DNA from: Verrucomicrobiota bacterium | GTDB lineage: Bacteria; Verrucomicrobiota; Verrucomicrobiia; Limisphaerales; J093 | NCBI GenBank assembly: GCA_012517065.1 | Contig: JAAYVR010000173.1 | Coordinates: forward strand, 1-50,391 | DNA length: 50,391 bases | Direction of reading: 5' to 3' | Shown: positions 1 through 50,391 of the stretch, piece by piece | How positions within the stretch are numbered: the stretch's first letter is position 1 | Layout of the letters: every line of letters begins with the position of its first letter | The notes under the pieces: model-generated | Databases searched by the model: none | Seen by the model: the letters and a program-made list of their open reading frames with translations, nothing else | What the model was told of the DNA's origin: nothing | Position numbers and translations under genes: made by a program

Positions 1-240
1 AACGCCGTCCCAAGCCCTTTCCCCTCCTCAACAAACCACGGTGTCAATTCAGAGAAATCCCGCACCGCAACCGTTACTGGAAAAACAACCCCCGAAAATC
101 AAGGGCCTAATCTTAGCGACATTCGTGTCTGTCCCCATATCCCACCCTGCCGTCCCGGAGACGTGCATCGATTATAAACTCGCACGGAATTTCCTGTTGT
201 CTCCAAAGCCAAAGACCTGAAGACTGGCACGGAGAAACAG
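1..240. other. Window edge, no confident gene
   Basis: Forward frames 1 and 2 are both open from the window start, to stops at about 172-174 and 218-220. Frame 2 gives a proline/glutamine-rich peptide that could be the tail of an upstream gene, but I recognise nothing in it. Positions 118-141 carry a short piece of the dispersed GTGTCTGTCCCCATAT signature described for other spacers. The promoter of the AI-2E-family gene at 241 presumably lies here, but no clear -35/-10 pair was seen. Confidence 0.3.
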
Positions 241-1485
241 ATGAATTTGCCTCCGCCATCCGAACATCAGGCACGCATAATCTGGGCTGCCATAACCGGC
301 CTTGCCATCGCGATAATTGTTGCGTTGGTTGTTGGTTTTGTTTGGGGCATGGGCAGAGTGTTGGACGTGCTATCGCCTGTGCTCTGGCCAATTGCAGTCG
401 CAGCGGTGCTCGCCTGCTTGTTGGACCCGGTTGTAGATTTCTTCGAGCGCCGCCGTGTTCCCCGGACGCGGGCGATTGGCATGGTATTCCTGATCGCGCT
501 CTTCCTGATAATGGGGGTCTTTAGCAGTGTTGTGCCACGACTGGTCGTGGAGACTCAGGACCTTGCAAACAAAGTCCCAACCTATGTAGCGAAACTCGAA
601 GGCAAAGTGATTTATTGGGCGAACAACCCCCCGGCGCCGCTGCGTGATCTGTTGAAACGGTTCGGAGTAAAGCTACCCGCCGCTCTATTGACATCTGAAA
701 AGCCGGCGGGCGATACCAATGCACCGCCCGATCTTGTTGTTCCTCCCAAGACACAGCCCGAAGGGTCGTTGTTAGATCAGATCGACCGCGAGACCGCCCA
801 AAAAGCCGCGCAATGGGTCGGGTCGGCAATCAAGTCTGCGGGCGGCTGGCTCGGCCGGCAGTTTTCGCGTTTGACCGGATTTTTCGGTGTGATTGCCGGG
901 CTCGCTTTGATTCCGATCTACCTGTTTTACCTGTTGGCGGAGAAACGGTTTATTGCCGAGAACTGGACGGTGTATTTGCCGGTGAGGGATTCGCAATTCA
1001 AAGAGGAACTCGTGTTCGTGATTCGGTCGATAAACGATTACCTCATCGCGTTTTTCCGCGGACAGGTGCTGGTGGCGATGTGCGATGGCGTTTTGTATGG
1101 CATTGGCTTTGCCATAATTGGACTCCCATACGCATTCCTGATCGGCGCGGTGGCGATGATCATCACGATTATTCCGTATCTGGGGGCCATCGTTACCTGC
1201 GTTGCAGCGCTTCTGATTGCTGTGGTGAATTTCGGTGATTGGCAACACCCGTTGTTGGTCATTGGGGTGTTTGCAGTTGTCCAAGGGATTGAAGGTTACG
1301 TTCTTCAACCGAAGATTTTGGGTGACCGCGTTGGGCTGCATCCAATGGTCATTATCGTGGCCATAATGACAGGGACAACGTTGTTGGGCGGGATTCTGGG
1401 CGGCCTCCTCGCCATACCGCTCGCTGCGGCTCTGCGGGTGATCATGTTCCGATACGTGTGGAAGAGAGAAAGCCGGCCTGAATAG
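241..1485 (+). CDS. AI-2E family transporter (PerM/UPF0118-type membrane protein)
   Basis: This is a 414-residue polytopic inner-membrane protein of the AI-2E/PerM family. Members have been implicated in export of small molecules or in ion antiport; the substrate cannot be read from sequence. Hydrophobic segments are visible at about residues 13-38, 42-62 and 79-98. A soluble segment (about 105-205) follows, then a C-terminal membrane block starting near 215 (FFGVIAGLALIPIYLFYLL) with the glycine-rich end typical of the family (GGILGGLLAIPLAAALRV). Length and layout are normal. The ATG at 241 follows GGAGA a few bases upstream. It is followed by a 220-bp gap and then the squalene-hopene cyclase on the same strand; co-transcription is possible but unproven. 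Confidence 0.9.
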   Translation: MNLPPPSEHQARIIWAAITGLAIAIIVALVVGFVWGMGRVLDVLSPVLWPIAVAAVLACLLDPVVDFFERRRVPRTRAIGMVFLIALFLIMGVFSSVVPRLVVETQDLANKVPTYVAKLEGKVIYWANNPPAPLRDLLKRFGVKLPAALLTSEKPAGDTNAPPDLVVPPKTQPEGSLLDQIDRETAQKAAQWVGSAIKSAGGWLGRQFSRLTGFFGVIAGLALIPIYLFYLLAEKRFIAENWTVYLPVRDSQFKEELVFVIRSINDYLIAFFRGQVLVAMCDGVLYGIGFAIIGLPYAFLIGAVAMIITIIPYLGAIVTCVAALLIAVVNFGDWQHPLLVIGVFAVVQGIEGYVLQPKILGDRVGLHPMVIIVAIMTGTTLLGGILGGLLAIPLAAALRVIMFRYVWKRESRPE

Positions 1486-1708
1486 CGTAACTGGACGTCG
1501 GAGAGGTTCCCATTAGGTTTCGGCAGCCGCTGACTGCAACAGCGAGCCCGGCGTTTTATTCGCTGTGCGGATCTTTGGTGTTTGGGGCAAGTTATTTTGG
1601 GGTAACTCCGATCTGGCGTTTCTGGCTCGCGTCTGGCCGTCTGAGGCTGGTGATCCTGCAAAGTACTTTACACCAAGCATGTGAGCACGCCATGATTCGG
1701 GAACAAGT

Positions 1709-3685
1709 ATGGGGAATCGTATAGTTGCACAACAACTTACAATTGTCGGATCGGAAATTGTGACCAAGCTGAATTCGGTTGGCGAGCTTGAGACTGCCAT
1801 CCGGCGGTCGCAAGAGCATTTGCTGAGCCTGCAGAAACCAGACGGCTATTGGATCGGCGAGTTGATGGTCGATTGCACGCTGGTCGCTGACATGATCGCT
1901 TACCATCATTGGGATGGGAGCGTGGACTACAAGTGGCAAGAGAAAGCAGTCCGCCATTTGTTGTCGCTCCAACTGCCGGATGGAGGGTGGAACATCTATT
2001 ACGGTGGTCCGCCCGAGGTAAACGCTACAATAAAGGCTTACCTGGCGTTGAAACTGGCGGGGATGAAAGAAACCGATCCGCACCTGTTAAAGGCGCGATC
2101 TGTGGCGCTTGCGCTTGGCGGCGTTCCCCGAATGAACACGTTCTCAAAGCTTTACCTTGCTTTGCTCGGCCTGTTCCCGTGGAAGTATGTGCCTACGATT
2201 CCGTGCGAGGTTTTGCTTATTGGAAAATGGTTTCACGTGAATTTCTGGGAAATGAGCAATTGGTCGCGGGCGATGTTGGTTCCGCTGGCAATTATCAACC
2301 ATTTCAAACCCACCCGGCCAATTCCGAACATCGACCTGGACGAGCTTTATCCCGAGGGTTACCACGAACGCGACCTGCGTCTTCCGCGCGACCCGCAACT
2401 GTTTACCGTCCGCAACTTCTTCCTCTGGCTGGACAAGCTTCACAAGTTCGCCGAGCTGTGGGCACAGGCTGGCATCCATCCGTTCAGGAAACGCGCTCTC
2501 AAGAAGTGCGAGGAATGGATGATCGAGAGGTGCGAAGGATCGGACGGGCTGGGCGCGATTTTCCCGGCGATGTTGAATTCATTGATAGCCTTCAAGGCGT
2601 TGGGCTACCCGAACGATCATCCGTATGTGAAACGCGCCGAACAAAAGCTCAAAGAACTCGAACACGAGACAGACACAACGGTCCGAATCGAACCGTGCCT
2701 TTCCCCGGTCTGGGACACGGCGATAGTGACGATAGCATTGCGGGCATCGGGAATACCGGCGAATGATCCAAGACTCGAAAAGGCCACCGAATGGTTGATC
2801 AACAAGGAAATCAGGTTCAGAGGCGACTGGTACCACAAAAACCCGGCACCTGTCGAGCCGAGCGGTTGGGCATTCGAGTTCGAAAACAAATGGAATCCGG
2901 ACGTCGATGACACCGCGATGGTATTGCTGGCGCTGAGGCTCGTCCCGACAAAAGACCCGGCGCGCCGCGATGCCGCGTACAAGCGGGGATTGGACTGGAT
3001 GCTTACGTTCCAGTGCAAAGACGGTGGTTGGGCCGCTTTCGACAAGGATTGCACCAAGAACATACTCACAAAGGTGCCCTTTGCCGATCACAATGCCATG
3101 CTGGACCCTGAATGCGCCGATATCACAGCGCGGATTCTCGAAGTTCTTGGACATGAACGTTTCCCGCTCGATCACCCACAGGTTAGCAAGGCGTTGGAAT
3201 ACATCCGAAGTCAACAGGAACCTGACGGTTCCTGGTTCGGGCGATGGGGCGTCAACTACATCTATGGCACGTGGCAGGTCCTTCGCGGCTTGAGCGTCCT
3301 TGGCGTCAACATGAATGAGCCGTGGTTGCTCAAGGCTCGTGACTGGCTCGAGAGCGTCCAGCACGAAGACGGCGGCTGGGGCGAACGGTGCGATACTTAC
3401 GAAGACCCGGTCTTCAAAGGCCGTGGGCCCAGCACCGCGTCGCAAACAGCGTGGGCTGTTATGGGACTGTGCGCTTTCGGTGACCCAGACCGGGAAAGCC
3501 TTGTGCGCGGCGTCGAGTATTTGATTCGCACGCAAAACCCGGATGGCTCATGGACCGAGCACGAGACAACTGGCACCGGCTTCCCGAAGGTCTTCTATTT
3601 GAAGTACGACATGTATCGCAACGCGTGGCCGCTACTAGCCTTGGCAACGTACCGCGATCTGGTCGCCAAGAAGCAACAACGCTAA
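1709..3685 (+). CDS. shc: Squalene-hopene cyclase
   Basis: This 658-residue protein is predicted to cyclise squalene to hopene/hopanol, the committed step of hopanoid synthesis, as a monotopic inner-membrane enzyme. The catalytic DxDD motif is D398-V-D-D401 (in PDVDDTAMV). Several QW-type repeats are visible, e.g. QKPDGYWIGE near residue 40, LPDGGWNIYYGG near 90, CKDGGWAAFDKD, QEPDGSWFGRWG, EDGGWGE and QNPDGSWTE toward the C terminus. Length matches bacterial SHC. The start is uncertain: ATG 1709 is used, but the family-like region begins around a GTG at 1760. The TAA stop at 3683-3685 is followed immediately by a 65-bp palindromic repeat. No other hopanoid (hpn) genes are nearby, so squalene must be made from another locus. 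Confidence 0.96.
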   Translation: MGNRIVAQQLTIVGSEIVTKLNSVGELETAIRRSQEHLLSLQKPDGYWIGELMVDCTLVADMIAYHHWDGSVDYKWQEKAVRHLLSLQLPDGGWNIYYGGPPEVNATIKAYLALKLAGMKETDPHLLKARSVALALGGVPRMNTFSKLYLALLGLFPWKYVPTIPCEVLLIGKWFHVNFWEMSNWSRAMLVPLAIINHFKPTRPIPNIDLDELYPEGYHERDLRLPRDPQLFTVRNFFLWLDKLHKFAELWAQAGIHPFRKRALKKCEEWMIERCEGSDGLGAIFPAMLNSLIAFKALGYPNDHPYVKRAEQKLKELEHETDTTVRIEPCLSPVWDTAIVTIALRASGIPANDPRLEKATEWLINKEIRFRGDWYHKNPAPVEPSGWAFEFENKWNPDVDDTAMVLLALRLVPTKDPARRDAAYKRGLDWMLTFQCKDGGWAAFDKDCTKNILTKVPFADHNAMLDPECADITARILEVLGHERFPLDHPQVSKALEYIRSQQEPDGSWFGRWGVNYIYGTWQVLRGLSVLGVNMNEPWLLKARDWLESVQHEDGGWGERCDTYEDPVFKGRGPSTASQTAWAVMGLCAFGDPDRESLVRGVEYLIRTQNPDGSWTEHETTGTGFPKVFYLKYDMYRNAWPLLALATYRDLVAKKQQR

Positions 3686-3750
3686 CCCCAAAAACTCACC
3701 GCCTGACCAGACCAAGACACCCAAAGCTTCATTCCGGTGAGATTTCCGGG
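3686..3750 (+). repeat. 65-bp palindromic repeat, copy 1
   Basis: The element starts at the base after the shc stop codon. The right arm CGGTGAGATTTCCGGG is intact; the left arm is eroded (CCCCAAAAACTCACCG). The asymmetric interior (CCTGACCAGACCAAGACACC and following) matches the other five copies. It could also act as a transcription terminator or mRNA-end stabiliser for shc. Confidence 0.85.
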
Positions 3751-4049
3751 TTGAAGTTCCAAAGTTCCGCGTTTACGCGGAAATGAGATAACTGTCTGTC
3801 GCACCGCCAGCACGCCACCGACGGCGTGCCCAGCCATTTATGGAATCGTGCGTAAGCCAGGGCGGGCGCTCCTAACACAATACAAACATCGTGCCTGTCC
3901 CCATATCGGGATGACGCCGAGAACAGAGTGTCTGTCCCCATGTCGGCATCCGAGTGGGTCCTCCACAGACTCCCGCAAGCGCGGATTAGACAAGGGGCAA
4001 TTTGCGGGCCACACCGCAATCCGGGGGCAAGACCCAGACCACGAGCCTG
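3751..4049. repeat. Mosaic intergenic repeat block (shc / rhamnosidase spacer)
   Basis: No gene is seen here. The block holds a TTCCGCGTTTACGCGGAA palindrome also found, diverged, near 36385 and 42765. It then has two minus-oriented signature copies, at about 3890-3905 (CGTGCCTGTCCCCATAT) and 3928-3943 (GTGTCTGTCCCCATGT). A copy of the spacer module present at 7560, 12420, 22810, 36530 and 40130 follows. The module's terminal GTGACAGGCTCG supplies the TGA stop of the rhamnosidase gene. Confidence 0.8.
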
Positions 4050-6431
4050 TCACTGTTTCCGCGGCTCGGGGATAATGTTCCGGCCAGGCTTGAGGGATTG
4101 GGTTTGACCGGAAGGCAGGATGGCGGTGGCGTTGACTCGATCAGGGATTTCGGTTTCCAAGCGGAACTCGCCGTCCTGCACGCGCCAGCACGAAACAACA
4201 CGCCCTGCAGGCGTGATCAGCGATGCTTCAGCGTGGTCGAGCGGGCCGGGGTTTGGACCGATAACAATGTTCTTCCACCCCACAGTGCCCGGCTGCTGTC
4301 GGATGCCCGCCACATAGGCGTAGAACCACTCCATTGCATGGCCCAGCATGCAATGGTTGAGCGATTGGTAGCCGTCCATCATTGCATCCCATGTTTCTGG
4401 CAACGAGGTCAGCCCTTTCTTGAGGATACCGCCATAGCTGCCCAGCCCGTCACGGCTGTACACGCGATGGAGCACATCGGACCGGCCGGCTTCTGCGAGG
4501 GCTCGAATGAAATAGACATGGCCGACATCGCCGGGTGTTTGTTGCCAGCCGCGCCTTTCCAAATCGGCAATGATGTCTGCCACAAGCGTCGCGCGGTCGG
4601 CAGCGGGCACCAAATCGGCGCATAGTGCCATTGCATTGGCGCACTGCGGACTGCCGAGGTGTTTCAGTTTGCCAGTGGCCGGGTCGCGATAGTGTCGTTG
4701 GAAATCTTTGGCGATGCTCGCGTGAAGTTCTCGATATCGCCGGGCGTCATCCGGAAGGCCGAGAGCTTCGGCGGCGCGGGACACGGTTCGGGCGCACAGC
4801 GCCCATGTAGCGGTGGCCGACAACTGTGTTGGAGTGAATCGGGAGGGGCCGGGCGGCTGCCCGTGGCCGTAGTCGTACCAATCACCCAATCCTTCCGGTG
4901 CGAGACCGTCTTTGGCCTCCGTTCGGATGTAGTCCACAAACCGGCGCATCATGTCGAAGTTTTCCCGCAGGACGCGCAGGTCTCCGGTCCATTCATACTG
5001 ATGCCATGGGAGCATCACGGATGCAGCGCCCCACTCGACTGTCCAGTTGAATGCCCCTGGGAACCGGCCGGCAGGATAACTGGGTGCGACGGTTAACACG
5101 CGGCCGCTTGGTTCCTGCGCGTCGCGGATGTCACGGAGGATTTTGTCGAACCAGTCCCGGCAGTCATAGCGGTACTGAAATGACGGCGCCAGGAGATAGG
5201 CGCATTCGAGCCAGCCCAGTTTTTCCCGATGCGGACAATCGGTGAGGACGTGACTGGTGTTGGCGCGCATGGCCCAATCAATCAACCGATGCGTGCGGTT
5301 CAAAAGGTCGCTTGACGATACGAAGGTGCCGGCCTCCGGCAGTGCTGTGCGGACGTGGACAAGCTCGATTGCTCGAACGACGGGCAGGTTTTTGGGATTG
5401 GGTGCATCCGGTGGGACGGCGCCAGTGACCTCCACAAACTGCATGCCAAGGTAAAACGAAATCCACTGGTGAGATTGCTCTCGGCCATCGGTGACAAATT
5501 CGCATCCGACCACGTAGCCCCCGAAAAGCCGGTCGCGGTCGTTCTTATGTTCGCCGCATTTGAAAGTAATCCGATCACCCGGTTTTCCGCCTGCCAGTTC
5601 GAAGCGCAGTTGCGCCGAACAGTTTTGCCTGAAGCTGTAAAGATACACGCCCGGTGCTGGCTCTTTGACCGACTCGGGTGTGAACCGCTCGTGAGCGCGG
5701 AAAGGAGGCCAATGTTGCCGCGTCAGAGCTGCGCCGGGGGGGTTAACGGCACGCGCTCTCTGCCAGCCGCTGTCGTCGAACCCAACATCGTCCCAGCCGG
5801 TAGGATGCTGGCGGGCGTCGAAATCTTCACCTGCATAAATGTGCGAGAAAAGGATTGGGCCTGGGGCGCATCGCCACGAGTCATCAGTGCCAACTCGCTG
5901 GACTGTGCCATCAGGGAACTTCAGAACGATCTCGGCGCAGAGCAGCAAAGGTTCTGCGGCTGTGCGCTGCGGGCCATCTTTGTTGTAGCGGCCCTGAGGT
6001 GGATTCGGGTTGTGCCAGAATGAATTGGCAAGCATCACGCCCACGCAGTTGGTGCCGATGTGAATCTGGCGGGTGACATCGAAATCGCGGAAGTAGATCG
6101 TGTCTTCGTATTGTGACCATGGCTGATTGATTCCGGTGTCCGCAAGGCGCCGTCCGTTGAGGCGCGGGTCATAATCGCCCAAACCAATGATGCGCAGAAT
6201 CGCGATGTGGGGCTGTGTGTCCACAGTGAACTCCTTGCGGAACAAGGGCAACCGCACGAGCGGGTCGGGAGTTGCAGGGGGCGCAATCCATCGAGCCGCG
6301 ACAAAAGGGCTCACCGCGCTGATCTCATCGTCTGCGGGAGTGGTTCGGGTTTGTTTAGTCTCCGCCGATAAGGCCAAGAAGACGGCGAGCGCTGAGGCGC
6401 TTGTGGTGAGAAATCGGGTTAGCATGTTCAT
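4050..6431 (-). CDS. Secreted alpha-L-rhamnosidase (GH78 family)
   Basis: The protein is about 793 residues and is predicted to release terminal alpha-L-rhamnose from plant or microbial glycosides outside the cytoplasm. The order is: signal peptide (MLTRFLTTSASALAVFLALSA), N-terminal beta-sandwich regions with the family segment SFRQNCSAQLRFEL, then the (alpha/alpha)6 barrel containing TDCPHREKLGW near residue 395. That segment corresponds to the GH78 signature DCPxRxxLGW, which carries catalytic acidic residues. Further family motifs are WTVEWGAASVMLPW, GLGDWYDYG and LPETWDAMMDGYQSLNH. A C-terminal beta domain (IVIGPNPGPLDHAEASL) closes the protein. ATG 6431 or 6425 gives a better signal peptide than the upstream TTG. 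The gene ends inside a mosaic repeat that provides its TGA. No transporter or rhamnose catabolic genes adjoin it. Confidence 0.93.
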   Translation of the reverse strand: MNMLTRFLTTSASALAVFLALSAETKQTRTTPADDEISAVSPFVAARWIAPPATPDPLVRLPLFRKEFTVDTQPHIAILRIIGLGDYDPRLNGRRLADTGINQPWSQYEDTIYFRDFDVTRQIHIGTNCVGVMLANSFWHNPNPPQGRYNKDGPQRTAAEPLLLCAEIVLKFPDGTVQRVGTDDSWRCAPGPILFSHIYAGEDFDARQHPTGWDDVGFDDSGWQRARAVNPPGAALTRQHWPPFRAHERFTPESVKEPAPGVYLYSFRQNCSAQLRFELAGGKPGDRITFKCGEHKNDRDRLFGGYVVGCEFVTDGREQSHQWISFYLGMQFVEVTGAVPPDAPNPKNLPVVRAIELVHVRTALPEAGTFVSSSDLLNRTHRLIDWAMRANTSHVLTDCPHREKLGWLECAYLLAPSFQYRYDCRDWFDKILRDIRDAQEPSGRVLTVAPSYPAGRFPGAFNWTVEWGAASVMLPWHQYEWTGDLRVLRENFDMMRRFVDYIRTEAKDGLAPEGLGDWYDYGHGQPPGPSRFTPTQLSATATWALCARTVSRAAEALGLPDDARRYRELHASIAKDFQRHYRDPATGKLKHLGSPQCANAMALCADLVPAADRATLVADIIADLERRGWQQTPGDVGHVYFIRALAEAGRSDVLHRVYSRDGLGSYGGILKKGLTSLPETWDAMMDGYQSLNHCMLGHAMEWFYAYVAGIRQQPGTVGWKNIVIGPNPGPLDHAEASLITPAGRVVSCWRVQDGEFRLETEIPDRVNATAILPSGQTQSLKPGRNIIPEPRKQ

Positions 6432-6657
6432 GTCATTTCTTGCCAAGGTTGGAACCGGTGAATGCAGCCATCACCCGTGCTGGCATTTGCCGCCTGCCAG
6501 CGGACACAGCCAAGCCCGGTCTCCGCGTCAGACAATGTCCAACAGAACCGGGCACTAAAGGCAGAGCCAAACTTTTTGGTGGCGCTGCAGCTCAGGCCAG
6601 CCGGGAGTGCAATGCCATGACGCCGATCGGGCTTGAAACCAAAAGCGCCGGATCGTT

Positions 6658-7170
6658 CTATTCTTTCTCGCCTTTGAGCAGCTTGACAATGTGCCTGTCG
6701 AGGTCCAGCAGTGCGCCGCCGCACGTGGCTGCCTCGACGCGCGCGACCATTTCGGCGGCCCAAGCTTCTTCCTCGACCTGCTCATTGATGAACCATTGCA
6801 TGAGAACCTGAGCGGGGTAGTCTTTTGCTGCGACCGCCGTCTCATAGACCGCGTTGATACCCTGTGTGTTGCCTTGTTCCATGCTTTGCGCATGTTGGGC
6901 GGCCTCCAAAAGCGTCTTGAAATCCTGCTTCGGGGCTGGAATGGCCGTCATTTCCGGAAGCGTGCCGCGGTCGAGCAAATGTTGAGCGATCTTGTTGGCG
7001 TGTCCTTGTTCTTCATTTGCTTGTTGTGCAAAAAAGGCGGCGAACCCCTTCAGGTTTTGATCTGTGCACCATAAAGCGAGGGCGCGATAGCTGTGTGCTG
7101 CACCGAGTTCGTAATTTAACTGGCGATTCAACTCCGCCAGGACCTTGGCCGGTATCTTTGATTTTGGCAT
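6658..7170 (-). CDS. ftnA: Ferritin (bacterial, non-heme)
   Basis: This is a 170-residue four-helix-bundle ferritin that would oxidise Fe(II) and store iron in the cytoplasm as a 24-subunit shell. Ferroxidase-type residues are visible in helix A (NYELGAAHSYRAL), helix B (QANEEQGHANKI) and helix C/D (INEQVEEEAWAAEMV). Length is normal. ATG 7170 is preferred over the in-frame TTG at 7176. The gene is monocistronic and diverges from the flavodiiron gene across an 840-bp repeat-filled spacer. Together with the Feo operon and the flavodiiron protein it suggests iron and oxidative-stress management. The symbol is by family; bacterioferritin is excluded because no heme-ligand context is apparent. 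Confidence 0.93.
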   Translation of the reverse strand: MPKSKIPAKVLAELNRQLNYELGAAHSYRALALWCTDQNLKGFAAFFAQQANEEQGHANKIAQHLLDRGTLPEMTAIPAPKQDFKTLLEAAQHAQSMEQGNTQGINAVYETAVAAKDYPAQVLMQWFINEQVEEEAWAAEMVARVEAATCGGALLDLDRHIVKLLKGEKE

Positions 7171-7439
7171 AAACAATTATCGTTTGCCGTATTTATGTCC
7201 CAGGAATGGGGTATATGCAAGTGTTGGCGCGCGTATTTTGGGCTCTCATGCATCCGTCGAATAGCGCGCCTGAGAATTTCTGTGCATGGGACCGGATTCG
7301 CCGCGCACTTCCGCAATCATGTATCGAAAAACGGATCATCTGCAGGGGAAACAGAGACCATCGGCAATAGACCTGAGACGTGTGATCTGAAACCTGAGAC
7401 AAGGGCAGGGGGCGATCGCCGGCGGCCAGTGGTCCAACG
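7171..7439. other. Upstream region of ferritin gene, nothing recognised
   Basis: This non-coding spacer presumably carries the ferritin promoter on the minus strand. I could not assign -35/-10 boxes or a Fur-box-like palindrome with confidence. Confidence 0.3.
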
Positions 7440-7970
7440 CCGCTCCAGCGCCACCGCGTGCTCTGGCAAACAGATGCGTCGGCAAATGAATTGATTGAGT
7501 AGATACGGCCTGCCACCCACGCACATCCAACAAAGAAGCAAATAGAGTGACAGGCTCGTTGTCAGGGTCTTGCATCCGGATTGCGGCATTGCCTGCAGGT
7601 TGTCCCTTGTTCCAATCGCCGGGGGCCGAAGTCTGTTGGGGGAACCCCTCCGATGCCCATATGGGGACAGACACGTTGTTTGCGGCGTCATGCCGATATG
7701 GTTCCAGGCACGTTGTTTGCGCCTTGAGAGAAAGCGGCAGCGAGCTGCCGCACTCCAAGCGCTTCGCGCCTACGAGCGCCCACTGCATCCGCGGCAGCGC
7801 GTGAAGAACAATCGGGATCAGCGCGCTGTTCCTTGCGATGGGATCCGGTGGATATTTCGCAGCCTGGCTTGGCTCATAGCCCCGAGCAGGGGGCGCAGGA
7901 GCCTGGGGGCTGCCTGTCAGGCAAGTTTGGTTTCGACTGCGCCGGGCCGCGAAATATGCGGGGTGAAAGT
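7440..7970. repeat. Composite mosaic repeat block (ferritin / flavodiiron spacer)
   Basis: From left to right it holds four parts. (1) About 7440-7555 is the inverse of the module at about 42890-43000 (shared CAATCAATTCATTTGCCG and CTGTCACTCTATTTGC). (2) 7547-7690 carries GTGACAGGCTCGTTG, then TTGTCCCTTGTTCCAATC, then ATGGGGACAGACACGTTGTT at 7661-7680. (3) About 7722-7850 is the 130-bp module (AGCTGCCGCACTCCAAGCG). (4) 7851-7962 is the 108-bp inverted-end module, opening GATATTTCGCAGCC and closing CGAAATATGCGG. No gene is supported here. Confidence 0.85.
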
Positions 7971-8012
7971 GTCTGGATTTGAGGATAGGTTGGGCTACAT
8001 TCTGGCGCGACG

Positions 8013-9182
8013 ATGAAAGCAAGACAGATTCGTGACCGGGTTGAATGGGTGGGAGCAGTTGATTGGAACAGGCGACTGTTCGACGCGCTCATTCCATTGC
8101 CTGATGGCACAAGTTACAATGCGTACCTTGTGAGGGGGTCTGAACGGACGGTTCTGATCGACACTGTGGATCCGGCCATGGAGAATGTGTTGGCCGGTCA
8201 CTTGGCCGATGTGGATCGGGTTGATTACGTGGTTTCAAATCACACCGAGCAAGACCACTCAGGGTCAATCCCTTTTGTTTTGAACAAATACAAGAACGCA
8301 GTTGTGCTTTGCACAAAGAAAGCAAGGGAACTCCTTACGGATCACCTCGACATTCAACCGGATCGGATCAGGACGGTCGAGGACGGCGAAACGGTATCGC
8401 TTGGCGACAAAACACTACAGTTTGTTCATACTCCATGGGTGCACTGGCCTGAAACCATGGTGACTTATCTCCCCGAAGACCGCATTTTGTTCTCTTGCGA
8501 TTTCTTGGGTTCACACCTTGCCACTCCGGAGCTGTACGCTGGCAACGATCCACTGGTGATGGAAGCAGCAAAACGGTATTACGCTGAAATCATGATGCCG
8601 TTTCGGCCGAGCGTTCGGAAGAACCTTGCCAAAGTGCGCGAGTTGACCTTTGACATTGTTGCGCCCAGTCACGGGCCAATCTACGACCACCCGGAGAATA
8701 TTCTGTCGGCCTACGCGGACTGGAGTTCGGACCGTGTCTCGAATGAGGTTGTCATGGCATATGTGTCGATGCACGGCAGCACGGAAGCGATGGCGAATCA
8801 TTTGCTTGCGGCGCTTGTGGAGCGGGGCGTCAAAGTGCACAAGTTCGAACTGACCACAACCGACCTCGGGAAACTTGCAATGGCACTTGTTGATGCAGCG
8901 ACAGTTGTCGTCGGAACTCCGATCTTGAACGGCGGTGCGCATCCGGTGGCGCTGGCGGCTGCTCATTTGGTCGGCGTTCTGCATCCGAAGCTGAAGTATG
9001 GAGCGGTTATCGGGTCTTACGGTTGGAGCACCAAAGGGATTGAGCAAATTGCGGATGCAGTGGCTGGGTTGAAACTGGAGACGCTTGGCACTGTGCTCTG
9101 CAAAGGCCGCCCGCGGCAGGAGACGTTCGTGGCTTTGGAAAATCTGGCTGATGTGATTCGGGACAAGCACGCGTCGCTCTGA
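8013..9182 (+). CDS. A-type flavoprotein / flavodiiron protein (FprA-like)
   Basis: This is a 389-residue cytoplasmic flavodiiron protein, predicted to reduce O2 to water and/or NO to N2O. The N-terminal metallo-beta-lactamase domain carries the diiron ligands H77-x-E79-x-D81-H82, then H144 or H139 in HTPWVHWPE, D163 (SCDFLGSH) and the histidines of SHGPIYDHP. The C-terminal flavodoxin-like domain starts near residue 248 (AYVSMHGSTEAMA, the FMN phosphate loop) and includes VVGTPILNGGAHP and GSYGWSTKG. There is no C-terminal rubredoxin or NADH-oxidoreductase extension, so electrons must come from a separate rubredoxin or ferredoxin not seen here. It converges on the nitrilase gene. Confidence 0.94.
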   Translation: MKARQIRDRVEWVGAVDWNRRLFDALIPLPDGTSYNAYLVRGSERTVLIDTVDPAMENVLAGHLADVDRVDYVVSNHTEQDHSGSIPFVLNKYKNAVVLCTKKARELLTDHLDIQPDRIRTVEDGETVSLGDKTLQFVHTPWVHWPETMVTYLPEDRILFSCDFLGSHLATPELYAGNDPLVMEAAKRYYAEIMMPFRPSVRKNLAKVRELTFDIVAPSHGPIYDHPENILSAYADWSSDRVSNEVVMAYVSMHGSTEAMANHLLAALVERGVKVHKFELTTTDLGKLAMALVDAATVVVGTPILNGGAHPVALAAAHLVGVLHPKLKYGAVIGSYGWSTKGIEQIADAVAGLKLETLGTVLCKGRPRQETFVALENLADVIRDKHASL

Positions 9183-9215
9183 AATCTCAGAGTTGGGGTT
9201 GGTTGTTATGAGTTA

Positions 9216-9243
9216 ACACCCGGGGATCAACATCTGGGGGTGT
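9216..9243. terminator. Possible bidirectional terminator hairpin
   Basis: ACACCC (9216-9221) pairs with GGGTGT (9238-9243), with an inner GAT/ATC pairing. The hairpin lies between two converging genes. It lacks a T-run, so the call is weak. Confidence 0.3.
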
Positions 9244-9263
9244 GGGTGTGGCATTTGCGGCGC

Positions 9264-10121
9264 TCAATGTGCCGTTTGGTTGCGCCAGAAGGTTTCCCAG
9301 CCGTCACCTCGAGCGGGGCGGGGTTGAAGTTCGACTTCAGCCATTAGCAATGCTTCGGCGTCTGGCCCATAGGGCCCCATCAGGACCTTTCGGCCATCAG
9401 GTCCGACCAGCAATGAGCAACCTATGCACAATCGTCCGTTCCACGGGCCGGCTGTGATTCGGCCCACGTTGCTGACACCGGCAATCCATAACCGGTAATC
9501 GCGGGCAACCGGGGCATAATTCTCGAGCCATAGGCTGCCGTAAGGCTCACGCGAATTGTCGTGGTCGGCAGGCACGGCCCATGCCGAAGGTGACAAAATA
9601 ATGTGCGCTCCCATCAATCCCAATGTGCGGCTAACGACCTGTCCTCGTGCAAAAGCATCGGCACAGATCATTACCCCGACCGTTCCCAGCGGGGTTTGGG
9701 CCACTTTCAGGCTTTTGCCCTGCGCGTAGAGGTCGTGGCCGATTTCCAGTTCGTTGAGTTTCCTGTGAACCAGCAAGACGGCGCCATCCGGCGAAATCAA
9801 TACAGCGGAGTTGAACACCAGACTATTATCGCGTTCGACAAGTCCTGCACAAACATAGACCCGATTCTTCCTGGCTGCCGCGCGCAGCCTTTCGCAGGAT
9901 TCACCGCCGGGAACAGCGTCGGCCTCGGCAATCGCAGAAGGATGTGTCCATCCGAGATTCAACGCTTCCGGCAACACTACGATTTCGGCGCCTTTTGCTG
10001 TGGCTGCTGCTATGCACATTTCAGCTCTTTCCAGGTTTGAGGCCTTGCATCCCCCTTCGACCAGCATCTGTGCAAGTGCGATCCTCACAATCCGTGGTTC
10101 CCGCAAGATTGGATCCTTCAT
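9264..10121 (-). CDS. Carbon-nitrogen hydrolase (nitrilase superfamily)
   Basis: This 285-residue cytoplasmic amidase/nitrilase-fold enzyme hydrolyses a C-N bond; the substrate is unknown. The catalytic triad is visible as E52 (VVLPEALNLG), K121 (VHRKLNE) and C153 (VMICADAF). The cysteine is followed by D155 and F157, as is common in the superfamily. It is a stand-alone single-domain protein of usual length, unlike the nadE-fused nitrilase domain at 43697. The start is set at ATG 10121 rather than GTG 10127. It diverges from the bamD-like gene, sharing a spacer of about 265 bp that should hold both promoters. Confidence 0.9.
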   Translation of the reverse strand: MKDPILREPRIVRIALAQMLVEGGCKASNLERAEMCIAAATAKGAEIVVLPEALNLGWTHPSAIAEADAVPGGESCERLRAAARKNRVYVCAGLVERDNSLVFNSAVLISPDGAVLLVHRKLNELEIGHDLYAQGKSLKVAQTPLGTVGVMICADAFARGQVVSRTLGLMGAHIILSPSAWAVPADHDNSREPYGSLWLENYAPVARDYRLWIAGVSNVGRITAGPWNGRLCIGCSLLVGPDGRKVLMGPYGPDAEALLMAEVELQPRPARGDGWETFWRNQTAH

Positions 10122-10386
10122 GATCACTTGGTTTCAGCAGTTTCGGCCAGGCTGCGCTTCGGTCAGGACATGCGCCGAGCATTGAGAGAGCACGTTGGGC
10201 ATCATGGCATAAGGTACCTGCCTGCCCCGACGCCGGAGCCCGGTCAGGCGTGGGGCCTCTTAATGCCCAGCAAGCTGTCTTCGCCTTCGGCGACTTGCGC
10301 GCCCTGCCAAATAGTGTTTGCACGTTGCCACTCGTTCCACAAGTCTCGTTGACTTGGCGGCGCCGGTTAATTACGGTGTGACGCAA

Positions 10387-11430
10387 ATGAGGCGCTTGTT
10401 GCTAATAGCGGCGGCAGTGATGCTGGGAGTGTTGTTGTGCCCTGTCACGAGTCGGGCTCCGCTTGTTTATCGGCCTGGCGAAGGCTGGACCTACGAGTCT
10501 GTTGGCGGGGCCAAGTGGCAACGTGCAAACGCGCGCGATCAATACACTGTTGCGAAAGAAGCTTTCGACAAGAAGCAGATTGGCCTGGCGAAGAAAGCCG
10601 CCCGCCGTGTTGTCAAGAGATGGCCGCTGTCCGATTCCGCGCCAGCGGCGCAGTATTTGTTGGGTCGCTGCTACGAGGTGCGCCGCTGGGATGAGCGCGC
10701 TTTCAAAGAGTACCAGAAAGCCGTCGAGAAATATCCGAAGATCGAGAATTACGACGAAATCATCAAACGCCAGTTTGCGATTGCGAACCGGTTTTTGGGC
10801 GGGCAGTGGTTCAAGCTTCTGGGGGTGATACCGTTTTTCCCTTCGATGGAAAAAACGGTGGACATGTACAACAAGATAATTCGAAACGGTCCATACAGTG
10901 AAGTGGCACCGCTGGCCCAGATGAACATTGGCGCCGCGCGGGAGAAACAGCACGATTACCTGCTCGCCGTCAAGGCATACGAAAAGGCCGCCGACACTTA
11001 TCACGACAACAAGGCAATAGCCGCAGACGCGCTCTATAAAGCCGGGCTTGCATACAAGAAACAGGCGGAAACGGCCGAGTACGACCAGAGCGCTGCTTCA
11101 CAGGCGATTGGCACGTTCACTGACTTTATCACGCTGTACCCTGACGATCCGCGCGTCGCAGAGGCCCAGAAGATAATCGCTTCTCTCAGAACCGAGCAGG
11201 CTCGAGGCGCAATGCAAATAGCCCGTTTCTACGAAAAGAAGCGCAAGTGGGACGGCGCAATGGTCTATTACAACGAAGCAATCGCCAAAGACCCGACTTC
11301 TTCGTATGCCGCGCAAGCCCGGGAACGGTTGGACGCGATCAAACGCCGTTTCCCGTCCCGCCAGCAAGCGCTCGAAACAACGAAGCCAATCGCCCCATCA
11401 GCACCGTTGTCAGTTCCCGAAAAGCCCTGA
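10387..11430 (+). CDS. TPR-containing outer-membrane assembly protein, BamD-like
   Basis: This 347-residue exported protein has an N-terminal hydrophobic signal (MRRLLLIAAAVMLGVLL) and several TPR-type helical repeats: AKEAFDKKQIGLAKKAARRV, YLLGRCYEVRRWDERAFKEY, MNIGAAREKQHDYLLAVKAY, and MQIARFYEKKRKWDGAMVYY. This is the arrangement of BamD/YfiO or YbgF-like factors that hold the beta-barrel assembly complex together. C18 follows the hydrophobic core but the preceding residues (VLL) are not a good lipobox, so lipidation is doubtful. The ATG at 10387 is chosen because the signal peptide starts there; an upstream in-frame TTG exists. The LptE-like gene follows after 22 bp, suggesting an outer-membrane biogenesis operon. 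Confidence 0.78.
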   Translation: MRRLLLIAAAVMLGVLLCPVTSRAPLVYRPGEGWTYESVGGAKWQRANARDQYTVAKEAFDKKQIGLAKKAARRVVKRWPLSDSAPAAQYLLGRCYEVRRWDERAFKEYQKAVEKYPKIENYDEIIKRQFAIANRFLGGQWFKLLGVIPFFPSMEKTVDMYNKIIRNGPYSEVAPLAQMNIGAAREKQHDYLLAVKAYEKAADTYHDNKAIAADALYKAGLAYKKQAETAEYDQSAASQAIGTFTDFITLYPDDPRVAEAQKIIASLRTEQARGAMQIARFYEKKRKWDGAMVYYNEAIAKDPTSSYAAQARERLDAIKRRFPSRQQALETTKPIAPSAPLSVPEKP

Positions 11431-11452
11431 CTATCCAATCCAGCTTCGTAAC

Positions 11453-12031
11453 ATGGCAGAACATTTGCCCGCCACCGCCCAAGATCTCACCGGCAAAAGC
11501 CGGGGCTTGTTGGACTGGCGCAGCCTGCGATTCGGTGTTCTGGGGGCGTGTGCAATCCTGTTTGTCACTGCTTGTGCCGGGTACAGGCTCGGCCCTCCGA
11601 GCGGGTTGGCCGCGCGCGAAAAAACCGTGTACGTCGCTCCGTTCGTCAACAAGACTCTGGAGCCGAGACTGAGCGAAGCTGTAACGCAGGCTTTGCGAAA
11701 GCGGCTTTCCCAGGAAGGCACATTCCGGCTCGTAACACGGGGTGCGGCCGACATCGTGGTTTCCGGGACATTGACGAAATACGACCGGCAAGCGGTCGCT
11801 TACGAATACGGAGATGTGATAACCGCGCGTGACTTCGAGGCTTTTGCGACCGCTCATGTGGTGGCCAAGCCGGCAACTGGCGGCGCGCCACTTGTGGACT
11901 GTGAGGTGCGCGGTCACGCGACTTTCCGCATCGGAGCGGATCAAACCACATCGGAGAGGCTTGCGTTGCCCGCGTTGGCGGACGATCTCGCGCGCCGGGT
12001 TGCCGCCCTGCTAACCGACGGGACTTGGTAA
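11453..12031 (+). CDS. lptE: LptE-like lipoprotein (LPS transport/assembly)
   Basis: This 192-residue predicted lipoprotein has a cytoplasmic lead of about 25 residues, a hydrophobic stretch (FGVLGACAILFVTA) and a lipobox VTAC with C41 as the lipidated residue. The following sequence is GYRLGPPSG. The mature part shows the LptE/secretin-associated pattern KTVYVAPFVNKTLEPRLSEAVTQALRKRL. After it comes ADIVVSGTLTKYDRQAVAYE. Members of the family plug the LptD barrel that delivers LPS to the outer leaflet. It starts 22 bp after the BamD-like gene and is probably co-transcribed. The identification rests on the N-terminal motif and context; no LptD gene is in the window. Confidence 0.75.
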   Translation: MAEHLPATAQDLTGKSRGLLDWRSLRFGVLGACAILFVTACAGYRLGPPSGLAAREKTVYVAPFVNKTLEPRLSEAVTQALRKRLSQEGTFRLVTRGAADIVVSGTLTKYDRQAVAYEYGDVITARDFEAFATAHVVAKPATGGAPLVDCEVRGHATFRIGADQTTSERLALPALADDLARRVAALLTDGTW

Positions 12032-12103
12032 ACTCGCCCGGTGTCAGCCCGTCAGCAGCTTTTTGGCGAGGACCGGGGTGGCCGCGGTGCGGCCTCATTT
12101 TGG

Positions 12104-12168
12104 CCCGGAAATCGCACTGTTTGACCATACCGAGACACACAAACCTTGATTCTGGCGAGATTCCCGGG
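12104..12168 (+). repeat. 65-bp palindromic repeat, copy 2
   Basis: The arms are CCCGGAAATCGCACTG (12104-12119) and the partner ending TGGCGAGATTCCCGGG (12168), with a few mismatches. The interior (TTTGACCATACCGAGACACA and following) aligns with the other copies. It lies 72 bp downstream of lptE and continues into a module (12169-12232) whose inverse precedes copy 4 at 23550-23609. Confidence 0.8.
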
Positions 12169-12901
12169 GCCCGCACATTCCTTGGTTTCTTGAAGGCACC
12201 CGTTTCGCGGACTGCTCAGGGCATATCGTTATGTTGAAAGGTCCTTCGTATTCGCGAGGTTTTTCAGGCTGCGAGTTTGGTCACTTTCTCCGTATCCGCT
12301 TCTCTGGCTGCCAGTAAGGCGGTCACAACAACACGGCCTTTGGGAGTGAGTCGGAATAGGGTGACAGGCTCATTGTTTGGTTGTGGACCCAAATAGAGGG
12401 ACAGGCACGTTGTTTGGGTTTTGTCCCCTGATTGTGGCGTGGCCTGCGAATTGTCCCTTGTTCCAATCCGCTGTTGCCGAAGTCTGTGGAGGAACCCATC
12501 GGATGCGGATATGGGGACAGACACATCGTTTTGGGCGTCACGCCGATATGGGGACAGACACGTTGTTTGGGTGTAGAGACAAAGCGGCGGCAAGCTGCCG
12601 CACTGCAAGCGCTTCGCGCCTACCAGCGCCCACTGGATCCGCTGCAGCGCGTGTGAAACCATTGGGATCAGCGCGCTCTTCCTTGCGACGGAGTCGCGAG
12701 GCGTATCTCCCAAGGCGGTGGGGCTGACAGCCCGAGCGGGTGCAAGGGCAGGGGCGCTGCCCGTGGGGCAACTTTGGTTTTGACTACGCCGGGCTGGGAA
12801 ATATGCGGGCGAGCGAGGCCGGGTGACTGCTGAGAGGAGCAATCACTCGCTGATTATAATGGTGCCGAATCTCTGGTGGGGCTTAGCAGGAGCCTCGCCA
12901 A
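12169..12901. repeat. Composite mosaic repeat block (lptE / aminotransferase spacer)
   Basis: 12169-12232 is shared, inverted, with 23550-23609 (CACCCGTTTCGC...GACTGCTCAGGG). A possible gene remnant lies at 12264-12356. From 12357 come GTGACAGGCTCATTG, AAATAGAGGGACAGGCACG at 12391-12409, the TTGTCCCTTGTTCCAATC module, and two signature copies at about 12509-12530 and 12545-12570. The 130-bp module (about 12575-12700) and the 108-bp inverted-end module (about 12701-12809) follow. 12823-12901 shows nothing. No intact gene is supported. Confidence 0.82.
12264..12356 (-). pseudogene. C-terminal remnant of a lost gene (winged-helix-like tail)
   Basis: On the minus strand this reads RLTPKGRVVVTALLAAREAD and continues TEKVTKLAA before a stop at 12264. 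It looks like a genuine protein tail of the LTPxG-R-xVxALLAAR type. The frame runs upstream directly into the repeat module GTGACAGGCTCATTG, so the 5' part of the gene is missing. It may have been replaced by the repeat insertion. The parent family is not identified. Confidence 0.35.
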
Positions 12902-13990
12902 CTAGAGTTTTGAGATTGCCTCGTCCATGGCGGCGTAGAGTTGCGCCATTGTCTCGGGTGTTTCGTCGCCCATGTTCGAGATGCGGAACGTTGTTCCTTT
13001 GATTTTGCCGTAGCCGCCGTCGATCAGGAATCCCATTTCCCGGACCAGCTTTTGGAACTTGGGCACATCTATGACACGGCCCCCGGGCTTGGCGCCGTTG
13101 TTGACGCAGGTAAGTGTCATGGACTCGAAACCGGGGTCGGGGAACAGTGTAAAGCCGTGTTTAGCAGCCCAATCTCGAGTGCCTTGCGACGTCTGCCGAT
13201 GCCGGGCGAACCTGGCATCGAGACCCTCGGCGAAGATTTCTTCGAGTTTCGACGCCAACGCATAGACGTGAGCAATACTCGGGGTGCTGGGTGTCATGTT
13301 TTGGTCGGCGTTCTTTCGGAACTCGACGAAATCGAAGTAATACCCGCGGTCCTTCGCTTTTGAAGCTTTCTGAAGAGCTGCCTCCGAGAAAGTGAAGATT
13401 GTCAAGCCGGGTGGCAGCGCGAGCGCTTTCTGCGTACCGGCAAGCATGACATCGATTCCCAGAGCGTCGAACTCAATTTTCACCGCGCTCATCGAGCTGA
13501 CACAATCGATGATGAACATGACATCGGGGTATTTTTTCTTGAGTTCGGCGATTTCTGCCAACGGGCTCATGACGCCGGTGGAGGTTTCGTTGTGAATAAC
13601 GGTTATGGCATCGAACTCGCCCGTCGCAAGCCGCTTGTCGATTGCGTCGGCGCGGATGGGCGAGCCCCACGGGACCTGCAATGGCTCGGCCTCTTTTCCG
13701 CAGCGTTTCGAGACGTCGTACCACTTGTCTGAGAACGCGCCGCACATGCAGTTGAGGACCTTCTTGTGAACGAGGTTGCGGACTGCGCCTTCCATCACGC
13801 CCCATGCGGATGATGTACTGAGCATCACAGGCTGGCGCGTGTACAAGAGCGCCTGCAATCGCGGCTGAATGCTCGCGTACAGGTCCTTGAACGCCTGGCT
13901 CCGATGGCCGATCATCGGCTGGCAGAATGCCCGGAACGTCTTTTCACTGACTTCGACCGGGCCCGGAATGTGCAACTTTACGTGTCCCAT
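12902..13990 (-). CDS. Class V aminotransferase (alanine-glyoxylate / serine-pyruvate type)
   Basis: This PLP-dependent enzyme of 362 residues starts at MGHVKLHIPGPVEVSE. The opening HIPGPVEV matches the xPGPxxV start typical of alanine/serine-glyoxylate and phosphonate-type class V aminotransferases. D162 (IDCVSSM) would pair with the PLP ring nitrogen, and K188 (AGTQKALALPPG) is the Schiff-base lysine. The C-terminal RISNMGDET is the family end motif. The exact amino donor and acceptor are undetermined. An upstream in-frame start at 14059 would overlap the end of the phosphohexomutase gene; 13990 is preferred because the conserved sequence begins there. Same-strand placement 65 bp after the mutase suggests co-transcription. 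Confidence 0.9.
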   Translation of the reverse strand: MGHVKLHIPGPVEVSEKTFRAFCQPMIGHRSQAFKDLYASIQPRLQALLYTRQPVMLSTSSAWGVMEGAVRNLVHKKVLNCMCGAFSDKWYDVSKRCGKEAEPLQVPWGSPIRADAIDKRLATGEFDAITVIHNETSTGVMSPLAEIAELKKKYPDVMFIIDCVSSMSAVKIEFDALGIDVMLAGTQKALALPPGLTIFTFSEAALQKASKAKDRGYYFDFVEFRKNADQNMTPSTPSIAHVYALASKLEEIFAEGLDARFARHRQTSQGTRDWAAKHGFTLFPDPGFESMTLTCVNNGAKPGGRVIDVPKFQKLVREMGFLIDGGYGKIKGTTFRISNMGDETPETMAQLYAAMDEAISKL

Positions 13991-14055
13991 ACTTGACGCC
14001 GGACAGGTTTCCACAAGGCAGTTATCAAAGCAAGTCGCCGTTTCAAATCCTTGGT

Positions 14056-15849
14056 TCACGTCAGAGCGCGTTCCATCTGGCGCAAGATTCCGTCGGGCTC
14101 ACGCACGGCGATATCGGCAATTGCGTCAGCGCGCTCCGGAGTGCTGGCCACGACGTAAATCCGCAGTTCATCGGCATTACCGGACGGGCGCACGTGGGCG
14201 ACGTCGCCGTTCTGAAACCAGATTCTGACACCATCGATGTAGTTGATGCGGGTTACGGGGCCGAACCCGAGTTTTGGATTGAACAACTCACTCAGAAATG
14301 CACGTATCTGCGTGAGTTGGGCCTTGTGTTCAGCAGTCGCCTCAAGGGGTTGATTGTTGAACCCCACGCACTGCGGGTCGCCGTCAACGAAGAACACATC
14401 GCAGATTTCAGGTTTCTCCGGGGAAAGCCGATGAACGATGGCGCGCCCTTTGGCACGCGGGAATTGCTTCAGCAGGGCAGCCTTCCCAAAGCGCGGCGGC
14501 AGCTTTGCGAAAAGGTCGGAGAGAGAAACACGTTCTTCACGCGCGCGAGTCAGCACGCAAAGTATGGGCAGCACAGCATCGCGCGTTGGCAGCGCTCGAA
14601 GCAGGCCGGTGTCGTGGTGAATGTCCGTGCCGACCAGAAAACCGCCGTTTGCTTCGAATCCGCAAACTGCGCGGCAGCCGAGGTCGCGGGCTTGCTCCAT
14701 GCCAGCGATGACATATGGCGATCCGATTCGTGTTTTGGGTCGTACAACGTGTCTGAGCGGGCCGAGATCGATTGCATCGTTGCAACTGATGGGGACAACG
14801 ACAGCGTCTGGCTTGAGGAATTCGGCGGTTACCATGCCAACAAGGTCTCCCCCAAAGAACCTGATCCGGCAGGGCACAGTTGGCGAGGAGATTGGCTCCA
14901 CACCGATTACAAGGGGACGGTCGCTGTCGCCATCGGTTGACACCACGGCATCAATCCGGCCGTGTTTGTACCATGCTTCGGCGGCCAGTTTCTCGATCGT
15001 CGCGGCGAGGTGCGCGTCGAAGTTCTCCGTGTCGATCGGCACGAACTGTTCGCTTCGCCCGGCGCGCACCACGTCCGCGCCAAAAGACATGAGGATATCC
15101 GCCAGAATTTCCCTGCCAACTGCTGAGTGCTCGTAAACCAACACACGCAATCCGGCGAGGACAGATTCGCACTGGCGCTTGCTCGCCGACCGGGTTGCCG
15201 TACCGCACAAGAACTCGTAATAGCGTTGTGCGTAAACTTGCTTCCAATCGGTTTGCGCCTCCGGCAATTCCAGATGCCCGTTCTTGAGCATGCCGTTTGG
15301 ATTGAACTTTGATTCGGCAAGGGATTCTCCGTACACACGGCGGCGCACTTCCTCAACGCGAGCATTGACAGGCTCTTCATCCTTTTTTCGCAGTTCGCCT
15401 TTGGCCGAATAGGTTTTGTAGCCGTTCCGGTCGAACGGGATATGGCTTCCCGTTACCATTATGGAACCGCAGCCGTGGAGAAGACCATAATAGGCAAGAG
15501 CGGGAGTTGGGATGGCGCCCAGGTTTACCGGCCGCAATCCGGCATCGGAAACGGCCGCCATAACCGCCTGCGCGATTTCGCCGCGACCACCCTGTTCGGG
15601 CACGAACCGGGTCGAGCTGGGCCGTAGATCATGGCCGACATAGAAATTCTGGCCGATACGAATGCCGCCTTCGTCTTTGGGCAGAGCCAGCAGATACTCC
15701 AGTTCAGCCAGGGCGTTTATGTACACCTCGAGCTGGGTGAGGTGAACTACTTCGCCCCGCCGCCCGCTGGTGCCGAACTTGAGCTCGACGGGTTGGTATT
15801 CGAGACTTGCGCCAAGGCTGCCCGGCGGTGACTTCGTGTGTTGTTCCAT
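14056..15849 (-). CDS. Phosphohexomutase (phosphomannomutase/phosphoglucomutase family)
   Basis: This 597-residue cytoplasmic alpha-D-phosphohexomutase interconverts hexose 1- and 6-phosphates. The four family loops are visible: phosphoserine loop TGSHIPFDRNG with S135; Mg2+ loop STDGDSDRP with D306, D308 and D310; sugar-binding loop CGFEANGGFLV; and phosphate-binding loop VRPSGNADELRIYV. An N-terminal FGTSGRRGEVV gives the usual FGTxGxRG signature. It is somewhat longer than typical PMM/PGM enzymes (about 450-550), with insertions between the domains. Substrate preference (mannose, glucose or glucosamine phosphate) cannot be settled by eye. It is followed on the same strand by the class V aminotransferase. 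Confidence 0.92.
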   Translation of the reverse strand: MEQHTKSPPGSLGASLEYQPVELKFGTSGRRGEVVHLTQLEVYINALAELEYLLALPKDEGGIRIGQNFYVGHDLRPSSTRFVPEQGGRGEIAQAVMAAVSDAGLRPVNLGAIPTPALAYYGLLHGCGSIMVTGSHIPFDRNGYKTYSAKGELRKKDEEPVNARVEEVRRRVYGESLAESKFNPNGMLKNGHLELPEAQTDWKQVYAQRYYEFLCGTATRSASKRQCESVLAGLRVLVYEHSAVGREILADILMSFGADVVRAGRSEQFVPIDTENFDAHLAATIEKLAAEAWYKHGRIDAVVSTDGDSDRPLVIGVEPISSPTVPCRIRFFGGDLVGMVTAEFLKPDAVVVPISCNDAIDLGPLRHVVRPKTRIGSPYVIAGMEQARDLGCRAVCGFEANGGFLVGTDIHHDTGLLRALPTRDAVLPILCVLTRAREERVSLSDLFAKLPPRFGKAALLKQFPRAKGRAIVHRLSPEKPEICDVFFVDGDPQCVGFNNQPLEATAEHKAQLTQIRAFLSELFNPKLGFGPVTRINYIDGVRIWFQNGDVAHVRPSGNADELRIYVVASTPERADAIADIAVREPDGILRQMERALT

Positions 15850-16274
15850 CTTATGTCAACTCTTGGAGTGGTTTGTCGGACATCGGCCGCGGCATGGGTG
15901 AATGCCTTCAACGCCTGCTGTTGCAGGGCTAGAATCCAGTTGGCCTGTCTTTTCAAGTAATAATGCCGAATTGCGCGGGGCAACGCCACCTCGTTTTGCC
16001 TCCTGCACCCCGCGGCCGGTCGAGGTCCGATGATTTGCATTTTCTCCGGCGTACAAGAATCGTCGCGCTTTTTTTAGCGGGTTGGAAAAGAGAAAGGGGG
16101 TCGGGAGCGAGGCCGTCTCCGGCCGTATCGACCTGACGCCCTATCTCTGGACCGATTTCGAGCAAGCAAAGTGTGACGACCGCATGTTGACCGCTTGGGA
16201 GCGCAAACTACGTGTCTGTCCCCACATGGGTTCCCGGAATGGCGCCCTGAATGGCAATGCTGCTATTGCAACGG
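15850..16274. other. Spacer between phosphohexomutase and feoB 3' end
   Basis: No gene is supported. A single short signature copy lies at about 16209-16225 (CGTGTCTGTCCCCACAT). The region should contain the promoter of the phosphohexomutase gene (minus strand) and the end of the feo transcript, but no clear hairpin with a T-run was found. Confidence 0.4.
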
Positions 16275-18611
16275 TCACTGCAAACCGAGGAATCGCCCGC
16301 CCTGGTAGGTCAGGAAAGACATGGCCCATGCAATTGCCCCAAGGCACAAAAGCTCCGCCAGAGCCCATCCGAGGGAATTGGTTTCCCTGAATATTACAAC
16401 GGCAGTACCGGCGCATTGCAGAGCAATCGCATAGAACACCAACAACGCCAACCCGGTGAGTGTGGTGTAAAGCGGTGTGCCGTCCGACCGTTTCTGTTCA
16501 CGCAAAGTTTGGACAAGACCCAATCTGTCCTCGTCAGTGTCACCTCCGCTGCCAACGTTGTAAACGACAGCCATTGTACTCACGAAAAGCTCGCGGGCAG
16601 CGAAACTGGACAATATGCCAATGCCGATTTTCCAATCGAACCCCAACGGGGCAATGGCAGGCTCGATGAATCGGCCGAGGCGTCCGACAAAACTTCCGCG
16701 CAGTCTTTCTCCGGCCAGCTGTTTGTCGAGTTCACGCAGTTTGGCATGGAGTTTCTCTTCATCCAATTGCCGTGGAGCGGGGTTCTCGGCTGCGGCGAGT
16801 GCTGTCAGTTGGTGGCGCTGGGTGCGGTAAGAATTCTCGACGGTTGGGTTGCGTGGGTAGGTTGCCAGAAACCAGAGCAGGATGTTAATCCCGAGAATGA
16901 CCGTGCCAGCCCGCTGAACGAAAAGGCTGGCGCGTTCCCACATGTGCCTGAACAAAGTGCGAATCAGTGGTCTCCGGTACGGAGGCAGCTCGAGAATCAT
17001 CAGCGGCATGTGCGATTTAAGGAGAGTCTTTTTCGCCAGCCATGCCAGACCCATTGCAACAACAATTCCCAGCGTGTACAACCCCAGCATTACGAGTCCT
17101 GGCAACCTGAGCGGGCCGGCAATCTGTTTGTCAGGTATGCACGCTGCTATCAGCAAAGTGTACACGGGAAGCCGCGCAGAACAGCTCATCAGCGGTGCAA
17201 TGAGGATTGTTACAAGACGATCTTTCGGGTGCTCGATTGTTCGTGCGGCGAGAATGCCGGGCACAGCACAGGCAAACGAACTCAGCAGCGGTATGAAACT
17301 CTTGCCGTGTAGTCCCACCTTGCCCATCACGCGGTCCATCAAGAACGCTGCTCTGGCCATGTAACCTGTTTCCTCCAACAACGCGATGAACAGAAACAAC
17401 AGGCATATCTGTGGCAGAAACACCATCACCGCGCCCACGCCGGCAACCACGCCATCCACCAGCAAGCTTCGAAGGTCCCCCGGCGAAAGCAAACGGCTGA
17501 TTCCAGACCCGATCCATGCGATTCCGTTTTCGAGAAGATGGGTTGGAATGCGCGCGAGCGTGAAAATGCTCTGGAACATCACCGCCATTACAAAAATGAA
17601 AAACAAAGTCCCCCACACCTTGTGCGTCAAAACCCGGTCAAGTTTGTCGCTTGGCGTTTCGGAGAGGCTCAATGTTTCGCAGACGACCAGCTTGTGAATC
17701 GCACCGACACACGCGTATCGGGCTTCGATTGCGGCGGTGCGCCAGTCAATCGCTTTTTGTTCCAGTCGTTTGCGTGCGTCCCGGACTTTCTCCCCGAGGT
17801 CGGACGATTCACCCGAATCAGCGCGCGGTAAGTACCTTTCGTCTGTCAGTATGAGGACTGCCTCAGCAGCACTAAGACGCGCATTTGATCCCTTTCTCCG
17901 GTTCGGGAGCCAACGAGCGATCTGCTCGACCTCCGCTTGAAAATCTGGTGGCAGTTGACAAAGTGCGCGACCGATTGGATGAGCATCCGGATTGATAGAA
18001 AAACCGATAATGTGATCACGAAGCTCGGGTACGCCTTCGCGGGAACTTGCGACCATTGGAAAAACAGGAACGCCAAGTTCCCGCGCCAGCCGGGCGCAAT
18101 CAACCTCGCGGCCGTTTGCCCTTGCCACGTCCATCATGTTCAGGGCGATTACCGTGGGATAACCAAGCTCGATTACCTGGGTGGCAAAATACAGGTTCCG
18201 TTCCAGATTCGAAGCGTCCGCCACAAGAACGACCATGTCGGGCGCTGACACATCCTTGCAATGCTGCAGGAGAACGTCCCGGACGATTTGCTCGTCCGGC
18301 GATTGGGGGCTGAGACTGTATGCTCCGGGCAAATCGAGAATGGTGACCGGCGGCGCTGTTGAATCGCCAAGCAACCGCCCTTCTTTTCTTTCGACGGTGA
18401 CACCGGCGTAGTTTGCGACCTTGGCGCGCAACCCGGTTAGCGCATTGAACAGCGTGGTCTTTCCGCAATTGGGGTTGCCGGTGAGCACCACCAGCTTCGG
18501 GGCAGGGTTCTGGCGCGAGCCGCGTTGGCGACTTGCTTCTGGCTTGCAAGGTTGGGCGGTTAGCAGATCGGCACTCACCTTAGATTGCGGCGCTGAACGT
18601 TGCGTGGCCAA
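16275..18611 (-). CDS. feoB: Ferrous iron transport protein B
   Basis: This 778-residue inner-membrane Fe(II) transporter has an N-terminal GTPase domain. The G1 loop GNPNCGKTT lies at residues 45-53, the G2 region includes GVTVERKEG, G3 is ILDLPGAYSL, and G4 is NMMD. A helical spacer (about 215-310) precedes the membrane core with two Gate-type halves: LEETGYMARAAFLMDRVM, GLHGKSFIPLLSSFACAVP (the conserved GxSxxPxLxxxxC pattern), and the C-terminal FAARELFVSTMAVVYNVG. Length is normal. The gene is third in an operon after two FeoA-type genes, with a 12-bp gap to feoA. An N-terminal extension of about 40 basic/polar residues precedes the G domain. Confidence 0.96.
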   Translation of the reverse strand: MATQRSAPQSKVSADLLTAQPCKPEASRQRGSRQNPAPKLVVLTGNPNCGKTTLFNALTGLRAKVANYAGVTVERKEGRLLGDSTAPPVTILDLPGAYSLSPQSPDEQIVRDVLLQHCKDVSAPDMVVLVADASNLERNLYFATQVIELGYPTVIALNMMDVARANGREVDCARLARELGVPVFPMVASSREGVPELRDHIIGFSINPDAHPIGRALCQLPPDFQAEVEQIARWLPNRRKGSNARLSAAEAVLILTDERYLPRADSGESSDLGEKVRDARKRLEQKAIDWRTAAIEARYACVGAIHKLVVCETLSLSETPSDKLDRVLTHKVWGTLFFIFVMAVMFQSIFTLARIPTHLLENGIAWIGSGISRLLSPGDLRSLLVDGVVAGVGAVMVFLPQICLLFLFIALLEETGYMARAAFLMDRVMGKVGLHGKSFIPLLSSFACAVPGILAARTIEHPKDRLVTILIAPLMSCSARLPVYTLLIAACIPDKQIAGPLRLPGLVMLGLYTLGIVVAMGLAWLAKKTLLKSHMPLMILELPPYRRPLIRTLFRHMWERASLFVQRAGTVILGINILLWFLATYPRNPTVENSYRTQRHQLTALAAAENPAPRQLDEEKLHAKLRELDKQLAGERLRGSFVGRLGRFIEPAIAPLGFDWKIGIGILSSFAARELFVSTMAVVYNVGSGGDTDEDRLGLVQTLREQKRSDGTPLYTTLTGLALLVFYAIALQCAGTAVVIFRETNSLGWALAELLCLGAIAWAMSFLTYQGGRFLGLQ

Positions 18612-18623
18612 CCATCCTCGAGG

Positions 18624-18869
18624 TTACGGCGTCGTTTCCACCAGAATCCCATCCGCTTCGTGGCGGCGCAGGCTGAGATTGCAACCCCTGAAACGAATTT
18701 CCACCGGATCACCCAAGGGCGCAAAACGCACCATCTCGACATGGGTCCCCACAACCAGTCCCAGTTCAAGCAGCCTCGCGCGAACGTCCCCTGGCAAATC
18801 CAAGGCCGATACAGTGCCCCCCTTGCCCGCCGGGAGCGCAGTTAATGGTTGGACAGTTGCTTCCGTCAT
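18624..18869 (-). CDS. feoA: FeoA domain protein
   Basis: This 81-residue SH3-like cytoplasmic protein is thought to modulate FeoB. Family features include LPGDVRARLLELGLVVGTHVEMVRFAPLGDPVEIRFRGCNLSLRRHEA, seen as consecutive short motifs: the LxELGLxxG core, APLGDPxxI and the SLRRxEA end. The ATG at 18869 overlaps the TGA of the preceding FeoA-like gene (18866-18868) in the ATGA arrangement, indicating translational coupling. feoB begins 12 bp downstream. Confidence 0.92.
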   Translation of the reverse strand: MTEATVQPLTALPAGKGGTVSALDLPGDVRARLLELGLVVGTHVEMVRFAPLGDPVEIRFRGCNLSLRRHEADGILVETTP

Positions 18870-19189
18870 TTCTCACCGGTCTTGCGGGGTTGCAAAGGCT
18901 CGACCATGATTGTATCGGCCAGTTTGGCGCTCAGGCCGAGTCGCACGTTGCAAACCCGGCATACGACATTCCTGTCTTGCAACAAGATCCTGATCTGTTG
19001 TTCTTCCCTCAAACCCATTTCCCGAAGCCGCCTGCACAGTTCCGGTGCTGCTTGAAGTTCCTTGATTCGAACCAGAGAACCTGGGGCAACCCGACTAAGC
19101 GGGCACACAGCCGGGTTGGCCGGCAGTTTCACCGAACACGTCGATTCAACAGTTCTCTGAGTCACGCCGGTCAAAGGTAGGACCGCCAA
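18866..19189 (-). CDS. FeoA-like protein with cysteine-bearing N-terminal extension
   Basis: This 107-residue protein has a C-terminal FeoA/SH3-like core (GSLVRIKELQ, RRLREMGLREEQQIRILLQ, VRLGLSAKLADTIMV). A leader of about 35 residues precedes it and contains C18 and C29 (STCSVKLPANPAVCPLSRV). A CxxC pair (VVCRVCN) lies within the core. It leads the feo operon and overlaps feoA by four bases. By family it should be a regulatory partner of FeoB; the cysteines could bind iron or an iron-sulfur cluster, as proposed for FeoC proteins, but this is inference. No FeoC winged helix is present in the operon. Confidence 0.82.
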   Translation of the reverse strand: MAVLPLTGVTQRTVESTCSVKLPANPAVCPLSRVAPGSLVRIKELQAAPELCRRLREMGLREEQQIRILLQDRNVVCRVCNVRLGLSAKLADTIMVEPLQPRKTGEK

Positions 19190-19226
19190 GCCCCGTACGC
19201 AAGAGCTTTGGCGATTGGCGCGCTAA
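19190..19226. other. feo operon upstream region (start)
   Basis: This short sequence lies between the FeoA-like start and a 65-bp repeat. Any feo promoter must overlap the repeats at 19227-19606, since no other non-coding DNA separates the operon from them. Confidence 0.3.
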
Positions 19227-19291
19227 CCCGGAAACCACTCCGCCTTACCAGTCAGAGACAACCAAAGCCCCATTTCTGTGAGATTTCCGTG
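19227..19291 (+). repeat. 65-bp palindromic repeat, copy 3
   Basis: The left arm is CCCGGAAACCACTCCG; the right arm ends TGAGATTTCCGTGG. The interior is diverged (CCTTACCAGTCAGAGACAAC). It sits upstream of both the feo operon (minus) and the CPBP gene (plus), so copies are not restricted to gene 3' ends. It is preceded by CTAA, as in copies at 3686 and 42629. Confidence 0.72.
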
Positions 19292-19606
19292 GGCCTGCAT
19301 GTTTCGCAGCCCGGCGGGGCCGGAACCAAAGTCGCCTGACGGGCAGCGCCCCCGGCCCTTGCACCCCGCGGACGTTCAGACACGCCGGGCTGGGAAATAT
19401 GCCACGCGACTCCGTCGCAAGGAAGAGCGCGCTGATCCCAATGGTTTCGCACGCGCTGCGGCGGATGCAATGGGCGTTGGCAGGCGCGAAGCGCTTGGAG
19501 TGCGGCAGCTTGCTGCCGCTTTGTTACCAGGCGCAACCAACGTGCCTGGAACCGGATCGGCATGAAGCCGCAAACAACGTGTCTGTCCCCATATCGGCCA
19601 CGCTGG
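19292..19606 (-). repeat. Composite mosaic repeat block (feo / CPBP spacer), inverted
   Basis: This is the reverse-complement order of the 7722-7962 and 36670-36907 blocks. The 108-bp inverted-end module occupies about 19296-19404 (CATGTTTCGCAGCCCGGC ... GCCGGGCTGGGAAATATG). The 130-bp module follows at about 19405-19535 (CTTCCTTGCGACGGAGTCGC on the minus strand). Then come CCAACGTGCCTGGAACC and a signature copy at 19577-19597 (CGTGTCTGTCCCCATATCGG). 19607-19668 shows nothing. Confidence 0.82.
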
Positions 19607-19668
19607 CTATCCAGGCCAACCATTTTTCAATGGCAAGAGTCTGCCCGTCTGCTTAGGGTAACACTCCG

Positions 19669-20760
19669 ATGTTGCCGTCCAAACCGTGGAAAGCCGAATC
19701 GTTGATTTGGTTGCTGATGAGCCTGTTTATTGCGCTCGGGTCGGTTGGTTTGGTGGCGTCTTTGGTGGATCAATGGCTCGCAAGTCCGTTGATGGTTTCA
19801 GAACGGGACTTGAAAGACTTTGGGAAGTTGGTGTTCAGACTCAAATCGCGCTCTGATGACGTGTCGGCGTATCTGGCTGGCCGGCTTTCTGCGAAATGCA
19901 AGAGCGCGATCGATCAGTTCAAAGGCGAACCGAGAGATGTTGATGCTTTGAAACCGCTGTTGGTGGAGGAGCTGAACAAGATCATCGGCGGGCCGCTCAT
20001 TTATCAGGAAGCGCGCTTTTCAAGAATCCAATTGAGACCCGAAACCAAAAGGTCGCTGGACAGTCGAACCGGCCGATTGCAGTCGAGAAGGTTGAACAGG
20101 CTTTTGTTGGAGGACGCATATCCGGAGGAACTGGGAAGAACGGATTTGTCAGACAGCGCTACCGAAGCTCGCCAGGTATGGTTGCAGGTGGGGTTTACTC
20201 CTGTTTTCCAAGTAATAACTTTCTTTCTGGTAGGGCGTTTCTTGAAGAAAAACAACATGACATGGGCCGAGGCCTTTGGTTCTGCGACGCGTGGTCTTGG
20301 ACGGAACGTGCTGTTGGCGATTGGGTCGGTCTTGTTTGTAATGCCAGTTTCTCTGGGGCTGTTGTGGCTGTCGCGCAAGGTGATGGAGTTTTGGGTTCTA
20401 ACACCGGAATTGCAGACAATGGTGAAAGCCCTTGAATCTGCACAAAGCTGGGACCAATACATTTTGCTGGGCGTGACGGCGATCCTCCTTGCGCCGGCAT
20501 GGGAAGAATTGGTGTTCCGCGGCATACTGTTCTCCGCAGTGAAACAGGCCGGGTTCCCCCGTCTGGCGTGGATAGGAACATCATTGTTGTTTGCCGCAGT
20601 TCATGTGAACCTTGTGACGTTCCTTTCCCTGTTCGCTGTGGGAGCTGTCATGGTGTGGTTGTACCAGCGGACGGAGAACCTTGTTGCGCCGATTTTTGCG
20701 CATGCACTGTTTAACGGGGTTAACTTTGCATGGATGATAATTGGCAACTCACATTTTTGA
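19669..20760 (+). CDS. CPBP family intramembrane metalloprotease (Abi/CAAX-type)
   Basis: This 363-residue membrane protein has an N-terminal transmembrane segment (LIWLLMSLFIALGSVGLVASL), a soluble region of about 145 residues, then further membrane helices. The CPBP glutamic-protease motifs are EE in PAWEELVFRGIL (near residue 280), the histidine in FAAVHVNLVTF, and the histidine/asparagine in FAHALFNGVNF. Such proteins cleave prenylated or membrane peptides, or act in bacteriocin self-immunity; the target here is unknown. It is followed by thiL after 12 bp, and then tsaE and tsaB with overlaps, so it may head a four-gene transcript. Confidence 0.88.
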   Translation: MLPSKPWKAESLIWLLMSLFIALGSVGLVASLVDQWLASPLMVSERDLKDFGKLVFRLKSRSDDVSAYLAGRLSAKCKSAIDQFKGEPRDVDALKPLLVEELNKIIGGPLIYQEARFSRIQLRPETKRSLDSRTGRLQSRRLNRLLLEDAYPEELGRTDLSDSATEARQVWLQVGFTPVFQVITFFLVGRFLKKNNMTWAEAFGSATRGLGRNVLLAIGSVLFVMPVSLGLLWLSRKVMEFWVLTPELQTMVKALESAQSWDQYILLGVTAILLAPAWEELVFRGILFSAVKQAGFPRLAWIGTSLLFAAVHVNLVTFLSLFAVGAVMVWLYQRTENLVAPIFAHALFNGVNFAWMIIGNSHF

Positions 20761-20772
20761 GCCCGGACCGGC

Positions 20773-21708
20773 ATGAACGAACTCGAACTCATTCAAAATC
20801 TGATACCCATGTTGCCCACAAACAGCGCAGTTGTGACGGGCGCGGGGGACGATTGTGCAGTGGTGGACGTGGGTTTGCCGGACAAACACTTGCTGTTAAA
20901 GACGGACGCGGTTGTCGAAGGCATCCATTTCACCGCAGACGCTGTCGGGTCGGCGGTTGGCCACAAGGCTCTGGGCCGGTGTCTCAGCGATGTCGCTGCC
21001 ATGGGCGGGGTTCCTTTATGCGCAGTTGTGACCATTGGCTTGCCGAGTGGCTTCGAGTTCGAGCGCGTTCGATCGATTTATGAAGGCATGGCGAACCTTG
21101 CCCGGCGCTACGACGTGGCGATCGTTGGAGGCGAAACCACTGCGAGCCCCGAGCGCGTGTTTATCTCCGTCGCTGTCTTGGGCACGGTTCCAAAGTCGGC
21201 TTGCATTCTCAGGTCCGGTGCACAACCAGGCGACGCGATTTTTGTCTCAGGCACGCTTGGCGGGTCAATGGCAGGGAAACATCTCGAGTTTGAACCTCGA
21301 TTGCGGCAGGGGCAGTGGCTTGCGGCACGAGGCACGGTGCACGCAATGATCGATTTGAGCGATGGATTGGCGACTGACCTTCGGCATCTTCTCGATGCGA
21401 GCCACGTTGGAGCCGAATTGCTCGCAGAAGCTATCCCCGTCAGCGAAGTCGCCAAAAAACGCGCAAGACAAACCAGCGATACAAAACTGGCCCCGCTGAC
21501 GGCGGCCCTGACCGAAGGCGAAGACTTCGAGCTGCTGTTCACCGTTCTGCCATCTGACGCTGTGCCGCTCCTTGATGCATGGAAAGCCGAATTCCCCGAA
21601 TTGAAACTGAGTTGCATCGGCAAAATTACGGCTGAACACGGCTTGCGCATCCGCGACCGCCGGGGAACACGCCCCTTGGAGGAACATGGTTACATTCATT
21701 TCGAATAG
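20773..21708 (+). CDS. thiL: Thiamine-monophosphate kinase
   Basis: This 311-residue cytoplasmic enzyme phosphorylates thiamine monophosphate to thiamine diphosphate, the last step of cofactor synthesis. Motifs include GAGDDCAVVD (metal-binding acidic residues), KTDAVVEGIHF, GHKALGRCLSDVAAMGG, VGGETTASP and the C-terminal MIDLSDGLATDL and LTEGEDFELLF. All are standard for ThiL. It overlaps tsaE by 23 bp. Thiamine genes thiD and thiC lie 7-10 kb away. Confidence 0.95.
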   Translation: MNELELIQNLIPMLPTNSAVVTGAGDDCAVVDVGLPDKHLLLKTDAVVEGIHFTADAVGSAVGHKALGRCLSDVAAMGGVPLCAVVTIGLPSGFEFERVRSIYEGMANLARRYDVAIVGGETTASPERVFISVAVLGTVPKSACILRSGAQPGDAIFVSGTLGGSMAGKHLEFEPRLRQGQWLAARGTVHAMIDLSDGLATDLRHLLDASHVGAELLAEAIPVSEVAKKRARQTSDTKLAPLTAALTEGEDFELLFTVLPSDAVPLLDAWKAEFPELKLSCIGKITAEHGLRIRDRRGTRPLEEHGYIHFE

Positions 21709-22138
21709 CGAAGCCGACACTGTGGCGTTGGGAATTGAGTGGGGGAAAGAGGCTGGGCCCGGCTGGGTGTTTGGGCTGACCGGCCCCTTGGGCGCTGGCA
21801 AGACACGCCTTGTCCGAGGGATAGCGCAGGGATTGGATGTGAAATCACGCGTTCGCTCCCCAACTTTCACCCTAGTGCATGAGTACACCGGCGGTAAATG
21901 GCCGCTTTTTCACATAGACCTTTACCGCGTTGAAACTATGGACCAATTTGAAAGTGCGGGTCTGGACCAATACCTGTTTTCACCCGAAGGCGTAACAGTG
22001 ATTGAATGGTTCAACCATTGGCCGGCTGGCGAAAGAGGACCAATGCCGACAAGCCCCGGACATCGCATTCGGCGTGTGGCCATCCAGGTCCTAAACGAAA
22101 ACGCGCGGCGCATAATGTATGAAGATTCTTGCACTTGA
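21686..22138 (+). CDS. tsaE: tRNA t6A37 threonylcarbamoyladenosine ATPase subunit
   Basis: This 150-residue ATPase works with TsaB and TsaD to make the t6A modification at position 37 of ANN-decoding tRNAs. A P-loop GPLGAGKT spans residues 33-40. The switch-type SPTFTLVHEY and the acidic HIDLYRVE segment follow, then EWFNHWP. It overlaps thiL by 23 bp upstream and tsaB by 20 bp downstream, pointing to translational coupling with tsaB. tsaD is not in the window. Confidence 0.93.
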   Translation: MVTFISNSEADTVALGIEWGKEAGPGWVFGLTGPLGAGKTRLVRGIAQGLDVKSRVRSPTFTLVHEYTGGKWPLFHIDLYRVETMDQFESAGLDQYLFSPEGVTVIEWFNHWPAGERGPMPTSPGHRIRRVAIQVLNENARRIMYEDSCT

Positions 22139-22778
22139 GTTCTCGTCCCGAATACGAGGCGTTGCCGCGGTCGAGATCGGACCGGGTGCACAACCTGCGG
22201 CAGTAGCAACTGTTTCAGATGTTGGCAGCAGGGGCACCCGAGCATTTCAACTCATAACAACGGTCTTGAAAAATGCAGCTTGGGAACGCGAGAACGTTGA
22301 TGCAATCGCCGTCGGCCTCGGACCAGGAAGCTACCACGGCATCCGTGTCGCAATAGCAATCGCCCAGGGCTGGTCTATGGGCAAACAAGTGAGGCTGATC
22401 GGCGTGAGCAGTGCCGAAGCGCTGGCGGCGATGCTCGCCTTGAAGGGACAAAAAGAACCTTTCACCGTGGTTATCGACGCGCAACGCGGCGAGTTCTATC
22501 GTGCAGACTACACAGTCGAATCGGGCGTTGCCAGAGAAGTCGGTGCTCTACGTCTGGCCAAAGCAGCCGACATCCAGGAGTGTTTGAAGAGCGGCAGAAA
22601 CCTGTTCGGGCCTGACTTGTCCGGTCGCCTGCCCGGCATCCGCGAAGCATTCCCTGCAGCAACAACCGTCGGTTACCTCGCCGCCAGGCTGCCCCTTGAA
22701 ACGCCGGGTGCATCGCTGGAGCCGATTTACCTGCGCGAAACGTCTTTCGTCAAAGCGCCACCACCAAGATTCGCATAA
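22119..22778 (+). CDS. tsaB: tRNA t6A37 threonylcarbamoyladenosine biosynthesis protein
   Basis: This 219-residue ASKHA-fold protein is the TsaD partner in t6A synthesis. The N-terminal MKILALEFSS is the family start, followed by GLGPGSYHGIRVAIAIAQG (the conserved GPGSxTGxR region, with H replacing T) and VVIDAQRGEFY (DAR-type motif). The C-terminal PIYLRE is typical. Its start lies within tsaE. It is followed by a 900-bp repeat-bearing spacer. Confidence 0.93.
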   Translation: MKILALEFSSRIRGVAAVEIGPGAQPAAVATVSDVGSRGTRAFQLITTVLKNAAWERENVDAIAVGLGPGSYHGIRVAIAIAQGWSMGKQVRLIGVSSAEALAAMLALKGQKEPFTVVIDAQRGEFYRADYTVESGVAREVGALRLAKAADIQECLKSGRNLFGPDLSGRLPGIREAFPAATTVGYLAARLPLETPGASLEPIYLRETSFVKAPPPRFA

Positions 22779-22789
22779 CAGTCTCACCT

Positions 22790-22945
22790 GTCCCCGATAA
22801 AGTGACAGGCTCGTTGTTTGGGTTTCGCCCCCGGATTGCGGCATGGCTGGCGAATTGTCCTTTGTTGCAATCGGCGGCTGCCGAAGTCTGTGGGGAACCC
22901 ATCGCATGCTGATATGGGGACAGACACGTTGTTTCTGGTGCGGGA
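22790..22945 (+). repeat. Mosaic repeat block downstream of tsaB
   Basis: It contains GTGACAGGCTCGTTGTTTGG (22801-22820), the spacer module with GGATTGCGGCATGGC, and a GCAATCGGCGGCTGCCGAAG stretch. A signature copy GGGGACAGACACGTTGTTT lies at about 22916-22934. It has the same order as 7547-7690, 12357-12530 and 40112-40245, but the 130-bp and 108-bp modules are absent here. Confidence 0.8.
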
Positions 22946-23527
22946 GGCTGCCATTCCTAAAACGGTGCTTGTGTTGGTCTATGGGTGTGGGCCGACAGTT
23001 GGCGGGCAATGGCCAGCGAACCTCAACCCACAGTTGAGAAGTTTATCTGAGACTCAGTCTTGGCTGGGCAGTAACGCGCGGAACTACCGCGTGGCGAGAA
23101 GAAAAAGTATGGCTGGAACCAAGGACCAGAGTGTGACCACGCCGACGAAGTGAAACACTGTTTTTGGCCTCTTCATGACAAGACTCTCGGTGTTGAGAAA
23201 TTTCGTCTCAGCTTTACCCGTACACGAACGGCCGCAATATCGCAGAAAACGTGACACAGGCAAGTAAAAATTATTAACAGCCGTCGCTGTCAATTGTCCT
23301 ATCCTTGGGCGTCATGCACTCCTGCTACTTGGACAAGCCAAAATATTTGACAGCACCGTTGGGCATTCTGGAATCGCTGAGTAGCTTAACTGGCGAAGAG
23401 ACGTGAGTTGAATTGGCAGAGAAAAGCGTGTCAGCGAACCAGCCAGATTCTAGCGGGGCGAGCACGGTGCCCAAGCCAACGGCAGTCCGGCGGGCGGCAT
23501 GGCGCTGCATGCCCGGTTAGTCCGAGG
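22946..23527. other. Non-coding spacer with one possible micro-ORF
   Basis: Apart from the 30-codon candidate at 23084-23176 and a TTGACA-like -35 on the minus strand at 23293-23288, I see nothing recognisable here. Confidence 0.4.
23084..23176 (-). CDS. Candidate 30-residue single-pass membrane micropeptide
   Basis: A minus-strand ATG at 23176 opens a 30-codon frame: a basic start (MKRPKTVFHF), a hydrophobic core (VGVVTLWSLVPAILFLL) and a short polar end (ATR). This positive-inside hairpin-less layout is that of a single-pass micropeptide. A TTGACA box (23293-23288, minus) lies about 110 bp upstream, but a matching -10 is poor and the ribosome-binding site is weak. The frame stays open upstream to 23293 with a less protein-like sequence. 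No homolog is recognised; it could be chance. Confidence 0.3.
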   Translation of the reverse strand: MKRPKTVFHFVGVVTLWSLVPAILFLLATR

Positions 23528-23609
23528 CAGGGCTTCGCTAGCCCGCATATTTCATACCCTGAGCAGTCTGCGAAACGGGTGTCTTCAGGCGACCAAGGAA
23601 TATGCGGGC
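23528..23609 (-). repeat. Repeat module adjoining 65-bp repeat copy 4
   Basis: This is the inverse of the 12169-12232 module: CTGAGCAGTCTGCGAAACGG and then CCAAGGAATATGCGGGCCCC, running into the 65-bp repeat. The pairing of this module with the 65-bp element at both sites, in the same relative order, shows they move or are copied together. Confidence 0.7.
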
Positions 23610-23674
23610 CCCGGAAATCTCACCGGAATGAAGCTTTGGGTGTCTTGAGCTGGTCAAACGGTGAGATTTCCGGG
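23610..23674 (-). repeat. 65-bp palindromic repeat, copy 4 (best conserved)
   Basis: It has perfect 16-bp inverted ends: CCCGGAAATCTCACCG (23610-23625) and CGGTGAGATTTCCGGG (23659-23674), around a 33-bp asymmetric interior. It abuts the hypB stop codon (complement CTA at 23675-23677). It can fold into a strong hairpin and may serve as the terminator of the fumarase-hyp operon. Confidence 0.9.
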
Positions 23675-24526
23675 CTAGCGGATGGGACGAACGCGCGAGG
23701 AAAGGAAATCCAGCCACGCACTCATTCCCTCGCCGGTCTTGGCTGAGAGTTCGAAAATGACGGCGTGGTGGCTGATTTTGCGGAGGTTTGCAATTGCGTT
23801 TTCGCGGTTCCAGCCAGCCGCGGCTGCGAGGTCGGATTTTGTTATTAGAGCGACATTGGCAGAGTGGAAGAGGGGAGGGTACTTGAGCGGTTTGTCTTCG
23901 CCCTCGGTTACTGAGAGAAGGACCACGCGCAGGTTTTCCCCGAGATCGTATGCTGCGGGGCAGACAAGGTTCCCGACGTTTTCAATTATGAGCAGGTCGA
24001 TCGAATCGAGGTCGAGCTTGGCACATGCCTGCTCGATCATGGCGGCGTCGAGGTGACACACTGTGCCGGTGTTGACCTGCACCGCGGGTATGTTTGCTGC
24101 GCGGAGGCGGGCGGCGTCGTTGTCGGTGGCAAGGTCGCCTACTATGACACCGGTCCTGAATCGTCCTGAACTCGCAAGGGCTGTTTGCTGGATGAGTGTT
24201 GTCTTGCCCGAGCCGGGGGAGGAGAGGACGTTGATGACGAACACTCCTTTTGCGCGGAAGAAACCTCTGTTGCGTTCGGCGATCCTCTCGTTCTTGGTCA
24301 GGAGCGACCTGTTCAGCTCGACGACTTGCCGTTTGCTCTGGTCAGAGTCGTGGAGGGTTGAATCCGCGTGATCGTGGTGATGCGGAGGTTGATGCGGGTG
24401 GTCGTGCGGCTCATCGCCATGATGATCTGTACTGGGCACAGCCGTTCCGTGAGCGGTGTCACCCGCTCCGGGTTGGGGGACCGCTTGTTTGCTTTCGCCT
24501 AATCCACATCCGCATTCCGTACACAT
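23675..24526 (-). CDS. hypB: Hydrogenase nickel incorporation GTPase HypB
   Basis: This 283-residue G3E-family GTPase inserts nickel into [NiFe]-hydrogenase, and in some species into urease. It starts with MCTECGCG, the N-terminal CxxCGC nickel motif. A histidine-rich stretch follows at about residues 34-60 (HHGDEPHDHPHQPPHHHDH), suited to nickel storage. The P-loop LSSPGSGKTTL begins near residue 101, followed by GVIVGDLATDNDAARL and a CHLDAAM metal site. The start at 24526 is fixed by MCTxCGC; the frame is open further upstream. One base separates it from the hypA stop. It is the last gene of a fumarase-hypA-hypB series; no hydrogenase structural gene is in the window. Confidence 0.94.
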   Translation of the reverse strand: MCTECGCGLGESKQAVPQPGAGDTAHGTAVPSTDHHGDEPHDHPHQPPHHHDHADSTLHDSDQSKRQVVELNRSLLTKNERIAERNRGFFRAKGVFVINVLSSPGSGKTTLIQQTALASSGRFRTGVIVGDLATDNDAARLRAANIPAVQVNTGTVCHLDAAMIEQACAKLDLDSIDLLIIENVGNLVCPAAYDLGENLRVVLLSVTEGEDKPLKYPPLFHSANVALITKSDLAAAAGWNRENAIANLRKISHHAVIFELSAKTGEGMSAWLDFLSSRVRPIR

Positions 24527-24527
24527 T

Positions 24528-24869
24528 TCAAGACACCTCCACACTCGCAAGGTCAAGCTCTGTACCACGCCGCAATTCGCTGCTGATTTCGTGGCATTTA
24601 GGGCATTCGTTGATGAAATCCTCGCATTCGAACTCCGATTGACATTTCGAGCACCAGCACACAGCCGGGACGCGATCGATTTCGAGCACGGCGCCTTCTG
24701 CCGGTGTTCCGCGGCAAACGACATCGAATGCGAACCGGAGTGCATCGGGAACGACGCCGCTCATGGCGCCGACGCGCAACCGGAGTCTGTGAACCCGGCT
24801 TGCGCCTGCAGACGCAGCGTAATCCAACGCCATGCGGACCGCTTCCTGCATCAAGCCCACCTCGTGCAT
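24528..24869 (-). CDS. hypA: Hydrogenase/urease nickel chaperone HypA
   Basis: This 113-residue metallochaperone has a nickel-binding N terminus, MHE (M1, H2, E3), as required in the family. A structural zinc site follows from two CxxC pairs (CSKC and CPKC, with nearby CW and FEC cysteines). The pattern GAMSGVVPDALRFAFDV is typical of the central domain. It lies 33 bp after the fumarase beta gene and 1 bp before hypB, so all four genes probably share one transcript. Confidence 0.93.
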   Translation of the reverse strand: MHEVGLMQEAVRMALDYAASAGASRVHRLRLRVGAMSGVVPDALRFAFDVVCRGTPAEGAVLEIDRVPAVCWCSKCQSEFECEDFINECPKCHEISSELRRGTELDLASVEVS

Positions 24870-24902
24870 TCGAAAACTCCCGTGGTTGTGCGCATGAACT
24901 TG

Positions 24903-25499
24903 TTATGCCGAATTGGACAGCGCTCTTGCAAGCTCGGTTTGACTGGACGCGCGAATCAGCTCGTGTAATGAGTTCCCGTTTGCGTCCATGGTGACGACCG
25001 CCGGGAAATCTTTTACTGCGAGTTTCCACATTGCTTCTGGAGCGCCAAATTCATCGAGGAACCAGACGCTTTGCACGGCGGTGACGCATTCTGCCAGCAC
25101 CTGCGCTGCGCCGCCCACGGCATGGAGATACACGCAACCGTACTGCCTCAAAGCCTCCAACGTTTTGCTGCCCATTCCACCTTTCCCGATGACAGCCCTT
25201 AGGCCGAATTTGCGAATGATCTCTGCCTGGTACGGTTCCTCCCGAAAAGATGTGGTCGGGCCGGCAGCAACAATTTGCCATCGGCCGTCGTCTCCGCGAA
25301 CTGCGACCGGGCCGCAGTGGTAAACGACACCGCCACGCAGGTCCGCTCCGCCGGGCAGATCGCCGCCGGTCGCGAGGTGTTTGTGGACTGCGTCGCGTGC
25401 TGTGTACACGATACCGGTGATGGCGACCCTGTCGCCGACGCGCAATTCTCTGACGCGTTCATCGCTCAACGGCGTTTGCAATGGTTTTGGGTTGCTCAC
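24903..25499 (-). CDS. Class I fumarate hydratase, beta subunit / C-terminal half
   Basis: This protein of about 198 residues matches the C-terminal swivel domain of iron-sulfur fumarases and L(+)-tartrate dehydratase beta. Motifs include LRVGDRVAITGIVYTARDAVHK, read as consecutive parts: GDxVxITGxIYTARDAAH-type, then VYHCGPV, AAGPTTSFRE, VIGKGGMGSKT and YLHAVGGAAQVL. The start is uncertain. ATG 25556 would overlap the alpha gene by 44 bp; GTG 25499 lies 13 bp past the alpha stop and just before the conserved region. With the alpha subunit it interconverts fumarate and malate. Confidence 0.92.
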   Translation of the reverse strand: MSNPKPLQTPLSDERVRELRVGDRVAITGIVYTARDAVHKHLATGGDLPGGADLRGGVVYHCGPVAVRGDDGRWQIVAAGPTTSFREEPYQAEIIRKFGLRAVIGKGGMGSKTLEALRQYGCVYLHAVGGAAQVLAECVTAVQSVWFLDEFGAPEAMWKLAVKDFPAVVTMDANGNSLHELIRASSQTELARALSNSA

Positions 25500-25512
25500 A
25501 GCGATTTCTGAT

Positions 25513-26391
25513 TCAATAGAGCCACTGTGTGATATGGCCTGTTTGGTCAAGGACAACCCCCTGGCGCCTGAACGCCCAGCACATGTAACTGACGGTGACG
25601 AAGTACGATGCCGGCAACCGGTTCAGGGCGCAGGCTTTGGCGGCCAGCAACGTCGTCTTGCCGCCGAAACCCATCGGCCCAATCCCGAGCCCGTTCGCGG
25701 ATCGCAATATGTCCTCCTCGAAATCGCGAAGGGTCGGATCAGGGTTCGTGTCATCCAAACGGCGGAGGAACTGGGTCTTCGAGTGCTCGTACCCGGTCGC
25801 GCGATCACCTCCGATGCAGATGCCGAGGACGCCCGGGGAACATCCTTTTCCTTGGGCTTGAAAGACGGCGTGGAGAACCGCCTTGCGGCATCCTTCGAGG
25901 TTTCTGCCCGCGCCCAACCTGGGATCGGGAAGTGAATACTGTGCGCCGACATTTTCGCAGCCGCCGCCTTTGAGCATGAGTTTTATTGTGATGACTGGAT
26001 CTGAGCCATCTTCGAAATAGAAAGTCGGAGTTCCGGGGCCGACATTGGTGCCGTCGTTGCGGCCGGTGATGGGGTCAACTGAGTTTGGGCGCAAATAACC
26101 TTCTGCAGTAGCGGTCGTGACACATCTGCTGGCCAGTCTTCTGAATGCCGTTCGGTCAAATGATGTTGGCGCGGTGACGTAAAACAAGACACTGCCGGTA
26201 TCCTGGCAAATCGGGCGAGTTCTCGAGCAAGCCAAATCGATGTTGCGGTGGATGGTCTCGAATACCGATGCAGCGAGTGAATCGTTGGCTTCGCAGCTTC
26301 TTGCCAATAGAAGCGCCTTCCGCACATCTTGCGGGAGGTCGCAAGATGTGCGGCGGATCAATTCTGTCAATGATTGTTCCAGTGCTTGCAC
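25513..26391 (-). CDS. Class I fumarate hydratase, alpha subunit / N-terminal half
   Basis: This 292-residue oxygen-sensitive [4Fe-4S] hydro-lyase subunit carries the cluster cysteines: C62 in ICQDTG, then C145 in GGGCENVG and C184/C192 in GKGCSPGVLGICIGG. NDGTNVGPGTP and GPMGFGGKTT are further class I signatures. Two-subunit class I fumarase is typical of anaerobes and many environmental bacteria. L(+)-tartrate dehydratase is an alternative reading that sequence alone cannot exclude. It heads the operon with the beta subunit, hypA and hypB. It follows the secreted protein gene by about 110 bp on the same strand. Confidence 0.93.
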   Translation of the reverse strand: MQALEQSLTELIRRTSCDLPQDVRKALLLARSCEANDSLAASVFETIHRNIDLACSRTRPICQDTGSVLFYVTAPTSFDRTAFRRLASRCVTTATAEGYLRPNSVDPITGRNDGTNVGPGTPTFYFEDGSDPVITIKLMLKGGGCENVGAQYSLPDPRLGAGRNLEGCRKAVLHAVFQAQGKGCSPGVLGICIGGDRATGYEHSKTQFLRRLDDTNPDPTLRDFEEDILRSANGLGIGPMGFGGKTTLLAAKACALNRLPASYFVTVSYMCWAFRRQGVVLDQTGHITQWLY

Positions 26392-26500
26392 GCCCGGAGG
26401 AACCTAGCCCCCGGTCTCCGGGCTGTCAACGAACGCGAGTGCTTTGCCGGCCTTTGGACCCGTCATGGCCAAAGCCACTCCACGGCCAAAGCCATTCCGA

Positions 26501-27637
26501 TCAAGGCACGGCAGCCACTCGCAGGAACAACGTCGAAGGTGCAGCGCTGATATCGAGCGTTCGGCTTGCCACGCCGTCGCGGCCAGCCACATCCTCAATA
26601 ACCGTGCTCCAGGTGGTGAGGTCGTCGCTGGCCTGGATGCGGTAGTTGTGCTGTGGTGAACCTTCCCATGACAACTTGATCGCCTGCGCGCCCTGGGGGG
26701 TAATATCGAGAATCTTGAATGACTTGAAAGGTTGGAGTTCTTCGCCCATAGCCCATTTGGCAGCGCGGACAAACAACACGCGGCCAATTTCGGTAAGGGC
26801 AAGGAAAACGCGCCTCGAGCCACCGGACCCTTGTTCGTTCGTGAACATGTGGACCAACCGGACGGAGGCGGGCTGTTCATTGGCCAAGATGCCGCCCACA
26901 TCTACGACCGCGAAACACGATCTTGATTCGTCATTGTCCAGCACGCCAAGGATCGTCGTACCTGGCGCGGCGTCTGCAACTGCCTGTGTGCACCAGCGGT
27001 ATTCGTAGTTCTTTTTCCCACCCGGGGCGATATGTGCGTCTTCTTCGGGGTACGGGTCGCGGAAGATTTTGACGCGGCCCTGTGCATCCGTTGGAATGCC
27101 TTTCATGATTGGGTGATCAGGAGCGACCACTTTCATGTATTTGGTGGCTGGCGGGGTGCTGGATTCATTGGGGTCGCTGCTGCTTGTGCCGTTGTACATG
27201 TAAAGGGACCCCATGCGGGCGGAATTGTTCCCGAGACAAACGTGCTCGCCCATCATGACCGGCACACCATCCGGCGGAGGCGGTGTGTCCGCGGACGCCC
27301 CGCTGCCGGACATGATGGCCAGCATCGGGCTCATGTCTGGATTCTGCGGAATGAGGAATTCAGCAGGATCGTGCCCGATATTTGCCGCTGCGGGCCCGAG
27401 CAAACGATCCAAGACAATTCGGACACTGTATCCATGGTCGGCAAGTAACGATCCCATTGCCACGTCGCCTGGAGTCACCATCCCGGGCCCTTTTTCATCC
27501 GAAACGAATTCGGTTGCGAACTGGGTGTCTTGTTGGTAGCGCGTGCTGATCAAGATCACACCGCCGAAAGCTGAAAGGCTTGTCGAGGTGATCACGGCAA
27601 ACGCCAGTAGTCCTGTGGGAATGACGTTGGTTTTCAT
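26501..27637 (-). CDS. Secreted protein of unknown function with C-terminal FnIII-like region
   Basis: This 378-residue exported protein has a signal peptide (about residues 1-25: TGLLAFAVITSTSLSAFGG). A central region (about 26-290) of unknown fold contains VILISTRYQQD, DHPIMKGIPTDAQGRVKIFRD and RRVFLALTEIGRVLFVRAAKW. The HPIMKGIP pattern recalls ThuA/glutamine-amidotransferase-like proteins, where 'HPIxxGLP' is common; this is only a hint. The last 90 or so residues look like a beta-sandwich with YRIQASDDLTTWSTV, a signature I associate with Verrucomicrobia extracellular proteins. No catalytic residues were identified. Confidence 0.72.
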   Translation of the reverse strand: MKTNVIPTGLLAFAVITSTSLSAFGGVILISTRYQQDTQFATEFVSDEKGPGMVTPGDVAMGSLLADHGYSVRIVLDRLLGPAAANIGHDPAEFLIPQNPDMSPMLAIMSGSGASADTPPPPDGVPVMMGEHVCLGNNSARMGSLYMYNGTSSSDPNESSTPPATKYMKVVAPDHPIMKGIPTDAQGRVKIFRDPYPEEDAHIAPGGKKNYEYRWCTQAVADAAPGTTILGVLDNDESRSCFAVVDVGGILANEQPASVRLVHMFTNEQGSGGSRRVFLALTEIGRVLFVRAAKWAMGEELQPFKSFKILDITPQGAQAIKLSWEGSPQHNYRIQASDDLTTWSTVIEDVAGRDGVASRTLDISAAPSTLFLRVAAVP

Positions 27638-27949
27638 GGGAATTACTCCTGTGGTTGCAGTTACCTGGCTTGAATTCCCGACTCGCGTGGAAGAGACGAG
27701 ATCGGGTAATCGTTGTGCTGTTTTGAGCTGCCCTCAGCCGTGGGAAGGGTGTCTTCCACAAGCCAGCCCTGCCACGCTACACGTTCCAAGGGCACCATAG
27801 CTAGTAGGCTGGTCCTGTGCCGAAATTCCTGTCAAGCTCAAAAGCCTGCAGCCCGTCGTGACGGACCCAGCCGTGACATCGCCGGATCCGCCGGACAATC
27901 CGTTGCTGCCGGAGGTTCGATGTTGGCGCGGAAGTGCGAAGCGATTTGG
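27638..27949. other. Spacer upstream of secreted protein gene, nothing recognised
   Basis: No gene or repeat copy was identified. GGAGTAATTCCC just upstream of 27637 (minus strand reading GGGAATTACTCC) may include the ribosome-binding region. The promoter of the secreted protein gene should lie here. Confidence 0.3.
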
Positions 27950-28014
27950 CCCGGAAACCTCAGCGCCTGACCAGACCAAGTCACCCAAAGCTTCATTCCG
28001 GTGAGGTTTCCGGG
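27950..28014 (+). repeat. 65-bp palindromic repeat, copy 5
   Basis: The arms CCCGGAAACCTCAGCG (27950-27965) and CGGTGAGGTTTCCGGG (27999-28014) match with one compensated change (AACC/GGTT instead of AATC/GATT). The interior CCTGACCAGACCAAGTCACC is nearly identical to copy 1. The compensatory base pair suggests that the folded form matters. It lies 56 bp upstream of thiD. Confidence 0.88.
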
Positions 28015-28070
28015 TTCGGATGATCCAAAGCTGGACTTTGATCTGCGTGAAAATACTCTCGCTTGGAAAG

Positions 28071-28877
28071 ATGACGAACCGAAAGAAACTGAACGTCGCC
28101 CTGACAATCGCCGGGTCAGACAGCGGCGGGGGCGCGGGCATTCAAGCGGACCTCAAAACGTTTTCGGCCGTTGGTGTGCACGGAACCTCGGCGATTACGT
28201 GCATCACAGCCCAGAACCCATCCAGCGTGCGCAGTGTTCAACCCGTGCGACCTGCGATTGTCCGGGACCAGATCGATGCGGTTCTGGACGGGTTCCCGGT
28301 GCGCGCGGCAAAGACGGGGATGCTTTACTCGAAGGCCATTATCAAAGCGGTCGCAGCATCTCTCCGAGCGCGCCCGGAATTGCCAGTGGTTGTTGATCCT
28401 GTCATGGTGGCAACCAGCGGTGCGCGCCTGCTTCAGCCAAACGCTGTTTGCGTTTTGCAGGATGAACTTCTGCCGTTGGCGGCACTGGTCACGCCGAACG
28501 TGCCAGAGGCAGAGATTCTGGCGGGTACTCGAATTCGCACGATAGAGGACTTGCGTGAGGCTGCGTGGGTCATTTACAAGCGTTTTGGGTGTGCGGTGCT
28601 GGCAAAGGGGGGACATCTCACGGGCCTGCGCGAAGCAGTCGATTTGTTCACCGACGGCAAGATCGAATTGCTCTTGACGGCGCAATTTGTCCGCGGAGTT
28701 TCAACTCACGGGACCGGCTGCACTTATTCAGCGGCGATCACCGCGTGGCTGGCGCGAGGGCATGACCTGACCCGTGCTGTGATTTCTGCCAAGGACCACA
28801 TAACAGTTGCCATTGCCGGATCGCGGAAAGCGGGTGAGCACAGCGTGCTTTCGTGGGATTTTTCTGGGATCAGATAA
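28071..28877 (+). CDS. thiD: Hydroxymethylpyrimidine / phosphomethylpyrimidine kinase
   Basis: This 268-residue ribokinase-fold enzyme phosphorylates HMP to HMP-P and then HMP-PP for thiamine synthesis. Motifs include ALTIAGSDSGGGAGIQADLKT at the N terminus (read as AGSDSGGGAGIQAD), AAKTGMLYS, VVDPVMVATSGARLL, TPNVPEAEIL and the C-terminal anion hole VSTHGTGCTYSAAI. The start at 28071 follows GGAAAG at a suitable distance and begins the conserved sequence; the frame is open back to 28020. No TPP riboswitch precedes it. It converges on mqnC with only 14 bp between the two stops. Confidence 0.95.
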   Translation: MTNRKKLNVALTIAGSDSGGGAGIQADLKTFSAVGVHGTSAITCITAQNPSSVRSVQPVRPAIVRDQIDAVLDGFPVRAAKTGMLYSKAIIKAVAASLRARPELPVVVDPVMVATSGARLLQPNAVCVLQDELLPLAALVTPNVPEAEILAGTRIRTIEDLREAAWVIYKRFGCAVLAKGGHLTGLREAVDLFTDGKIELLLTAQFVRGVSTHGTGCTYSAAITAWLARGHDLTRAVISAKDHITVAIAGSRKAGEHSVLSWDFSGIR

Positions 28878-28891
28878 AGTCGGGCGCGCGA

Positions 28892-30004
28892 TCAGGTGGG
28901 GGAGACGGTTGGCGGGGCTGGCTGGTCAACGAGCCGGTACCAATTGTCGCGTTGCCGGGGTTCGTAACCGAGGTCGCAAATCAATCTGTGCATGTCGGTG
29001 ACGCTCATTCGGTATTTGGCGCCGGCTTTGGCGACGACGTTTTCTTCTATCATGATGCTGCCGAGGTCGTTTGCGCCGAATTTCAGTGCGATCTGCCCGA
29101 CCTCGGGCCCCTGCGTGACCCACGAGCTTTGAACATTCTCGAAATTGTCGAGGTAAATCCGGCTGAGCGCTTGAGTGCGGAGGTATTCGTGCGCACCGGC
29201 AGGCGGCAATTGCAGGCGCGTGTTTGCGGGCTGGAAAGTCCAGCAAATGAAAGCTGTGAACCCTTTGGTCTTGTCCTGTTGTTGCCTGACCCGCTCCAAG
29301 TGCAAAAGGCGGTCATCGATGGTTTCAATGTGCCCGAACATCATGGTTGCCGAGGTGTTCAGTCCGAGCCTGTGTGCAGTGTCCATGACCTCGAACCACT
29401 GATCTGCGGTGGCCTTGCCGGGAGACAGTTGAGATCGAATCCGATCAACCAGAATCTCGGCGCCGCCGCCGGGAATCGAGCCGAGCCCAGCGCATTTAAA
29501 AAGGCTGATCAAGTCTGCGATCGCGATTTTGTACAATCTGCTCAGATGGACGATCTCATTTGGGCTGAAACCGTGGATGTTAATCTGAGGGAAACGGCTC
29601 TTGATATGAGACAGCATGTCCACATACCACTCGAGGCGCAACTTGGGATGATGCCCGCCTTGCAGAAGAATCTGCGTTCCGCCGAGAGCGATTGTCTCCT
29701 CGATTTTCCGGTCCAGCTCATCAAAAGTGATGACATAGGCATCAGGGTCTGTTTCGCGTCTGTAGAACGCGCAGAATTTACAGCCAATTGCGCAGATGTT
29801 CGTGTAGTTGATGTTTCGATCGACGATGTAGGTTACGATGCGGTTGCCATGTCCGCCATAAGCGGCTCTCTTGGCCAAAGTGCGCCTTCGGTGGGCGAGG
29901 ATGCCGAGCTCGTTTAATGAACACCCGTAAAGCAGTCGTGCTTCGGCCGTGCTTATTCGATGGCCGTCCCACACCTTTTGAAACAAGTCGTCCAGCGCAG
30001 ACAT
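28892..30004 (-). CDS. mqnC: Cyclic dehypoxanthinyl futalosine synthase
   Basis: This 370-residue radical SAM enzyme belongs to the futalosine route to menaquinone and cyclises dehypoxanthine futalosine. The [4Fe-4S]-SAM motif is C71-x3-C75-x2-C78 (CAIGCKFCAF). Diagnostic MqnC segments follow: YIVDRNINYTNI, GGTQILLQGGHHP, SIPGGGAEILVDR, ATMMFGHIET and GFTAFICWTFQP. MqnE and CofH are related, but 'VDRNINYTN' plus 'WTFQP' favours MqnC. No other mqn gene is nearby. The gene stands alone on the minus strand between thiD and the repeat-rich spacer before thiC. Confidence 0.93.
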   Translation of the reverse strand: MSALDDLFQKVWDGHRISTAEARLLYGCSLNELGILAHRRRTLAKRAAYGGHGNRIVTYIVDRNINYTNICAIGCKFCAFYRRETDPDAYVITFDELDRKIEETIALGGTQILLQGGHHPKLRLEWYVDMLSHIKSRFPQINIHGFSPNEIVHLSRLYKIAIADLISLFKCAGLGSIPGGGAEILVDRIRSQLSPGKATADQWFEVMDTAHRLGLNTSATMMFGHIETIDDRLLHLERVRQQQDKTKGFTAFICWTFQPANTRLQLPPAGAHEYLRTQALSRIYLDNFENVQSSWVTQGPEVGQIALKFGANDLGSIMIEENVVAKAGAKYRMSVTDMHRLICDLGYEPRQRDNWYRLVDQPAPPTVSPT

Positions 30005-30069
30005 GGCGGCTTAATCTGTACACGGCAGCATCGCAAAGGCGGGGCGGTCCCTCAAGTCGATCGTTCACC

Positions 30070-30102
30070 AACCCGGATATGGGGACAGACACATAGTTTC
30101 TG
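30070..30102 (+). repeat. Short dispersed signature copy
   Basis: CGGATATGGGGACAGACACA is followed by TAGTTT, matching 36604-36630 in the TAGTTT variant. It marks the start of the mqnC-thiC repeat region. Confidence 0.7.
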
Positions 30103-30111
30103 CCTCCCAAA

Positions 30112-30409
30112 CCGGTGAACCGTGGGGCTCCGGGTTTTCGTGATCGAAACCGGTGCGAGATTGGTCGTCGGGTTGATGCGGCCGAGGACGGCCGCGCTCC
30201 CGACGCGATCGCTTCGTCCAATGCGTTGGCAGGAGCGCGGGCATTCTTGCCCGCCCCCAGCCGGTGAACGTTCGGGAATCGGATCCGCGTGAGTGAAACT
30301 GGTGTACGATCGGTCGCCGGGTTGATGCGGCCGAGGACGGCCGCGCTCCCGACGCGATCGCTTCGTCCAATGCGTTGGCTGGAGCGCGGTGATTTTTCCG
30401 CGCGCGTTG
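30112..30409 (+). repeat. Tandem pair of 149-bp direct repeats
   Basis: Two units (about 30112-30260 and 30261-30409) are in register at 149 bp. The core GGGTTGATGCGGCCGAGGAC through CCAATGCGTTGGC (30169-30230 and 30318-30379) is essentially identical, while the first half of each unit (ACCGGTGAACC / GCCGGTGAACG) is diverged. It contains GCGGCCG..CGGCCGC self-complementary stretches. No coding function is evident. Confidence 0.85.
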
Positions 30410-30560
30410 GCTGGTCTGAGCCATAACTTGACCCAGAACCAGTGGAGGATTATATACTCACACAACCGGATGTTTGAGGCACGCGTGCAACTGGGATGTG
30501 CCGTTGGATCCCATGTGTGCTCAGCATCCGAGTCGATCTATAACAGATTGTGACAGCGGC
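30410..30560. other. thiC leader upstream sequence, nothing recognised
   Basis: This is likely the location of the thiC promoter, 5' of the TPP aptamer. A clear -35/-10 pair was not assigned. Confidence 0.3.
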
Positions 30561-30684
30561 GTTCAGTTTCCGGGGAGCCAACCGGTTCGCGACAGGTCGT
30601 GTCGCGGACAGGAGCTGAGAGGGCAGCAGTTGAACCCTGCCGACCCGTTGAACCTGACCCAGGCAATGCTGGCGTAGGGAGAAC
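30561..30684 (+). promoter_or_regulatory. TPP riboswitch (THI element) controlling thiC
   Basis: Conserved aptamer blocks are present in order: CCGGGGAGCC (P2 5' side, 30570-30579), CTGAGA (30615-30620), ACCCG (P2 3' side, 30643-30647), GAACCTGA, CCAGGCAATGCTGG and CGTAGGGA (30673-30680). P1 pairs GTTC (30561-30564) with GAAC (30681-30684). P3 is a long hairpin with GCGACA/TGTCGC at its tip. An extra helix GGCAG/CTGCC lies between CTGAGA and ACCCG, an insertion at the P3a position. It binds thiamine diphosphate and represses thiC. The 188-nt stretch to the start codon holds a GGGTTTCAGCCC hairpin without a T-run, so the mechanism (translational or transcriptional) is unclear. Confidence 0.93.
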
Positions 30685-30830
30685 AAAGTGTGAACTGCTG
30701 AGGGTTTCAGCCCCCACTTCATGTTTTCCCACCGGCTTTAGTGCCACTGAAAACTGCATTTCGGTTGCAGCGACCCGGGATGCGGCGCAACAGAGTTGTT
30801 GGAGAATTTGCCAAATCGGTTGGCTTGTGA

Positions 30831-32852
<2,022 letters not shown>

Positions 32853-32956
32853 GAAGCGCGCTGTCTCGGTGTGTCGCACCATTGCGCATGTTCGGCAAGA
32901 TTCGCAGCCGTGCATTCTGGATTGACTGTTTGAAGGGACTGAGATGAATCTTTGTC

Positions 32957-34576
32957 ATGCGCAACAACCATACTTCTCGAATGTCACACAGTTTGCACTC
33001 CACGTCTTTATCGATTCGATCCAAACGCGAGTTTGGTTTTGTCAAAACACCGCTGGTCTTTGTGATTGCACTTTGGCTGGCATTGGCGGCCCAGTCGGTT
33101 CTCAACGCCGACGTGCGGTTGCCGGCGGTGTTCAGCGACCACATGGTTCTGCAACAGGGTATTCCGGTCACGGTCTGGGGTTGGGCCGACAACGGCGAAC
33201 GCGTCACAGTCGAGTTTCGAAATCAGAAGGTGGCCACTGTCGCCGCGGACGGAAAATGGCGGGTGCGCCTCAAGCCCCTGCGTGCAGGTGGACCTGACCG
33301 TTTCACTGTGACGGGGAAAAACCAGATCACACTCGAAGACGTGCTTGTGGGCGAGGTCTGGGTTTGCAGTGGCCAGTCAAACATGGAATGGCCATTGAGG
33401 GCGGCTTACAATTCCAAGCCTGACATTGACTCTTCCGAAAACCCGAACTTGCGGCTGTTCACCGTGCCAAAGCTCAGAGCGCTGGCGCCCATGGATGACG
33501 TGAACAGCAAATGGCAGAGATGCGGGCCCGAAACGGTGCCGGGCTTCTCTGCGGTTGCGTACTATTTTGGCCGTGCTTTGCAACGCGATCGGCAAGTTCC
33601 TGTTGGCCTGATCCACACTTCATGGGGTGGGTCACCGGCCGAAGTGTGGATGAGTTACGACGTTCTAGCCAACGATCCGGAGTGGAAGCGTGATATCCTT
33701 GGGCCGTACCCCGCCGCCCGAATGAATTACGAGAACGCGCTTGCACAATGGCAGAAGGAAAAAGCCGAAGCCGAGGCTGCGGGCAAGAAGTTCGAAAAAG
33801 GCCGTCCATGGGAGCCATGGCGCCCGACCGAGTTGTACAATGGCATGATAGCGCCTCTGATCCCGTACGCGATATGCGGCGCGATCTGGTACCAGGGCGA
33901 ATCCAACGCGGGGCGCGCCTTTCAATATCGGCGTTTGTTTGCGGACATGATTCGCAATTGGCGGCGGGACTGGGACCAGGGCGATTTCACTTTCCTCGCG
34001 GTCCAGTTGGCGCCGTGGGACAAAAATCGCAAGCGGCCGATCAGCGAAATCACCGCTGCGCCTACCGACAGTGATTGGGCAGAGCTGCGTGAAGCACAGT
34101 GCATTGTGGCCGAAACATTGCCAAAGGTTGGCATTGCGGTAATCACAGATGTAGGTGACAAGGATGACATACACCCGACGAAGAAAGTGCCGGTTGGTGA
34201 GCGGCTCGCGTTGGCGGCCCGCGTCATCGCGTACGGAGAACGAATAAACGGACTGAGCCCTGTCTATGATTCCGTTCAATTCCAGGGCGGCAAAGCCATA
34301 GTCCAGTTCAAGAGAGTCGGCAGCGGTCTCGAAGCCCGCGGTGGAGAGTTGACCGGGTTCGCAATCGCAGGTCCAGACCGCAAGTTTGTCTGGGCAAAAG
34401 CGGAGATAGTCGGACGCGACAAAGTGGCAGTAAACAGTCCGGAGGTGCCAAATCCTGTGGCTGTGCGGTATGGCTGGGCGGATTATCCCGTCGTGAATCT
34501 CTGGAGCAAAGACGGGTTGCCTGCGTCGCCATTCCGGACCGACGATTTTCCGATGGTTACCGCGCCGAAGAAGTAG
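32957..34576 (+). CDS. Secreted sialate O-acetylesterase-like SGNH hydrolase
   Basis: This 539-residue exported esterase of the SASA/sialate-O-acetylesterase family removes acetyl groups from sialic acid or other acetylated glycans. A signal anchor (VKTPLVFVIALWLALAAQSVLNA, about residues 25-50) precedes a beta domain starting DVRLPAVFSDHMVLQQG. The catalytic nucleophile is S141 in SGQSNMEW. Block III is WYQGESNAG, and the D-x-x-H pair is D403/H406 in DDIHP. Several in-frame starts exist (32957, 32981); the long N-terminal polar lead before the signal suggests a later one. The substrate is uncertain: family members also act on acetylated plant polysaccharides. It is followed after 72 bp by a Tat-exported isomerase-like protein. 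Confidence 0.9.
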   Translation: MRNNHTSRMSHSLHSTSLSIRSKREFGFVKTPLVFVIALWLALAAQSVLNADVRLPAVFSDHMVLQQGIPVTVWGWADNGERVTVEFRNQKVATVAADGKWRVRLKPLRAGGPDRFTVTGKNQITLEDVLVGEVWVCSGQSNMEWPLRAAYNSKPDIDSSENPNLRLFTVPKLRALAPMDDVNSKWQRCGPETVPGFSAVAYYFGRALQRDRQVPVGLIHTSWGGSPAEVWMSYDVLANDPEWKRDILGPYPAARMNYENALAQWQKEKAEAEAAGKKFEKGRPWEPWRPTELYNGMIAPLIPYAICGAIWYQGESNAGRAFQYRRLFADMIRNWRRDWDQGDFTFLAVQLAPWDKNRKRPISEITAAPTDSDWAELREAQCIVAETLPKVGIAVITDVGDKDDIHPTKKVPVGERLALAARVIAYGERINGLSPVYDSVQFQGGKAIVQFKRVGSGLEARGGELTGFAIAGPDRKFVWAKAEIVGRDKVAVNSPEVPNPVAVRYGWADYPVVNLWSKDGLPASPFRTDDFPMVTAPKK

Positions 34577-34648
34577 CGGTGTTGTCCGAAGCTCTTTTCG
34601 GAGGAACGAGCCCCCGGCGCGGCAGAACCCGCGCCGGCGGCAGAGACG

Positions 34649-35641
34649 ATGCATCGTTTCCTTATGAATGTTGAACTTGAGAATCACACCTCATCACAGG
34701 TGCAAACGCCGGCCTCTGTCACCCGGCGTCGGTTTGTTCGCAATTTGATCGGCGCGACCGCCGCTGTGGGAGCGCTTGGACCTTTTGGTGCACAAGCGCT
34801 CGCACGCGACCCGATTTCGCGGAGAGGCAAGCCGCGTTTGCTTCTGAGCCTTGCGGCATATTCGTTCCGCGATCGCCTGACCAGCACGGACGCGGCCAAG
34901 CGGATGACTTTGTTCGATTTCATCGACTTTTGCGCCGATCACGGCTGCCATGGAACAGAACTAACCAGTTACTACTTCGAGAAGAACTTTGGAACCGATT
35001 ACCTTGTCGAGCTGAAACGGCGTGCGTTCCTGCGCGGGCTGGCCATTAGCGGGACCGCCGTTGGCAACAATTTTGCGCAACCAGACGGACCCGACCTCGA
35101 TCGAGAAATCAGTGAAACGAAGCGCTGGATCGACACCGCTGCTTTTCTTGGCGCGCCGCATATCAGGGTGTTTGCTGGGACCCCCCGCGGCGGCTTAGAC
35201 CAAGCCGCGGCCAAACGCCAATGCATAAAAGCATTGGAAATCTGCGGTGAGTATGCTGCAACCAAGGGTGTTTGGCTCGGATTGGAAAACCACGGCGGCA
35301 TCGTCTCGGAGGTTTCGGACCTTTTGGACATCATCCGCGCGGTCTCCAATCCATGGGTGGGTGTGAATCTGGACACGGGCAATTTTTACGGCCTGGCTGA
35401 TCCGTACGATGACATGGCACGGCTTGCCCCGTACGCGGTAAATGTCCAGCTCAAGGTCGAGATCAATCGCCGCGGAAAAGGCAAGGAACAGACCGATCTC
35501 ATGCGGGTGATCAAGATTCTCTCGGAGGCCAACTATCAGGGTTATGTGGCGCTCGAGTACGAAGCTGCCGAAGACCCGATGATTGCCGTGCCGGAGTGGC
35601 TTGCGCGGATGCGCGAAGCGTTTGCCGCAACGCCGCGCTGA
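34649..35641 (+). CDS. Tat-exported sugar phosphate isomerase/epimerase-like TIM-barrel protein
   Basis: This 330-residue protein has a twin-arginine signal (TRRRFVRNLIGATAAVG, about residues 26-43). A xylose-isomerase-like TIM barrel (AP endonuclease 2 superfamily) follows, with LSLAAYSFRD, HGTELTSYYF, GAPHIRVFAGTP, GLENHGG, VGVNLDTGNFYG and YVALEYEAAEDP. The metal ligands typical of the fold (E, D, H, E) are plausible in ENHGG and LDTGN. Periplasmic members of this group are common in Verrucomicrobia and Planctomycetes and are assumed to act on sugars released outside; substrates are unknown. Tat export implies folding and metal loading in the cytoplasm. It may be co-transcribed with the esterase upstream. 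Confidence 0.87.
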   Translation: MHRFLMNVELENHTSSQVQTPASVTRRRFVRNLIGATAAVGALGPFGAQALARDPISRRGKPRLLLSLAAYSFRDRLTSTDAAKRMTLFDFIDFCADHGCHGTELTSYYFEKNFGTDYLVELKRRAFLRGLAISGTAVGNNFAQPDGPDLDREISETKRWIDTAAFLGAPHIRVFAGTPRGGLDQAAAKRQCIKALEICGEYAATKGVWLGLENHGGIVSEVSDLLDIIRAVSNPWVGVNLDTGNFYGLADPYDDMARLAPYAVNVQLKVEINRRGKGKEQTDLMRVIKILSEANYQGYVALEYEAAEDPMIAVPEWLARMREAFAATPR

Positions 35642-35654
35642 GCGGTTAGCCAGC

Positions 35655-35765
35655 CCGCATGTTTCTCAGCCTGGAGTAGCCGGAACCAAAGTCGCCTGAC
35701 GGGCAGTGCCCCGGCACCTGCGTCCTCTCGGACTGTCAACCACGCCGGGCTGTGAAATTTCTGCC
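35655..35765 (-). repeat. 108-bp inverted-end module, isolated copy
   Basis: It begins CCCGCATGTTTCTCAGCC and ends CCGGGCTGTGAAATTTCTGC, with GGAACCAAAGTCGCCTGACG inside. It is nearly colinear with 19296-19404. Here the 130-bp module that normally follows is truncated after about 25 bases (GCGACTCCCTCGC). Confidence 0.8.
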
Positions 35766-36307
35766 GCGACTCCCTCGCTGGGAAAAGCGCCCCGATCAAG
35801 CCCCCACTGGAAGCAGCGCTGCCAGAGTAACTCCCGACCAAATCCAACTCTTCCGCCCAAAGCCCAGACTTTAATAGCCGCGGGTGTTAAAACGTTGCTG
35901 TGATAGTCCGGGCTTTCAGCCCTTGAATTGTGGAAAGTGACCTCGATATAGCCCGTGTCGTGGGGCTTCACCCCACGCTGGTGTGGACCGCACCCTTGGC
36001 GCTTCGATGAGCGACCAAAACAATCGCGTTACGGATGGCAGAATAGTTGATTGTTTCAGCCACGAACGCACCTGACTGCGTTCCAGACCGTTGGTGTTCG
36101 TGTACCACTAACTCGAGGGCCGAAGGCCCGACCCAATACCAGCCTGGGCCATCGGCCCAGGTGACAGGCCCAAAATCAAATAAGGGCTGAAGGCCCGCAT
36201 CATGCACGTTTCCAGACGGTTAACTGTTTGAGAACGTCCAACGTGCAACGTACAACGTCCAACGTTCAACGGGATTACTGCTCGATGAATGCTCGTTTCA
36301 AAGCCGC
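35766..36307. repeat. Cluster of short hairpins and a heptanucleotide tandem repeat
   Basis: No gene is seen here. Short palindromes follow one another: GGGCTTTCAGCCC (near 35910), CGTGGGG/CCCCACG (35959-35977), GGGCCGAAGGCCC (36117-36129), CCTGGGCC/GGCCCAGG (36143-36161) and GGGCTGAAGGCCC (near 36184). At 36233-36267 there are five perfect 7-bp units AACGTNC in tandem. The hairpins may be structured RNA or spacer palindromes of the REP type. Confidence 0.6.
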
Positions 36308-36910
36308 CGAAAGGCGGGACTCTAACCGCCGTGGGCGCAGCATCGCCCGATGTGCCGAACAACCTATCGCCGTTCGAGTTCGGCGTTTACGCAGAAATGA
36401 GAAGACTGTCTGTCACAGCTACTGAGCGCCAACGACCGCACCCCTGCCGCCCATGCAACCTTGCATGAGGCAGGGCGGGCGCTCCGCGCACACCACAAAC
36501 ACTGTGTCTGTCCCCATATCTGCCCCCGAATTGCGGCATGGCCGGCGAAATGTCCCTTGTTCCAATCGGCGACTGCAGAAGTTTGCGGAGGCCCCCTCGG
36601 ATGCCGATATGGGGACAGACACATAGTTTTCGGCCTCATGCCGATATGGTTCCAGGGACGTTGTTTGCGCCCGGAAAGAAAGCGGCAGCAAGCTGCCGCA
36701 CTCCAAGCGCTTCGCGCCTACCAACGCCCAGTGCATCCGCGGCAGCGCGTGAAATACCATTGGGATCAGCGCGCTCTTCCTTGCGACGGAGTCGCAGGGC
36801 ATATTTCGCAGCCCGGCGTGGCTGACAGCCACAGGGGGGCAAGAGCCGGGGGGCGTTGCCCGTCAGGCGACTTCGGTTCCGGCCACGCCGGACTGGGAAA
36901 TCTGCGGATA
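36308..36910. repeat. Composite mosaic repeat block, most complete example
   Basis: The order is as follows. GGCGGGACTCTAACC module at 36313-36419 (shared with 42695-42808). GAAGACTGTCTGTCAC, then GGGCGGGCGCTCC (shared with 3860 and 42865). Signature (minus) at 36501-36517. Spacer module with TGTCCCTTGTTCCAATCGGC. Signature (plus) at 36606-36626. GTTCCAGGGACGTTG. 130-bp module at about 36670-36798. 108-bp inverted-end module at about 36799-36907. No intact gene is supported; small frames here are shared among copies but change frame between them. Confidence 0.85.
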
Positions 36911-37288
36911 ACCGCGCAAGGTGGTGAAAAATCCCCAATCCGACGAAGTCCCAAAGTGGGTCGTTGCATCAAGCTTTGACGGTAAGACAATGCCACCCCG
37001 CGTGACATGAGCGTCGTTATTTTCTGGCTAACAGGCAATTGCGTAACAGGCGCGGCTGCATGACCGTTTCGTGTTAGATCAAGAGGGCAGGGTCGCAGAA
37101 CCGGCATGGACAGTGCTTTGAAAAGAAGGGTCTAGTGTCGTTTGCACTTGCCCCGGCTTCCCCGAGTGCGGGAACCGAATGGAATGCGTGAGCATGGCGG
37201 CTTGGTTTGCAAGCGCTCTCAACGCGGGAGATGGCGAGTGCGCGGATGTATGTTTTTGCGCAGGAAACAAATGTTGGAGGAATTGAAT
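36911..37288. other. Upstream region of Calx-beta/Ig gene
   Basis: No repeat copy was recognised. GGAGG at 37276-37280 is a strong ribosome-binding site 8 bases before ATG 37289 and fixes that start. The promoter was not identified. Confidence 0.45.
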
Positions 37289-38611
37289 ATGTCGAAGGCG
37301 AATACGGTTGTTTTGCTGGGGAGTTTGTTGAGTTTTGGGTGGTTGGCCGTTGCTGATGACGGGGGGACTCCACCAACGCCGCCGGTCCCGGAGCCAGTCG
37401 TCAAGCCAATTGTTGAAATACTGGCGACGGATCCGACGGGTCTTACTGACGCAAGCACGGCCGCTTTCACCGTGGTTCGTACGGAGCCTTTTGATGCAGC
37501 GCTGGAACTGAAATACACGATTGCAGGCAGCGGGGAAAACGGCGTTGATTACACTGGCCCTGACGGAAGTCCACTGACAGGCGCTGTTGAAATCCCGGCC
37601 GGTTTTGCCGCAACTGATATTGTCATTGTACCGAAGGTCAATCCGGCCAACCGCGGAAACAAGACGGTGGTTCTGACGATCCAGGCCAATGACAATTACG
37701 TGGTTGGCCGTCATGCCAAAGCTACAGTTAGGCTGATTGATGATGTTTACAATGACAACCCGCCGGCGGTGTCGCTAAAAGTTTCGGGCGGGACTGTTGG
37801 CGACGACGGTGTTCCGGTGTTCGAACTGCCCGCCACGGTCAAACTGACCGCAGAAGCAACAGACACCGACGATGCCGTGGTGAAAGTCAGTTTCTACGCC
37901 GACGACCATTTCCTTGGAGCTGACACGGAAGCGCCTTTTGAGTTCGATTGGGTGAACCCGCGTCCTGGCACCTACGATCTTTTCGCTCGAGCCGTGGATC
38001 AATTCGGCAAATCCACACTCTCAGAAGCGGTCAAGATTGTTGTCAAAGCCACCTTACCAAGCGTCAAGATAACCAGCCCGACGGAAAAATCTGTCCCAGC
38101 AGGATCGGACGTCAAAGTTGCCGCGGAAGTGACGGCGGGTTCGGGCGCGATTGCGAAGGTGGAGTTTTATGCCGACAACAAGTTGCTGAAAGAGTTTACG
38201 GCGGGTCCTTATGAGGCGACCTTGGAAGACGTTCGACCTGGAGTGCACAAGATCAGAGTGCGCGTTACAGACGAACTCGGTTTGAGCGCAACAGAGACGT
38301 TTGTGTTCAGGGCTGTGAACCGGCCGCCGGTGGTTGTGATTGTTTCGCCGAAGAGCGGCGACACATTCAAAGCGGGTTCTACGATCGAATTGGTGGCCGA
38401 GGTTACCGATCCCGATGATAATGCCATCGATCACGTGACTTTTTATGCGAACGGCAGGACGATTGGCACCGTCAAGGAACCGCAGGATTCGAAGTTCACT
38501 TGCAAATGGGAGAACGTGTCACGGGGCATGTACCTGATTTACGCGAGCGCTACTGATGAGTTTGGAGCACGGGCGGTTAGCAAACCGGTAAAGATAACGG
38601 TGACAAGATAG
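37289..38611 (+). CDS. Secreted protein with Calx-beta-like and repeated Ig-like domains
   Basis: This 440-residue exported protein starts with a signal peptide (VVLLGSLLSFGWLAVA). A threonine/proline linker (GGTPPTPPVPEP) and a Calx-beta-like domain follow (about 30-150: TAAFTVVRTEPFDAALELKY, ENGVDYTGPDGS, NRGNKTVVLTI). Three Ig-like beta domains come next, each with the pattern V-x-F-Y-A-D/N-x-x-x-L/I-G: VSFYADDHFLGAD, VEFYADNKLLKEF and VTFYANGRTIGTV. The last domain starts PPVVVIVSPKSGDTFKAGS. No enzyme domain or anchor is visible, so it is probably an adhesive or surface-matrix protein; calcium binding by Calx-beta is possible. GGAGG at 37276 supports this start over in-frame upstream codons. 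Confidence 0.88.
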   Translation: MSKANTVVLLGSLLSFGWLAVADDGGTPPTPPVPEPVVKPIVEILATDPTGLTDASTAAFTVVRTEPFDAALELKYTIAGSGENGVDYTGPDGSPLTGAVEIPAGFAATDIVIVPKVNPANRGNKTVVLTIQANDNYVVGRHAKATVRLIDDVYNDNPPAVSLKVSGGTVGDDGVPVFELPATVKLTAEATDTDDAVVKVSFYADDHFLGADTEAPFEFDWVNPRPGTYDLFARAVDQFGKSTLSEAVKIVVKATLPSVKITSPTEKSVPAGSDVKVAAEVTAGSGAIAKVEFYADNKLLKEFTAGPYEATLEDVRPGVHKIRVRVTDELGLSATETFVFRAVNRPPVVVIVSPKSGDTFKAGSTIELVAEVTDPDDNAIDHVTFYANGRTIGTVKEPQDSKFTCKWENVSRGMYLIYASATDEFGARAVSKPVKITVTR

Positions 38612-38650
38612 GTATCTTTTTTCCTGGGAAATTGGGTTCCGGATTGCAGC

Positions 38651-38680
38651 CGGGCGCCGCGTGGGACCGCGCGGCGCCCG
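38651..38680. terminator. Strong hairpin, probable bidirectional terminator
   Basis: CGGGCGCCGCG (38651-38661) pairs perfectly with CGCGGCGCCCG (38670-38680) across an 8-nt loop. It lies between two converging genes, the Ig-like protein (plus) and the small membrane protein (minus). A weak TTGTTTCC follows on the plus strand and no true T-run. The position and 11-bp perfect stem support a terminator or transcript barrier. Confidence 0.6.
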
Positions 38681-38708
38681 AGCTTGTTTCCAGAGTTGAT
38701 CTTGCTCC

Positions 38709-38921
38709 TCAGATCCGCCTGCCGGTTCGGTCCTCTGTCAAACGCGCTCGCATTTCCTCCTCGATCATTTCTGCCTCTTTTTTGCCGACGAGGAAGTAAT
38801 AGATGAGGTTTGCAAGGCCGAGGCCAATTGGGATCAGGCCGTACCATGCGACGTCGCTGTTTCCGACGCCGACGAAAGCGCCTGAAAGAACAGGCTTGCG
38901 GAGAAGGGAGGAAATGCCCAT
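38709..38921 (-). CDS. Small membrane protein of unknown function (70 aa)
   Basis: This 70-residue frame has a hydrophobic segment (YGLIPIGLGLANLIYYFLVG, about residues 27-46) and a charged amphipathic tail (KKEAEMIEEEMRARLTEDRTG). It is a plausible single-pass inner-membrane protein with a cytoplasmic helix. The start at ATG 38921 is chosen because sequence upstream in this frame is antisense to argC and not protein-like. The start lies only 12 bp from the argC start on the opposite strand, so promoter sequences must overlap coding DNA. Family not recognised. Confidence 0.55.
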   Translation of the reverse strand: MGISSLLRKPVLSGAFVGVGNSDVAWYGLIPIGLGLANLIYYFLVGKKEAEMIEEEMRARLTEDRTGRRI

Positions 38922-38933
38922 GGATAGGGGCCT

Positions 38934-40034
38934 GTGAATACTGACAATTCTACAGGAATTCCGGGCGATTCGAATGGCGCTGTGCCGGTTGCGATCGTCG
39001 GTGCGTCGGGTTATTCGGGCGAGGAGCTTGTTCGGCTGTTGTTGAGGCACCCGAAAGTTGAGCTCGTCGCTGTCACGTCGAGGCAATTCGCAGGCCAGAC
39101 ATTGGCGCAGGTGTTTCCAAAATTCGCCGGTTATCGTGCGGCGCGTGAACTGCGGTTTGTCGAGCCGAACATTGAATTGCTGGCGCGGAACGCGCGTTTT
39201 GTGTTTTTGGCTCTGCCGCATGGAGTGGCTGCCGAGTTTGCAGTGCCGCTGCTGAAACAAGGCTGTCGAATCATTGATCTGAGCGCCGATTTTCGTTTGC
39301 GTGACGCAGCGGTTTACCGGGAGTTTTACGGGCACGATCATCCGGCGCCCGAGCTGCTTCAGAGTGCGGTGTATGGATTGCCTGAAGTGTACCGGCGAGA
39401 AATAAAGGAAGCTCTCCTTGTGGCATCGCCGGGGTGTTATCCAACGAGCATCCTGCTCCCGGTGCTGCCTTTGTTGCGGGAACGGCTGATCAAACCGCAG
39501 TCCATAATTGCCACCTCGCTGAGCGGTGTGAGCGGCGCAGGCCGAAAAGCCGAGCTTGATTATCTCTTTGTCGAGTGCAACGAGAGCCTTCGCGCCTATG
39601 GAATACCCAAACACAGGCATTTGTCCGAGATTGAACAGGAGCTGTCGATTGCAGCAGGTGTCGCGGTCGTAATCCAGTTCACGCCGCATCTGGTTCCTGT
39701 GAATCGGGGCATTTTGACGACGCTATGCATGGAGCCGGAACGGGCGCTGTCCGGTGCGGGTAATACGGCTGAAGCAGTTGCAATGGTCGGCGCTTGCTTC
39801 AAGCGGGCATACGGGGCCGAACCGTTCGTCCGGCTCATGGACGACAAGCGGCTGCCGGACACCAAGAACGTGGTGGGAACAAACTACATCGACATCGGCT
39901 GGCGATTTGATCCGCGCACGCGCCGCTTACTCGTGATCAGCGCTGAGGACAATTTGGTCAAAGGCGCCAGCGGTCAAGCGGTGCAGTCGTTCAATTTGAT
40001 GAACGGTTTTGACGAGACCCTTGGGTTGGTGTGA
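38934..40034 (+). CDS. argC: N-acetyl-gamma-glutamyl-phosphate reductase
   Basis: This 366-residue cytoplasmic NADPH-dependent dehydrogenase performs the third step of arginine synthesis. The N-terminal nucleotide fold reads VAIVGASGYSGEELVRLL. The catalytic cysteine is C168 in SPGCYPTSILLP. Other motifs are FLALPHGVAAEF, DLSADFRL, VYGLPEVYR and RHLSEIEQEL. The start used is GTG 38934; a slightly later start is possible because the first 17 or so residues are not conserved. No other arg gene is adjacent. A mosaic repeat follows the stop after about 80 bp. Confidence 0.95.
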   Translation: MNTDNSTGIPGDSNGAVPVAIVGASGYSGEELVRLLLRHPKVELVAVTSRQFAGQTLAQVFPKFAGYRAARELRFVEPNIELLARNARFVFLALPHGVAAEFAVPLLKQGCRIIDLSADFRLRDAAVYREFYGHDHPAPELLQSAVYGLPEVYRREIKEALLVASPGCYPTSILLPVLPLLRERLIKPQSIIATSLSGVSGAGRKAELDYLFVECNESLRAYGIPKHRHLSEIEQELSIAAGVAVVIQFTPHLVPVNRGILTTLCMEPERALSGAGNTAEAVAMVGACFKRAYGAEPFVRLMDDKRLPDTKNVVGTNYIDIGWRFDPRTRRLLVISAEDNLVKGASGQAVQSFNLMNGFDETLGLV

Positions 40035-40111
40035 GCCGCGGGTGTTTGGAGGCTTCAAGGGCCAGTGGGCGACCGGCCTGGCTTCACAGACGCAATTTGT
40101 TTCTGTACGTA

Positions 40112-40400
40112 AGACTCGGCTCGTTGTTTGGGTATTGTCCCCTGATTACGGCGTGGCCCGCAAATTGCCCCTTGTTCCAATCCGCGGCTGCCGAAGTCTG
40201 CGGAGGAACACCTCGGATGCAGATATGGGGACAGACACTTTGTTTGCCGCGTGCGCTGAGCGCCCGCCCTGGCTTACGCACGATTATATGAACTGCAGGG
40301 AGCGACACCCTTCCTTGGCGCCCTGCCTTGGTGCCGGAGCTGTGACAGATAGTTTTCTCATTTCCGCGTACGCCGGGCTGGGAAACATGCTGACCAGCGT
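40112..40400 (+). repeat. Mosaic repeat block downstream of argC
   Basis: It contains GGCTCGTTGTTTGGGTATTG, the spacer module (TTGTTCCAATCCGCGGCTGC), a signature copy at 40223-40243 (ATGGGGACAGACACTTTG), and a GCGCCCGCCCTGGCTTACG stretch. The right arm of the 108-bp module closes it (ACGCCGGGCTGGGAAACATG, 40368-40389). The two parts that usually sit between are missing, so this copy is an internal deletion or an independent assembly. 40401-40426 precedes the helicase stop codon. Confidence 0.78.
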
Positions 40401-40426
40401 CTTGGACCACGGGGGGCATCCTCAGA

Positions 40427-42580
40427 TCAAGCCCAGCAAAGTGTGCCTGAATCCTCGGTTTTGATATTCCATTTTTCCAGCAGCCTTGATGGCAATTCTT
40501 TCAGAAATCTCGAGGGCCGTTGCATGAAATCAGCCGGGTTTGTAGCGAAGGTGCGCATGAGCGGATAGGTCAGATACAGCTCATTACGTGCGCGTGTGAT
40601 GGCCACATAAAAGAGCCGCCGTTCTTCCTCCTCGCCGTCGGGTGCTTCCACAGCCCGAATCGAGGGGAACATGCCGTCACAAAGCATGATGATGAAGACC
40701 ACGTCGAACTCGAGTCCTTTGGCTTGGTGGACGGTTGAGAGGCGCAACCGTTCTTCTGTTTCTGAGGGCGCAGTTGTTTCCTCTGATTCCACGCTGCTGA
40801 GCAATGCAAGTTGGGTGAGGAAATCAGTGAGCGTTGGGAATTGCGCGGCGTAGAGTGCAAGCTGTTCAAGGTCTTCCAGTCTGAGCCGATGATTGTCGTA
40901 GTTGGCTTCGAGGTATTCTTCGTAACCGCACCTGAGGACGAGCTGAATCATTTTTGCAGCCGAACCGCCGGTTTCGGGCGACTCGAGCTCGGCGAAGGTT
41001 TTGACCAGCGGTGCCCATGATGCCGCGGCTTTGGATGGGAGGACTGAAGCAATGGCTTGCAATGCGGCAGCGACTTTGGTTGCTGGGGCGGTACTGGTGC
41101 CGGATTCGGGGGGCGCTGTTTTAGAACTTTCTGTCGTGGCTTTGGAATGTGGTTGGCTGGGTGTGTCAGAGCTGTCGGTCTGTTGTGCCGTAGGCTGGAT
41201 TGCGACAGTCTCCTTTCCGCTGAGGACCGGCAGATACCGTCGCCACAGTTTCTCAGCCGCCTTCGGGCCGATGCCGGGAAGCATTCGCACAATTCGTTTG
41301 AACGACAGCTCGTCCGAAGGATTGCACACGAGCCTGAGGTAGGCAGTGACGTCTTTTATGTGCGCTTGTTCGAAAAACTTTATTCCGCTTGTTATTGTGA
41401 ACGGGATGTTGCGGCGGGTCAGTTCAAGTTGGAGTTCCATGGCATGAAAGTGAGAGCGATAGAGCACGGCCATTTTTGAAAGGCTCGTGCCTTCTTCGCG
41501 CAACTCCAAGATGCGTTGGGCGACAAACACAGCCTGAGTCGATGCGTCGGCACAAACGACCAACGCCGGTTTTGGTCCGGACTTGCGGACCGGGGTGAGG
41601 CGTTTGGAGTATCCTTTGGTGTTGGCGGCTATCGCAGCGTTTGCCAGGGCGAGAATCTCCGGCGTGCTGCGGTAGTTGGTTTCGATCTTGTAGATTTTCG
41701 CGTCGGGATAGCGTTCCGGAAACTTGAGGATGTTGAGGTAATTGGCACCGCGCCAGGCGTAGATGCTTTGAGAGTCGTCGCCTACAGCCATTACATTGTG
41801 ATGGCGGGCAGCAAGCAGATCGATGATGTCGCTCTGCAGTTTGTTTGTGTCCTGATACTCATCGACGAGGATGAACTGGAACCGGCGCTGATAGTGCTCG
41901 AGAACATCCGGGTGTTCGCTCAGGAGCCGCAGCCACAGAACCAACAGATCGTCGAAATCCATGACACCATTTTGTCGTTTGCGATCGGCATAGCGTTTCA
42001 GGAGGTCTTCAATTTGTGGGGCGAGCGACTCGAATTGGCCGAAGTATCGTACAAGGACATCGCGTATTGAGCTGCAGGTGTTTGCGCACAACGAGAAAAT
42101 CTCGACAAGAGCGTCTGCTTTGGGAAAGCGAGTTGCCTTGACGTCTATGTTGGCCTCGCCAAGGCAGGCGTTTATCAGCTCTTTGGCGTCTTCGCGGTCC
42201 AGTATGGTGAAGTTGGCAGGGTAACCAATCAGATTGGCATGCCGATGGAGAATCCGGTTCCCGATCGAATGGAACGTTCCACCCCAGAGGTCGGAAAGTT
42301 CGCTGCCGAGCAGATCAGCAACGCGCCGCATCATTTCGTGAGCGGCTTTGTTTGTGAACGTCAGCAAAAGAATGTGTCTCGGTGGAACCCCTTGCTCGAT
42401 CAAGAATGCGACGCGATAGGTCAGAGTGCGCGTCTTGCCCGCGCCTGCGCCCGCTATGACGAGCGATGGGCCGGGCAAAGCTGTCACAGCAGCCAGTTGC
42501 TGCGGGTTCAGCTCGCCAGCGTAGTCGATATGCAGATCGACCGCAGGCCTGAAATTGTGCAGTATGTAGTCGCGCGACAC
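40427..42580 (-). CDS. UvrD/Rep-type superfamily 1 ATP-dependent DNA helicase
   Basis: This protein of about 717 residues is a 3'-5' DNA helicase of the UvrD/PcrA/Rep group, acting in repair or replication restart. The Q-motif is LNPQQLAAV; Walker A is AGAGAGKT near residue 50; motif II is LVDEYQDTN. Further motifs are GDDSQSIYAWRGA (III), NYRSTPEIL (IV), STVHQAKGLEFDVVFI (V) and ITRARNELYL (VI). An insertion around residues 470-540, rich in T, S, P, Q and A, is unusual (TAQQTDSSDTPSQPHSK). GTG 42580 is taken as start because the frame above it runs through a repeat; the open frame reaches 42793. Distinction between UvrD, PcrA and Rep is not made. Confidence 0.92.
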   Translation of the reverse strand: MSRDYILHNFRPAVDLHIDYAGELNPQQLAAVTALPGPSLVIAGAGAGKTRTLTYRVAFLIEQGVPPRHILLLTFTNKAAHEMMRRVADLLGSELSDLWGGTFHSIGNRILHRHANLIGYPANFTILDREDAKELINACLGEANIDVKATRFPKADALVEIFSLCANTCSSIRDVLVRYFGQFESLAPQIEDLLKRYADRKRQNGVMDFDDLLVLWLRLLSEHPDVLEHYQRRFQFILVDEYQDTNKLQSDIIDLLAARHHNVMAVGDDSQSIYAWRGANYLNILKFPERYPDAKIYKIETNYRSTPEILALANAAIAANTKGYSKRLTPVRKSGPKPALVVCADASTQAVFVAQRILELREEGTSLSKMAVLYRSHFHAMELQLELTRRNIPFTITSGIKFFEQAHIKDVTAYLRLVCNPSDELSFKRIVRMLPGIGPKAAEKLWRRYLPVLSGKETVAIQPTAQQTDSSDTPSQPHSKATTESSKTAPPESGTSTAPATKVAAALQAIASVLPSKAAASWAPLVKTFAELESPETGGSAAKMIQLVLRCGYEEYLEANYDNHRLRLEDLEQLALYAAQFPTLTDFLTQLALLSSVESEETTAPSETEERLRLSTVHQAKGLEFDVVFIIMLCDGMFPSIRAVEAPDGEEEERRLFYVAITRARNELYLTYPLMRTFATNPADFMQRPSRFLKELPSRLLEKWNIKTEDSGTLCWA

Positions 42581-42628
42581 AGGCCAAATTGAAAAGTCAA
42601 GTTGCTCGCAAAAAAAGCAAAATCCTAA

Positions 42629-42693
42629 CCCTGAAATCTCACCGGCCACACTTTCGGATATACCCATGCCTTTACTCCGGTGAGATTTCCGGG
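42629..42693 (+). repeat. 65-bp palindromic repeat, copy 6
   Basis: The arms CCCTGAAATCTCACCG and CGGTGAGATTTCCGGG (42678-42693) pair with one mismatch. The interior is the most diverged (GCCACACTTTCGGATATACC). It is preceded by CTAA, lies 49 bp upstream of the helicase start, and its right end runs directly into the GGCGGGACTCTAACC module. Confidence 0.85.
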
Positions 42694-43123
42694 CTAAAGG
42701 CGGGACTCTAACCTGCCGCGGGCGTAGCATCGCCCAAAGTACGGTACGACCGATCGCCGTTAAACTTCCGCGTTTTCGCGGAACCGAGAACACTGTCTGT
42801 CACACCTCAGGGGTGCTGAGGACGGCGCCTTGGCGTTCACGGAATCGTGCGTGAGGCACAGCGGGCGCTCCGCGCACACCACAAACAACGTGTCTGTCAC
42901 TCTATTTGCGTCTTTTTTGGCTGTGCGTCGGTGGCAAGCGGCATGCGCTGAATCAATTCATTTGCCGGTGCATTCGTTTGCAAATGGTGGAAGTGGCCGC
43001 GGATCGGCCGTGCCTTTGCGTGGCGAACAAGAGCATCGAGTGACTGCCTGTCAGGCAACTTTGGTTCCAGCTACGCCGGGATGCGAAACATGTGGGCTAA
43101 GTGATATTGATTTGGCTGGCGGC
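42694..43123. repeat. Composite mosaic repeat block (helicase / DUF192 spacer)
   Basis: The order is: GGCGGGACTCTAACC module (42695-42808, shared with 36308-36419), GTCTGTCACACC, then GGCGCTCCGCGCACACC (shared with 36478-36497). Next are CAACGTGTCTGTCACTCTAT (42888-42907) and the module shared in inverse with 7440-7555 (CTGAATCAATTCATTTGCCG). The block ends with the right arm of the 108-bp module (GGTTCCAGCTACGCCGGGAT, 43063-43082). No gene is supported before the DUF192 start. Confidence 0.8.
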
Positions 43124-43693
43124 ATGGATCATCCTCAGCCCATGCGTTATTGTGCTGGGATTTTCTGCATGGTTTTTCTCATGACGATGGCAGGATGCGG
43201 CAAACAGACGTCGGACTCGAGACCGGACTCGGCGAAACTCGCAAACGACGCCCGACGTCATTTGAGCCATGCTCTTCCAAGGCTTGCCACGGTTAAGCTC
43301 TGGCTAGGAAGCCAGGAGCTCACAGCCGAGGTCGCAAGAACCGAGGTCGAGATCCGGACGGGCATGATGTTCCGCACTAACATCGTCGATGGCGAAGGTA
43401 TGCTTTTTGTGTTTGCCCGGCCGATGCGCGCCGCGTTTTACATGCGCAATACGACCGTCCCCCTATCATGCGCCTACATTGACCCTGAGGGCGCAATTCT
43501 CGAGATTCACGATCTGAAACCGCTGGACGAAACGCCCGTTGAAGCTCGGAGCGACAACGTGCAGTTTGTTCTTGAGGTCCCACAAGGCTGGTTCGAGCGC
43601 AACCAGATAATGCCGGGCGCGATCGTTCGCACTCAGTACGGCGCGCTGAAGGAACTGAACTGGGCGACCTTGAGACCTGCAAAGCGGAGGTGA
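43124..43693 (+). CDS. DUF192 family lipoprotein
   Basis: This protein of about 189 residues has a lipoprotein signal (GIFCMVFLMTMAGC, lipobox MAGC) and a single DUF192 domain. Domain motifs are VARTEVEIRTGMMFRTNIVDGEGMLFVF (seen as TGMMFR and GEGMLFVF), RAAFYMRNTTVPLSCAYIDP (the F-W/Y-M-x-N-T core) and the final NQIMPGAIV. Its function is unknown; DUF192 proteins are often exported and metal- or stress-related by context only. Start choices are 43124 or 43142; the frame above runs through a repeat. nadE begins 3 bp after its stop, so the two are co-transcribed. Confidence 0.85.
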   Translation: MDHPQPMRYCAGIFCMVFLMTMAGCGKQTSDSRPDSAKLANDARRHLSHALPRLATVKLWLGSQELTAEVARTEVEIRTGMMFRTNIVDGEGMLFVFARPMRAAFYMRNTTVPLSCAYIDPEGAILEIHDLKPLDETPVEARSDNVQFVLEVPQGWFERNQIMPGAIVRTQYGALKELNWATLRPAKRR

Positions 43694-43696
43694 TCG

Positions 43697-45337
43697 ATGA
43701 AGGTTGCTCTTGCTCAACTGAACACGACTGTTGGTGATTTGGCCGGGAATGCAGCCGCCATACGGGCGGCCTATGAACGGGGTCGGGCGGCCGGGGTTGA
43801 AATCGTTGTTGCTCCAGAGCTGTCGATCACTGGCTATCCACCGCGGGATTTGCTGCTGCGTCAGGGGTTTGTAGAAAGCAACCTCCGTGTTCTGGAGCAG
43901 TTGGCGCAGGTCACCGGCACGGTGGGGTTGCTGGTTGGATATGTTGGCCGGAATACCAGCGGCCATGGGCGTGAACTGACGAACTCGGTCGCTCTCCTCC
44001 AGAACGGTCGCATTGTGGCTTCCAGAAGCAAGACGCTGCTCCCAACCTATGATGTTTTCGACGAAGACAGGTATTTCGAACCGGCAGACACCAACACGCC
44101 GGTCGTTTTCAACGGCCAGCCCGTGGGCCTCACAATCTGCGAGGATTTGTGGAACGATGAGTTCTTGTGGCGCACGCGACGGTATCGGAAAAACCCTGCT
44201 CAGGACCTTTGTGAGGCAGGTGCACAGATAATCTTTAACATATCGGCTTCGCCATGGCACTTGGGCAAGAACCGAATGCGCCATGCGCTGCTGTCGAGTG
44301 TGGCCTCGAGACTCGGACGCCCATTGGTTTACTGCAATCTCGTGGGAGGGAACGACGAACTGATTTTCGACGGGAGTAGCGTTGTCTTTGACAGGAACGG
44401 CGCACAGATCGCCCGCGGCGCATCATTCGGCGAAGATTTCATTGTGGTCGATGCCGATCATGATTCGCCAATTCCCACCGAGGCGTTGTCTGACGAAGAA
44501 AAGCTGTACAAGGCGCTGGTGTTGGGCTTGCACGACTACGTTGCGAAATGCGGTTTTTCGAGGGTTGTCCTTGGACTGAGCGGCGGGATTGACTCGGCAT
44601 TAACAGCTTGTATCGCCGCCGAAGCGCTGGGCCCCGAAAACGTCTGGGGTGTCTCGCTTCCGTCGAAGTATTCATCCCAAGGCAGTCTGGATGACGCTCG
44701 TCAACTGGCAATGAACTTGGGGATTCGGTACGACGTGATTCCGATACAGGCCGCATTCGATGCTGCTCAGCGGCAACTTGCTCCCATCTTCGAAGGACGG
44801 AAACCGGATGTTACCGAAGAAAACATTCAGGCGCGATTGCGGGGAGTTTATCTCATGGCCCTGTCAAACAAGTTCGGCGCTCTCCTCTTGAACACAGGGA
44901 ACAAGAGCGAGACCGCGGTCGGCTATTGCACGCTCTACGGTGATATGTGCGGCGGGTTGGCCGTCATCAGCGATGTCCCCAAAACCATGATCTATCGCAT
45001 CGCTCGATGGTTGAACCGAGAACGGGAGTTGATCCCGGCTTCAACAATTCTGAAACCGCCCTCCGCAGAGTTGCGCCCGAACCAGACCGACCAAGATACA
45101 CTGCCGCCGTACGAGGTCTTGGACGCGATACTTGAAGCTTACGTTGTAGAGGGGCGCACCGGGGCCGATATCGTTGCGTCGGGTTTCGACGAAGCGACTG
45201 TCAAACGCGTGATCAGGATGATCGACGCTTGCGAGTACAAGCGCAGGCAGGCCGCACCGGGTCTCAAGGTGACAAGTCGCGCCTTCGGCATGGGCTGGCG
45301 CATGCCGATAGCACAGCGCTTCCGTGAAGGCTGGTGA
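43697..45337 (+). CDS. nadE: Glutamine-dependent NAD+ synthase
   Basis: This 546-residue two-domain enzyme amidates nicotinic acid adenine dinucleotide to NAD+, using ammonia channelled from glutamine. The N-terminal nitrilase-type glutaminase has E41 (APELSITG), K112 (SKTLLPTYDVFDE) and C148 (TICEDLW). The C-terminal synthetase has the PP-loop SGGIDS at residues 295-300, plus NTGNKSE and LRPNQTDQDTLPPYEVLD. Length is normal for the fused form. It follows the DUF192 gene by 3 bp. Confidence 0.96.
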   Translation: MKVALAQLNTTVGDLAGNAAAIRAAYERGRAAGVEIVVAPELSITGYPPRDLLLRQGFVESNLRVLEQLAQVTGTVGLLVGYVGRNTSGHGRELTNSVALLQNGRIVASRSKTLLPTYDVFDEDRYFEPADTNTPVVFNGQPVGLTICEDLWNDEFLWRTRRYRKNPAQDLCEAGAQIIFNISASPWHLGKNRMRHALLSSVASRLGRPLVYCNLVGGNDELIFDGSSVVFDRNGAQIARGASFGEDFIVVDADHDSPIPTEALSDEEKLYKALVLGLHDYVAKCGFSRVVLGLSGGIDSALTACIAAEALGPENVWGVSLPSKYSSQGSLDDARQLAMNLGIRYDVIPIQAAFDAAQRQLAPIFEGRKPDVTEENIQARLRGVYLMALSNKFGALLLNTGNKSETAVGYCTLYGDMCGGLAVISDVPKTMIYRIARWLNRERELIPASTILKPPSAELRPNQTDQDTLPPYEVLDAILEAYVVEGRTGADIVASGFDEATVKRVIRMIDACEYKRRQAAPGLKVTSRAFGMGWRMPIAQRFREGW

Positions 45338-45459
45338 AAGCTAGCTGCTTGGTAAGGAGATGGTTCGCAGCGTAACCCTCGACCGAACATCGAGCCTGTC
45401 ACTCTATTTGTTCCGCGAACAGCATCCCCCCCGCCAACCGCCACACTGGTTCTCAGCAC
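45338..45459. other. Spacer after nadE
   Basis: It contains GAGCCTGTCACTCTATTTG at 45395-45413, a variant of the dispersed signature, and otherwise nothing recognised. Confidence 0.4.
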
Positions 45460-45546
45460 AAATATCGTGTCTGTCCCTCTATTTGGGCGTGACATCGTGC
45501 AACACGCCCCGGGGGTCAAACGAGGCCGGGTGTCAGCGAGGCGGCA
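45460..45546 (-). repeat. 87-bp RAYT-linked element, second copy
   Basis: This is the inverse of the element at 50004-50090: AAATATCGTGTCTGTCCCTC, then TATTTGGGC, CGTGCAACACGCCCCGGGGG, TCAAACGAGGCC and TGTCAGCGAG in matching order. It is 4.5 kb from the transposase start and in opposite orientation. Confidence 0.85.
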
Positions 45547-45743
45547 CCTCAGACCGACAACATATCCGGTTCCTAAAGTCCAACAGACAATCGCCGCTCT
45601 CCGCACCTGGCCTGCCTCGCTAATTGGACGGCATTCACTGCACTTTAGACCGTCGTTGCTCACACCCGCACCCCCGCACCACTTCCACAGGGCAAATTGC
45701 AGGATTGAAAATGCCCGCGCAGCCGGGTTCACTGTGAAACGCA
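45547..45743. other. Upstream region of threonine aldolase gene
   Basis: No repeat or promoter was recognised. No clear ribosome-binding site precedes ATG 45744, so the true start may differ slightly. Confidence 0.3.
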
Positions 45744-46805
45744 ATGAGCGCATCTTCGACATCGAGCGGCAAACAAATCGATCTGCGGAGTGACACTGTA
45801 ACGCTGCCCACGCCGGCAATGCGACGTGCAATGGCTGAAGCCATGGTTGGGGACGACGTTTTTGGCGAGGACCCGACTGTGAACGAACTGGAAGCACAAA
45901 CGGCGGTTGTTCTGGGAAAGGAAGCAGCCCTTTTCGTTCCTTCGGGCACAATGGCAAATCAAATCGCAGTCCGAACACACACTGAACACGGGGATGAGAT
46001 TGTGGTGGAATCATCTGCCCACATTTACTACTACGAGGCCGGGGGGCCCGCAGCGCTCTCAGGCGTGATGTGCAGGTGTGTTACTGGCCGACGCGGCATC
46101 TTCTCCGGGGCAGATTTGGAAGCTGTTTTGCGTCCTCCTGATCAGCACTTCCCACCGACGCGGCTGGTGTGCATTGAAAACACCCACAACCGCGGCGGTG
46201 GTAGCGTGTGGCGGCTCGATCAAATTGCCGATGTTGCGGCAGTCGCAAAGCGGCGCGGTCTGCGCCTTCACATGGACGGCGCAAGGCTTTGGAACGCCGC
46301 AGTGGCAACCGGCGTGTCCGAACGTGATTTGGCCGCACCGTTTGACTCTGTCAGCGTGTGTTTTTCGAAGGGTCTCGGTGCACCCGTCGGGTCAGCACTG
46401 GCGGGGAGCAAAGAGTTCATAGCCCGTGCCCGGCGATTCAGAAAACAGTTCGGAGGCGGTATGCGGCAGGCGGGCATCATTGCGGCAGGCGCACTTCATG
46501 CCCTGCATAATCACAGGTCGCGCTTGGCCGAAGACCATGCCAACGCCAAACGCCTCGCACAAGGATTGTCCCGGTTGCCCGGCGTGGCGATTGATGTCGA
46601 GTCTGTCGAAACGAATATTGTTTTGTTCCGGGTCACCGGTGGCTCGGCGACCGAGTTCGTCCGCAAACTTGATGCGCTTGGCGTGCGCATGCTTGCGACC
46701 GGCGCGGACACGATTCGCGCTGTGACCAACCTGAACGTGTCCGGGGAAGACATCACAGTTGCTCTCGAGATAATCGCAGCGATGTGCACCGGGTCGGGCA
46801 ATTGA
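45744..46805 (+). CDS. ltaE: Low-specificity L-threonine aldolase
   Basis: This 353-residue PLP enzyme cleaves L-threonine/allo-threonine to glycine and acetaldehyde. The N-terminal [19 protein letters not shown] is the family signature, with [15 protein letters not shown] following. Then [33 protein letters not shown] and the PLP lysine K209 in [13 protein letters not shown]. All key residues are present and length is normal. The C-terminal [14 protein letters not shown] fits the small domain. It is followed after 87 bp by the large ceramidase/sialidase-like gene. Confidence 0.94.
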
Positions 46806-46892
46806 GCGACGGAGTCTGGCGGCGTCGGTGCACGGCTCGAGTGCTGGGTGAGATGGTGTCCGCAATAGCCTGCCGTAACGAAAGGATTGTTT

Positions 46893-49496
46893 ATGAAATC
46901 ATGGATCGTGCTTGCGGCAATGTGCGCCATTATTGCAGAGGCGACAGCCGCGGAGAGTACGCCGACAAATTCATTTCGCCTCGCCGCATTTTCCGCGGAT
47001 GTCACTGTGCCGATCGGCCATGGCATGATGGGGGGCGCGTGGTTGTCAAAACAAATCGCAGACCCACTCGAAGCGCACGGGTTCGTGTTGCTCGGCCCGG
47101 AGCGCCCGATAGTGTTCGTGTCAGTTGATTGGTGTGAAATCCGGAACGACGCCTACCGGCGGTGGCAGGAAGCATTGGCTGAAGCCGCTGCTACTGCGCC
47201 AGAGCGCGTGATGGTGGCCACTGTCCACCAACATGACGCGCCAGTGGCTGATCTTGAGGCCGAGCGGCTCCTGCGGGAACGCGGATTGAAAGGAACCGTT
47301 TGCGATCCTGAGTTTCATGAGGTCGCTGTCAAACGCGTAGCGGACGCGTTGCGTCTTGCTCTGCCCAAGGCACAGCCCGTGACACATTTCGGCTTCGGTC
47401 AGGCGCAGGTCGAGTGCGTGGCGTCCAACCGGCGGTACATCGCCCATGACGGTTCTGTTCGGTTTGACCGCGCCAGCCGCACCACGGACGCATACGCACG
47501 CGAAGCGCCGGAAGGCCTTGTTGATCCATGGCTGAAAACGGTCAGTTTCTGGAACAACGATGTGCCTCTGCTCGCGCTGAGCGGCTACGCAACTCATCCA
47601 ATGAGCTATTACGGCGAAGGCGAGGTTTCTGCCGATTTTCCGGGCATTGCACGCAGAAGGCGCCAAACCGACACGCCCCGTACCGCACAAATCTATTTCA
47701 CCGGCTGCGGGGGCAATATCACAGCCGGCAAATACAACACGGGAAACCGCGAAAACCGGCCCGTGCTAGCCGACAGACTCTATCGTGCAATGGTGAAAGC
47801 GTGGCAGGAAACGAGGCGTTTCCCTCTGGAAAGCGCCGGGTTCAGAACTGCCACGGTGCGATTCGAGCCTCGGACAGACGCCGGATTCAGCGTTGGCGAG
47901 CTCGAGGCGAGGTTGACGCCAGAAACAGATTTGTTCAAACAATGTCTTGCGGCAATGGGCCTGAGCTGGAGACGGCGCCTTGAACGGCGCCCGGAGATCG
48001 ACGTCCCATGCCTCGATTTGGGGATTGTCAAACTGTTGCTTCTACCAGGTGAGTCGTATGTCGAGTTTCAACTTGCAGCGCAACAAATGCGGTCAGACAG
48101 CCATGTTCTCGTTGCTGCGTATGGCGACGGCGCGCCGGGGTACATCCCCACGGCTCGGCATTGGGCGGAAGGCGACGGTAACCTTCGCGACTGGTGTTGG
48201 GTGGCTCCCGGTGCAGATGCGAAACTGTTCGGGGCGATTCGGCGTGTGCTTGGGAAGCCCGCAGATGCTCGAGTGCCTTGGGACGTCAATATGCCAATCG
48301 GGTTTTGCAAGAAGGAATTGTACAAGCAACACCCGCGCCCCGGCGCGGCAGCGCTTGTCAGCGTCCGATACGTTGGCCCCGGATTGGAACGGCTCGAAAC
48401 ACATGGCGTTGAGTTCCGCGACGACGTTCACAGCGAGAGATCCACCAGGCTTTCGTTCGACAACGGCAAGACATGGGAACCAAGCAGGCCGTTGGCATCT
48501 ACAGACGTTTATTACGACGGCAAAGAAGTTTGGGAAGGCGGAGGCGCAGAGGTGTTCGACCCGGCTTCGGGTCTGTTGGTTGGTGTTTGGCTGCGGCAAA
48601 TCAAGGTCAACGGGATTTACAACTGTTTCACTTATACACGGGTTTCGCGCGACCTCGGACAAAACTGGAGCGAGCCGGTTCAGCTCAAATACGAGCCGGG
48701 GCCGGATTTTGATCCCAAGAACCCATGGGACGAGGCTTTTCTGCGGCCGAACCAGGCCTATTTTGGGAACAACATTTTGCGGCATTCGAATGGCACCCTT
48801 GTCCATTGCGTGGCGCATGCAAACGCCGAGGGCGATAGTCGCAACCACTTGCGCCCGTGGAAAATGGGATCGTTATGTTTCGTCGGAAGATGGGATGCAG
48901 CCACTGGACGCTACAACTGGCAGCCGGGCAAACGGGTTGAGATTTCCCCTGACTTTTCAGCACGAGGACTGATGGAGCCTGAAGTCGCGGAGTTGCGCGA
49001 CGGGCGTGTCCTCGTGGTCTGGCGCGGCTCAACAACAGGATGGGACGGTACACGCGCCAAAATCCCAGGGCGCAAGTTCTTCAGCGTCTCCAATGACGGC
49101 GGAATCACACTCACCGCGCCTCAGGAATGGCAGTACGACGACGGAACAAGTTTCTACTCCCCATCATCGTATCATCGAATGATTCGGCACAGTGTGACCA
49201 GGAAGCTCTATTGGGTCGGCAACATCAGCCGCACACCGCCCGAGGGGAATTCGCCGCGATATCCCCTTGTAATAGCAGAAGTTGATGAGGAGAAAATCGC
49301 TCTCAAGAAAGACACTGTTACCGTGATTGATGACCGCAAACCAGACCAACCCGCGGCGCTGCAGTTGTCCAACTTTTCATTGCTCGAAGACCGGATAAGT
49401 CACGACCTTGAACTGTACCTGACTTTGTACGGTGAAAAACCCGACAGCCCGTACACCGCTGATTGCTACCGGTACACCATTGACGTGAGGGAATGA
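46893..49496 (+). CDS. Secreted ceramidase-like / sialidase-like (BNR) fusion protein
   Basis: This exported protein of 867 residues has a signal peptide (WIVLAAMCAIIAEATAA). The N-terminal half resembles neutral/alkaline ceramidases: zinc-site-like VATVHQHDAP near residue 112, YATHPMSYYGEGEVSADFPG near 235-250, and FTGCGGNITAG near 270. The C-terminal half has Asp-box/BNR repeats: LSFDNGKTW (about 522), VSRDLGQNW (about 583) and VSNDGGIT (about 730), as in sialidase beta-propellers. No RIP arginine motif is evident, so sialidase activity is not assured. The combination could act on sialylated sphingolipids, but this is inference. ATG 46893 follows AAAGGA; an in-frame TTG lies at 46887. The nearby sialate esterase-like gene is consistent. 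Confidence 0.82.
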   Translation: MKSWIVLAAMCAIIAEATAAESTPTNSFRLAAFSADVTVPIGHGMMGGAWLSKQIADPLEAHGFVLLGPERPIVFVSVDWCEIRNDAYRRWQEALAEAAATAPERVMVATVHQHDAPVADLEAERLLRERGLKGTVCDPEFHEVAVKRVADALRLALPKAQPVTHFGFGQAQVECVASNRRYIAHDGSVRFDRASRTTDAYAREAPEGLVDPWLKTVSFWNNDVPLLALSGYATHPMSYYGEGEVSADFPGIARRRRQTDTPRTAQIYFTGCGGNITAGKYNTGNRENRPVLADRLYRAMVKAWQETRRFPLESAGFRTATVRFEPRTDAGFSVGELEARLTPETDLFKQCLAAMGLSWRRRLERRPEIDVPCLDLGIVKLLLLPGESYVEFQLAAQQMRSDSHVLVAAYGDGAPGYIPTARHWAEGDGNLRDWCWVAPGADAKLFGAIRRVLGKPADARVPWDVNMPIGFCKKELYKQHPRPGAAALVSVRYVGPGLERLETHGVEFRDDVHSERSTRLSFDNGKTWEPSRPLASTDVYYDGKEVWEGGGAEVFDPASGLLVGVWLRQIKVNGIYNCFTYTRVSRDLGQNWSEPVQLKYEPGPDFDPKNPWDEAFLRPNQAYFGNNILRHSNGTLVHCVAHANAEGDSRNHLRPWKMGSLCFVGRWDAATGRYNWQPGKRVEISPDFSARGLMEPEVAELRDGRVLVVWRGSTTGWDGTRAKIPGRKFFSVSNDGGITLTAPQEWQYDDGTSFYSPSSYHRMIRHSVTRKLYWVGNISRTPPEGNSPRYPLVIAEVDEEKIALKKDTVTVIDDRKPDQPAALQLSNFSLLEDRISHDLELYLTLYGEKPDSPYTADCYRYTIDVRE

Positions 49497-50003
49497 CGAG
49501 TTTTCCTCTCGCCTCTGCGCTTCAACCGGCCATTGTCGCGCAGCCCCCGATGGTGCAACGAGCCTGTCTTTCTGCTGACACTACTGTGCGCAAATAAACG
49601 CAATCTGCTTCACCTCATCTACCATGAAATTTCGAAAGACTTACCGTGTTCGCATCACTATTGATTGGCTGACCTTTTGAAGGTTGTGCCAGATGACCGC
49701 CGGCATGGGGCCTTCAAGCCGTTGGTTAGACGGCTCTATAACGCCGGGGTCACGGCTGTGGTTCTAGGCAAAAGCGGGGTGTGGCCGGCCAAAGCTCATT
49801 GCTTAGGTTCGCTCCTTTACTCCGGTGCGGTTCGCGGAAAGTACGCTCAAAGCCGCGTTGGTTACGGCAAGAAGACGCGCCGTTCCCCGTGTAATCCTGC
49901 ACGAAAACTCGTTAATTGAAGGGCTGATGTCCCAGGGATTCTCCCTGAGGGGGACTGCAACGGTGACAGACTACTCCAATAAAGCCCCGCACTTCACCAG
50001 GCA
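49497..50003. other. Non-coding or unrecognised spacer before the RAYT
   Basis: An 84-codon frame from a TTG at 49665 to 49919 exists but has no recognisable motif or ribosome-binding site. I do not call it a gene. The sequence may hold a transposon end, structured RNA or gene debris; no hairpin with a T-run was found. Confidence 0.3.
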
Positions 50004-50090
50004 ACCTCGCTGACACCTTGGCCCCGTTTGACTCCCGGAGCGTGTTGTGCGATTTTACCTCAAATAGAGGGACAGACACGGTATTTGGGC
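50004..50090 (+). repeat. 87-bp element upstream of the RAYT
   Basis: It contains ACCTCGCTGACACC, GGCCCCGTTTGACTCCCGG, CGTGTTGTGCG, AAATAGAGGGACAGACACG and GTATTTGGGC. The last part is the AGGGACAGACAC form of the dispersed signature. It lies 110 bp before the transposase start, where a REP cognate of a RAYT is expected. Confidence 0.85.
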
Positions 50091-50200
50091 GCCCCGGGTT
50101 CCGACCCGGACCCGCCCGAGCAGTTGGCCAATGGGAGGCACGGCTGCGTGCCTGTCGCTCTGTTGCAAGGAGAACAACAAGACAAATCAAGGAGGTTGTA
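50091..50200. promoter_or_regulatory. RAYT leader with strong ribosome-binding site
   Basis: AAGGAGGT at 50189-50196 is a near-perfect Shine-Dalgarno sequence 4-5 bases before ATG 50201 and supports translation of the transposase. A GTGCCTGTCGCTCTGTTGCA stretch at about 50150-50168 is another diverged signature copy. Confidence 0.7.
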
Positions 50201-50391
50201 ATGAGACTGCCCAGAATCAAACTTCAGGGTAAAACCGTGGTCTATCACTGCATGTCCAGAATCGTCGGCAAGGAGCATCTGCTGGATCAACTGTGCAAAT
50301 ACAAGCTCGAGGGATTGATCAAGCGGCTGTGCCGGTTCTGCGGTATCGAGCTGGTGAGCCACTGTGTGATGAGCAATCATTTTCACATACT
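50201..50391 (+). CDS. REP-associated tyrosine transposase (Y1/IS200-like HUH), 3' truncated by window edge
   Basis: The first 63 codons read MRLPRIKLQGKTVVYHCMSR, then IVGKEHLLD, CRFCGIELVSHCVMSNHFHI. The opening VYHCMSRI and the HUH motif in MSNHFHI (H-x-H metal site) identify a Y1 transposase of the RAYT group; the catalytic tyrosine lies beyond the window. RAYTs are single-copy, domesticated IS200/IS605 relatives that nick and possibly spread REP palindromes. No terminal IS200 structure is visible on the left side. An upstream 87-bp element and the wider signature family are the likely substrates. Confidence 0.88.
   Translation, partial: MRLPRIKLQGKTVVYHCMSRIVGKEHLLDQLCKYKLEGLIKRLCRFCGIELVSHCVMSNHFHI

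Follow-up and report, generated by a model that had tools for sequence, protein, structure and literature searches.

A multi-copy RAYT-type transposase gene and a genus-restricted repeat signature in a Verrucomicrobiota genome

The stretch of DNA analysed here (the window) is a whole contig, C20, of 50391 bp, from a MAG-like Verrucomicrobiota genome (G000) of 5.26 Mb in 298 contigs. At its right edge lies the beginning of a transposase gene, cut by the contig end. A previous model-made reading of the letters (the sequence-only reading) placed the start of a Y1/HUH transposase at 50201, and this holds: the 63-residue fragment matches the Pfam Y1_Tnp model PF01797 with 23.6 bits (cut-off 23) and carries the HUH motif as NHFH. 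The 87-bp element described in two inverted copies is equally real. The stretches 50004-50090 (+) and 45460-45546 (-) are identical in 71 of 92 aligned columns, with a local score of 102; the best other place in the window reaches 44, and shuffled queries do not exceed 30. With one mismatch allowed, the motif GGGACAGACAC has 18 hits in the window, where 0.84 are expected and the shuffle maximum is 4. The window contains the following features:

49823 to 50020, plus strand: upstream module common to most, not all, left ends, at ∼70-85% identity, more diverged than the left end itself (BLAST of 49600-50030 and alignment).
50021 to 50091, plus strand: left end (LE) of the RAYT unit, GCCCCGTTTGACTCCCGGAG...CAAATAGAGGGACAGACACGGTATTTGGGCG, conserved in all aligned left ends.
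50069 to 50085, plus strand: signature GKGACAGRCWCGNTRTT inside the left end, with 723 copies in the genome and none of the reversed control pattern.
50201 to 50389, plus strand: Y1/HUH (RAYT-type) transposase, N-terminal 63 codons with NHFH, cut by the contig end; PF01797 match, at least 40 copies of the region.
45386 to 45526, minus strand: short gene-free derivative, LE 45526 to 45455 plus a right-end-like GGAACAAATAGAGTGACAGGCTCGATGTT 45414 to 45386, matching the left and right ends of the RAYT unit.
12353 to 12571, plus strand: family-B signature array with signatures at 12361, 12398, 12514 and 12551, within an 806-bp block that the collinear locus of the sister species G001 does not have.
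22794 to 22933, plus strand: family-B unit (signature, 115-bp module, signature, in direct orientation), also present in G001.
7539 to 7721, plus strand: family-B signature array, in a region where G001 differs.
3885 to 4061, minus strand: family-B signature array; G001 has 261 unrelated bp without signature at the same place.
36491 to 36669, both strands: family-B signatures, 36514 on the minus strand, 36612 and a variant at 36641 on the plus strand (signature scan).
40118 to 40248, plus strand: family-B unit whose left signature is decayed (signature scan).
19573 to 19597, minus strand: family-B signature and adjoining module (signature scan).
42884 to 42908, minus strand: single signature CAAATAGAGTGACAGACACGTTGTTTG (signature scan).
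30074 to 30098, plus strand: single signature that abuts the 149-nt tandem repeat of a second RAYT (signature scan).

The window also holds a separate 67-bp repeat with palindromic ends, CCCGGAAATCTCACCGG...CCGGTGAGATTTCCGG, at 3686-3752, 12104-12170, 19227-19293, 23610-23680, 27950-28016 and 42629-42695; G001, although collinear at that locus, does not have the copy at 27950.

A search of the same genome with the last 401 bases shows that the final ∼400 bp of the window is present in at least 40 copies at 91-96% identity, and every scored copy of this edge region lies at a contig end or within ∼100 bp of one. A second search, with a full-length relative (P0002, locus L048), finds the N-terminal pieces again and adds ∼30 C-terminal pieces, mostly at contig ends. 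This pile-up at contig ends indicates that the contigs break off within a gene present in many copies. N-terminal pieces reach at most 89 codons, and the most extended C-terminal piece begins near residue 181 of the relative. No contig of the assembly carries the whole unit: roughly residues 90-180 of the genome's own protein are absent, and an intact gene was not seen. Because the edge segment recurs at least 40 times and is matched by ∼30 right halves, the 87-bp element can be assigned to a RAYT-bearing unit of high copy number, of which it forms the left end.

The aligned left ends agree from GCC(C/T)CGTTTGACTCCCGGAG through CAAATAGAGGGACAGACACG.TATTTGG. Most share the further, more diverged upstream module, so that the left boundary is ragged; three left ends (L016, L025 and L071) have unrelated DNA upstream and start at GCC(C/T)CGTTTGAC. 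On the right, 266 bp after the stop codon, lies R1, AACAAATAGAGTGACAGACACGATATTG, followed ∼126 bp further on (about +392) by R2, GCAAATAGAGTGACAGACACGATATT, which is missing at L064 and L076. The right boundary is common up to ...CGATATT and then gives way to unique DNA in 18 of 20 aligned right ends. Right ends carry the LE signature in direct orientation (AAATAGAGTGACAGACACGATATT), and in the 20 right ends scanned the LE, R1 and R2 signatures are all co-oriented.

Shortened versions of the unit are also found. Copies at C78 and C83 have an internal deletion that fuses codon ∼8 to codon ∼267, with both ends kept. The 45.4-kb copy of the window shares only the left end of the longer unit as its 87-bp element and runs on to the right-end-like signature; it is a short derivative with one left and one right end, a spacer of ∼45 bp and a signature-to-signature distance of 75 bp (right signature at 45402-45386, minus strand). 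Searched with up to two mismatches, the LE pattern occurs 58 times in the genome. About 16 of these copies lie in contig interiors, for the most part as short or solitary left ends. Two left ends (L138 at G000:C248 and L141 at C90) lie shortly downstream of the same tRNA-like 3′ end, GGTTTCGTAAACC...CCACTGGCTCCA, a setting that suggests a duplicated tRNA-adjacent stretch.

The protein belongs to the Y1 transposases but has unusual proportions. A longer copy of its own at C40 matches PF01797 with 35.1 bits, and the profile match to ISDra2 TnpA (2xm3; E 8e-4) covers the Y1 catalytic core. The tyrosine motif YIDLN(P/A) is found in the relatives L048, G006 and G026, and the matching segment of the genome's own protein falls in the assembly gap. 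HUH and tyrosine are separated by 114-116 residues in P0002 and G006 and by 113 in an Alteromonadales protein (L262), compared with 60 in an ordinary RAYT at C169. The C-terminal domain is conserved and alignable to L048, G006 and G026. The RAYT model NF047646, whose curated cut-off is 80 bits, gives relatives of the edge protein 59-62 bits (E 1e-16 to 1e-17); P0002 is 25-30% identical to Alteromonadales plasmid proteins, and the edge-gene product is 87-89% identical to the RAYT of the sister species G001. Judged by the wide spacing in relatives and the conserved C-terminal domain, the edge protein is a long RAYT relative, and the RAYT of the full unit is probably ∼320-340 aa in length.

Most of the signatures scattered through the window sit in a second module family (B) that lacks the 87-bp left end. 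The sequence-only reading had suggested the element as the source of these signatures: the signature is indeed shared, but the element cannot be named as the source of every one, because most lie in family B, which is tied to the RAYT through the shared signature only. The arrangement of the signatures was studied in 450 kb sampled from the genome, with 20 stretches of 20 kb drawn for the purpose. The 450 kb hold 78 signature sites, 30 of them within long ORFs where 61 are expected. Signature neighbours less than 400 bp apart are always head to tail (33 of 33, none inverted), and 22 of the 33 pairs are spaced 115-119 bp. The 22 units with this spacing align as CAAATAGAGTGACAGGCTCG...∼100 bp...GATATGGGGACAGACACGTTGTTTG, with differing flanks. 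Among 158 distinct sites, the DNA upstream of the signature falls into a few clusters, as does the DNA downstream, and the two are combined in varying pairs: the same upstream cluster occurs with different downstream clusters, and the reverse, so modules switch partners at the signature. Family-B modules outnumber RAYT left ends and have no transposase gene of their own. The shared signature and the shared genus restriction suggest that the same RAYT may move them. Other Y1 genes considered as the partner of family B were rejected: the RAYT at C169 has an unrelated, signature-free repeat of 149 nt on its flanks, and at C124 no signature was found either.

These repeats are not REPs. No GTAG/GTGG foot was seen beside the signature in the ends examined, and close neighbours are not paired in inverse orientation. 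Folding found no stable hairpin from a single signature site, single sites being weak except R1 (z-score -3.4); the signature as a strong hairpin was thus discarded, save for R1 and a rare inverted dimer. This dimer (L143 870-980, at G000:C274:34374) is perfect, with ∼25-bp arms, a 10-nt loop and a fold z-score of -8.9, and its edges coincide exactly with a break in synteny with G001. A literature search by sequence motif returned nothing relevant.

The same genome offers an internal contrast. The RAYT at C169 (L042 1162-1887) is apparently single-copy, scores 84 bits with NF047646 (cut-off 80) and is flanked on both sides by a 149-nt repeat (L042 395-1043 and 1930-2365) without the signature. 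This tandem repeat is also found in the window, at 30106-30403 and 16055-16203. The C169 gene and its 149-nt repeats are a REPtron-like pair of the usual pattern, one RAYT with one repeat.

The signature was compared across 58 relatives including G000, among which G001 alone belongs to the same genus. Counts of GKGACAGRCWCGNTRTT are 723 in G000, 76 in G001 and at most one in each of the 56 others; the reversed control gives 0. Two genomes of other genera carry RAYTs in many copies: 66 matches, ∼62% identical, in the family member G006, and 38, ∼45% identical, in G026, both without the signature. The confinement of the signature to the genus, and its absence beside the G006 and G026 RAYTs, fits a cognate pair and makes the link specific to this RAYT. 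In G006 and G026, covariation of RAYT and repeat is known only as the absence of the G000 signature. The sequence-only reading had named two cases that would break the link: relatives with the same repeats and no RAYT, of which none was found among the relatives examined, and a RAYT flanked by unrelated repeats. G006 does have another upstream motif, but its RAYT is a different one (62% identical), so the link is not broken. What stands of the earlier idea of a cognate substrate is that the element belongs to this RAYT, as the left end of ∼40 RAYT units with a genus-restricted signature; its casting as a classical REPtron does not. Upstream of the RAYT start, G006 (L151-L160) and G026 (L161-L167) have A+T-rich motifs that end in TTGAC(A), are sometimes tandem and may double as a -35 element. 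A common downstream end of the G006 or G026 copies was looked for and not found.

The sister species G001 is 90-92% identical to, and collinear with, much of the window, which makes site differences visible. The 806 bp at 12084-12889, with four signatures, correspond to 85 unrelated bp in G001, and the blocks 3750-4042 and 7229-7815 also differ. Opposite the deletion copy at C78:23023, the collinear G001 locus lacks a unit and holds 141 unrelated bp ending in an inverse signature variant. A solitary LE at C286:35602 is missing from the collinear G001 locus, with its right edge exactly after ...GGGACAGACACGTTGTTTGT; both genomes have the C248 element (L138 and L169). In L256, L134 and L258, at sites with units in one species only, there is a third variant of the signature, AAATAGAGTGCCAGGCTCG, single and in inverse orientation. 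The right edges of the empty sites are sharp and the left edges are not. Neither a target-site duplication nor a target consensus or conserved tetranucleotide was found in empty sites and right-end flanks, and a clean target-site logic was abandoned on these grounds. Signature orientation relative to GC skew, a test for lagging-strand bias, gives p 0.056 (Fisher) and p 0.14 (binomial). The comparison of the two genomes thus shows gain, loss or rearrangement, but it does not reveal the chemistry.

Several known systems resemble parts of this one. RAYTs are described as mostly single-copy, as not copying themselves and as showing no sign of their own mobility (PMC8266576, PMC8049555). REPtrons and REPIN-RAYT systems of E. 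coli and Pseudomonas likewise combine an HUH Y1 protein with genome-specific dispersed non-autonomous repeats, but theirs is a mostly single-copy RAYT with GTAG-footed palindromes and inverted REP pairs, none of which is seen here: gene copies are numerous, single-site folding is weak, and the L143 dimer is the one inverted pair beside the uniformly direct close neighbours. TIRYTs/TIRtrons have a RAYT-like gene with inverted terminal repeats that hold GGGGWSAS, in moderately abundant families (Di Nocera et al. 2013, PMC3733652). The likeness lies in a RAYT-like gene between long terminal repeats that are not GTAG REPs, in end-repeat families dispersed in the genome, and in GGGGWSAS itself, which fits the family-B GGGGACAG and of which the RAYT-unit GAGGGACAG / GAGTGACAG is a variant. 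TIRtron ends, however, are inverted and their abundance is moderate, whereas here the end signatures are direct, all pointing the same way in the 20 scanned right ends, with hundreds of repeats and at least 40 genes.

Besides TIRYTs/TIRtrons, the closest known kind is TnpA-Y1 subclass 2.3: ∼325 aa, multi-copy (mean 3.9), reported mainly from Chromatiales and Alteromonadales, with no REP-like repeats found (Quentin et al. 2018, PMC6006769). Shared features are a probable length near 325 aa, the long HUH-Tyr insertion and the Y-xDLN motif as seen in the relatives (spacing 113-116), the C-terminal extension and the multi-copy state. The present case differs in its host phylum, Verrucomicrobiota, in having NHFH where subclass 2.3 has NHYH, in copy numbers in the tens and in clear cognate repeats. 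IS200/IS605 elements (IS608, ISDra2) share the Y1 catalytic core and ends in direct orientation, but the protein here is more than twice as long, and no strong subterminal hairpins were found and no target tetranucleotide was identified. The system thus joins a protein like those of subclass 2.3, present in tens of copies, with ends in direct repeat and with cognate repeats by the hundred.

The best explanation, to which we give a probability of roughly 0.7, is that the edge gene is part of a mobile Y1 (HUH) transposon, of the RAYT/TnpA-REP class, which has risen to many copies here, and that the RAYT cuts at the signature and carries gene-free units along. The unit would run from the left end, GCCCCGTTTGAC...CAAATAGAGGGACAGACACG.TATTTGG, through the RAYT gene, R1 and R2 to a terminus in ...GACAGACACGATATT, with all signatures on the same strand as in IS200/IS605 ends. 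The transposase would recognise the signature on single-stranded DNA and cut immediately on its 3′ side, and the segment lying between two cuts of this kind would be transferred to a position 3′ of another target. Units without a gene may be mobilised in trans and so accumulate head to tail as mosaics. We infer transposition itself from what is directly seen: unit anatomy, copy number, deleted and gene-free derivatives, a signature confined to the genus and sites that differ between sister species. Repeats of this kind could also be moved by gene conversion or recombination.

Such processes are central to an unlikely alternative, in which the repeats are of host type and owe their spread to homologous recombination, to gene conversion or to some other transposase, while the RAYT units inserted in the signature or acquired it as a preferred target. 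The numerical excess of transposase-less family-B modules over RAYT left ends is consistent with this, as are the coincidence of repeat edges with synteny breaks and the other, older repeat that adjoins most LE copies. Against it speak the confinement of the signature to the genus with this RAYT, its presence at the ends of RAYT units, deletion copies and short derivatives alike, and the switching of module partners at this point. Markedly less probable still is the proposal of the sequence-only reading, a classical REPtron with a domesticated, essentially single RAYT and adjoining REP/REPIN substrates. The RAYT-class protein, the genus-restricted cognate repeats beside the gene and the one perfect inverted dimer at L143 would suit it, but the gene is present in at least 40 copies with direct end signatures, foot and stable single-site hairpin were not seen, inverted close neighbours number 0 of 33 in the sample, and the apparently single-copy RAYT at C169, with its own 149-nt repeats, stands as a contrast within this genome. 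We give least credence of all to an artefact of binning or assembly, in which RAYT contig ends derive from mixed strains. A MAG-like assembly in 298 contigs with each scored copy at a contig end invites this suspicion, yet nearly every copy has its own flanks, the contamination estimate is 0.03%, and many of the matches in G006 and G026 lie inside contigs with long open frames.

Returning to the mobile RAYT unit, a class usually described as single-copy seems here to spread both itself and a large repeat family. The genus is a counter-example to single-copy RAYTs and to a repeat-less subclass 2.3, with the same signature at either end of 40 or more gene-carrying units and in gene-free modules by the hundred, but not in related genera, and the high copy number of the units explains why metagenome assemblies break at these genes. 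A more speculative extension, which we consider possible but would not bet on, is that a short non-palindromic signature serves as the universal 3′ terminus of a self-copying RAYT, with single-strand modules joined 3′ of other signatures to give head-to-tail mosaics. If true, this would add a third mode of repeat assembly to those of inverted REPINs and of TIR elements, in the hands of a RAYT class described as repeat-less. The system offers a defined substrate for experiments and shows how a RAYT-type gene can still act as a transposon.
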